Made by a program: the position numbers and the translations under genes | Assembly (NCBI GenBank): GCA_913056165.1 | Contig: CAJXMD010000020.1 | Coordinates: 1-39,331, forward strand | Source of the DNA: an uncultured Halieaceae bacterium | GTDB taxonomy: Bacteria; Pseudomonadota; Gammaproteobacteria; Pseudomonadales; Halieaceae | Length of the DNA: 39,331 bases | Direction of reading: 5' to 3' | Notes under the pieces: generated by a model | What the model was told of the DNA's origin: nothing | Database searches by the model: none | What the model saw: only the letters and a program-made list of their open reading frames with translations | Part shown: piece after piece, positions 1 through 39,331 of the stretch | How the letters are laid out: every line of letters begins with the position of its first letter | How positions within the stretch are numbered: the stretch's first letter is position 1

Positions 1-185
1 TGCTGGCCATACCCCAGCGCTCTCATCACCATACCGAAGGCTGAGGATGTCTTGCCTTTGCCATCGCCTGTCAGGAGGACAGCAACGCCGCGCTCCGTCG
101 TCGCAGAGGCGATGGCTGCATCAACCGTCGCCTTCTGTTTTTCCATGGCCTTTTTGTGCCGTGTGGCTTTTGTACTGTCAGACAT
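1..185 (-). CDS. cobO: Corrinoid adenosyltransferase CobO/BtuR, N-terminal part (cut by window edge)
   Basis: The enzyme transfers the 5'-deoxyadenosyl group of ATP to reduced cobalt in corrinoids, giving adenosylcobalamin in the cytoplasm. Only the first 61 or so residues are in the window; the gene continues beyond base 1. The start MSDSTKATRHKKAMEKQK is a basic helical leader. It is followed by the family P-loop TGDGKGKTSSAFG near residues 39-51, which binds the ATP triphosphate in CobA/CobO/BtuR proteins. ATG at 185 is preceded by GGAG at good spacing. It lies 8 bases downstream of the BtuB-like receptor stop, so the two are probably co-transcribed under the cobalamin riboswitch. This fits salvage of imported B12. 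Identification is firm from the P-loop and context. Confidence 0.9.
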   Translation of the reverse strand, partial: MSDSTKATRHKKAMEKQKATVDAAIASATTERGVAVLLTGDGKGKTSSAFGMVMRALGYGQ

Positions 186-193
186 GAGGTCTC

Positions 194-2080
194 CTAGAGC
201 CTGTAGCGTAGACCGAGATACCCCGCTCTACCTTGAGTTGCGTAGTCGCGAATACGTTGATCCGTCTGATTGGTGATGTTCTCCATCCGAAAGCTGAGCA
301 CAAAATTGCCGGCAATCTCTGCGGTGATACGCCAGTCAATTTGATGAGTATCTTGCATCGGCAGGTTGGTCACGTCGACGCTGTCGAATTGGCCCCTCAG
401 GGTCAGTGCAGACTGGTACCGATCTCTTTGCCAAAGCAATGAGAAGGCGGCGCTCAGCTCTGGCCGGTAGGCTCTCTGAGAGTCGCTGCTGGTTTCGGTC
501 TCATTCCAGGTTCCATTGGCAATAATCGACCAATCGCGTCCCAGAGCAACCTCACCCGCGAGTTCTATACCACGCGAGGATACTTTGCCGCTGCTTTGCA
601 GGTATCCAGAGTAGGTGGCCAAGTCAAAAATAATTTCATTTTCGATGTATTGATCGAACCAGGTGGCAGACAGGGAGTTTGCACCCTGTTTCCAATGCAG
701 ACCGATTTCCCAGCCTTGGCTTTGCTCCTCCCGTAGCGAGGTTGAGGAGGCAGGAGGATAGCTGAAGGGGCCCTGGTTATAGCCAACTTCGTAGAGGCTC
801 GGTGCTCTGAAGCCGGTGCCAATTGCGGCTTTTAGCACCAGGGAGTCAGGGCCAACGTTTAAGGGTTGTGATGTGCTCAGACGCCATGATGTGTAGTGAC
901 CGAAGTCCTCGTTGTCGTCGTAGCGAACCCCGGCGGTCGCACTGCCCATGAACGCAGGCAGCTGTAGCTCACCGTAGACCCCGGTGTTGTCTCTTTCACG
1001 TTGGTTGAATTCGTCGTCGTATGACTGCTCTTGCAAATCCACGCCAAAAATTATTCGACCAACTGAGCTTTGATAGGTGGAAAGCCAGCTTAGTTCATGC
1101 TGATCGCTGTTAGGTTTAAAGGTGCTGATACCTTCGGTCGCGAAGACGCGCTCACTGCTCAAATCCTCAAAGCTCAGACTTGAGGTCAAGGTCTCAGTTC
1201 GCCAGTTGACCGCAATACGATGGCTACGTTGCTCAAAGACGTCGGTACAGAGGTTGCTTTGGCTGAAATCGACGGCGCTAAAGCAGCTATCGTAGTCGTT
1301 GTCTGCGTCAATAATGTGACTGGTTAACTGCAAATCCCAATGGTCATTGAGGAGCAGCTTCAGATTGCCGTGCAGGGTCTGGTTTTCATACCCATCTTTG
1401 TCGGCGGGGTCCACGTCTGAGGGGCGGGCGTTAAAGCCATCGGTAGACATATCGGCCCAGGCAACAGACCCCTGGATCCAGTCGTTACCTGCACTCAGGT
1501 TGATGCCAAGTTGGGTAAAATCTTCCTCGCCTACTTCCACGAAGAGATCAGCGTCGACGCCCTCCGAGGTCTGTCGGGATGTGAGCGAAATGACACCGCC
1601 TGCATCCGCGCCATACATCAGCCCTTGTGGCCCGCGTAGAATTTCAATGCGCTCGATTCCCTCGGTTAACAGGTGCTCAATGCGAGGACTTATTTGCGGC
1701 GACGATGGATCGCTGAGATCGATCCCATCGAGCAATACTCGAGTGCGGTATCCCTCCTCGCCGCGCATCCGAATAGCTGCAGCTTTACCATAGCCTCCGT
1801 CGCGGGTTACCGAGATACCGGTCTGGATATCAAGAAGCGAACTCAGATCCCTGTAAGCGAGGAGAGCGATCAGTTCTCGATCCAACACATCGACTGAAAT
1901 ACCGACTTCCGAGAGGGGAGTGGGCACTCGTGACGCGATGACGACCGTCTCTTCAAGGCCGGTTTGGCCAGACGCGAGCATTGGCGTCAGAAAGCTGGCA
2001 AGTGTTGCGGCGCGGACAACGTTAGTGGCTGCTGTGTGGCTGCAGACACCGCGGTGTTTAAGGGTATTTTTCTTTTTCAC
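194..2080 (-). CDS. btuB: TonB-dependent vitamin B12 receptor, BtuB-like
   Basis: This is an outer-membrane, TonB-energised gated barrel, most likely for cobalamin. With the GTG start at 2080 it has 628 residues. That start has GAAGG about 10 bases upstream and begins VKKKNTLKHRG, followed by a signal peptide ending near residue 37. An upstream in-frame GTG at 2161 would add 27 residues that fall inside the riboswitch expression platform, so I reject it. A TonB box (ETVVIAS, residues 44-50) precedes a plug domain containing RVLLDGIDL and IEILRGPQGLMYGADAGGVI. The remaining C-terminal two thirds is alternating beta-strand sequence typical of a 22-strand barrel. The last residues, LRYRL, end in Leu rather than the usual aromatic. 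Substrate is inferred from the upstream cobalamin riboswitch and downstream cobO. Length is close to the BtuB family norm of about 610-650. Confidence 0.9.
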   Translation of the reverse strand: MKKKNTLKHRGVCSHTAATNVVRAATLASFLTPMLASGQTGLEETVVIASRVPTPLSEVGISVDVLDRELIALLAYRDLSSLLDIQTGISVTRDGGYGKAAAIRMRGEEGYRTRVLLDGIDLSDPSSPQISPRIEHLLTEGIERIEILRGPQGLMYGADAGGVISLTSRQTSEGVDADLFVEVGEEDFTQLGINLSAGNDWIQGSVAWADMSTDGFNARPSDVDPADKDGYENQTLHGNLKLLLNDHWDLQLTSHIIDADNDYDSCFSAVDFSQSNLCTDVFEQRSHRIAVNWRTETLTSSLSFEDLSSERVFATEGISTFKPNSDQHELSWLSTYQSSVGRIIFGVDLQEQSYDDEFNQRERDNTGVYGELQLPAFMGSATAGVRYDDNEDFGHYTSWRLSTSQPLNVGPDSLVLKAAIGTGFRAPSLYEVGYNQGPFSYPPASSTSLREEQSQGWEIGLHWKQGANSLSATWFDQYIENEIIFDLATYSGYLQSSGKVSSRGIELAGEVALGRDWSIIANGTWNETETSSDSQRAYRPELSAAFSLLWQRDRYQSALTLRGQFDSVDVTNLPMQDTHQIDWRITAEIAGNFVLSFRMENITNQTDQRIRDYATQGRAGYLGLRYRL

Positions 2081-2186
2081 TATGCAGCGCCTTCTCAATA
2101 ACGGTAACTCAAAGAGATGGGACGCACAGGGGTAGCCGCCAGGGAGGCGATTCGTTACCACCTGACCGAGCCCACCGCTCGACGGT

Positions 2187-2320
2187 TGATCAGTGTCAGG
2201 CAGGTATCGGGCTCGAGAAAATCTCTACCGTTGCGGGGGCAGCGCTGGCTACAAGCATCGATGGCTTTGTGTCAGACTTCCCTTTTAACCTGACCAGATC
2301 ATCGTGACCGCCAGGCACCG
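2187..2320 (-). ncRNA. Cobalamin (AdoCbl) riboswitch upstream of btuB-cobO
   Basis: Read on the minus strand, the region holds the ordered landmarks of the cobalamin aptamer. These are GGTGCC (2319-2314), TTAAAAGGGAAG, then CCAGCGCTGCCCCCGCAACG, and finally the B12 box CCGATACCTGCCTGACACTG (2210-2191). It sits between a promoter-like pair (2330-2358) and the receptor gene. Just downstream, GTCAGG (2166-2161) can pair with CCTGAC inside the B12 box (2200-2195), enclosing an inner hairpin GCTCG/CGAGC. That gives a plausible ligand-responsive switch. There is no U-tract after it, so translational control or Rho seems likelier than intrinsic termination. Family knowledge: B12 binding represses the uptake genes. 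Confidence 0.92.
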
Positions 2321-2329
2321 GACGCGGAG

Positions 2330-2358
2330 ACTCTACTCCTCGCGTCACTGGGGGTCAA
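2330..2358 (-). promoter_or_regulatory. Sigma-70-like promoter for the riboswitch-btuB-cobO transcript
   Basis: On the minus strand TTGACC (2358-2353) is separated by exactly 17 bases from TAGAGT (2335-2330). The first matches five of six -35 consensus bases and the second four of six -10 bases. Transcription would begin near 2323, just ahead of the first conserved aptamer block, which is where a riboswitch transcript should start. Confidence 0.5.
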
Positions 2359-2459
2359 TGTAATTGTTGATCGGCAGTAAGTGCGGTTAATCGTGAGCGT
2401 GATGCTTTTCAGGTTCGAACGGACCGGCCCGGGGGGCTAGAGGGAGAGGAGGGCTTGCA

Positions 2460-2972
2460 GTGGAGCAGCTCGATCAATGGTCTGATTACATTACTCATGC
2501 GCTCGGTCGAGCGCCTCGTGGATTACGTGAAATTTCGGCATGGACCGCTGACGGCATGCCGGCGGTGATTCGTGTAGCCCCCGTCGTTGATGGAAAGCCA
2601 TTCCCAACGCTCTATTGGCTGATCGATCCGGCGTGGAACCTAACTCTGGATCGGCTGGAGGCATCTGGGCATATTGCAGCTATTCAGCAGCAAGTGGATC
2701 AATCATCCGTGCTCCGCCTACGAATGCGAGAAGATCATGCTCGGTATCGACGGACCAGAGACGCATTTATGACGGCGGAGGATAAGCAGTTTCTGACAGC
2801 AAAGGGTATGATGTCGGCATTTACGGATAGAGGCGTGGGCGGGATTGTAGATCCTGATCGAGTGCGATGTCTGCATACATGGTACGCCGCACATTGGGTA
2901 TGCCCGAATAGCATCGGCGAGCTCGTTGATGCGCTTGTTGGAAGCAAGGCACAAAAAGACCTTCAAGATTAG
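2460..2972 (+). CDS. DUF501 family protein
   Basis: This is a 170-residue soluble protein with no signal peptide or membrane segment. The conserved DUF501 block is visible near the C-terminus as DRVRCLHTWYAAHWVCPN followed by IGELVDAL. An earlier block reads MPAVIRVAPVVDGKPFPTLYWLIDP (residues 33-57), which is also characteristic. The family has no assigned biochemical role, and in actinobacteria members often sit near enolase or cell-division genes. The start is GTG at 2460, preceded by a strong purine-rich ribosome site (AGGAGGG about 6 bases upstream). The DAHP synthase begins 13 bases after its stop, suggesting one transcript. Conserved Cys and His residues (RCLHTWY, HWVCPN) could bind metal, but that is speculation. 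Confidence 0.85.
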   Translation: MEQLDQWSDYITHALGRAPRGLREISAWTADGMPAVIRVAPVVDGKPFPTLYWLIDPAWNLTLDRLEASGHIAAIQQQVDQSSVLRLRMREDHARYRRTRDAFMTAEDKQFLTAKGMMSAFTDRGVGGIVDPDRVRCLHTWYAAHWVCPNSIGELVDALVGSKAQKDLQD

Positions 2973-2985
2973 GAATAGGATTGGC

Positions 2986-4053
2986 ATGAGGGTAAATACA
3001 GACGATACCCGGATTCAGGCGCTGAAGGAGTTGATCTCTCCGGAGGCACTGCTTGAGGAGATCGCCATCGACGAGACGCTGGCAGCCCATGTCTCACAGG
3101 CGAGGCTGGGGATACATAACATTCTTCACGGACTGGACGATCGACTGGTTGTGGTTGTCGGGCCATGCAGTATTCACGACCCGGCGGCAGCGATTGACTA
3201 CGGCAAGCGGCTCGCAGGGTGTGCCGAAAAATACGCCGACACCCTCATGATTGTCATGCGCGTCTATTTCGAAAAGCCGCGTACGACCGTGGGTTGGAAG
3301 GGCCTCATCAACGATCCGGGTTTAGATGGCTCCTTTGATATCAACAGAGGGCTGCGCATGGCGCGGCAGCTTCTCGTTGATTTAAATCGAATGGGATTGC
3401 CAACGGGCACCGAATATCTCGATTTAATTTCTCCTCAGTATCTCGCTGACCTGGTCAGTTGGGGTGCAATTGGGGCGCGTACTACTGAGAGCCAGACCCA
3501 CCGAGAACTGGCCTCAGGCTTGTCCTGTCCTGTTGGTTTTAAGAATGCCACCGACGGCGATGTTCAGATAGCAGTCGACGCGATCGGCGCAGCAAACGGG
3601 TCCCATCATTTTTTGTCGGTGACCAAAGAGGGGCGCTCAGCCATCTTCGAGACCCGGGGCAATGACGATTGCCACGTTATTTTGCGCGGTGGCAAGCAGC
3701 CCAACTATGATATGTTTGCGGTCGATGATGCCTGTGAACTCCTTGGAGCGGCGGGGTTACGCCCTCAGGTCATGATTGACGCCAGCCACGCCAATAGTCG
3801 GAAAAAGCCCGACAAACAGATTGCTGTGATCGCCGATATAGCCGCTCAGGTCTCGCGCGGTCGCAAGGAAATTATCGGTCTCATGATCGAAAGTTTTATC
3901 GAGGCGGGACGTCAGGGCACCGATCGCTTGGACTCCCTCGTTTATGGACAGAGCATTACCGATCCCTGTATCGCCTGGGATGACACGGAGCAGGTGCTTG
4001 GTGCTCTGGCTGAGTCAGTCGAAAAACGCCGTGAGGCGAGAGAGGCATTATGA
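2986..4053 (+). CDS. aroG: 3-deoxy-7-phosphoheptulonate (DAHP) synthase, class I (AroF/G/H type)
   Basis: This cytoplasmic enzyme condenses phosphoenolpyruvate and erythrose 4-phosphate, the first step of the shikimate pathway. I take ATG 2986 (355 residues, close to the 350 of E. coli AroG). It has AGGA upstream and removes a 20-residue extension that would overlap the DUF501 gene. Family motifs include VVVGPCSIHDP, GARTTESQTHRELASGLS, GFKNATDGDV, CHVILRGGKQPNYD, MIDASHANSRKKPDKQ and GLMIESFIEAGRQ. The Cys in GPCS and the His/Glu/Asp in the later blocks are the expected metal and substrate residues. The Phe, Tyr or Trp feedback class cannot be told by eye. The stop overlaps the start of the MscS channel gene (ATGA). 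Confidence 0.95.
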   Translation: MRVNTDDTRIQALKELISPEALLEEIAIDETLAAHVSQARLGIHNILHGLDDRLVVVVGPCSIHDPAAAIDYGKRLAGCAEKYADTLMIVMRVYFEKPRTTVGWKGLINDPGLDGSFDINRGLRMARQLLVDLNRMGLPTGTEYLDLISPQYLADLVSWGAIGARTTESQTHRELASGLSCPVGFKNATDGDVQIAVDAIGAANGSHHFLSVTKEGRSAIFETRGNDDCHVILRGGKQPNYDMFAVDDACELLGAAGLRPQVMIDASHANSRKKPDKQIAVIADIAAQVSRGRKEIIGLMIESFIEAGRQGTDRLDSLVYGQSITDPCIAWDDTEQVLGALAESVEKRREAREAL

Positions 4054-5762
4054 AGGTTAAAGACTTCAGCTATGCACGACCCTTCTGCTTCCTCGTTTTT
4101 CTTTTCTTCGCCTTGGCGTCCAACGCGGATGAATCTTCCGATAGCGGCGAACACTTTAGCGTTGCCGAGGAATTAACGGCCCTTGAGACAGAGTTCGCCG
4201 CCATGCAGGAAAACCCAATTGATTGGGAGAGCGCTGAAGGAATCCGGCAGGATGCGTTGCTTTATCGACGGGAGGATTTAACTCTACAGTTGCTGAAGTC
4301 ACTAGTCCGGGTTGCCAGAAGAGTACTGGATATGCCCGCCGACGCGGCGGAGCGAGGTGAGTTAGCCGCCAGGCTGGCTATCAAAGATAGCAAGTTGGAG
4401 GCGGCCTTTACTGATCGCTTTGACAAGTTGCTCGGCCGTATCAATCAGAAGACCCTTCAGGCTGCTAATGTCAGTGGCGCCGACCGAGCAATTTTGGATG
4501 CCGAGATTGACAGCTTGTCGGAACTTCGTCTGCGGTTTTTGGAGACGATTGTCGATATTGTCAAAATCCGGGAAGCACTAAATTTTCCGCGGGGAGCATT
4601 GGAAGTAATAGCGGGGCGATCACTTGAAACCTATGCCAATGAGAGGGTGGGTTTTATACAGCTCTCCTCTGAGATGCGAAAATCAATTTCAGAAAAGCTG
4701 AAGATGTCAGGTAAGGATCCTGATTTGTTGGCTGCGCTTAGTCTTCAGGAGCACTATATCGCTCGCGCTACAACCCGGCTGGATCGAACCATCACCCAGC
4801 TTGATCGGCTCGATATGGAGACTGCATCTTTACGGCGAGTGATGATCGAGCAGTCCAAGGCTATATCGGTGTCGATGGTTGACGCCGATGTGCTGAACAT
4901 TCTGTGGGAAGACTTGCGGGATAGTCTTTCTGTGTGGCTCCAATTCAGCGCAGCGGACTTCCTGTTTCAGGCGTTAGTATTCGCTGCGATCCTGCTTGGC
5001 GCGCGCCTGCTCGGGCGTCTGGCTCGCAACTTGGTACAGCGTGGTTTTAGTAGAAATCCAGGCAATACCTCGCAGCTTCTTCGCGATATGACGATCTCTC
5101 TGGTTGGGGGGGGCGTGTTCGTTATCGGCTTTTTGATTGCCCTGTCCCAGATCGGAATTTCACTGGCACCGATGCTGGCTGGTTTGGGTGTAGCAGGTTT
5201 TATTATCGGTTTTGCGCTTCAAGACACACTCGGCAATTTTGCCGCAGGCGGTATGATTCTCATTTATCGGCCATTTGATGTCGATGATTATATCGAGGTT
5301 GCAGGTGTCGACGGCACGGTGAAAAAAATGAATCTCGTCTCTACCACCATTACAACTCCCGACAATCAGGCATTGATTATTCCCAACTCCAAAATTTGGG
5401 GTGACGTGATCCGTAACAAAACCGGCCAGCGTGTCAGACGGGTCGACCTTGAGTTTGGCATCAGCTATTCCGACAGCATCGAACATGCCGAAGAGGTCTT
5501 CAGAAAAGTCCTTGCCACGATGCCTGCGGTGTTGCCGGAGCCTGCGCCAAACATTCAGGTGATAAGGCATGGCGAGAGTTCGATCGATTTCATTGTTCGG
5601 CCCTGGGTTAAGACAGAGGATTACTGGCCGACTTATTGGGCGATGCAACGGGCGGTGAAGCTGGCTTTCGACGAGGCTGGCATCACCATTCCTTTCCCGC
5701 AACGTGACGTGCACCATTTTCAGGGCGATAACAGCCTCTCAGGCAAAGGTGACGTCTCGTGA
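4050..5762 (+). CDS. MscS-family mechanosensitive ion channel with periplasmic coiled-coil extension
   Basis: This inner-membrane channel probably releases small solutes on hypo-osmotic shock. It has 570 residues, about twice E. coli MscS. A signal-like N-terminus ends at about ASNA (residue 26). Then comes about 260 residues of charged helical, likely periplasmic sequence, and then membrane segments from about residue 305. The pore helix and beta domain are well conserved: LAGLGVAGFIIGFALQDTLG (about 374-393), then NFAAGGMILIYRPFDVDDYI, GTVKKMNLVSTTITTPDNQ and IIPNSKIWGDVI. The C-terminal alpha/beta region ends with GITIPFPQRDVH, a family hallmark. Its start overlaps the DAHP synthase stop, so it is translationally coupled to a metabolic gene with no obvious functional link. 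An eight-G run at 5106-5113 lies inside the membrane-domain coding sequence. Confidence 0.92.
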   Translation: MKVKDFSYARPFCFLVFLFFALASNADESSDSGEHFSVAEELTALETEFAAMQENPIDWESAEGIRQDALLYRREDLTLQLLKSLVRVARRVLDMPADAAERGELAARLAIKDSKLEAAFTDRFDKLLGRINQKTLQAANVSGADRAILDAEIDSLSELRLRFLETIVDIVKIREALNFPRGALEVIAGRSLETYANERVGFIQLSSEMRKSISEKLKMSGKDPDLLAALSLQEHYIARATTRLDRTITQLDRLDMETASLRRVMIEQSKAISVSMVDADVLNILWEDLRDSLSVWLQFSAADFLFQALVFAAILLGARLLGRLARNLVQRGFSRNPGNTSQLLRDMTISLVGGGVFVIGFLIALSQIGISLAPMLAGLGVAGFIIGFALQDTLGNFAAGGMILIYRPFDVDDYIEVAGVDGTVKKMNLVSTTITTPDNQALIIPNSKIWGDVIRNKTGQRVRRVDLEFGISYSDSIEHAEEVFRKVLATMPAVLPEPAPNIQVIRHGESSIDFIVRPWVKTEDYWPTYWAMQRAVKLAFDEAGITIPFPQRDVHHFQGDNSLSGKGDVS

Positions 5763-5804
5763 AAACCGTGAGGCTCGTTAAGAGCAGCCAAAACCGCCAA
5801 GGCC

Positions 5805-7043
5805 TCAGGGGCGCCAGCTGACCCCCATCACGATGTTGTAATCGAGTTTGTCGTTGCGGGTAATATCATCATCCGGTTTGCCCGAATCATATTGGGTAGT
5901 GCTTGACAGCGTTAGAAATAGATTGGCGAGCATTTCCCATGCGATTTCAGCGCCGATTTCTGCCCTAACCCTCCTTGATTCGGTGATCGACGGATAAAGG
6001 TTGGTTATTACCCTTACATCAAAATCCTTATCAGTCAGGTTGTAGAGTGCTATTTCGCCGGATGCGAAAGCTTCGACAGATTTAGAGGTCGCATAGTTCG
6101 ACTTGCATTCCCTCACCTCAAGTTGACCCAGTATCGCTGTTATCTCCTCGAGCTCAGGGAGGTCGTTGGGATCAACGTCTAGCTCGAAGGAAGGTTCGTA
6201 GATGAGTTGGTTGGATGGATTAAAAACACAGCGATTTTCCGTTTTGGTCGCATCCGGTGGGATGGGTACTGCCTCTAAGTACCTGTTTTTCTCGGCCACT
6301 CCCTGCAAGCCGAGAGCGCCATTGAAACGCAACCCAGCTCGATCGATAAAATATTTACCGAGACCCGCACCCAACGAAATTCGACCATAGTTATTGAGCG
6401 ATTCGTTGTAATCAAATCCAGCGGTGAAGGTTCTGTAAAGTGCCTGCCGATTCGTCCATCGCTGGTGCTCCAGGTTGAGAGACATCATTCGGCTCGCGTT
6501 ACTTGAACGCCGATAACCGTCACCACCTTCCTTGGGGAGTCTTGTTGTCGATTCTTGAAGAATGAGCCTCCCAGTGCTTTGGGTCAGCTCTGTTGCCAAA
6601 GCAATGGTCGCTTTTAGCTGTGCGGTTGCTATCTCGGGCTCTAGATTCAGGCTGGCCCCTAGCGTGTATGAGAATGCATCAGCCAGGGTGTCTTCTATTG
6701 GTCTTATTTCCGTCACTTCAAGCATATTGATGACGAACGAGTCTTCGACGCTGGTGAACACAAGTTGTCCATTCTTGTCATTGCTTGACAGGTTGCCATA
6801 AAGACGGCGACCGTCAGCTGTGGATATTTCAAAATTGTATTGGGATTCAATTTTGGCGACGTGCCACCACTCCACCGAGAACTCTGGTGCGTAGCCTGTT
6901 TTAATGCGAAGGTCGCCAAAACCCAGGCCTCGCACCTCACCGGTAATTTGGTCGCCGTTGTACATGGTAATGACGTCACTTTGTTCGTGGGCTTGAACAA
7001 AGGTGCCAATGGTCAAGAGAAGTAAAAAAACTGATCGCATCAT
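5805..7043 (-). CDS. DUF481-type outer-membrane beta-barrel protein
   Basis: This exported 412-residue protein has a signal peptide (MMRSVFLLLLTIGTFVQA, residues 1-18). Residues about 23-115 form a small beta-rich domain starting VITMYNGDQITGEVRGLGF. The rest, from about 125, alternates polar and hydrophobic residues in the manner of a barrel, including SLNLEHQRWTNRQALYRTFT and AEIGAEIAWEMLANLFLTLS. This layout matches DUF481 (YdiY-like, 'salt-induced outer membrane protein'). Two Cys residues (in ENRCVFNP and VRECKSN) may form a disulfide in a long extracellular loop. The C-terminus SWRP is not the usual aromatic. The ribosome site is weak, and ATG 7040 is an alternative start. It converges with the MscS gene and diverges from the SLC13 permease. 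Function is unknown. Confidence 0.75.
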   Translation of the reverse strand: MMRSVFLLLLTIGTFVQAHEQSDVITMYNGDQITGEVRGLGFGDLRIKTGYAPEFSVEWWHVAKIESQYNFEISTADGRRLYGNLSSNDKNGQLVFTSVEDSFVINMLEVTEIRPIEDTLADAFSYTLGASLNLEPEIATAQLKATIALATELTQSTGRLILQESTTRLPKEGGDGYRRSSNASRMMSLNLEHQRWTNRQALYRTFTAGFDYNESLNNYGRISLGAGLGKYFIDRAGLRFNGALGLQGVAEKNRYLEAVPIPPDATKTENRCVFNPSNQLIYEPSFELDVDPNDLPELEEITAILGQLEVRECKSNYATSKSVEAFASGEIALYNLTDKDFDVRVITNLYPSITESRRVRAEIGAEIAWEMLANLFLTLSSTTQYDSGKPDDDITRNDKLDYNIVMGVSWRP

Positions 7044-7252
7044 GGGGTGGACCCGTTTTAAGTGGATAGCTAGTTCCTGAGTGTCTTTAAACGATACACT
7101 GTTGGGAGCAAGTTATAAGAAAAAGTAGCGTGCGGGGAGCTTATGATGTCGCGTATTTATGCACCAGTACCTGTGCTACCCCTTGCCGCTGTTGTCGCTA
7201 AATGCATATGCTAGCCCTGCGAGTTTAACCAGATAAAACGAGACCCCGCCTT

Positions 7253-8980
7253 GTGGTAGATCAAGCCATCATATTGACGATAGTCCTTGCGCTGGTGTGT
7301 GTGCTGATCTTTACACGCATCTCCCCCGTGAGGGCTTTCGCAGGCTCACTGGTTGCTTGCTATCTCCTTGGGTTTGTCCACACGGAGACCGTGCTGGCCA
7401 AAGGAGCTAATGAGGGAGTCATCACCCTCGTATTGTTGCTCCTCGTGTCGGTCGGACTTGAACGCTTGCCTTGGCTCGTGACCCTTTCGGAGCGAATGTT
7501 AAGCCCCTCCGTTACAAGATCTTTGCTGGGACTTTCTTTAACAACCGCTATGTTTTCAGCGTTCATCAACAACACGGCTGTCGTCGCCACGCTTGCGTCG
7601 TCGATTCGAAAAAATAAAGTTCTGTCACCCAGTCGTTTGCTGCTGCCTCTGTCCTACGCTGCGATCCTTGGCGGCACGTTGACTCTTATAGGGACCTCAA
7701 CGAACCTTATTGTCAGTAGCTTTGTGCAGGACAAAACCGGTGCCCCAATCCCTTTTCTCGCATTCTTCCCAGTGGCCTTGCCAGCACTGCTGGTCGGCGT
7801 CTTGACGATGTTGTTGTTCAGTTGGCGTTTGCCAACTCGCTCCGATGCCGACGACGTGGTGAATGACTACTTGGTGGAGGCTGAAGTCCAGGAAAACTCG
7901 CCCATGATTGGTGCCACGGTCGAGGAAAACGGCCTGCGTGATCTGGGTGATCTCTTCCTGGTTGAAATTGTTCGCCAGCAGCATTTGATCACGCCGATAT
8001 CACCAACGCAGCGCATTGTGGCGGGGGATAAGCTGATTTTTTCAGGGGACGTCTCGCGGGTGGCGCTGCTTGAGAGGTTTCAAGGGTTAAAGATTTTTGC
8101 GCTGGAAGAGGGCTTGCTACGCTCTAATATGACCGAGGTGGTGGTGCGGCCAAACGCAGCGATTACCGGCACCACGCTCAAAGAGGCCTCCTTTCGCTCA
8201 CGGTTTGACGCAGCGGTGGTGGGAATTAAACGCGACGGTGAGAGACTGTCGGGAAAGCTGGGTAATATCGTCATTCAGCCGGGGGATTTCTTGATGTTGG
8301 CCACAGGGCCGGACTTCTCCCAAAGACAGAACCTGACTCGAAATTTTCTGCTGGTAAACACAGAAGTCACCGGTCGATCGATCTCGAATTTGAAGTCTGG
8401 CGGGTTCACTCTGCTTATAGGAGTCGTGTTTGCCCTCGCGGCAACAGGCCTGCTCGATTTAATCAAGGGACTTTGCTTGACGCTTGCGCTATTGCTCCTC
8501 ACCGGGGTTGTTAACACAACTGAGTTGCGCCGGAGATTCCCGTGGGAGCTGTGGCTGATTATTACCTCGGCGCTCTGCCTGGCTCAGGCTGTATCAGATA
8601 CCGGCGCCATCGATGCGCTCATGACTTCAGTGGCTCCGGGTTTAACCCAGATGCCTCCTCTAGCTTTGCTGGTGGTTATTTATTTGATGACCTTGGCCAT
8701 GACCGAGCTAATGACCAATAACGCCGCCGCAGCACTGATGTTCCCCCTGGCTTGGGGAGCAGGAGCTGCAGCTGGCCTCGATCCCATTCCGTTCGTCATG
8801 GCGGTGGCTTTTGGAGCCAGCGCGTCTTTCCTGACCGCCCACGGATACACAACCAATTTGATCGTGCAAAACATCGGTGGTTATCAGAAAGAGGACTATT
8901 TGCGCTTTGGGGTACCCGTGTCGATCGCCTACTCTGTCACAGTATTAGTTGTGCTACCCAAGGTGTTTCCGTTTGTTTAA
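7253..8980 (+). CDS. SLC13/DASS-type anion permease with two RCK_C (TrkA_C) domains
   Basis: This is an inner-membrane secondary transporter, 575 residues. Hydrophobic segments occupy residues 1-190 and 375-575. The middle carries two TrkA_C-like ligand-binding repeats: about 205-285 (LFLVEIVRQQHLITPISPTQ, AGDKLIFSGDV) and 290-370 (NMTEVVVRPNAAITGTTLKE, IQPGDFLMLATGP). Transport-domain signatures include SAFINNTAVVATLASSI, LGGTLTLIGTSTNLIVSSF and TNNAAAALMFPLAWG. Family members move sulfate, dicarboxylates or other anions; the substrate here cannot be assigned. GTG 7253 is the first usable start but has little Shine-Dalgarno sequence before it. A loose promoter (TTGCCG at 7183, TATGCT at 7207, spacer 18) lies upstream. 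It stands alone between a divergent barrel gene and a convergent lipoprotein gene. Confidence 0.88.
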   Translation: MVDQAIILTIVLALVCVLIFTRISPVRAFAGSLVACYLLGFVHTETVLAKGANEGVITLVLLLLVSVGLERLPWLVTLSERMLSPSVTRSLLGLSLTTAMFSAFINNTAVVATLASSIRKNKVLSPSRLLLPLSYAAILGGTLTLIGTSTNLIVSSFVQDKTGAPIPFLAFFPVALPALLVGVLTMLLFSWRLPTRSDADDVVNDYLVEAEVQENSPMIGATVEENGLRDLGDLFLVEIVRQQHLITPISPTQRIVAGDKLIFSGDVSRVALLERFQGLKIFALEEGLLRSNMTEVVVRPNAAITGTTLKEASFRSRFDAAVVGIKRDGERLSGKLGNIVIQPGDFLMLATGPDFSQRQNLTRNFLLVNTEVTGRSISNLKSGGFTLLIGVVFALAATGLLDLIKGLCLTLALLLLTGVVNTTELRRRFPWELWLIITSALCLAQAVSDTGAIDALMTSVAPGLTQMPPLALLVVIYLMTLAMTELMTNNAAAALMFPLAWGAGAAAGLDPIPFVMAVAFGASASFLTAHGYTTNLIVQNIGGYQKEDYLRFGVPVSIAYSVTVLVVLPKVFPFV

Positions 8981-8989
8981 ATCACGTAT

Positions 8990-9004
8990 GCCCCCACTGG
9001 GGGC
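8990..9004. terminator. GC-rich stem-loop between convergent genes
   Basis: GCCCCC-ACT-GGGGGC is a perfect 6-bp GC stem with a three-base loop, 9 bases after the permease stop and 13 bases before the end of the convergent lipoprotein gene. It is symmetrical, so it could serve both strands. No T-run follows on either strand, so it may stabilise 3' ends rather than act as a true intrinsic terminator. Confidence 0.45.
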
Positions 9005-9016
9005 GATCGAAAGCCT

Positions 9017-9703
9017 CTAAAGGTTGACCACGTGTCTAAAATATTTCACGTGGCTGTACTTCAAGTCGGCGTCTTGCCCTGTTCCTCCCGTTTTACCGTC
9101 GGCACCCAGGGACTGGAGTTTGTACATGATGCGCACTCCCGCGAAGGGTTCGCAGACGTAGTCGTATGGCTGGCCCCAGGGATCACTGGGTATCTCTGAC
9201 AGATAGCCGCCCTCGGGGAAATTCCGGGGTGGATTGCCAACCGTTGCCGGGGATACCAACGCGGCGAGACCCTGCTCGGTCCAGGGGAAGTATCGATTTT
9301 CCTTTTCATAGGCGAGTAAGGGTTGTTCGAGCACTTCAAAATCAGTCATCACCGACAGGATAGAGTCGAGCTGTTCGTCAAAATCAATGGATAATGCCTC
9401 GTTGAGGGCGCTTTTCGGGTCATCGCTGCAGAAGATTTGAACATCGAGTTTTGACGGTCGCATGTTGGCGACCGTGTCTACGACCACAAACGCCTTGTAC
9501 TCGGGAAATCCTTGAAAATCCCGATCTAGGTACTCGCCACAGGTAACGTTACCCGGATAAGTGGCCATGTTACGAAAGCCAGAGCTTTTGTTCGGCATAG
9601 CCTCGGCCAGCGCTTCCTCATTTTTCTTGGCACCTGAAGCACAGCCAGCGGTAACAATTGCGGTGAGCACCGCGAGGGCAGTTAGCCGGTTGAATGAATG
9701 CAT
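9017..9703 (-). CDS. Lipoprotein with C-terminal GspG (type II secretion major pseudopilin)-like domain
   Basis: This 228-residue protein has a clear lipoprotein signal (MHSFNRLTALAVLTAIVTAGC, lipid Cys21). Residues about 24-125 are not recognised. Residues about 128-214 match the C-terminal part of GspG pseudopilins. They contain YEKENRYFPWTEQGLAALV, then GGYLSEIPSDPWGQPYDYV, then SLGADGKTGGTGQDADL, the loop that binds calcium in GspG. The defining pseudopilin N-terminal methylated helix is absent and replaced by the lipid anchor, so it cannot join a pseudopilus in the ordinary way. No other type II secretion gene is nearby. ATG 9703 has GAGG upstream at good spacing. It ends tail to tail with the permease gene. 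Domain identity is firm; role is unknown. Confidence 0.85.
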   Translation of the reverse strand: MHSFNRLTALAVLTAIVTAGCASGAKKNEEALAEAMPNKSSGFRNMATYPGNVTCGEYLDRDFQGFPEYKAFVVVDTVANMRPSKLDVQIFCSDDPKSALNEALSIDFDEQLDSILSVMTDFEVLEQPLLAYEKENRYFPWTEQGLAALVSPATVGNPPRNFPEGGYLSEIPSDPWGQPYDYVCEPFAGVRIMYKLQSLGADGKTGGTGQDADLKYSHVKYFRHVVNL

Positions 9704-9806
9704 GACAAAACCTCAAGACTTGTGAAGCGGCAAAGATGGGGCTAAATAGCGGTTTATTCAAGTGTAATTCACCGGATTACATCGAAAAGGAAGGTTCAGT
9801 ACAGCG

Positions 9807-9830
9807 AGACCCGTTCGAGCGGTCTTTTTT
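9807..9830 (+). terminator. Intrinsic-terminator-like hairpin in the intergenic region
   Basis: AGACC (9807-9811) pairs with GGTCT (9821-9825) around a nine-base loop and is followed by T-rich sequence (TTTTT, 9826-9830) on the plus strand. The stem is short (5 bp). No recognised plus-strand gene lies just upstream; the last ends at 8980 and already has its own stem-loop. It may end a short transcript starting near 9704-9750, or be chance. Confidence 0.35.
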
Positions 9831-10055
9831 CGAGATCGGTTCGCGCGACTATTTTGTGCCCTGCGATAACCTGCCATTCTTCGGAAAATTGCTCGAGGAT
9901 TGTGGTTTTTTTATCAATACCCCCCGCTGCACGAGCCACTTCCAGTTACTTCGAACTGTGATTTGGTAATCAAGTCACATCTTCATTGGGCGCCGCTTGA
10001 TTTTGGTTTTCCGCTACCTTCCTTCGCGTCATCAGGGGGCGCTAGTCTTGCCCTG

Positions 10056-10117
10056 TGTCGCTAGGGAGGGGTGCTTGCAGATTGACTCCCCATCAAGCCT
10101 CCATTCTTTAAGCGACA
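10056..10117 (+). promoter_or_regulatory. Leader stem-loop ahead of the double-glycine peptide gene
   Basis: TGTCGCT (10056-10062) is the exact reverse complement of AGCGACA (10111-10117). Inside it, GGAGG (10065-10069) can pair with CCTCC (10098-10102). The paired arms bracket about 62 bases and end roughly 28 bases before the ATG at 10146. It may fold in the 5' untranslated RNA of the peptide-peptidase operon or be an operator. Pairing is seen; function is inference. Confidence 0.35.
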
Positions 10118-10145
10118 GAGATCAAAACGAGACAAGGAGAAGTCC

Positions 10146-10436
10146 ATGAAATCATGTGTTGTAAATGCTATTGCGATGCCTCTTTTGGTGGCGTCACTGT
10201 CGGCAGTGGGTGCCTCACCAGGTACCGAGGAGAAGTTCGGGTTTGATCAGGCCCGGATGTTGGATAATCATCATCAGCCACTGGATGTGGTGCAAATGGA
10301 GACATTGAGAGGGGGATTAGCGCCGCTGGGTATAGCACTGGGTATAGCGGGTCTCGATCTTGCACTGATGGGTTTCTACTGGGGTGTTTACGTGCCTTAT
10401 TATGCCCCGCAAGAACCCGCTTATGACCTGCCCTAG
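10146..10436 (+). CDS. Small exported protein with double-glycine leader motif (putative C39 substrate / bacteriocin-like peptide)
   Basis: This is a 96-residue protein with a strong ribosome site (AAGGAG, 6 bases before ATG). Residues 1-23 look like a Sec signal peptide (MKSCVVNAIAMPLLVASLSA, then VGA). Residues 24-57 resemble a double-glycine leader, ending QPLDVVQMETLRGG. Hydrophobic residues sit at -4 (Leu), -7 (Met) and -12 (Leu) before the cut, the pattern recognised by C39 peptidases. The 39 residues after Gly57 are very hydrophobic and contain a GxxxG motif in LAPLGIALGIAGLDLALMGF and an aromatic stretch YWGVYVPYYAP. The next gene, 4 bases after its stop, encodes a C39-type peptidase. 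Having both a Sec signal and a double-glycine leader is odd, since these leaders are normally exported by ABC transporters. It might instead be an uncleaved small membrane protein. I do not recognise its family. Confidence 0.75.
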   Translation: MKSCVVNAIAMPLLVASLSAVGASPGTEEKFGFDQARMLDNHHQPLDVVQMETLRGGLAPLGIALGIAGLDLALMGFYWGVYVPYYAPQEPAYDLP

Positions 10437-10440
10437 TATC

Positions 10441-11055
10441 ATGATGAACGAGGGGGTGCTCTGTGAAGAGCACCCTTTACATCGCTCACACCACCCATAT
10501 CGAGGTCCATATCTCGGTTGGCTTGCGGGAGTGACTGTTTGTTTATCGCTAATCGCGGTCCTGACCGTTGCTTCTTACGGGGAGAAAGCTTGGGGCATTA
10601 ACGACCTGGGGGACAGCGACCCAGAAGTATCAAATTTTCTGCAGCAAAAACCCCAGAGTTGTGGTTTGGCAGCGTTACGTTTTTGGCTGGCGATGCATGG
10701 GCGGGCGATATCGGAAGCGGAGCTTGAGCGGCATGTAAACGACCGCCATCAGATCACTCCTGCAAGAATAGTTGAGCAGGGTTACAGTTTGGCCGATCTC
10801 GTGCACGCAGCCAAAACCCTCGGTTTCGAAGGATCGGCCCGATGGTTGACCCAACCGTCCAGTGCCAGCTTGGAGTTTCCGTTCATTGTCCTTTTGGCGG
10901 GGCAGAAGCGACCCCACTATTTGGTCGTGATTGACCGCCGCTCGGTGTTTGACCCAGCAGCGGGGTATCGAGAAATGTCTCTTGAGACTCTGTTACGGGA
11001 TTCATCCAGTAGTGTCGTCGCGCTATCGCTGAGTCAAAAACATCCCGCCGGTTAA
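10441..11055 (+). CDS. Membrane-anchored periplasmic C39-family cysteine peptidase (standalone)
   Basis: This 204-residue protein starts at ATG 10441 (ATG 10444 also possible). It lies 4 bases after the upstream stop with no clear ribosome site, suggesting translational coupling. Residues 1-23 are rich in His and Arg, then one membrane helix spans about 25-45 (LGWLAGVTVCLSLIAVLTVA). The positive-inside rule puts the following domain in the periplasm. The peptidase fold has Gln68 six residues before Cys74 (QQKPQSCGLAALRFWL), His159 (KRPHYLVVID) and Asp171 (VFDPAAGY). These form the complete C39 catalytic set, spaced as in bacteriocin-processing domains. No ABC transporter membrane or ATPase domain is fused or nearby. 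The likely substrate is the double-glycine protein encoded just before it. Family assignment is good; the substrate is inferred. Confidence 0.85.
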   Translation: MMNEGVLCEEHPLHRSHHPYRGPYLGWLAGVTVCLSLIAVLTVASYGEKAWGINDLGDSDPEVSNFLQQKPQSCGLAALRFWLAMHGRAISEAELERHVNDRHQITPARIVEQGYSLADLVHAAKTLGFEGSARWLTQPSSASLEFPFIVLLAGQKRPHYLVVIDRRSVFDPAAGYREMSLETLLRDSSSSVVALSLSQKHPAG

Positions 11056-11076
11056 TGTACCGCTCAAATGCTTGCG

Positions 11077-14037
11077 CTACAGTAGCTCCTTGCGATGAAG
11101 CCCAAGTTCCTCCAGCAAAGAATGGTTATCCGCCGCATGTTGCGCATTGGTGACAACAGCGATACTGCTCGCCTCATTGTCGGTTAGATAAGTAGACGCA
11201 ACGCGATGAAGATCATCCAGCGTTGTGCCTACAACGCCTGCTCTGAACTGTGCGCGATGCTCTCGAGTGCGGCCAAACAGCGTTTCGTGAAAATGTTTCT
11301 TCGCCTCGCCTGCGGGAGATCCTGGTTTGTCCATGCTGCCGATGATGCCGAGAATAGCCTCTTCAAGAGCAAGGGAGTCGTGCGCACTGTTCAGCATCCA
11401 GTGAATCGATTGATCGAAATCCTCCAGCGTGCCCTGAATTCGGGGGTCTCGATATGAAAAGAACCGGAAGGCTCCAATATTGCCGTCATGACTCGCGCCT
11501 CCACCGTAGGCGCCCCCCTGTTCCCTGATTGCTCGATGCAAGAAACCATTTCTCAGGAAGGCCGCGAGCACGGTAAGCGCGGGCGCGTCGGGGTGGCCGC
11601 TGGGCACGGTTGGGAAGGCCTTCGCACAGAAATTTACCTGCGTATTGGCAACCCAGTACTCTCGTCGTGACTCTCGAATTGTTTTTGTGGTGAAGCTATT
11701 CGAAGGGGTTGTCTGTGCTATCGACCCAAGTGCTTTAAGGGTCAAGTCGTGGGCAGACCCCAGGTTGTCTGGATCAGCGATAGCAGCTGCCTGAAACTCC
11801 CCACCGCCAATGAGCTTCGCGTGCAGCGTTTTTAACTCCTCGAGCACGGATTCGAGTTCCACGTCACTCTTTACCCGGTCGTCGAGCAAACGACAGCGCC
11901 GTATACCCTCAAGCCCTCCTTGCTGATGACTGCGAAGCGCCAGCGGACTCATGCCGGCGGTTGCAGCGGTCATCGCCAAGCTGTGTCCGCTACCTGTGAT
12001 CGACTGATCCCGGCGGGCTCTGATCTGATTGATTAATTCCCTCACTCGCTTGCCCTCATCGAAGCGGGCCTGCAGGAGTGTGTCCTGCATAAGTGCCACT
12101 TGTTTCTCGGCTCGGTTTGCAAGCGCTTTCGATGAGAGTAAGAAGAATGCTGAGCAATTTTGCTCATCCAGCCGATCACTGCGCGTAAGGGTTGCCGCAC
12201 TGATCGAGCCCACGGTGGCGGATTGTCGATCCTGGACCGCGAGATAGGTGTCTTTTGCAATGCCCACCTCTGTTAACAGTCCCGTCAGAAGGGGCAGTCG
12301 ATCAGACTCATGTTCCGACAGGGCAGGGAGGGGCTTGACCCACTGCTGGTACACGATGCCATTGGTGCCCGTTGGGTAGCGCCAAACGGGGACTTGGGCA
12401 TTGCCTGACTTGAAGCATTCTGGCTCCGGCAGATCCTTGGGTATGTCCTCAAGGGATACCCGCGGCAAAATATCAGGATCGTCTTCCTGCGCCTGACGCT
12501 GTTTCAGCTTGTCAGCGAGATTTATCACGTTTGCGCGATCTTCCGCGGTCATTTCGGCAGTCATTTTTTCGAGCCGGTCAATCTCACGCTGTTGAGCTTG
12601 CGCTGATAGTTCCCCATCCGGTTTAACCGTTAGCGTCACTCGATGAGTGTTCTCCAAAAGTAGCGATCTAATGAGCTGCGGGATATAGCTAGGGTCTTGG
12701 ATTCGTTTGCGAATAGTGTCGAGCACCGCATCCAGATCCAATGCGGAAACGGGATCTCCACCATGAACGGCGGCGCCGAGGCTCCGCAGCATCAGATTGA
12801 GCCCATAGGGCATCCCATCACCCGTCAACTCCCGTTGGCTTAATTCAATCTGATGAAGAATGGCTTCCAGTCGTTCTGTCGTCACACCCTTGTCGGCAAC
12901 GTCCTCAAGGACGCTGAGAACGGCTTGTTCGAACGGCTCGACATGCTCGGGGGCGCTCCCTTCAACCCCGCAACAAAAAATCATCTCACGCATCGACTCC
13001 TCGACACCACAGAGGGGCGAGGGGGAAGAGCCCAGATCCGTGGTCTCCAGAAACTGCATCAAGGGTGATGCACTATTTTCCATAAGCACCGCAGACAATA
13101 CCTGTGCCTCAAGCATGGCTGTAAGATCAGCGCTTTCGCCCAGTTTCCAGCCCATGATGTGATGCGTCTTTCTTTCCAGACCCTCTGAAGAATCGACCGC
13201 GTACGGATGGGTGGCTCTTCTGGGTCTGACAAAGGGCGTCTCCAGTCCGACTTCTATCTTTTCGTCGGATTTTGAGAACCGATGCAAGACCAGATTCTGG
13301 AAATCCTGTTGGTGAGATTCAGCAGGTATGTTGCCAAAGGTGAGAAAAATAGCATTGCTTGGGTGATAGTGCCGGGCGTAAAAGTCTCGCAGCTCTTGAT
13401 ATGACAAATCCGGGATATTTTCTGGATCACCTCCGCTATTGAAGTGATAGGTGTTTGTCGGAAACAACTCAAAACATAGCCGGTCCCACAAGATAGAGGT
13501 GGTGGAAGACATCGCACCTTTCATCTCGTTAAAAACGACTCCTTTAAAGACTAATGCCTCCCCCTCACCATCTTGTTTTTTTTCAAACTCGACCCGGTGT
13601 CCCTCTTGCGCAAAATCAAGGGGATCGATCCGGGAGAAGAACACTGCGTCGAGGTAGACCGAGAGAAGGTTGGAGAAGTCCTTCTGGTTTTGAGTTGCAA
13701 ACGGGTACGCGGTCCAGTCTGAGCTGGTAAAAGCATTCATAAAGGTGTTCAGGGATCTCCGCAGCATCATGAAGAAGGGGTCCCTAACTGGATAGCGCTC
13801 ACTGCCACACAGCACCGTATGCTCCAAAATGTGTGCGACACCGGTGGAGTCCTCGGGCACTGTTCTCAATGCCACCATGAAAACATTCTCTGAGTTGTCG
13901 CTACTGAGATGTAAATGCACAGCGCCTGTCGCGGGATGCTCGTATTCTTCAACCGTCAAATTGAGCGCGGCGATGGGTGTGCTGCGTTTGAGCTCGAAAT
14001 GTTTTTCTAGTGCTTGGGTGTTAGTGACTGATGACAT
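11077..14037 (-). CDS. M16C metalloprotease, presequence-protease (PreP/Cym1)-like
   Basis: This is a 986-residue zinc peptidase of the M16 family, in the size class of PreP, which degrades short unstructured peptides inside a closed chamber. The inverted zinc motif HILEH (residues 69-73) is intact. The third ligand is probably Glu171 in GVVFNEMKGAMSS, the block typical of PreP. Nearby LEHTVLCGSERYPVRDPFFM and LNTFMNAFTSSDWTAYPFAT are also family signatures. The C-terminal half has the degenerate M16 repeat, including REQGGAYGGGASHDGNIGAF. No signal peptide is visible, so it should be cytoplasmic. It ends 21 bases from the convergent C39 peptidase gene. Bacterial members are known; the natural substrate here is not evident. 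Confidence 0.92.
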   Translation of the reverse strand: MSSVTNTQALEKHFELKRSTPIAALNLTVEEYEHPATGAVHLHLSSDNSENVFMVALRTVPEDSTGVAHILEHTVLCGSERYPVRDPFFMMLRRSLNTFMNAFTSSDWTAYPFATQNQKDFSNLLSVYLDAVFFSRIDPLDFAQEGHRVEFEKKQDGEGEALVFKGVVFNEMKGAMSSTTSILWDRLCFELFPTNTYHFNSGGDPENIPDLSYQELRDFYARHYHPSNAIFLTFGNIPAESHQQDFQNLVLHRFSKSDEKIEVGLETPFVRPRRATHPYAVDSSEGLERKTHHIMGWKLGESADLTAMLEAQVLSAVLMENSASPLMQFLETTDLGSSPSPLCGVEESMREMIFCCGVEGSAPEHVEPFEQAVLSVLEDVADKGVTTERLEAILHQIELSQRELTGDGMPYGLNLMLRSLGAAVHGGDPVSALDLDAVLDTIRKRIQDPSYIPQLIRSLLLENTHRVTLTVKPDGELSAQAQQREIDRLEKMTAEMTAEDRANVINLADKLKQRQAQEDDPDILPRVSLEDIPKDLPEPECFKSGNAQVPVWRYPTGTNGIVYQQWVKPLPALSEHESDRLPLLTGLLTEVGIAKDTYLAVQDRQSATVGSISAATLTRSDRLDEQNCSAFFLLSSKALANRAEKQVALMQDTLLQARFDEGKRVRELINQIRARRDQSITGSGHSLAMTAATAGMSPLALRSHQQGGLEGIRRCRLLDDRVKSDVELESVLEELKTLHAKLIGGGEFQAAAIADPDNLGSAHDLTLKALGSIAQTTPSNSFTTKTIRESRREYWVANTQVNFCAKAFPTVPSGHPDAPALTVLAAFLRNGFLHRAIREQGGAYGGGASHDGNIGAFRFFSYRDPRIQGTLEDFDQSIHWMLNSAHDSLALEEAILGIIGSMDKPGSPAGEAKKHFHETLFGRTREHRAQFRAGVVGTTLDDLHRVASTYLTDNEASSIAVVTNAQHAADNHSLLEELGLHRKELL

Positions 14038-14097
14038 AAATTGGTGTGGCCCGGTATGAGAGTGTAGTCGGAGGCGTATTGTAACGATTTGGAGACC

Positions 14098-14955
14098 CTA
14101 GTCTGTGGGTTCAAGGATAATTTGAAAGATTTTTGGCCACCGTTTGCCGGTAACCCAGATTTTCCCTGTCTCGGGATCTCTGGCTATACCGTTGAGTACA
14201 TCGGTATCCCTTAGTCGATCCTCTGGACTAAGGAGATTGGACGCGTCGATCAGACCAACTACTTGCCCGGAGTCGGGATCGATGCGGGCGATAGTATCTG
14301 TCTGCCAGATGTTGGCCCAGAGCTCGCCCTCGACCCACTCCAGTTCATTGAGCCGCTTGAGCGGTTTGCCCTCTAGAGTGACGTCAATGATGGTGACAGT
14401 TGGCGTATTCCGGGCAGCCTTACTTTGTTGAAGGGCGTCTTGAGAATGGTCCTGTGACAGGCTCTTAGAAAGATCAAGCCGTATCAATCGCTGGGATCCA
14501 TCGGATAGCCACAGGCTCTGGTCGTGGTGGGCGAGCCCCCAACCTTCGCCTTGATAGCCCATCGCCGCTTGTATTTCGAGTGACAGTGGATCAAGAACGA
14601 GTAAGCGCCCCTCGCGCCAGGTGAGCAGGTACAGTTTGTCGTCAATGCGGGTCAAACCCTCGGCGAAAAACTGGGGTGCCAGTGCCGCTTCACGCGCGCG
14701 CGTCATATTGGCCCAATCATAGACTCTCACAGCGGATTTCCCGTAGAGGCCCGAGCTAACATAGAGCTCTCCCTCACTGATTTCCAGGCCCTGAGTAAAG
14801 TTCTCCCGCGGAAAAGGTTTTACGTCTGTGACAATGGCGCGGTAACGGGGTACTGAGTCCGTCGGAATCTCGTCGCCCCGAGATGATTGAAGGCATACGA
14901 TAGAGAGACTCACTCCCAGCAGCAGGAAGCGAAGAAGCGGGGGAGCAGGTTTCAT
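14098..14955 (-). CDS. Glutaminyl-peptide cyclotransferase (plant/bacterial-type glutamine cyclase)
   Basis: The predicted enzyme converts N-terminal Gln to pyroglutamate on exported peptides or proteins. From ATG 14955 it has 285 residues with a signal peptide (MKPAPPLLRFLLLGVSLSIV, then about to residue 26). The beta-propeller repeats of this family are visible: RENFTQGLEISEGELYVSSG, FAEGLTRIDDKLYLLTWREG, GEGWGLAHHDQSLWLSDGS, LNELEWVEGELWANIWQTD and LNGIARDPETGKIWVTGKRW. The conserved Glu in FTQGLE and the Glu-Trp of NELEW are expected active-site residues. A GTG at 15027 in the same frame overlaps the MnmC stop (GTGA). It would add 24 residues ahead of the signal, so I prefer 14955, but coupling to mnmC from the upstream start is possible. 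Confidence 0.85.
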   Translation of the reverse strand: MKPAPPLLRFLLLGVSLSIVCLQSSRGDEIPTDSVPRYRAIVTDVKPFPRENFTQGLEISEGELYVSSGLYGKSAVRVYDWANMTRAREAALAPQFFAEGLTRIDDKLYLLTWREGRLLVLDPLSLEIQAAMGYQGEGWGLAHHDQSLWLSDGSQRLIRLDLSKSLSQDHSQDALQQSKAARNTPTVTIIDVTLEGKPLKRLNELEWVEGELWANIWQTDTIARIDPDSGQVVGLIDASNLLSPEDRLRDTDVLNGIARDPETGKIWVTGKRWPKIFQIILEPTD

Positions 14956-15023
14956 CAGCCTCAGGATCAGAGCGGTGAGCGGAGCAGTAATAATATCGGG
15001 TGACAACTTCTTAGCGCCCAAAC

Positions 15024-17102
15024 TCACAGGGGAGTGCCCCTGATTAAGCCACGAGCCAGAAAACGTGCGGGGGAAAGGGCTCTATGTAATTGCCGGCTAA
15101 TTGGCGGAGATTCACCGCAAATATCGCTGGCCAGTATTTCGCCGGCTAGGGGTGCGGCTGTCAGACCACGGGAACCAAGACCGCCAATCATCCACAAATC
15201 AGGAATCAGTGGCGCGCGGCCCTCGATAACAGCAGTTTTTCGATGTCGCAATTGATCGTAATGCAGATTAAATGCGTTTTTGTCGGGCACAGGGCCAACA
15301 ACGGGCAGGTAATCAGCAGTGGTACAACGCAGAGCAACGTGGCCCCGAAGTGTCTGCGCGTCACAGCTAATCGATAACGCCGGCAGCGCGTCCTTCAATC
15401 GTTCGAGATTCTCCTCGTGTTCAGCTCGGCGTTCGTCGCAACTGGCATCGTTAGGTCCGTAGCTCGCTCCGATGCAGTGAACGCCGTCGCGGGGAGGGGG
15501 TAAATAGCCTTCGTGACATACGGCAACCTTCGGCGTGTGCGACAGCACAGAGGTGGGCAGGTGAGTGGTCTGCCCTCTTATCGCTTGAAGGGGTAGCCAA
15601 TCTGTAAACGTATGAGCAGCAATATCATAGGCACTGGCGAGTATCACGGTATCTGCTTTCAGTTCTCGGTTTTTACACTTTACCTGCCATCCACACTCAC
15701 GCCGGGTTATGGAGATAACAGGGTGTTCCACAAGCAGCTCAATATTGGGATGCTGAAGCCGCTCGAGGCACACTGCTGCCGGATTGAGCCAGCAGGCATC
15801 TGGGAACCAGACGGCCCTCTGATCACAGGCAACGCCCAGTAGCTCACTGGCTGATTCTGAACTCAGGATACGAAATGGTAACGCTGGATCTGCAAACTGC
15901 GACAGATAATCGAGGGTTTCATGATCACTGGAAAGCTGTATGTAGCCACACTGAGATCCATCTATCCCCTCTTGAAGCCCTGCCATTCCCTCGCCGGAGT
16001 CGAGCAGGCGTTTATACAACGACGTGGCGTTCAGGTAGCTCGCAATAGCGAAGTCCGTCAGCGGAGAGAAGCGGCGAGAGGGACGGGTATAGGTGATGCC
16101 TTGCAGATTAGATGAACCTCCTGAGGCAACCTGCTTGCCATCAAGGACGACAACATGAAGTCCGCGATCCGCGAGAGCCCGGGCGGCAAAGGCACCAGCG
16201 AGACCCGCCCCTATGACAATCGCTTTACCAGGGTTTGGAGAGGGATCAGCGACGTCCCAAGGGCATATCGGTGATGGTTTCACCCTGGTCGTCGGCGACT
16301 TTTGGTCCGACGGTTCGAGTCGAGAGTTAGAGCTGGCAGGGGGTGTCTTGAAAAAGCCTTCCAGGCACTCTCGTTTTTGACCGAACCCCTCTCGTTTTTT
16401 TACTTCAAAGCCTGCCTCGGAAAGACCCCTTCGCACATGGCCAGCTGCGGTGAAGGTGGTGAAACGGGCTCCGGGTTTGCTCAGTTCGGCCATGTGCCGG
16501 AAAACTGTTTGACACCACAGGTCAGCATTTTTTGCAGGCGCAAATCCGTCCAGGTACCAATAGTTCACCCACTGGCGTCCGCGGGAAGACAGGTCCCCGA
16601 GGACGGCGAGGGCATCTTCCCACCAGAGATCTAGTGTGATGCCAAGATGATGCCACTGCAGCCGGTGACAGCCTCGCACCGGTCCGGGCCACACACTAAT
16701 GAGCGTTTTGGCAGGAAATTTGAAGTCAGGCCAGTGTGCTGATGCTCTTGTTACGTCTGACGCGGACAACGGCTTCGCGTCTATTCCTACGTAATGCAAT
16801 CTTGAGGTGCGTTTGAATGAGCTAGTGGCTTGCTTCTCTGAGAGCCAGTGATCTGCGGTCACCAGAAAATTAAGACCGGTGCCAAATCCCGTCTCAACGA
16901 CGCAGGCATCCTCCTCTGGTGGATGCCGAGCATGTTGATCCAGCTGGCTGCCCTGTAGAAAGACATATCGACTCTCAGCCACACCATTGGCGCTCGAGTA
17001 ATAAACGTCGTCGTATTCAACACTCCTTGGAACTCCCGTGTCCGACCAATCCACGATCGGACGTTCAGTGGGTTGCCATGGTTGGTTATGTCTCGAAATC
17101 AC
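15024..17102 (-). CDS. mnmC: Bifunctional tRNA 5-(carboxy)methylaminomethyl-2-thiouridine methyltransferase/oxidoreductase MnmC
   Basis: The enzyme performs the last two steps of mnm5s2U formation at the wobble base of Lys, Glu and Gln tRNAs. FAD-dependent removal of the carboxymethyl group is followed by SAM-dependent methylation. It has 692 residues, similar to E. coli MnmC (668). The N-terminal methyltransferase (about 1-240) shows YDDVYYSSANGVAESRYVFL, VVETGFGTGLNFL and WYLDGFAPAKNADLW. The C-terminal FAD domain starts with the dinucleotide fold KAIVIGAGLAGAFAARALAD (about 292-311) and ends with a second motif IGGLGSRGLTAAPLAGEILA. A linker of about 45 residues rich in Pro and Ser separates the halves. 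GTG 17102 is the start; its ribosome site is weak. Confidence 0.95.
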   Translation of the reverse strand: MISRHNQPWQPTERPIVDWSDTGVPRSVEYDDVYYSSANGVAESRYVFLQGSQLDQHARHPPEEDACVVETGFGTGLNFLVTADHWLSEKQATSSFKRTSRLHYVGIDAKPLSASDVTRASAHWPDFKFPAKTLISVWPGPVRGCHRLQWHHLGITLDLWWEDALAVLGDLSSRGRQWVNYWYLDGFAPAKNADLWCQTVFRHMAELSKPGARFTTFTAAGHVRRGLSEAGFEVKKREGFGQKRECLEGFFKTPPASSNSRLEPSDQKSPTTRVKPSPICPWDVADPSPNPGKAIVIGAGLAGAFAARALADRGLHVVVLDGKQVASGGSSNLQGITYTRPSRRFSPLTDFAIASYLNATSLYKRLLDSGEGMAGLQEGIDGSQCGYIQLSSDHETLDYLSQFADPALPFRILSSESASELLGVACDQRAVWFPDACWLNPAAVCLERLQHPNIELLVEHPVISITRRECGWQVKCKNRELKADTVILASAYDIAAHTFTDWLPLQAIRGQTTHLPTSVLSHTPKVAVCHEGYLPPPRDGVHCIGASYGPNDASCDERRAEHEENLERLKDALPALSISCDAQTLRGHVALRCTTADYLPVVGPVPDKNAFNLHYDQLRHRKTAVIEGRAPLIPDLWMIGGLGSRGLTAAPLAGEILASDICGESPPISRQLHRALSPARFLARGLIRGTPL

Positions 17103-17213
17103 CTGGGGTCACTCTGTGGCCTGCGGGAACGAGCTTACCAGAATATTGGCCTTCTCCCGCGCACCCAGGGTGCGATAACAGGTACAATCCAGTTTTTCGA
17201 TTTGGTCTGACTT

Positions 17214-17720
17214 ATGAATAAAGAAAAGGTGCTGGATAGCAACCAGTTGGCCACTGTTGCGGCCAATTTGCTCAATCAGGGCATACTGGAAGCGGAGAGG
17301 ACAAATGCAAAGCGAATTTTCCGTGAACTGGAGGCAAAGCGCCGAGTCAGCCTTACCACGCTGAAAATGGAGGATGGCGGTACGGTGAGGATGGATCTTT
17401 CGTTGGACGCCGCTGCCTTCAACGGCACACTCAACTTCTCGGCATGGCGTGATGGCGTCATGGCGCTGGTCGCTCAGCTTGCCGACGATCTGAGGGCCGA
17501 GAAGAGCTTACCCGTTTTCAAACCGATCGAAAGTGCTGACGCGCTGTCGACTGAAGAGGCGGGCCTCAATCTGATTGGCTGTGTCGGCGCCACCACCCAC
17601 GATGGAACCGTCAACACTCTTATGCTGGGTATCAGACCTGATCCCGCGAAGCCGATCGTCACCCTTCGGTTGGTTTACGTCGATCCAACTCAGTTCGCGT
17701 CGGAATCCTCAAGTAGCTGA
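17214..17720 (+). CDS. Uncharacterised 168-residue protein
   Basis: I do not recognise this family. It is a soluble, slightly acidic protein with no signal peptide or membrane helix. The N-terminal third is helical and charged (NQGILEAERTNAKRIFRELE). The middle is SLTTLKMEDGGTVRMDLSLD, and the C-terminal part is beta-rich (GIRPDPAKPIVTLRLVYVDP) with a Ser-rich tail. There is one Cys (IGCVGATTHDG). It is divergent from mnmC, and a TACAAT (17183-17188) could be its -10 element, though I see no good -35 box. ATG 17214 has almost no Shine-Dalgarno sequence. Its last 31 bases overlap the 3' end of the convergent MaoC gene. Coding potential is supported by length and clean codon structure only. Confidence 0.7.
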   Translation: MNKEKVLDSNQLATVAANLLNQGILEAERTNAKRIFRELEAKRRVSLTTLKMEDGGTVRMDLSLDAAAFNGTLNFSAWRDGVMALVAQLADDLRAEKSLPVFKPIESADALSTEEAGLNLIGCVGATTHDGTVNTLMLGIRPDPAKPIVTLRLVYVDPTQFASESSSS

Positions 17721-18190
17721 ACTGCGGGCGGGGGCACGACGGTGACGGTTTCCTTTTTTGCAGGTGCCATGACCGAAGCCTCGCCTCTGGCAATCTCCTT
17801 GCCATCCTGATTTTTCACCGTGGTCGATAGCTTTAGCCAGGGTTTGCTTTCATGCTTTTCAACGACTTCCAGAAAAACAGTGACGGTATCCCCCAGCAAC
17901 ACAGGTGCCCTAAATTGAAGATTCTGTCCGAGATAAATAGTGCCGGGGCCGGGAAGTTCTAATGCTATGGCCGCCGAGACAAATGCACCCGTCAGCATAC
18001 CGTGAGCAATACACTCCCCAAACTGGGTGGTTGCTGCGTATTCGGGATCTAAGTGCACAGGATTGTGATCGCCCGATACCGCGGCGAACAGCTCGACCTC
18101 TCTTTCGGTGACGAGGCGGCTATAGGTTGCGGTATCACCGACATTAATTTCGTCGATCGTGAGATTGGTGATTTGTGTGGCTGCTTGCAT
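17690..18190 (-). CDS. MaoC-like (R)-specific enoyl-CoA hydratase
   Basis: This 166-residue hot-dog fold protein resembles PhaJ and probably hydrates trans-2-enoyl-CoA to (R)-3-hydroxyacyl-CoA. The hydratase motif FAAVSGDHNPVHLDPEYA contains the catalytic Asp41 and His46. GECIAHGMLTGAFVSAAI and YLGQNLQFRAPVLLGDTVTV follow as in the family. ATG 18190 has GAAGG about 8 bases upstream; a GTG at 18199 is less well placed. The C-terminal tail of about 25 residues after VMAP is longer than in compact PhaJ proteins and overlaps the convergent unknown gene. It is divergent from the FadD acyl-CoA ligase, so both may handle the same acyl-CoA pool. Whether it feeds polyhydroxyalkanoate or another route is not shown. 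Confidence 0.9.
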   Translation of the reverse strand: MQAATQITNLTIDEINVGDTATYSRLVTEREVELFAAVSGDHNPVHLDPEYAATTQFGECIAHGMLTGAFVSAAIALELPGPGTIYLGQNLQFRAPVLLGDTVTVFLEVVEKHESKPWLKLSTTVKNQDGKEIARGEASVMAPAKKETVTVVPPPAVQLLEDSDAN

Positions 18191-18364
18191 GGACTGCACC
18201 TTCTTTTATGGGCGCCCTGAGGCTGATGTGTCTTGGAATAGGGAAAAACTGTACGTCATCCCTTAGAATAGCAGGCTCTTGGGTGCCACTGCATCCACTT
18301 ATGGCGCAATCAAGACGGGCGGCGGGGGATAGCGTAGCCCCGACTTATCATGTGGGGAATTCTT

Positions 18365-20044
18365 ATGCTTCAAGCTGAACTCAATCAGGCGATTGCTCAG
18401 GCACTGAGCAACGTTGGTATAGAGATGAACATCGATACCGAACGCTTTCCCAATATCGTGGCCCTTTTCGAAGATGCTTTTGCCAGACATGGGCAGCTTA
18501 CTGCCTGCACTAGCCTTGGACATGACCTTAGCTATCAGGATCTTGATCGCCTTACCCGTGACTTTGCTGCCTGGCTTCAACAGGGGTCAGGCTTGCAACG
18601 AGGTGACCGAGTCGCGGTTCAGATGCCCAATCTTATTCAGTACCTCGTGGTGGTTTTGGGCGTTTTGCGTGCAGGAATGGTTGTGGTTAATACCAACCCC
18701 CTCTACACCGAGCGCGAGGTCGAGCACCAGTTCAATGATGCGGATGTGAAGCTTCTGGTAGTGCAGGCGAACGTTGCCCGAAATGCGTCGCTGGTGCTGC
18801 CAAAAACCTCGGTGGAGCAGGTAATAGTCACCGAGCTCGCTGATCTTCACCCCGCACCCAAGCGTCACATCATTAATCTGGTTGCAAAATACGTTAAAAA
18901 GCTCGTACCTCCGTTTGATATCCCGGGCGCAATGAAATTACGAAAAGTGTTGAAGGCTGGACGAGCCCTTGAGTTCCAGCCTGTGCCAGCAGGTGCGGAT
19001 GAGCTTGCCATGTTGCAGTACACCGGCGGGACGACCGGCGTGGCGAAAGGAGCCATGCTTTCTCACGGCAATCTGGTTGCGAACGTTATGCAGTGCGACG
19101 CTTTTTTTGCGTCCCACAAGCTAGCTGGCGCCGGTGATATTTTCATGCAGCCACTGCCGGTCTATCACATCTATGCTTTTACGGCCTCCATGTATAGCTT
19201 GTATGTTGGCGCTCAAACGGTATTTATCCCGAACCCAAGGGATCTTCCATCCCTGGTAAAGGCGTTCGAGCAATACAAGCCTCGACTGTTTTGCGGGCTC
19301 AACACGCTTTTTGTTGCACTCTGCAACGACGCTGCATTCAAACAACTGGACTTTTCCACCCTTAAAGTCACTCTCTCGGGGGGTATGGCCTTAACCGAGG
19401 CAGCAGCAGCCGAGTGGCAAGACATTACCGGCTGTGTGGTGTCGGAGGGCTACGGACTCACCGAGACATCCCCCGTGGCCACGAGTAATCCGGGAGGCGC
19501 GCAGCAAATAGGAACAATAGGCTTGCCAGTTCCCTGCACCGAGGTGCGGGTTATCAACGATCAGGGAGAACCACTTGGACTTGATGAAGCGGGCGAACTC
19601 TGCATAAAAGGGCCGCAGGTAATGCAGGGTTACTGGCGGCGACCAGAAGCTACTGCGGAGGTCATCTCCCCCGAGGGTTGGTTTGCCACAGGGGATGTTG
19701 CGGTAATTCAACCCGACGGCTACCTGCGTATCGTGGATCGCAAGAAGGACATGATCGTTGTCTCCGGCTTTAACGTATACCCCAACGAACTTGAGGATGT
19801 GTTGAGCAAACATCCGGCCGTGCTTGAGTGCGCAGCCGTAGGCGTTCGCGACGAAACCAGTGGTGAAATCGTGAAGATGTTTGTGGTGCCTCGTGATGCG
19901 TCTCTCACTGAGCAAGCGGTGAAAGACTATTGCCGCGAGCACCTGACTGCCTACAAGGTGCCGCGACTTGTTGAATTTCGTGAGGACCTTCCCAAAACCA
20001 ATGTTGGCAAGATTCTGCGTAGAGAGTTACGCGACGCGTCCTGA
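18365..20044 (+). CDS. fadD: Long-chain fatty acid-CoA ligase FadD
   Basis: This enzyme adenylates fatty acids and forms acyl-CoA at the inner face of the membrane. It has 559 residues from ATG 18365, which is preceded by GGGGA at suitable spacing; ATG 18350 would add only five residues. The AMP-binding signature YTGGTTGVAKGAMLSHGNLV, then SEGYGLTETSPV, GWFATGDVAVIQPDGYLRIV and DRKKDMIVVSGFNVYPNELE are all intact. The catalytic Lys lies in PKTNVGKILRREL near the C-terminus. Length and motifs match E. coli FadD (561). A short inverted repeat (GGGGATAGCGTAGCCCC, 18326-18342) lies in the upstream gap. HrpA follows 29 bases after its stop but is functionally unrelated. Confidence 0.95.
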   Translation: MLQAELNQAIAQALSNVGIEMNIDTERFPNIVALFEDAFARHGQLTACTSLGHDLSYQDLDRLTRDFAAWLQQGSGLQRGDRVAVQMPNLIQYLVVVLGVLRAGMVVVNTNPLYTEREVEHQFNDADVKLLVVQANVARNASLVLPKTSVEQVIVTELADLHPAPKRHIINLVAKYVKKLVPPFDIPGAMKLRKVLKAGRALEFQPVPAGADELAMLQYTGGTTGVAKGAMLSHGNLVANVMQCDAFFASHKLAGAGDIFMQPLPVYHIYAFTASMYSLYVGAQTVFIPNPRDLPSLVKAFEQYKPRLFCGLNTLFVALCNDAAFKQLDFSTLKVTLSGGMALTEAAAAEWQDITGCVVSEGYGLTETSPVATSNPGGAQQIGTIGLPVPCTEVRVINDQGEPLGLDEAGELCIKGPQVMQGYWRRPEATAEVISPEGWFATGDVAVIQPDGYLRIVDRKKDMIVVSGFNVYPNELEDVLSKHPAVLECAAVGVRDETSGEIVKMFVVPRDASLTEQAVKDYCREHLTAYKVPRLVEFREDLPKTNVGKILRRELRDAS

Positions 20045-20073
20045 CTTAGTTATCCCGGTAAAGGATTTCTTAC

Positions 20074-23000
20074 GTGTCTAAGGGAGAGGCTCCGCCAGCA
20101 GCTCATCGATCACCTGCACCTCGTCGTCTGCCTGAGAGGATCCACTTCCCTGCGGAGCTGCCTATTGCCGAGCGCCGGCAGGACATTGCCAGCGCAATTG
20201 CGAACCATCAGGTCGTCATTGTTGCCGGTGAGACAGGCTCAGGTAAAACCACCCAGCTGCCGAAAATATGTCTAGAACTGGGTCGTGGACTCGAGGCCCG
20301 AATAGGGCACACCCAACCCAGGCGTCTCGCCGCCAGAAATGTCGCGCAGCGCATTGCCGATGAGCTCAATAGCCCGCTGGGAGAGTTGGTGGGGTATCAG
20401 GTCCGATTTACCGACTCGGTCTCGGAGCAAACGGCGATCAAGCTAATGACTGACGGTATTTTGTTGAACGAGCTTCAGCGCGATAAGGATTTGCGCCAGT
20501 ACGACACCCTCATCATCGATGAGGCGCATGAGCGCAGCCTGAATATCGACTTCATTTTGGGCTATTTGAGCCGCCTGTTACCGAGGCGACCCGACCTGAA
20601 GGTGATTGTGACCTCAGCCACCATCGATGTTGAACGCTTTTCAAGCCATTTCTCAGATGCTCCAATCATTGAGGTGTCGGGGCGTACTTATCCCGTTGAA
20701 GTCCATTATCTGGGTGGCGATGACGAACAGGAGGAGGCTGACTCGGAACAGATAGCGCGGTTGCTCGACGATATCGAACAGGAGGTATTTGGTCCCCGGG
20801 GGGATGTCCTTGTTTTTTTGCCCGGGGAGCGAGAAATTCGGGAGCTGTCGCGCAAGCTGAGAGGCAGTGACCAGAGGCAAGTGCTGCCTTTGTACGCTCG
20901 ATTGAGTGCCGCCGAGCAGAATCGAGTATTCAATCCGTCGGGCTCTGGCTTGCGCATAATTCTCGCTACCAACGTGGCGGAGACCTCCTTAACCGTACCC
21001 GGCATTCGCTATGTCATAGACAGCGGAACCGCAAGAATCAGTCGTTACAACTATCGCTCACGCTTGCAGCGCCTTCCCATCGAAAAAATTTCTCAGGCCA
21101 GCGCCAATCAGCGCAAAGGTCGTTGCGGGCGTATTGCCGCCGGTGTTTGTTTTCGTCTGTACAGTGAGTCGGATTTTTTAGCGCGCCCTGAGTTCACCGA
21201 TCCAGAAATTCTGAGAACCAATCTCGCGGCGGTCATCTTGCGAATGCTCGAGCTTCGCTTGGGCAAAGTCTCTGCATTTCCCTTCATCGACAAACCAGAG
21301 GCGTCGATGGTGCGTGAGGGATATAAGCTTCTCGAGGAGCTGGGTGCCGTCTCAAGTAAGGGCGGGCTCACCAGTCTCGGGCGAAAAATGGCAAGGCTAC
21401 CGATTGACCCAAAGCTGGCGCGGATCATTCTCGAAGCAGCAAGCAACAATGCCCTGACGGAAACTCTCGTCATTGTCAGCGCGCTCTCTGTGCAGGATCC
21501 TCGAGAGCGGCCGTCGGAAAAACAGACTCAATCAGATCAGGCGCATGCGCGCTTTCACCATGAGTCTTCCGACTTTTTAAGCTGGATAAACTTGTGGCGG
21601 TACGTTGAGGAGCAGCGGCAAGCCCTCAGCCAAAATCAGTTTCGCAAACGTTGCAAACAGGAGTTCCTGTCCTATCTACGACTGCGAGAGTGGCGAGATA
21701 TTCACGGCCAGTTAGTGGTGGCCAGCCGTCAGCTGGGTTTTACGGTGAGACCAAGCCTGCCAGACGAACATCATTACGAGGGCATTCATCGCGCCCTGCT
21801 GGCCGGATTTCTCGGACAAATCGCTCAGCAGGATGAGGGCAGGATATTTAACGCCGCGCGTAATCGAAAGCTGCAAATTTTCCCCGGGTCGCGATTATTT
21901 AAAAAACCGCCGAAATGGCTGGTTGCTGCTGAGATCGTGGAGACTACACAGGTGTTTGCAAGGCAGTGCGGGACTATCGATCCAGCGTGGTTACTCAAAA
22001 CGAACCCCTATCTGTTAAAGCGCCATTATTACGAGCCCGCGTGGCAACAGCGCTCCGGACGCGTCATGGCGAAAGAGAGGGTTTCCCTGTTCGGCTTGGT
22101 GATTAGCGACGGCCGCCGCGTCCACTACGGCGATGTCGCGCCCGGAGAGTCCCGGCAACTGTTTATTCGCGAAGGCTTAATCACTGGTGATTACAAGTCG
22201 CCTCCCGATTTTCTAAAGGCCAACATGGCACAGATTCGGACCGTTCAGGATTTGGAATCCCGTGCCCGTCGGCAGGACTTGCTGGTGGATGAGGAGGCGC
22301 TGTTTGCGTTCTATGACGAGCGTATTCCGGCCTACTGCGTCAGCGCAGGCACCCTTGAAAAATGGCTTCGAGCCGAGCCCGATGCCGATAAGCATCTGCG
22401 TTTATCCAGAGCCCATATTTTGACCCGGGACCCGGGTAGTGAATTGCTTGAGCAGTTTCCTTCCCAGCTGTTTTTGGGGGATACGGTATATCGGTTGACC
22501 TACCGTTTCGAACCCGGTCGAGATCGGGATGGCGTCTCGGTCACTGTTCCTCTTGCACTACTAAATCGCGCGCCGCGCTATCGATTTGAGTGGCTGGTTC
22601 CGGGGTTACTACGAGAAAAGTGCATTGCGATGGTAAAGAGCCTGCCAAAGCAGCTCCGTAAGCAGCTGGTACCGGTGCCCGATGTGGTTGATGAAGTGTT
22701 GGCTGAGATGACGCCGGAGGATGTACCCCTCACGGAAGCACTTGGTAGCGCCTTGGCACTGTTGCGACGGGTTCGTGTTAGCCCGGCGGATTGGGCTGTA
22801 GAGAACCTGGATGATTATTACAGCATGAACATACGGGTGGTCGATGATCGGGGTCGGTTGCTGGCTGAGAGCCGCAACATGGCCGAGCTAATCGACCTTT
22901 TTCGACAAGATGGAAGCAGTGCGGCAGTGTCCTCTAGTTCTGATTTTCCCGCTCGTGACAGCATTGAACGCTGGGATTTTGATGCCTTGCCTGAGGAGTG

Positions 23001-23835
23001 GCAGTCCAAGGCCGCAGGCATGAAGGTGATCTCGTTCCCGGCGATTGTTGATCATGGAGAGCGCATCGGAGTCCAGCTGCTCGACTATCACGCGGAGGCA
23101 AAACTTGCCCACCGAGATGGTATAGCGGCGCTTGCCATGAAGCGAAGCGCGCAGACGATGAAGTCCTTGCGCAAGCAGTTGTTGTCTAGCAATGATGCAG
23201 CGCTGGCTCTGGCTGGCTGTGATTTATCTCGTCATGAGCTCGTTACCGAGATGTCCAAAGTGGCATTGCTCAGTTTGTGCGAGGGTGACTTGCCGAGATC
23301 CGCAGAAGAATTTGATGCGTTACTCAAGGCCTCCAAGGGGAGGTGGGTGCCGAAAGCTCAGGATCTGGAGCGTATCCTGCTGAATGCCTTGCAGTCACTT
23401 GCAGCAGCAAAAACTCATTTGCAGCGCTACGATGCTTCAGCATACGCTGACAGCAGAGCCGATATTGACCGACAGATTGCCGCTCTGGTTGGTCCTGGCA
23501 AATTGTCTGTTGCCCCTTGGATGTGGCTCGAACAATACCCCAGGTATGCCAAAGGCATTGTTTATCGAGTCGAGCGCTTGAGCGGGCAATATGCAAAGGA
23601 TCAAAAAAACATGGGGTTTCTGGGTCCTGCGACCGAGCGGCTGGAGCAACAGCTGCTGGGGTATCCCGGTTTGCTGGTTCTGTCTGATGCCGCGTCCCAG
23701 TATCGATGGATGCTTGAGGAATTCAGAATCTCACTTTTTGCCCAGCAACTTGGGACAAAAATGCCGGTGTCGATAAAACGTCTTGATGAGCAGTGGTCGC
23801 GGGTTCAGTCTTGGGTGAGCGCTAACCCAAGATAA
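20074..23835 (+). CDS. hrpA: ATP-dependent RNA helicase HrpA (DEAH box)
   Basis: This is a 1253-residue DEAH-box RNA helicase, near the length of E. coli HrpA (1300) but with a shorter N-terminus. Walker A is VVIVAGETGSGKTTQLP (GETGSGKTT at residues 52-60). The DEAH box is LIIDEAHERSLN (149-152), motif III is VTSATIDVERF, and motif VI falls in SQASANQRKGRCGR. The helicase-associated, OB-fold and long HrpA-specific C-terminal (DUF3418) regions follow. Family knowledge links HrpA to mRNA processing and to rescue of stalled ribosomes. It starts with GTG at 20074, with AAAGGA upstream. There is no sign of frameshift over the whole length. Confidence 0.96.
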   Translation: MSKGEAPPAAHRSPAPRRLPERIHFPAELPIAERRQDIASAIANHQVVIVAGETGSGKTTQLPKICLELGRGLEARIGHTQPRRLAARNVAQRIADELNSPLGELVGYQVRFTDSVSEQTAIKLMTDGILLNELQRDKDLRQYDTLIIDEAHERSLNIDFILGYLSRLLPRRPDLKVIVTSATIDVERFSSHFSDAPIIEVSGRTYPVEVHYLGGDDEQEEADSEQIARLLDDIEQEVFGPRGDVLVFLPGEREIRELSRKLRGSDQRQVLPLYARLSAAEQNRVFNPSGSGLRIILATNVAETSLTVPGIRYVIDSGTARISRYNYRSRLQRLPIEKISQASANQRKGRCGRIAAGVCFRLYSESDFLARPEFTDPEILRTNLAAVILRMLELRLGKVSAFPFIDKPEASMVREGYKLLEELGAVSSKGGLTSLGRKMARLPIDPKLARIILEAASNNALTETLVIVSALSVQDPRERPSEKQTQSDQAHARFHHESSDFLSWINLWRYVEEQRQALSQNQFRKRCKQEFLSYLRLREWRDIHGQLVVASRQLGFTVRPSLPDEHHYEGIHRALLAGFLGQIAQQDEGRIFNAARNRKLQIFPGSRLFKKPPKWLVAAEIVETTQVFARQCGTIDPAWLLKTNPYLLKRHYYEPAWQQRSGRVMAKERVSLFGLVISDGRRVHYGDVAPGESRQLFIREGLITGDYKSPPDFLKANMAQIRTVQDLESRARRQDLLVDEEALFAFYDERIPAYCVSAGTLEKWLRAEPDADKHLRLSRAHILTRDPGSELLEQFPSQLFLGDTVYRLTYRFEPGRDRDGVSVTVPLALLNRAPRYRFEWLVPGLLREKCIAMVKSLPKQLRKQLVPVPDVVDEVLAEMTPEDVPLTEALGSALALLRRVRVSPADWAVENLDDYYSMNIRVVDDRGRLLAESRNMAELIDLFRQDGSSAAVSSSSDFPARDSIERWDFDALPEEWQSKAAGMKVISFPAIVDHGERIGVQLLDYHAEAKLAHRDGIAALAMKRSAQTMKSLRKQLLSSNDAALALAGCDLSRHELVTEMSKVALLSLCEGDLPRSAEEFDALLKASKGRWVPKAQDLERILLNALQSLAAAKTHLQRYDASAYADSRADIDRQIAALVGPGKLSVAPWMWLEQYPRYAKGIVYRVERLSGQYAKDQKNMGFLGPATERLEQQLLGYPGLLVLSDAASQYRWMLEEFRISLFAQQLGTKMPVSIKRLDEQWSRVQSWVSANPR

Positions 23836-23854
23836 CGACTTGCCCGTATAGTGG

Positions 23855-23889
23855 GTGTCGACACGCCGGGATTTATCAACATTTTCCCG
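23855..23889. repeat. Two adjacent inverted repeats between hrpA and mlaA
   Basis: A perfect 10-base palindrome GTGTCGACAC (23855-23864) is followed immediately by CGGGA (23867-23871) and TCCCG (23885-23889), which can form a second stem with a 13-base loop. They lie 19-54 bases after the hrpA stop and about 100 bases before mlaA. A terminator for hrpA or an operator for mlaA are both possible; no T-run follows. Confidence 0.3.
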
Positions 23890-23987
23890 ACAAAGTATCA
23901 TCGCCACTCGGGGTGTGCTCTGGTACGGTTACGGGTAGTCAGGTGAAACGAGACAAGCTTGATGGTGGCAGTAAATAGAGGATCAAG

Positions 23988-24698
23988 ATGCGGTCGGTGG
24001 TAACAATTCTCTGCCTGCTTCTGGCGGGATTGTTCAGCACGGCGAGTAACGCCGAGGAAGATCCGTGGGAATCTTTTAATCGATCGATTTACAGCTTCAA
24101 TAACACGGCTGACGCCTACTTGGTAAAACCCGTCGCGCAGGGCTATGCCTACATAATGCCCGAGGTCGGTCGCAAAGGGGTTAATAACTTTTTTAATAAC
24201 CTGCTTGATGTTAACGGTGCTTTAAACGGGTTTTTACAGGGTCGTGTTGACCAGGGCCTCGAAAACGTAGGGCGCGTCATCATAAATTCGACGATTGGCA
24301 TTTTTGGTCTCTTTGACGTTGCGACCAAATTGGGCGTACCGCAGTACCAAACCGACTTTGGTCATACCCTGTCAATTTGGGGAGTTCCCCAAGGTCCCTT
24401 TGTTATGTTGCCCTTTCTGGGACCTAGTACGATGCGCTCAGGCGTGGGTACGGCATTTGATGCCTATGCGTCACCCATGGGGCAAATGGGTAATTCAGAC
24501 CCTGCCTGGGGGCTGCGAGTGTTCAACATAGTTGATTTGCGCGCGGGGCTACTGGGTGCTGATGAACTTCTCTCCGGCGATCAGTATATTTTTCTCCGCG
24601 ACGCCTACCTTCAGCAACGTCGTCTACAAATTTCAGACGGAAAGGTCGTGGATGATTTCTCAGAATTTGATGACGGCTGGGAAGAGGACGACCTTTGA
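23988..24698 (+). CDS. mlaA: MlaA/VacJ family outer-membrane phospholipid-removal protein
   Basis: This 236-residue protein matches MlaA, which removes mislocalised phospholipid from the outer leaflet of the outer membrane and passes it to MlaC. Family blocks are clear: EEDPWESFNRSIYSFNNTAD, YLVKPVAQGYAYIMPE, NNFFNNLLDVNGALNGFLQG, GRVIINSTIGIFGLFDVATK and QTDFGHTLSIWGVPQGPFVM. The N-terminus is a signal peptide ending ASNA (residues 1-22). It has no lipobox: the only Cys there is residue 9, too early and not followed by a mature start. So it should be released by signal peptidase I rather than lipidated. The C-terminus is acidic (DEFDDGWEEDDL-like). ATG 23988 has GAGG upstream. No mla transport genes are nearby. 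Confidence 0.93.
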   Translation: MRSVVTILCLLLAGLFSTASNAEEDPWESFNRSIYSFNNTADAYLVKPVAQGYAYIMPEVGRKGVNNFFNNLLDVNGALNGFLQGRVDQGLENVGRVIINSTIGIFGLFDVATKLGVPQYQTDFGHTLSIWGVPQGPFVMLPFLGPSTMRSGVGTAFDAYASPMGQMGNSDPAWGLRVFNIVDLRAGLLGADELLSGDQYIFLRDAYLQQRRLQISDGKVVDDFSEFDDGWEEDDL

Positions 24699-24708
24699 TC
24701 AGGTCGCA

Positions 24709-25923
24709 GTGCAACGCAAGGTGATTGAAGGTCACACGCAGGAAGGCGCGATTCTGGTTGTTGATGACCGACAGACGCGCGCGGAGCGCTTGATCGGTGC
24801 GTTGGATGCACCTCAATTCGAATTTGATTATCTGTCAGAAGTTCCTAATATTGAGAGCGTTTTGGGTTCGGAAAGCCCCTATGACTGCGTGCTGTGCAAC
24901 GCCGGCCTGTCCAACGTTTCCTGGGCCTCGGTTCGACGGGCGATGCGAAATTTCGACGTTCAGGTGCCCGTTATCGTGGTCGCCGAGGATCGAGACGTCG
25001 AGTCAATGACTACCGCTCTGGGGCTGGGCGCTGCCGATTTCTTTGTCAGACCCGAGGAGCGCCCCGGTCTTTTGAGACACGCTATTGGCCGCTGCGTTAC
25101 CCACCACCGCCTTCAGCGTGAGCTCAAAGAAAGTAAGGAAAACCTGGAGCGCACGAATCAGGAGTTACGTCACTCTCTTCGGATGCTGCAGCAGGATCAG
25201 CAGGCGGGCAGACAGGTTCAAATGGCGCTTCTCCCCTCGGGCTCCTTACAGGTGAATGGGTATTGGTTTAGCCAGAAAATTTTTACGTCTTTGTACCTTA
25301 GTGGTGACTTTGCGGACTACTTTCAGGTCAGTGACGACCAAGTCATTTTTTTCCTCACCGATGTGTCGGGCCATGGAAGTTCCTCAGCCTTTGCTACGGT
25401 GCTGTTGAAGAATCTGTTCGCCCGCAAGCGGTCGGACTATCTCCGCCGACAGGATGAAACCGTGACGTCGCCCGTAAAGATGCTCGCGCTGGCGAATAGC
25501 GAGCTGCTGGAATTGGAGCTCAATAAGTACGCCACGATGGTAGTGGGCAATCTGAATTTCAAAACCGGCGAGCTGACCTACAGCGTCGCGGGGCATTTGC
25601 CTCAGCCGATCTTGTTGACCCACGATGGAATTCGCTACCTGGAAGGGGAAGGACCTCCGGTTGGTCTGGTGCCCGAAGCAATATACTCGGCGACAACTAT
25701 CCAGACGCCCGATGAATTTATTATGGCGGTCTTGTCGGATGGCATTCTGGAACTTTTGGACGACAAAGATCTACTTGAGAAGGAGTCGGCGCTGTTGCGG
25801 CGATTGGCAGGCCCTATTGCCAAGCCTCGCGAGCTTTGGCAGCGGCTAGGTCTTGATCACGTGGACAGGGGTCATTTACCCGATGACGTGGCTGTACTTT
25901 TTATTTCTAAGGGTTTGTCATGA
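24709..25923 (+). CDS. PP2C-type (SpoIIE/RsbU-like) phosphatase with degenerate receiver domain, HsbR-like
   Basis: This 404-residue protein has an N-terminal receiver-like domain (about 13-128), a coiled-coil linker (about 132-170) and a SpoIIE-type serine phosphatase domain (about 185-404). It probably dephosphorylates the STAS protein encoded next. The metal-binding Asp residues are kept in LYLSGDFADYFQ, FFLTDVSGHGSSSAF, VLSDGILELL and LPDDVAVLF. The receiver keeps the acidic pocket (ILVVDD) but has Asn64 where the phospho-acceptor Asp should be (YDCVLCNAGLS). It also has Arg instead of the conserved Lys (FFVRPEE), so it is unlikely to be phosphorylated. Unlike Pseudomonas HsbR, no C-terminal kinase domain is present. 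GTG 24709 is chosen because it follows the mlaA stop and has AGG upstream; ATG 24670 and GTG 24721 are alternatives. Confidence 0.87.
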   Translation: MQRKVIEGHTQEGAILVVDDRQTRAERLIGALDAPQFEFDYLSEVPNIESVLGSESPYDCVLCNAGLSNVSWASVRRAMRNFDVQVPVIVVAEDRDVESMTTALGLGAADFFVRPEERPGLLRHAIGRCVTHHRLQRELKESKENLERTNQELRHSLRMLQQDQQAGRQVQMALLPSGSLQVNGYWFSQKIFTSLYLSGDFADYFQVSDDQVIFFLTDVSGHGSSSAFATVLLKNLFARKRSDYLRRQDETVTSPVKMLALANSELLELELNKYATMVVGNLNFKTGELTYSVAGHLPQPILLTHDGIRYLEGEGPPVGLVPEAIYSATTIQTPDEFIMAVLSDGILELLDDKDLLEKESALLRRLAGPIAKPRELWQRLGLDHVDRGHLPDDVAVLFISKGLS

Positions 25924-26396
25924 CAGGATGTCGCATTAGTGCCGCAAAAAATGAGGGCGCCCACTTATTGCGCCTTGAAGGGGATGTTCGGCTGGTGATG
26001 TGTACGGCGCTGGACGATTATTTTGAGCGAGTCTTCAGCGACGAGGACTTCTTGTCGGTGTGGGTTGATGTCACCGGAGCCTCGGGCCTCGATAGCACCA
26101 CCCTCGGTATGTTGGCGAAGTTGGCGATAAAAACCCATGAGAAATTCGGTTTCCGCCCAACCATTTTCAGTGCTAATCCGGGTATTGATCGCCTGTTACA
26201 GACCATGGGTTTTGATCAGTTGTTCGATGTTCGCAATGAAAATTGCGAGGGATACACTCACGATATTCCTGCTCATCCTTCAAGTGAAGCGCAGATTAAA
26301 GAGCGGGTTATTGAGGCGCACAAGACCCTGATGGCGATGAGCGAGGCCAACCATGAGGCCTTTCAGGATTTGGTCAGGACTCTTGAGGCGAGCTAG
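25920..26396 (+). CDS. STAS-domain anti-sigma-factor antagonist (HsbA/SpoIIAA-like)
   Basis: This 158-residue protein is a STAS domain (about 1-105) with an extra C-terminal helical tail (about 110-158). The expected phosphorylation site is Ser59 in [20 protein letters not shown], matching the D-S-[ST]-[GL] pattern of anti-sigma antagonists. In partner-switch systems the dephosphorylated form binds an anti-sigma factor or another effector. Its start overlaps the stop of the phosphatase gene (ATGA), so the two are translationally coupled. Its TAG stop shares a CTAG with the TAG stop of the convergent transaldolase. The tail [20 protein letters not shown] may form a coiled coil. The kinase and the sigma or diguanylate-cyclase target are not in the window. 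Confidence 0.88.
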
Positions 26397-27316
26397 AGTT
26401 CACTGATCATTTTCTCGAGCGCGATCTGGTCTACAGTGAATTTTCGAATGCCCTCAGCGAGTTTTTCTGTCGCCATCTGGTCTTCATTCAGGTCCCATCG
26501 AAAAGCGCTCTCTTTTAAAGGGGCGGGCTGGGCAGCCTCAACCCCTATATCGTTGAGACGTCGCGGCAGCACTGCCTCATCGCTCTCCAGAGCATCCAAC
26601 AAGTCAGGGCTGATAGTCAGGCGATCGCAGCCTGCAAGCGCTTCAATTTCGCCAACATTGCGGAAGCTGGCGCCCATCACCACAGTTTTATAACCATGGG
26701 CCTTGTAGTGCTGATAAATACGGGTCACCGATTGCACGCCTGGATCATGGTCTGGCGTCTCAACGACAAGGTCTGTATTGGCCTTGTACCAGTCCAAAAT
26801 ACGTCCAACGAAAGGCGAGATGAGGAAGGCACCTGCATCGGCACAGGCCTGAGCCTGGGAGAAACCAAACAACAGGGTTAGATTACAGTTAATACCCTCG
26901 CGCTCTAACAGCTCCGCGGCGCGAATTCCCTCCCAGGTGGCAGCGATTTTAATGAGCACGCGAGTTTTATCGATACCGCGCTGGTCGTAAAGATCTATCA
27001 GTCCTTTTGCCTTCGCAATCGTGGCGTCGGTATCAAAAGACAGCCTCGAATCGACCTCGGTGCTAATGCGTCCCGGGATTATGCTGACGATTTCAGCTCC
27101 GACGCTGACAGCGAACAGATCGCTGGCTTCATCCACTGAGTTTGTGGCGGATTTTGCCTCGCGAAGGGCGTCACTAAACCGGGGCAATTGGGCAGCCTTC
27201 AAGAGCAGTGAAGGATTGGTTGTTGCGTCTTGTGGCTTGAGCCGGATAATAGCGTCGATATCGCCGGTGTCAGCAACGACGTCTGTCATGGCTCTTAATT
27301 GATCTAGCTTATTCAT
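26393..27316 (-). CDS. tal: Transaldolase (TalB type)
   Basis: This pentose-phosphate enzyme moves a dihydroxyacetone unit between sedoheptulose 7-phosphate and glyceraldehyde 3-phosphate. From ATG 27316 (AAGGG upstream) it has 307 residues, close to E. coli TalB (317). An in-frame extension to 27469 runs into dusA and is rejected. The Schiff-base lysine is Lys123 in [20 protein letters not shown]. Flanking signatures are [33 protein letters not shown] and [16 protein letters not shown]. It lies 58 bases downstream of dusA on the same strand and probably shares its transcript. No sign of truncation. Confidence 0.95.
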
Positions 27317-27374
27317 GGCGCCCTTTATTCGGTTAGCGGTTTTCGAGTCCGGTTTGGTCACTCGCCAGCCGCGT

Positions 27375-28412
27375 TTAGTGGCGAGCAGTTGCAACAGCCT
27401 GATCGGAAATGGCGCAGAGTTCAACTGCTGCCAGCAGAGTCTTGGCAGTCGCTTCCTCTCGGTGAGCATTCTCGCTCAGTGCTCGTCGGAATTGGCGGCC
27501 CCCCGGTTGTCGAGAATAAAGCCCGAGCAGGTGTCGCGTTACGTGATGTAACTTTCCACCCCCAGCGAGGTGTCTTTCGATATAGGGAATCATCGCATTT
27601 ACGGCCTCTGACCGGCTGCGAAGCGGGTCATCAGTCTTGAATAGTTTAGAGTCAACTCGACTCAGCAACCACGGGTTTTGATAAGCTGCTCGACCCAGCA
27701 TGACGCCATCGAGATTATTGAGATGGTCCGTGCACTCTTCAAGAGAGGTGAGGCCGCCGTTGAGGACAATAGTGAGGGCTGGAAATTCTCGTTTTAGCCG
27801 TATCACCCAATCGTATTTCAGCGGCGGAATATCCCGATTCTCTTTGGGTGATAAGCCTTGTAACCAGGCATTGCGCGCGTGGACGATGAATACCGAGCAG
27901 CCTCCCGAGGCCACGGTTCCAACGAAATCCCGAAACCGACCGTAGTCCTCTTGATCATCGATACCGATACGCTGCTTGACAGTAACTGGTATCGAGCAGG
28001 CGTCTATCATTGCGGCAACACAATCTCGAACGCGTTCAGGCTCGAGCATCAGGCAGGCACCAAAACGACCGTTCTGGACGCGATCCGAAGGACAGCCGCA
28101 ATTTAAATTGACCTCGTCATATCCCCAGTCCTCGGCGAGTCGAGCACACTGTGCAAGCTCTCTTGGTTCTGCACCACCCAATTGGAGGGCCACGGGGTGC
28201 TCCTCGTCGTTGAATTGGAGATGACTCGCCACATCCCCAAATAGCAAAGCCCCCGTGGTGACCATTTCCGTGTAGACCCGGCTGCGGCGACTCAGTGTGC
28301 GCCAGAAATAGCGGCAGTGACGGTCGGTCCAATCCATGCAGGGTGCGGTGCAAAACCGCCAGGGGGAGATCGGGTCAGCTATGCCGGGCGTATTGTTGAC
28401 GTGAAAAGACAT
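27375..28412 (-). CDS. dusA: tRNA-dihydrouridine(20/20a) synthase DusA
   Basis: This flavoenzyme reduces uridine at positions 20 and 20a of the tRNA D-loop with NADPH. It has 345 residues, as expected for DusA. The FMN-binding barrel begins [20 protein letters not shown]. The catalytic Cys107 lies in [20 protein letters not shown], the DusA signature. [31 protein letters not shown] and [10 protein letters not shown] are further family blocks. [14 protein letters not shown] is the DusA-type flavin segment. It is divergent from the barrel protein gene at 28511. The ribosome site of ATG 28412 is weak. Confidence 0.95.
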
Positions 28413-28432
28413 GGAAAACGGCTTAAGTTATG

Positions 28433-28460
28433 TTGGTGCTTGCTGAGGAGGCCGTACAAT
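28433..28460 (+). promoter_or_regulatory. Possible sigma-70 promoter for the barrel-protein gene
   Basis: TTGGTG (28433-28438) and TACAAT (28455-28460) are separated by 16 bases in the gap between dusA and the plus-strand gene. The -10 element differs from consensus at one position; the -35 matches only three. Transcription would start near 28467, about 45 bases before ATG 28511. Confidence 0.35.
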
Positions 28461-28510
28461 AACAGATCTGGGTCAACTCTTGCCCCGGGATAGGCAGGGG
28501 ATTCGCAGAA

Positions 28511-29620
28511 ATGGTCGGTGTGGTGGCGATAAAGGTAGCTAGGCGTGGTGTCTTGATGGCAGCGTGGTGCAGGTTATCTCTGCTCTGCCTTCTTGGCTTT
28601 TTCACGGTTGTCTCGCAGGCAGCTGATTCTGAATTAGAACAGCTTGAGCCCGCGCAAACCGAGCCAGAGCAGCTCGAGTCACAAGCTGTGCTTCCCGATC
28701 AGGCAGAAGAGGCTCGTACTTGGTTGGGCCGATATGTCGATCGCAAGGCCGAGGCTTTCGCCAACTCCGATCTGGTGTTTACCCGCTCCCGTTCCAATGC
28801 GCCTTTTTTACCCATTGCCTACGCGGGAGGCGCTGTCTATGACGACGCTACGGTACGAGATTTTGCGGAGCCGGGGAGCAGTCTGGATCTACAGCAGTCC
28901 AGTGCCAGCCTGGCCGCTGGCTTACCATTTCTCACGTCACCCACCGACGCGCTCGTTGTCGGTCTCTATGCGGGTCGTTCTCAGTTTTCTGCGGAGGGCG
29001 ATAACTCTCTGGGGCTTGAAGACTTCAAGGTGACCAGCGCGGCCTTCGGGGTCGGTTATTTAAAGCAGCTCAATGAAGCTTGGCAGGGCTTGGCCTTCGT
29101 GCTGCCTTTCTATAACGATACTGATTTGCCGAATGGCAGCAGCTATTGGCAAACCATGGGGGGCGCATTCGCGCGCTATACCCACAATCCCGATTTGTGG
29201 TGGATGTTCGGTGCTTTTGGCAGCACGTCATCTTTTGAGAGTTATCTACTGCCTTACGTCGGCGTGTCTTGGACGATTAGTCCCGACTGGACCGTGAGCG
29301 GCATTCTCCCGTGGCCGCAGATAATTTGGTCCCCAAGCCGCGACTGGTTGGTGGGCATCGGCGGTCTGTACTCAGGGTCCGGTTGGGCGATCAGCGCCGA
29401 TACAGGCGAGGTCGCGGTTGACCTGAACGCGTTTGACTTGGGCGTTGAATATCAGCGTCGGCTTTATGGCAGCTTATGGGGCAGTTTGAGTGTGGGGGTA
29501 GGGGGTCTGCGTAATCTCCAATTCTCAACCGGAGGGGAGACTGACGGACCGGAATTTGATGTCTCCAGCAGCCCCTACATCCGCTTCAATTTTACAATGC
29601 GTCCAGACGATCTGATGTGA
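28511..29620 (+). CDS. Putative outer-membrane beta-barrel protein of unknown function
   Basis: This exported 369-residue protein has a signal peptide ending near VVSQA (residue 37 from this start). ATG 28556 would give a more ordinary signal (MAAWCRLSLLCLLGFFTVVS); neither start has a strong ribosome site, so the start is unresolved. A short acidic Glu/Gln/Pro-rich spacer (about 40-70) leads into alternating strands rich in Gly and aromatics. Examples are AAFGVGYLKQLNEAWQGLAF, YVGVSWTISPDWTVSGILPW and SLWGSLSVGVGGLRNLQF, consistent with a barrel of about 12 or more strands. The C-terminal strand is SPYIRFNFTMRPDDLM. It resembles the DUF6268 style of outer-membrane proteins, but I am not certain. 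phoD lies 72 bases downstream, so a role in exporting or importing PhoD substrates or products is possible, unproven. Confidence 0.7.
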   Translation: MVGVVAIKVARRGVLMAAWCRLSLLCLLGFFTVVSQAADSELEQLEPAQTEPEQLESQAVLPDQAEEARTWLGRYVDRKAEAFANSDLVFTRSRSNAPFLPIAYAGGAVYDDATVRDFAEPGSSLDLQQSSASLAAGLPFLTSPTDALVVGLYAGRSQFSAEGDNSLGLEDFKVTSAAFGVGYLKQLNEAWQGLAFVLPFYNDTDLPNGSSYWQTMGGAFARYTHNPDLWWMFGAFGSTSSFESYLLPYVGVSWTISPDWTVSGILPWPQIIWSPSRDWLVGIGGLYSGSGWAISADTGEVAVDLNAFDLGVEYQRRLYGSLWGSLSVGVGGLRNLQFSTGGETDGPEFDVSSSPYIRFNFTMRPDDLM

Positions 29621-29625
29621 GTTAA

Positions 29626-29655
29626 CACAGTAGCCCGTCACGAGGCTACACTGTG
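29626..29655 (+). terminator. Stem-loop between barrel gene and phoD
   Basis: CACAGTAGCC (29626-29635) pairs with GGCT-AC-ACTGTG (29644-29655), ten pairs with a two-base bulge and an eight-base loop. It begins 5 bases after the barrel gene stop and is followed by a small palindrome CGGATAATCCG (29660-29670). No T-run follows. It may protect the upstream mRNA end or separate expression of the two genes. Confidence 0.4.
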
Positions 29656-29692
29656 GGCCCGGATAATCCGTATAGCATTGAGGCCAGTCTCC

Positions 29693-31339
29693 ATGACTTC
29701 TTTCAACCTTCGTCGACGGGACACGCTTCGCGGTGTGACCGCGGCTTTGGGTACTGCATCTCTTCGCGGCTTTGCCGTCGAGGGCAATGCGAAAGCCTTC
29801 TTTACCCATGGCGTTGCCAGTGGCGACCCGCTTGATGACCGGGTCATTCTCTGGACCCGCGTCCTTCCTGAAAGCGGCTCCATGGAGAGATTACTAGGCC
29901 GCTGGCAACTTGCTGCGGATGCCAAATTTGAACGGATAGTCGCAGAAGGTGAAGCGGTCGCTGATCCCCAGCGGGACAACACCGTGAAAATAGATGTAGT
30001 TGGACTAGCACCTGATACGCAGTATTGGTACCGCTTTACTTTCAATGAGGTTGTCTCTCCGGTGGGCCGCACGCGCACCTTACCAAGCGGAGCTTGCGAG
30101 CAGTTTTCTATCGGCGTCTGCTCCTGCTCTAACTACCCTCAAGGCTTCTTCAATGCCTACCGTGATATGGCGGAGGCATCCATCGATTTGGTCATGCACC
30201 TTGGCGATTACATCTACGAGTACGCAAACGATCGGTACAGCAACCCGGTTGCGATAGAGGAATTAGGGCGAAGCATTCAGCCCGCCCACGAAATTCTATC
30301 ATTAGAGGACTACCGCCAGCGCTACGCTCTCTACAGAACCGATCCGGATTTGCAGGCCGCCCACGCAGCACATCCATGGATTTGTGTGTGGGATGATCAT
30401 GAGCTCGCCAATAATACGTGGCGGGAAGGCGCGGAAAATCACAATGAGGGCGAGGGTGATTTTCACTTGCGCATGGCAATCGCGCGACGGGTGTATCACG
30501 AATGGATGCCCATCAGAACGCCGGCCCAGACTGAACAGGGTCCTATCTATCGATCCTTTAAGGTCGGTAGTCTGGCCGACATTATTATGCTGGATACCCG
30601 GCTAACGGGGCGTGATGAGCAACTGGACTATCGGCGGGACTTGATCGGAGCTGAGCTCACGCCAGCGCAGTTTCGAGAGAGGCATCTCGATGATCCGACG
30701 CGAACCATGCTCGGCGCTGATCAGTACAGTTGGTTGAGCAATCAGCTTGCAGCGAGTAAGAGTAGGGGAGCTACCTGGCAGTTTGTGGGTCAGCAGGTGC
30801 TCATGGGTAAGCTGATCATGCCTGCTATCTCCCCAGAGGAGTTGGCTCAAGTTGAGCTGCCTGAGCGCAGCCGAGAGTATGTGGGCAGTATTGCCCGGCT
30901 ATCCGCTTATCAATTGCCCATGAATCTCGATGCTTGGGACGGTTATCCGGCTTGTCGTGCTCGCGTGTTTGAGAGGCTTCTTGAAGACGCCAGTAATCCG
31001 GTTGTTGTCGCTGGAGACACCCACAACGGCTGGGCGTTTAATTTGCGCGATAAAGACGATGCACCCGTGGGCGTGGAAGTGGGCTGTCCGGGAATTTCGA
31101 GCCCCGGCATAGAAAACTACTTCCCGCTGCCCGCCGAGCAACTCAGAGCGGCTCTGTTGGCCAGCAGTGATGAGTTAGTCGCCTTGGAGTCAGAGCACAG
31201 GGGGTGGGCACTGATCACGCTGACCCCAGACGTTATGACGAGCCGCTGGCGCTTGGTGAGTACCGTGTTGAGCCGTGACTACGATGTGTTTGAGACAGAG
31301 CCTCTCACGTGTCGAGTGGGCCAGCGTCGGTTTGCTTGA
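29693..31339 (+). CDS. phoD: Tat-exported alkaline phosphatase D (PhoD)
   Basis: This secreted phosphodiesterase/phosphomonoesterase of the PhoD family has 548 residues. ATG 29693 has GAGG upstream at 9 bases; a TTG at 29678 is less likely. The N-terminus NLRRRDTLRGVTAALG carries the twin-arginine motif, so it is exported folded. The PhoD N-terminal domain begins FFTHGVASGDPLDDRVILWT (about 35-54). The metallophosphatase domain follows with SIGVCSCSNYPQGFFNAYRD, LVMHLGDYIYEYANDRY, ICVWDDHELANNTW and VVVAGDTHNGWAFNL. The Cys in CSC and the listed Asp, Asn and His residues are the expected Fe/Ca ligands. It is commonly induced by phosphate starvation, but I see no clear Pho box upstream. Confidence 0.93.
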   Translation: MTSFNLRRRDTLRGVTAALGTASLRGFAVEGNAKAFFTHGVASGDPLDDRVILWTRVLPESGSMERLLGRWQLAADAKFERIVAEGEAVADPQRDNTVKIDVVGLAPDTQYWYRFTFNEVVSPVGRTRTLPSGACEQFSIGVCSCSNYPQGFFNAYRDMAEASIDLVMHLGDYIYEYANDRYSNPVAIEELGRSIQPAHEILSLEDYRQRYALYRTDPDLQAAHAAHPWICVWDDHELANNTWREGAENHNEGEGDFHLRMAIARRVYHEWMPIRTPAQTEQGPIYRSFKVGSLADIIMLDTRLTGRDEQLDYRRDLIGAELTPAQFRERHLDDPTRTMLGADQYSWLSNQLAASKSRGATWQFVGQQVLMGKLIMPAISPEELAQVELPERSREYVGSIARLSAYQLPMNLDAWDGYPACRARVFERLLEDASNPVVVAGDTHNGWAFNLRDKDDAPVGVEVGCPGISSPGIENYFPLPAEQLRAALLASSDELVALESEHRGWALITLTPDVMTSRWRLVSTVLSRDYDVFETEPLTCRVGQRRFA

Positions 31340-31460
31340 TGGTCCTCCAGATGAGAGTGTCAAATGCTCCCAGATGCTTGTTTAAAGAGCACGTCGGCGG
31401 CGACTATCGAAATTGACCGTCAATTGTGCATCAAAGGGACCAATAAAGGGTCTTTATTGA

Positions 31461-31549
31461 TTGTGCCTATCAGAGGTGCTCGGAAAAGGTGCTGACAAAG
31501 AGCGCTCATAAAAGATGTTCATAAAAAGTGCCTAATAAGAGTGTTTGGG
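31461..31549 (+). repeat. Degenerate ~13-bp tandem repeat array upstream of the SDR gene
   Basis: Seven imperfect units of 12-14 bases lie head to tail: TTGTGCCTATCAG, AGGTGCTCGGAAA, AGGTGCTGACAAAG, AGCGCTCATAAA, AGATGTTCATAAAA, AGTGCCTAATAAG and AGTGTTTGGG. The consensus is about AGTGCTCATAAAG. The array ends 25 bases before the ATG of the short-chain dehydrogenase, so it occupies its probable promoter or leader. It might be binding sites for a regulator or a decayed expansion. Confidence 0.5.
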
Positions 31550-31573
31550 CCCTGGCGCCAACAGGAGTAGACG

Positions 31574-32347
31574 ATGAATTTAAAGGATAAAGTTGCGGTA
31601 ATTACCGGTTCGAGCTCGGGAGTGGGTGCGGCATTGGCAACCAAGCTGGCGAGTGAAGGCGCCAGTGTGGTTATCAACTACAACCAATCGGAAGAGGGGG
31701 CGATTCAGACCCGAGAGCGCATTGTGGCGAGCGGTGGTCGCGCCGTGATCGCTCAAGGGGATGTCAGTGAAGAGGCCGACTGCGAGCGAATTGCAGAGAC
31801 TGCAATTGGCAGCTTTGGGCGGCTGGATATCCTCGTTAATAACGCAGGCTGCACGACGTTTGTCCCCCACGAAAACTTAAAAGACCTCACGTCTGCAATT
31901 TGGGAGCGAACGTTGCGGGTGAATTTGATGGGGGCGTTTTTTATGTCTCGCGCTGCGATGCCGCATTTACAAAAAGCGGGCGGCGGTGAGATTGTCATGA
32001 CTTCTAGTATTGCCAGCCAAACGGCGAGCGGGAGCTCGATAGCCTATTGTGCCTCCAAGGCAGGAATGAACAGTCTCACCCGTTCTCTTGCCAAGGCGTT
32101 TGGTAAGGACAATATTCGCGTGAACGCGGTGTTGCCAGGACTGATTGATGGGGACTGGGCTTTTGACACCTGGGGTGATAGTGACGATGCGCGTTACGAG
32201 GCATTGAAAACCCAATTCGCCGACATGACACCTCTGGGTCATGTGGTCGAGCCTGCTGACGTGGCCGATGTGATTGTTTCGATTATCACCGGCTCCGACT
32301 TTGTCACCGGCCAACTTGTCACAATCGATGGGGGCTTTACCCTCTAG
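31574..32347 (+). CDS. Short-chain dehydrogenase/reductase (SDR), FabG-like
   Basis: This NAD(P)-dependent oxidoreductase has 257 residues, in the classical SDR size range. The cofactor motif TGSSSGVG (residues 11-18) is near the N-terminus. LDILVNNAG (84-92) follows, then the catalytic Ser-Tyr-Lys set with Ser145 in VMTSSIAS and Tyr158/Lys162 in IAYCASKAGMN. The C-terminal part VTGQLVTIDGGFTL is typical. The substrate cannot be assigned. AGGAGT lies about 8 bases before ATG 31574, a strong site. An array of degenerate repeats fills the upstream gap. It converges with the peptide-transporter operon, 38 bases between stops. Confidence 0.9.
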   Translation: MNLKDKVAVITGSSSGVGAALATKLASEGASVVINYNQSEEGAIQTRERIVASGGRAVIAQGDVSEEADCERIAETAIGSFGRLDILVNNAGCTTFVPHENLKDLTSAIWERTLRVNLMGAFFMSRAAMPHLQKAGGGEIVMTSSIASQTASGSSIAYCASKAGMNSLTRSLAKAFGKDNIRVNAVLPGLIDGDWAFDTWGDSDDARYEALKTQFADMTPLGHVVEPADVADVIVSIITGSDFVTGQLVTIDGGFTL

Positions 32348-32385
32348 ATTTGTCCCCTGCTGTGACTTTTAGTTTGCCTAGGTCG

Positions 32386-33981
32386 TTAGGTAGCAGAGGC
32401 GGTCGCTGCTCCCGGGATGCTGGCAAGTAAAGCCTGGGTGTAGGCTTGTTGAGGATTCTCGAAAACCGCTTGAGCCGTTCCTTGCTCGACCAATTTGCCC
32501 TGATACATCACCATGACGCGGTCAGCTATTTGCCGAATCACTGCCATGTCGTGAGAGACAAATAACATGGTCAAGCCGTGCTCCCTGCCCAGAGAGGCGA
32601 GCAGCTCCAGTATTTGCGCCTGGATGGTGACATCGAGGGCTGATACGGGCTCGTCCGCGACGATGAACTCGGGCTTGGTCGCCAGCGCTCTGCCAATAGC
32701 GATTCGCTGTCGCTGTCCGCCTGAAAACTCATGGGGGTATTTTCGGATGAATGCTCTGGCGAGACCCACGTCATCCATGAGGGTGGCGATTGTCGCGTCG
32801 AGATTTTTTCTGTCACAAATTTTGTGAAGTAGCAGGGGCTCGGCCAGCGTGTCGTAAACCGTCATGCGGGGGTTCAGCGAGGCAAAGGGATCCTGAAAAA
32901 TCATTTGCATACGACGCCTGAATTCTTTCAGGGCGCTCCCCTCAAGAGCCGTGACATCGGTGCCGTCAAAGGTAACGGAGCCTCCCGTGATTGGCGCGAG
33001 CCTCAACAGGGATCGGCCGAGTGTTGATTTACCACTGCCACTTTCTCCCACGAGTCCCAAGACCTCGCCGCGATTGATCTCAAGAGATACATCATCAACA
33101 GCCTTTACAGGATCTTTGGCGTTGCTCGGATAGAACCATGTCTTAAGGCCGCTTACCTTGATAAGGGGATCGGGATCAACACGAGCGGCTTCACGTTGAC
33201 CGGAGGGAATCGCTGCCAGCAACTTTTGGGTGTAGGGATGTTGGGCGTGGTTGAAAATCGCGTCAGGCGATCCTTGCTCCACCATCACGCCTTGTTCCAT
33301 CACAATGATTTGGTTTGCGATGTCGGCAACAACCGCCAGATCATGTGAGATGAAAAGCACGCCGATATCGCGATTTTTCTGCAAATCCGCAATGAGCCTC
33401 AGTATTTGTGCCTGAATCGTCACGTCCAGAGCGGTCGTGGGTTCATCAGCAATCAATAGTTTGGGTTCGTTAATAAGTGCCATTGCGATCATTACTCGCT
33501 GGCGCATTCCACCTGAGAACTCGTGCGGATAGCTATCGAATGTATCAGCGGGGCTTCGGATACCGACTTCATCGAGTAGCTCGATAGCGCGTTCTTTGGC
33601 CTCTTTCTTTGATAGTCCCTTATGAAGCTGCAGGGGCTCGATCAGCTGTTGGCCGATGGTCATGAAGGGATTCAGACAGGTCATAGGGTCCTGAAAGATC
33701 ATCGCGATATCACGACCGCGGATGGCCCGCAGTTCGCGCTCGCTAAGCGCAAGCAAGTCAGCGCCTTCAAAGAGAGCGGTGCCACTATCGATGCGACCAG
33801 GAGGTGAGGGTACGAGCCCAAGCATGGCGTAGCAGGACACCGACTTTCCCGATCCAGACTCCCCAATGATTGCGGTAATTTCACGAGGCTTGACCGTAAA
33901 GCTGACGTCTTTCACCGCCTGATGACTGCCGTTTCGGGTGTGGAAACTGACCGACAAATTATCAACTCGAAGTAAGCTCAT
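32386..33981 (-). CDS. Peptide ABC importer, fused double ATP-binding protein (DppD-DppF type)
   Basis: This 531-residue protein has two complete ABC ATPase domains in one chain, as in YejF and GsiA, and energises peptide uptake. Domain 1 (about 1-255) has Walker [14 protein letters not shown], signature [15 protein letters not shown] and Walker [16 protein letters not shown]. Domain 2 (about 270-530) has [32 protein letters not shown] and [14 protein letters not shown]. Each domain ends in the oligopeptide/dipeptide-type C-terminal extension ([14 protein letters not shown] and [14 protein letters not shown]). It is the last gene of the operon and starts 2 bases after the OppC-like permease stop. 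Peptide rather than metal or glutathione is favoured by the oligopeptide-type permeases and binding protein; the exact ligand is unknown. Confidence 0.93.
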
Positions 33982-33983
33982 GA

Positions 33984-34871
33984 TTAGTCCTTTGACCCTC
34001 TGACATCGAGTGCATCCCGCAAACCGTCACCCAGAAAGTTCAGTGAGAACAGGGTGATGGTCAGGGCTAATCCCGGGAAAATTAGGAGCCAGGGGTATTC
34101 CTCCATCGTCTCAGCGCCATAGCTGATGAGGAGGCCCCAAGAGGTTTGCGGAGGCTGAATACCCAACCCGAGAAAGCTCAGGAAAGCTTCCAGCAGCATC
34201 ACCGAGGGGATGGTCAGGGTGGTGTACACAATAATAGGTCCCAAAGCGTTGGGTACGACATGCCGCCTGATAATGGTGACCGGTGACAGGCCGAGCGAGA
34301 CCGCCGCCTCGACAAATTCCTGTTGTCGGAGGGACTGCACCTGAGAGCGCATAATTCTCGCCATGGTGAGCCATTCGACGGCGCCGATTGCCAAAAACAG
34401 CAGCAAGACGTTGCGACCAAACACGACCATTAGCAAAACGATAAAAATCATGAAGGGCAGGGCGTAGAGAATATCGACCAATCGCATCATGACCGCATCG
34501 ACTCTTCCGCCAACATAGCCCGCTACTGCGCCCCAGCTCACCCCGATGATCAAGGCAACTCCAGTGGCGATAAAGCCAACGGCGAGGCTAACCCGGCCTC
34601 CGTACATAATCTGGGTGAGAACATCTCGACCAAAGATATCGGTGCCAAGCCAATGGGCTGCCGAGGGAGGGCTCGCGCCCAGGTCTAAATTTTGCGCCTC
34701 ATAACTATAGGGCGCGATCCAGGGCGTCAGCAGCGCAACAACGATGAAGGTAAGGAGGATGGCACCACCGCCCACTGCCATTTTGTTTTTGCTGAGTCGA
34801 ATCCAGGCGTCGTGCCAGAGACTTGAACCCTGTTCTGCGTCGGTCAGCGCTATAGAAACATCAGTAGTCAC
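33984..34871 (-). CDS. Peptide ABC importer permease, OppC/DppC-like
   Basis: This 295-residue inner-membrane subunit has a cytoplasmic N-terminal stretch, a first membrane helix at about 32-55, and then the OppC-type N-terminal region (HWLGTDIFGRDVLTQIMYGG), highly typical of the family. About five further helices follow. The ATPase-coupling EAA loop is EFVEAAVSLGLSPVTIIRRH VVPNA (about 180-204). It ends LNFLGDGLRDALDVRGSKD, another OppC hallmark. Its ATG overlaps the OppB-like stop by four bases (ATGA), so these genes are tightly coupled. Confidence 0.93.
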   Translation of the reverse strand: MTTDVSIALTDAEQGSSLWHDAWIRLSKNKMAVGGGAILLTFIVVALLTPWIAPYSYEAQNLDLGASPPSAAHWLGTDIFGRDVLTQIMYGGRVSLAVGFIATGVALIIGVSWGAVAGYVGGRVDAVMMRLVDILYALPFMIFIVLLMVVFGRNVLLLFLAIGAVEWLTMARIMRSQVQSLRQQEFVEAAVSLGLSPVTIIRRHVVPNALGPIIVYTTLTIPSVMLLEAFLSFLGLGIQPPQTSWGLLISYGAETMEEYPWLLIFPGLALTITLFSLNFLGDGLRDALDVRGSKD

Positions 34872-35806
34872 TGGCTTCCCCCCTTGAACTGGGCTCGCAA
34901 ACGGGGGTTTAGCCAGGCGGCAGTGATGTCGCTAACCAAATTGAAAAATACGATGAGTGTGGACAAGAAGACCGTGGTGCCAAGGATCATGGTGTAGTCG
35001 CGGTTGAAGGCAGCCTGAACATAAAAGCGGCCAAGTCCCGGTATCTGAAAAATGGTCTCAACGACAAAAGAGCCTGCGAGTAAGCCTGCAAAGGCAGGGC
35101 CGAGAAAGGCTATGACAGGGATCAATCCGCCGCGAAGTGCATGCCTCGTGACCACCTGCCACTCGGGCAGTCCTTTTGCGCGGGCGGTACGAATGTAATC
35201 CTGTGACAAGATTTCGAGCATGCCGGCGCGAGACAGCCTTGCAATGTAGGCGGCATAGGCTGAGCCAAGGGTGATGGATGGCAGAATCTTATCACCCGGT
35301 ATATCGCCCCAACCGGTGATTGGCAGCCAGTCGAGCCAGATGCCAAAGACCAGCACGAGCAAAGGTCCAAGCAGGAACGAGGGCATACAGATGCCAATCA
35401 TCGCCAGACTCATGGGAACGTAGTCCTGTGCTGTGTTGGGCCTTAGAGAGGCGAACACGCCAGCGCTGACACCGATGCACAGGGCAATAAGCAGGGCATA
35501 AAGCCCCAGCTCTGCAGTCACCGGTAACCCGGAAAACAGAATTTCATTGACGCTGCGACCCGGGTATTTGAAGGAGGGGCCGAGGTCTCCCTGAGCGAGA
35601 TCGCTGAGGTAGGCAAAATATTGCTCATGCAACGGCAAATCGAGCTTGTACTGAGCCTCCAAAGCTTTCTTCACCTCTGGGATAACCACTTTTTCCTGGT
35701 CGAAGGGGCCGCCTGGGGCTGAGCGAACCAAGAAAAACGTGGCGGTGATTACGACAAAAATGACGGGAAGAGCCTGAAGAATCCGGATCAACATGAAGCG
35801 CAGCAT
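34868..35806 (-). CDS. Peptide ABC importer permease, OppB/DppB-like
   Basis: This 312-residue inner-membrane subunit has a first helix at about 8-28 (LQALPVIFVVITATFFLVRS), then APGGPFD, the OppB-type start of the periplasmic loop. Five more helices follow. The EAA loop is YIRTARAKGLPEWQVVTRHA with ALRGGLIPVI. The end, NLVSDITAAWLNPRLR, matches the family. The start ATG overlaps the binding-protein TAA stop by one base (TAATG). Length agrees with OppB (306) and DppB (339). Confidence 0.93.
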   Translation of the reverse strand: MLRFMLIRILQALPVIFVVITATFFLVRSAPGGPFDQEKVVIPEVKKALEAQYKLDLPLHEQYFAYLSDLAQGDLGPSFKYPGRSVNEILFSGLPVTAELGLYALLIALCIGVSAGVFASLRPNTAQDYVPMSLAMIGICMPSFLLGPLLVLVFGIWLDWLPITGWGDIPGDKILPSITLGSAYAAYIARLSRAGMLEILSQDYIRTARAKGLPEWQVVTRHALRGGLIPVIAFLGPAFAGLLAGSFVVETIFQIPGLGRFYVQAAFNRDYTMILGTTVFLSTLIVFFNLVSDITAAWLNPRLRAQFKGGSQ

Positions 35807-37464
35807 TACTGTGTACTCCCCTGCAGCTGTCTTCCCGGAACCAGTTGGACATATTTCAAATTCAGCGAGTCCATAAGGTTCGAATACAGCCCTTCCACGC
35901 TGGGATGGATGAGGTGCTTGCTGGTGTAGGTATAGATGGGAATGATCGGCATCTCTTCCATAAGGCGCGTTTCTGCCTCGGCAAATAATTCATAGCGCGC
36001 TTCCCGGGTCTCGGCTTTTGGCGCTCGGTACAAGATCAAGTCGTCATAGACGGGGTCGCTATAGTGTGTGTTGTTGTTGCCCCCATCGGTAATAAAAAGA
36101 TCCAAAAAGTTGTTGGCATCAACGTAGTCACCAATCCAGCCTCGTCGAGCGATCTGAAAATCGATCTGTGTCACTGAATCCAGATAAACCTTCCATTCCT
36201 GATTGGAAAGGGTTACATCAATATTGAGCTCTTTTTTCCACATCTGCTGAATAGCGACGGCAATTTTGCGATGAGCTTCTTGGGTGTTGTAGAGGATTTC
36301 GAGCCCAGGCCACCCATCGCCGTTGGGGTATCCGGCCTCGGCAAGCAGTTTTCTCGCTTGTTCGGGATCATAGTCAAAAAGTTTGGGTGGAAAATAACCT
36401 AGCGTGTCCGGGGGCGTTATTGAGTAGGCCGGTACAGCGGTTTCCTGCAACACCGTTCTGACCAGTGTTTCCCGATCCACTGCCATGGACAGGGCTTTAC
36501 GGACCCGCGCGTCATCGACGGGGGGGCGCTTGGTGTTTATCAGGTAGTAATAAGTGCCCAAATAGGGTGCCTGAACATAGGGGGTATCGGGCATGCTTCG
36601 GTAAGCTGGAATTTTGTCGAGAGGCACGACCTGTGTGTAATGCAGCTGCTCCACACGGAACATGCGCTCCTCGCTGACCACGTTTTCGGTGGGGTAAAAA
36701 ATGACCGAATTGAGAGACACCTTATCTCTGTCCCAGTAGTGCTCGCTTTTCTCGACGACAATACGGCGATTCAATGACCACTCGGACAGGGTAAACGCAC
36801 CATTGCTGACGATGTTGCCAACCCGCGTCCACGGGGTATAGCGGTCGGTCATTTCACCAAACTGCATTAGCGTCTCTGGATGCACGGCAAAGGTGCTGTA
36901 GTGATCCATCAGCTGGACAAAGTAGGGGGTGGGTGCGTTTAGAGTCACCTCGAGGGTCGTATCATCGATCGCTTTAACACCTACTTCATTGAAGTCGGTA
37001 ATCTCGCCTTTGAGATAGGCCTCTGCATTGACCACCGGGAAAAGCATGTATGAGTACTCGTTGCCGGTGCCCGGGTGTAGCGCACGGTTCCAGCTCCACA
37101 CATAATCGCTGGCTGTCACCTGTTCTCCATTAGACCATTTGGCGTCGGGATTCAGGAAAAATGTAATGACACGGCCGCCATCGCTGAATTCCCAGCGCTC
37201 CGCGACACCGGGTTCGGGCTCCACGGTCTGGGGATTTTTAACCGCAAGCCCCTCGAACAAGGCCCTGATGATGTGGTTTTCGGGAACCCCTGTCACCACA
37301 TGGGGATCGAGACCTTGGGGCTCGGCACCATTGCCATAGTGCAATACCCCATCCCGATTGCCTTGTACCACGTTGCTTTCTCCACGGCCGCAGGCGGTGA
37401 TCAGCAGGATGAGAGAGGTAAACAGGAGGGAGCGCAGTCGGCATTCCAAAAATGTGTGTAGCAC
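35806..37464 (-). CDS. Peptide ABC importer substrate-binding lipoprotein, OppA-like (SBP_bac_5)
   Basis: This 552-residue periplasmic binding protein is anchored by a lipid. The signal ends in the lipobox LLITAC with Cys25. OppA-family blocks include GAEPQGLDPHVVTGVPENHI, VITFFLNPDAKWSNGEQVTA, DYVWSWNRALHPGTGNEYSY and VRKALSMAVDRETLVRTVLQ. It keeps the general OppA order of lobes and is near OppA length (543). The start is GTG 37464 with a poor ribosome site; TTG or other codons nearby could be used. It is the first gene of the operon. A seven-C run on the coding strand (36530-36536) lies mid-gene. It binds peptides, probably of broad sequence, but this was not tested. Confidence 0.92.
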   Translation of the reverse strand: MLHTFLECRLRSLLFTSLILLITACGRGESNVVQGNRDGVLHYGNGAEPQGLDPHVVTGVPENHIIRALFEGLAVKNPQTVEPEPGVAERWEFSDGGRVITFFLNPDAKWSNGEQVTASDYVWSWNRALHPGTGNEYSYMLFPVVNAEAYLKGEITDFNEVGVKAIDDTTLEVTLNAPTPYFVQLMDHYSTFAVHPETLMQFGEMTDRYTPWTRVGNIVSNGAFTLSEWSLNRRIVVEKSEHYWDRDKVSLNSVIFYPTENVVSEERMFRVEQLHYTQVVPLDKIPAYRSMPDTPYVQAPYLGTYYYLINTKRPPVDDARVRKALSMAVDRETLVRTVLQETAVPAYSITPPDTLGYFPPKLFDYDPEQARKLLAEAGYPNGDGWPGLEILYNTQEAHRKIAVAIQQMWKKELNIDVTLSNQEWKVYLDSVTQIDFQIARRGWIGDYVDANNFLDLFITDGGNNNTHYSDPVYDDLILYRAPKAETREARYELFAEAETRLMEEMPIIPIYTYTSKHLIHPSVEGLYSNLMDSLNLKYVQLVPGRQLQGSTQ

Positions 37465-37706
37465 GCTGGGTCAGTCCGTTGATAACCAACGCACATCGTA
37501 CCTAATTTCCACGCACATGGAGAGCGGTTTTGGTGAAATTGCCGCCAGGTGACATGCTGCAATTTTTTCCTCGGGGTCTGTCTTGAAGATAGGGCTGGTT
37601 TACCAATGGGGCTCTATTAATACCAAAGCCCAAGATAGTGTTACGGCCGGAAGACCGGCTTTGATAGACTAGCGATCTCTTGCTGTTAGTCCGGAGTATG
37701 AAACCA
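37465..37706. promoter_or_regulatory. Divergent promoter region between peptide importer operon and gltX
   Basis: The 242-base gap should hold promoters for both directions. A small hairpin GCCGG-AAGA-CCGGC (37646-37659) lies about 48 bases before gltX. A weak plus-strand promoter may be TTGATA (37661-37666) with TGTTAG (37684-37689), 17 bases apart, which would leave a very short leader. No tRNA gene or T-box-like element is visible. Confidence 0.3.
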
Positions 37707-39185
37707 ATGAGCGTGCGCACCCGCGTCGCCCCGTCACCCACCGGGGACCCTCATGTTGGAACAGCGTATATGGCGTTGTTCAATCGTTGTTTTGCCCGCG
37801 CGCACGGCGGACAGTTTGTACTGCGGATAGAAGATACCGATCGGGTCCGGAGCACGCCCGAAGCAGAGCAAGCTATTCTGGATTCTCTCACTTGGCTTGG
37901 GCTCTCGTGGGATGAAGGCCCCGATATCGGCGGTCCTCATGGCCCCTATCGCCAAAGCGAGCGCGGAGACACTTACGCCGGATATGCATGGCAACTGGTG
38001 GAGGCGGGAAATGCGTTTGTTTGTTATCGCACGGCGGAAGAACTCGATGCACTGCGGCAGGCACGTCGCGAGGCAGGCAAGAGCACCGCGCTGAAACCCT
38101 CGGAACTCAAGCTGCTAGATGATGAGCAGGCACGGCGAAAAGAGCGCGGCGATCCTTTTGTCATTCGGATGATGGTCCCCGAGCAAGAGGGCGTCTGCGT
38201 TGTTGAGGACATGCTGCGAGGTCCAATCGAACTCGATTGGGGCATGGTGGATGCTCAGATCCTCCTTAAATCGGATGGTATGCCCACCTACCATCTGGCG
38301 AACGTGGTCGATGACCACTTGATGGAAATTACCCATGTCATCCGGGGAGAGGAGTGGATCAATTCTGCGCCGAAACATCAGTTGCTCTACGATTACTTCG
38401 GCTGGGAGATGCCGACCCTTTGTCATCTACCGCTTTTAAGGAATCCAGATAAGTCAAAGCTCTCTAAGCGAAAGAACCCGACGAGCATCCTGTATTACCA
38501 GCGCATGGGATATTTGCCCGAGGCGCTTTTGAATTATTTGGGTCGTATGGGATGGTCGATGCCTGATGAGCGCGAGAAGTTTACACTCGCCGAGATGGAG
38601 TCGGCGTTTGATATTCAGCGCGTATCGCTGGGGGGCCCCATCTTTGATACTGAAAAACTCAAATGGTTAAACGGGCTGTGGATTCGCGAGGATCACGATG
38701 TCGAAGCGTTGGCGACACGCTTACGTGAGTGGGCGCTCAATAAAGAAACCCTGATGAAAATTCTGCCCCATGCTCAGGGTCGTATGGAGGTGTTGTCTGA
38801 TTTCATTCCGCTGTCGGCTTATCTGTTGTCAGGTGAGGTAGCCATCAGTGAAGTGTCTTTTGCTTCTGAGTCTCAGGAAGAGACTGTGCGGCGTTTGCAG
38901 TTTGTGTTGTGGCGTTTGGAAGCGCAGCAGGATTGGGATCGAGGCGCGCTGTTTGAGTGCCTAAAATCCCTTGCGGCTAGCATGACGTTAAAACCCAAGG
39001 AGTTGTTTGCGCCTTTGTTTATTGCCATCGCAGGGAGCAACGCGGCGTACTCAATGCCTGACTCGATGGCAATTCTTGGTCCGGATATCACGCGCGCGCG
39101 TCTTCGGCACGCTATCGACATATTGGGGGGTGTGTCTAAGAAGGCCGCGAAGCGCCTGGAGAAGGAATATGCCGCCCTAGGCTGA
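37707..39185 (+). CDS. gltX: Glutamyl-tRNA synthetase
   Basis: This class I enzyme charges tRNA-Glu. From ATG 37707 (GGAG about 10 bases upstream) it has 492 residues, against 471 for E. coli GltX; ATG 37698 would place the GGAG only one base upstream. The HIGH-equivalent is [20 protein letters not shown] near the N-terminus, and the KMSKS-equivalent is [53 protein letters not shown] and [16 protein letters not shown] are further signatures. The C-terminal anticodon-binding region ends [13 protein letters not shown]. Charging specificity (Glu only or also Gln) cannot be read from the sequence. Confidence 0.95.
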
Positions 39186-39188
39186 CGA

Positions 39189-39331
39189 CTATTTTTTTCG
39201 CGTTGCCATCAGTGCGATTCCTGCCCAGAGCGTAAGCAGGGTTTCGAAGGCCAGCGCACCCCAGGTATAGGAAGTAAAGCTCGAGCTCATATCGATACCC
39301 AGAGTGCTGTTGGCCACCTGAAAACTAGAGT
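39189..39331 (-). CDS. Unrecognised membrane protein, C-terminal fragment
   Basis: An open frame enters from the right edge on the minus strand and stops with TAG at 39189-39191, giving the last 46 or so residues. It ends with one hydrophobic helix, TWGALAFETLLTLWAGIALM, followed by the basic tail ATRKK, so the C-terminus should be cytoplasmic. Upstream of it is a polar stretch (VANSTLGIDMSSSF). Its stop lies 3 bases after the end of gltX, in convergent orientation. The family cannot be named from this fragment. Confidence 0.55.
   Translation of the reverse strand, partial: SSFQVANSTLGIDMSSSFTSYTWGALAFETLLTLWAGIALMATRKK

What the first reader, a model, noticed from the sequence alone, without database searches (positions are those of the whole stretch)
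10146..11055. Sec-exported double-glycine protein coupled to a standalone periplasmic C39 peptidase
The first gene encodes a 96-residue protein with a Sec signal, then a leader ending METLRGG with hydrophobic residues at -4, -7 and -12. A 39-residue hydrophobic core with GxxxG follows. Four bases later is a C39 peptidase with intact Gln68, Cys74, His159 and Asp171, held by one N-terminal helix and predicted to face the periplasm. Classical double-glycine peptides are cleaved in the cytoplasm by the peptidase domain of an ABC exporter; here export by Sec and cleavage in the periplasm is suggested. The product could be a bacteriocin, a signal, or a membrane peptide. I know of no named system with exactly this design, but related standalone C39 proteins exist, so novelty needs a search.
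Basis: partly seen in the sequence, partly recalled or inferred. Interest (0 to 1): 0.8.

Follow-up and report, generated by a model that had tools for sequence, protein, structure and literature searches.

The report
Exported peptide with its periplasmic protease
A marine bacterium carries a conserved gene pair in which a small exported protein bears the cutting-site signature normally seen on bacteriocin precursors, next to a protease predicted to work outside the inner membrane; the same signature appears beside related proteases of bacterial amyloid and pilus-like systems, which suggests one shared and little-known maturation route.

Summary
A 96-aa protein (A, 10146-10436) with a Sec-type N-terminus, a double-glycine-like leader and a hydrophobic core lies 4 bp before a 204-aa standalone C39 peptidase (C, 10441-11055). 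The pair is conserved in Halieaceae: 60 of 62 A genes in 140 genomes have C downstream; the other two lie near contig ends. In 44 of 55 pairs another small ORF lies between. 'GG' is not the rule: Gly56 is invariant (58/58), Gly57 is kept in 13/58.

The design has precedents. A matrix built only from A leaders finds the same leader in FapE beside FapD (6 of 6 fap operons) and in FilA-like proteins beside FilB-like C39s: 35 of 56 distinct standalone C39s against 0 of 124 control anchors. A and C fail the curated models tested and C39s of A-type loci lie outside the Fap/Fil group. A's leader plus core aligns with a class IIb bacteriocin-type peptide.

Best reading: a new variant of Sec-exported, periplasmically matured leader proteins, here releasing a roughly 40-residue membrane peptide. 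Export, cleavage and function are inferred, not shown.

The parts
10134..10139 (+). likely Shine-Dalgarno AAGGAG of gene A
   Evidence: sequence, read by eye
10146..10436 (+). gene A: 96-aa exported leader protein, stop included
   Evidence: 58 relatives
10146..10214 (+). predicted Sec signal peptide, residues 1-23, possible cut after VGA
   Evidence: hydrophobic segment 4-22; cut site read by eye; no SignalP
10215..10280 (+). variable propeptide, residues 24-45
   Evidence: poorly conserved
10281..10316 (+). C39-type recognition leader LDVVQMETLRGG, residues 46-57
   Evidence: G56 58/58, hydrophobic at 46 (58/58) and 51 (57/58, Ala counted); shared with FapE and FilA-like proteins
10317..10433 (+). 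predicted mature peptide, residues 58-96, one helix 58-86
   Evidence: D71, G80, Y82 58/58; AF2 helix; cut bond not determined
10441..11055 (+). gene C: standalone C39 peptidase, 204 aa, stop included
10513..10569 (+). N-terminal membrane anchor of C, residues 25-43
   Evidence: hydropathy 25-43; helix 25-41 in the model, low confidence
10630..11037 (+). C39 domain of C, about residues 64-199, with Q68, C74, H159, D171

Best explanation
A is made as a precursor with three parts: a Sec signal peptide, a variable propeptide ending in a C39 recognition leader (hydrophobic at -12 and -7, often Glu at -8, invariant Gly at -2), and a hydrophobic core of about 40 residues. Sec exports it. C, held in the inner membrane by one N-terminal helix with its C39 domain in the periplasm, grips the leader as PCAT peptidases grip theirs, cuts at the invariant glycine (after the next residue, or directly after the Gly), and frees the core as a membrane-inserted helix with its N-terminus in the periplasm. 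In most relatives a small protein B encoded between them probably accompanies the peptide. Shown by computation: conserved pair, conserved leader, intact catalytic residues, C39 fold, the same leader beside other standalone C39s. Inferred: export route, cleavage and its bond, membrane insertion, role of B. My guess for the product is an envelope-resident peptide subunit (about 0.45) rather than a secreted toxin. The confidence given is for the maturation mechanism.
For: Pairing: 60 of 62 A hits with C39 downstream; the other two within 450 bp of a contig end. Constraint: G56 58/58, hydrophobic at 46 58/58 and at 51 57/58 (Ala counted), D71, G80 and Y82 58/58, residue -1 always one of G, R, E, K, Q, A (58/58). 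C74, H159, D171 41/41. Fold: C39 domain mostly pLDDT about 90 or more; best PDB matches ComA, PCAT1 and LahT peptidase domains. Leader: a matrix from A leaders alone gives a neighbour of 12 or more beside 35 of 56 distinct standalone C39s (10 of 18 clusters) against 0 of 124 anchors; FapE, confirmed over its cut-off in 6 of 6 operons, scores 18.2-21.0. [quoted passage not shown] Precedent for a working periplasmic C39: FapD (PMC5557850, passages).
Against: No cleavage is shown here. Known double-Gly motifs are GG, GA or GS, yet 41 of 58 A proteins have R, E, K or Q at -1, so either the site is unusual or the cut is one residue earlier. Eight of 41 C39s lack the oxyanion Gln. 21 of 56 other standalone C39s have no leader neighbour of 12 or more, including every member (9 distinct) of one FilB-like cluster. 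One family C39 (G056, L263) has no leader protein beside it. The window's A core has only a modest hydropathy peak (1.35, below the 1.5 that 56 of 58 relatives reach). The positive-inside rule fails or ties in 5 of 39 C39s.
Confidence: 0.72

Rival explanations
1. A is a Sec-exported bacteriocin or microcin: C frees a pore-forming peptide that is released to kill relatives, and B is the immunity protein.
For: A3 aligns with a peptide that passes the class IIb bacteriocin model (hhalign E 7.6e-7, probability 91.7); hydrophobic core with GxxxG; a small, usually hydrophobic-segment-bearing ORF in 44 of 55 pairs (37 of the 44 picks with one or two such segments).
Against: Core very conserved (D71, G80, Y82 58/58) and the locus recurs beside the same genes (M16-type gene in 43, transporter in 32 of 58 loci), unlike typical variable bacteriocin loci (general knowledge); no B in the window and nine relatives; no outer-membrane exporter noticed in neighbour clusters; A members do not pass the bacteriocin model.
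Confidence: 0.2
2. A is an accessory or fibre-type subunit of a surface structure, as FapE and FilA are thought to be: the matured peptide crosses the outer membrane through a pore encoded elsewhere.
For: Same leader as FapE and FilA-like proteins beside their C39s; all exported by Sec-type signals.
Against: No FapB, FapC, FapF or FilC-like genes among the recurrent neighbour clusters; the rest of the genome was not searched for them; the core is a 40-residue hydrophobic helix.
Confidence: 0.2
3. C binds A's leader but does not cut: a chaperone-like use of a C39 domain, with the odd -1 residues tolerated because nothing is cleaved.
For: Position -1 is R, E, K or Q in 41 of 58; 8 of 41 C39s lack the oxyanion Gln.
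Against: C74, H159 and D171 are kept in 41 of 41; FapD needs its Cys.
Confidence: 0.1
4. The released N-terminal propeptide, not the core, is the product, for example a periplasmic or extracellular signal.
For: Cleavage would also free residues 24-57.
Against: Residues 24-45 are the least conserved part, the core the most conserved.
Confidence: 0.06

Closest known systems
FapD-FapE of the Pseudomonas Fap functional amyloid system
   Same: Sec-exported standalone C39 beside a Sec-exported protein with the same leader (for example LKDSEMAELRGR in FapE); FapD acts in the periplasm (PMC5557850, passages)
   Different: FapE is about 250 aa; the operon has FapA, B, C and F; C scores 15 against the FapD cut-off of 330, and A-type C39s lie outside the Fap/Fil group in the tree
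FilA-FilB-FilC putative pilus system (NCBIfam names)
   Same: FilB-like standalone C39s beside Sec-type exported FilA-like proteins with leader MDDAALSGVTGQ
   Different: FilA-like proteins are about 150-370 aa and FilC-like, FapF-related proteins lie nearby; the examples scanned match the Fil models below their cut-offs; A-type C39s lie outside their group
PCAT/AMS transporters with double-glycine peptides (ComA, LahT, PCAT1)
   Same: C39 fold and leader positions -12, -8, -7 and -2
   Different: no ABC transporter domain, Sec-type export, -1 not restricted to G, A or S
Class IIb bacteriocin, lactobin A/cerein 7B family (TIGR03949)
   Same: leader plus core alignment with a peptide that passes the model
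   Different: A has a Sec-type signal; 7 of 41 A members match only weakly, best E 0.0035

Membership tests
Peptidase C39 (PF03412) | model score over gathering cut-off | tested here: met
   47.7 bits, cut-off 22
Peptidase C39 (PF03412) | catalytic Gln, Cys, His, Asp | tested here: met
   Q68, C74, H159, D171 in the window; C, H, D 41/41 and Q 33/41 in aligned relatives
PCAT and classical double-glycine peptide | C39 domain fused to an ABC exporter | tested here: not met
   204-aa standalone protein
PCAT and classical double-glycine peptide | Gly-Gly, Gly-Ala or Gly-Ser at -2/-1 | tested here: inconclusive
   met in the window (GG); family-wide GG or GA in 17 of 58
PCAT and classical double-glycine peptide | leader at the N-terminus, no Sec signal | tested here: not met
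   N-terminal hydrophobic segment 4-22 before the leader; rule-based, no SignalP
FapD (NF058616) | curated cut-off 330 bits | tested here: not met
   15 bits, E 0.011
FapD (NF058616) | lies in a fapABCDEF operon | tested here: not met
   no fap-like gene among recurrent neighbour clusters or the eight window proteins scanned with Pfam
FapD (NF058616) | groups with FapD in a tree | tested here: not met
   a branch with support 100/99 holds FapD, FilB-like and related C39s and none of the 38 A-type C39s in the tree
FapD (NF058616) | periplasmic, Cys-dependent activity | not testable with these tools
   needs experiment
FilB (NF050078) | model match (cut-off 475 bits) | tested here: not met
   not listed for the window C at E up to 10
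FilB (NF050078) | FilA and FilC neighbours | tested here: not met
   none among recurrent neighbour clusters
Class IIb bacteriocin TIGR03949 | curated cut-off 21.5 bits | tested here: not met
   no hit for the window A; 7 of 41 A members match weakly, best E 0.0035
Class IIb bacteriocin TIGR03949 | antibacterial activity | not testable with these tools
   needs experiment

The most novel reading that the evidence does not exclude
Gram-negative bacteria have a general second double-glycine pathway: precursors go out by Sec, carry an internal leader [LVMI]-x-x-x-[EA]-[LM]-x-x-x-[RT]-G-[GRKQEA], and are matured in the periplasm by standalone C39 peptidases. FapE (cut near LRG[RK]), FilA-like proteins and the Halieaceae peptide A are three branches, and A may be a class IIb bacteriocin-type peptide that gained a Sec signal.
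Probability: 0.55. Interest if true: 0.82.

Novelty: new variant of a known kind. Interest (0 to 1): 0.66.

Why it matters
FapD is needed for amyloid secretion, yet accounts call its substrate undetermined (PMC6173800, passages) or say it is thought to process FapE and FapF (PMC12822426, passage). The 2017 paper says Fap proteins lack canonical C39 sequences and points to GG and GA motifs in FapE (PMC5557850, passages). The leader found here gives a specific predicted site in FapE and in FilA-like proteins and links both to a much smaller conserved peptide system in cultivable marine bacteria such as Haliea salexigens DSM 19537 (named). That makes the FapD substrate question testable by changing one glycine, and gives a search pattern for exported peptides that transporter-based mining would miss.

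Tried and rejected
Considered and rejected: a chance ORF (58 relatives); A as a classical PCAT substrate; C as FapD or FilB; a defence system (PADLOC: A and C no hit, one of two B proteins a weak hit at E 0.056). The 101-aa ORF on the other strand (10168-10473) was not pursued.

Led nowhere: genome-contig scan with C alone (53 pattern stretches, none confirmed); Foldseek with the A model (no match; the model is mostly low confidence); Pfam and NCBIfam on B (nothing over a cut-off). The window A has two weak NCBIfam matches to archaeal proteasome models (E 0.041 and 0.06) that I take as chance.

Caveats on the leader test. The 40 loci and the 22 smaller ones (L146-L167), with L135, were picked by me from the better-ranked hits, not at random. 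The 63 loci hold repeats of the same gene, so recounts 56 distinct C39s. ORF calling was a simple script. In the gene-level test, 36 of 173 near genes and 4 of 761 control genes scored 12 or more; of those four, two (L107) lie on either side of a standalone C39, one is the C39 of L076 itself, and one (L106) is unrelated. Four of 203 more distant genes in the same C39 loci also scored 12 or more. The reciprocal test (58 of 58) is partly circular because the non-A leaders were chosen by the A matrix. The tree used 38 of the 41 A-type C39s (three dropped by my domain-trimming rule), the A-type rows do not form one group in it, and L105 attaches weakly near the Fap/Fil side.

I left out the ABC-fused hits, the second G070 fragment, and one 368-aa frame in G025. 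Of the 17: G081, G015, G105, G106 and G005 are at contig ends; G065, G070 and G091 are fragments; G002 has the catalytic Cys changed; G069 seems to have lost A (my reading); G036, G054 and G055 have other leader neighbours of 12 or more; G133 has one at 10.8 and G030 one at 6.5; G134 has a different leader protein; G056 is a true exception. L097 is counted without a separate B because its C39 ORF was called too long.

Full report
WHAT IS THERE. Gene A (10146-10436, +) encodes 96 residues: a Sec-like N-terminus, a variable stretch, LDVVQMETLRGG (46-57), and a 39-residue hydrophobic core. Gene C (10441-11055, +) starts 4 bp later and encodes a 204-residue C39 peptidase with one N-terminal hydrophobic helix. 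The window is the whole of contig C20 of its genome, and a search of that genome with C at E up to 1 found only C itself. Named relatives of A include Luminiphilus MAGs, strain HTCC2080, Haliea salexigens DSM 19537 and H. alexandrii (24 loci).

CONSERVATION OF THE PAIR. In 140 family genomes, single-sequence searches found C in 47 and A in 56; profile searches found A in 62 and C39 domains in 84, the latter including ABC-fused ones. Of the 62 A hits, 60 have a C39 downstream on the same strand within 1.5 kb; the two others (G105, G015) lie within 450 bp of a contig end. Among 60 fetched loci plus the window I recovered 58 A proteins. In 55 loci both genes were recovered, and in 44 of these a further ORF lies between them (B, picked by script, 78-181 aa, 37 of 44 with one or two hydrophobic segments). 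The window and nine relatives (L061-L067, L069, L070) have no room for B; L097 is unresolved. Of the 58 loci with A, 43 have an M16-type gene downstream on the other strand and 32 a citrate-type transporter gene upstream (family names from the window members), which points to inheritance at a fixed place.

WHAT IS CONSERVED IN A (n = 58). G56 58/58. G57: R 21, G 13, E 9, K 6, Q 5, A 4. Position 46 hydrophobic 58/58; position 51 hydrophobic 57/58 (14 of them Ala). Q50: E 27. L54: T 18, V 11, L 11, S 7, I 5 and others. R55: R 40. Core: P60 55, D71 58, G80 58, Y82 58, P84 56, W79 47. So the leader has the -12, -8, -7 and -2 positions of PCAT leaders (ComA and LahT, PMC6363468, passages), but position -1 is only restricted to G, R, E, K, Q or A. 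AlphaFold2 gives one helix 58-86 with good confidence and little else.

THE PEPTIDASE. C74, H159 and D171 are invariant in 41 of 41 aligned C39s; Gln68 is present in 33 of 41, and the 8 without it (L062-L067, L069, L070) are all in RGG-type loci that also lack B. The predicted C39 domain has block pLDDT of 84-96 and matches ComA, PCAT1 and LahT peptidase domains (sequence matches). An N-terminal hydrophobic segment is present in 39 of 41, and 34 of these 39 have more positive charge before it than after, which favours a periplasmic C39 domain.

THE SAME LEADER BESIDE OTHER STANDALONE C39s. A 12-column matrix built from A leaders alone was scanned over same-strand ORFs within 1.3 kb of standalone C39s, nearly all from other families of the order. 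35 of 56 distinct C39s (10 of 18 clusters at 60% identity) have a neighbour scoring 12 or more, against 0 of 124 control anchors (Fisher 6e-23 by protein, 7e-11 by cluster). In 6 of 6 fap operons the gene after fapD scores 18.2-21.0, and it is FapE over the NCBIfam cut-off in all six (337-351 bits, cut-off 250); the other ORFs printed for those operons score 9.0 or less. FilA-like proteins (155 and 51 bits to NF050077, cut-off 220) beside FilB-like C39s (263-302 bits in four, cut-off 475) score 12-16, as does a Gly/His-rich 112-aa protein (LSQEEMQNTEGA, L135). Against: 21 of 56 have no such neighbour, among them all members of one FilB-like cluster (10 loci, 9 distinct). Possible variants with Ala at -2 (LSEGELDQITAG, LSAPQLDAVTAG) were seen but not counted.

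RELATION TO BACTERIOCINS. Two genomes of another family encode short GG peptides without a Sec-type signal (L136, L137) that pass the class IIb bacteriocin model (30 and 27 bits, cut-off 21.5). hhalign of ten A proteins with one of them gives E 7.6e-7, probability 91.7, over leader and core. A members themselves match that model only weakly (7 of 41, best E 0.0035).

MECHANISM. The simplest account is Sec export, leader recognition by a periplasmic C39, and a cut at the invariant glycine that frees a membrane-inserted peptide. Export route, cleavage and the exact bond are inferred. FapD is the experimental precedent: Sec-exported, active in the periplasm, its Cys needed for FapC secretion (PMC5557850, passages). 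That paper found no peptides from the first ~70 residues of FapE and suggested GG or GA motifs in it; the site proposed here lies near residue 40 of FapE (counted by eye in the L200 protein), which fits but does not prove it. The substrate was called undetermined in 2018 (PMC6173800, passages); in 2025 FapD was 'thought to process' FapE and FapF (PMC12822426, passage).

FAMILY AND NOVELTY. C fails the FapD cut-off (15 against 330 bits). In a tree of 73 C39s, a branch with support 100/99 holds FapD, FilB-like and related C39s and none of the 38 A-type ones; the A-type ones do not form a single group there. A fails the bacteriocin cut-off. In ten full-text searches of the open PMC library I saw no description of this pair or of the shared leader (mostly listings, with passages read of eight papers). 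Most subscription papers and preprints outside PMC are not covered. Hence: a new variant of a known kind, with a testable wider claim.

Noticed in passing
L062-L067, L069, L070 (and window, L061): RGG-type loci without B: eight of the ten also have C39s lacking the oxyanion Gln (NDCGLRAV-like instead of QxxxxxCG); loss of B, the GG state and loss of the Gln seem to go together.
   Followed up: partly
L136:7996-8175 and L137:7778-7927: Lone GG peptides without Sec-type signal that pass the class IIb bacteriocin model and whose core (GGLGPLAVIGIDLALNG) resembles A's; no C39 transporter gene recognised by eye in the fetched 15.5-16 kb, which were not searched by profile.
   Followed up: partly
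L213 (2924-4503 and 5788-7367): Two tandem copies, with identical flanking proteins, of a small exported protein, a C39 and a FapE-like protein; both flanking proteins carry a leader.
   Followed up: no
L107:7206-8239: A standalone C39 preceded by a different 95-aa Sec-type protein with leader MTSDELAQVRGE.
   Followed up: no
window 11077-15027: An M16C/PreP-like peptidase and a glutamine cyclotransferase follow the pair on the other strand; similar genes recur in 43 and 38 of 58 loci (clusters matched to the window genes by eye). Probably synteny only.
   Followed up: no
window 9017-9703: Putative lipoprotein with a type II secretion protein G (T2SSG) domain, 73.9 bits.
   Followed up: no
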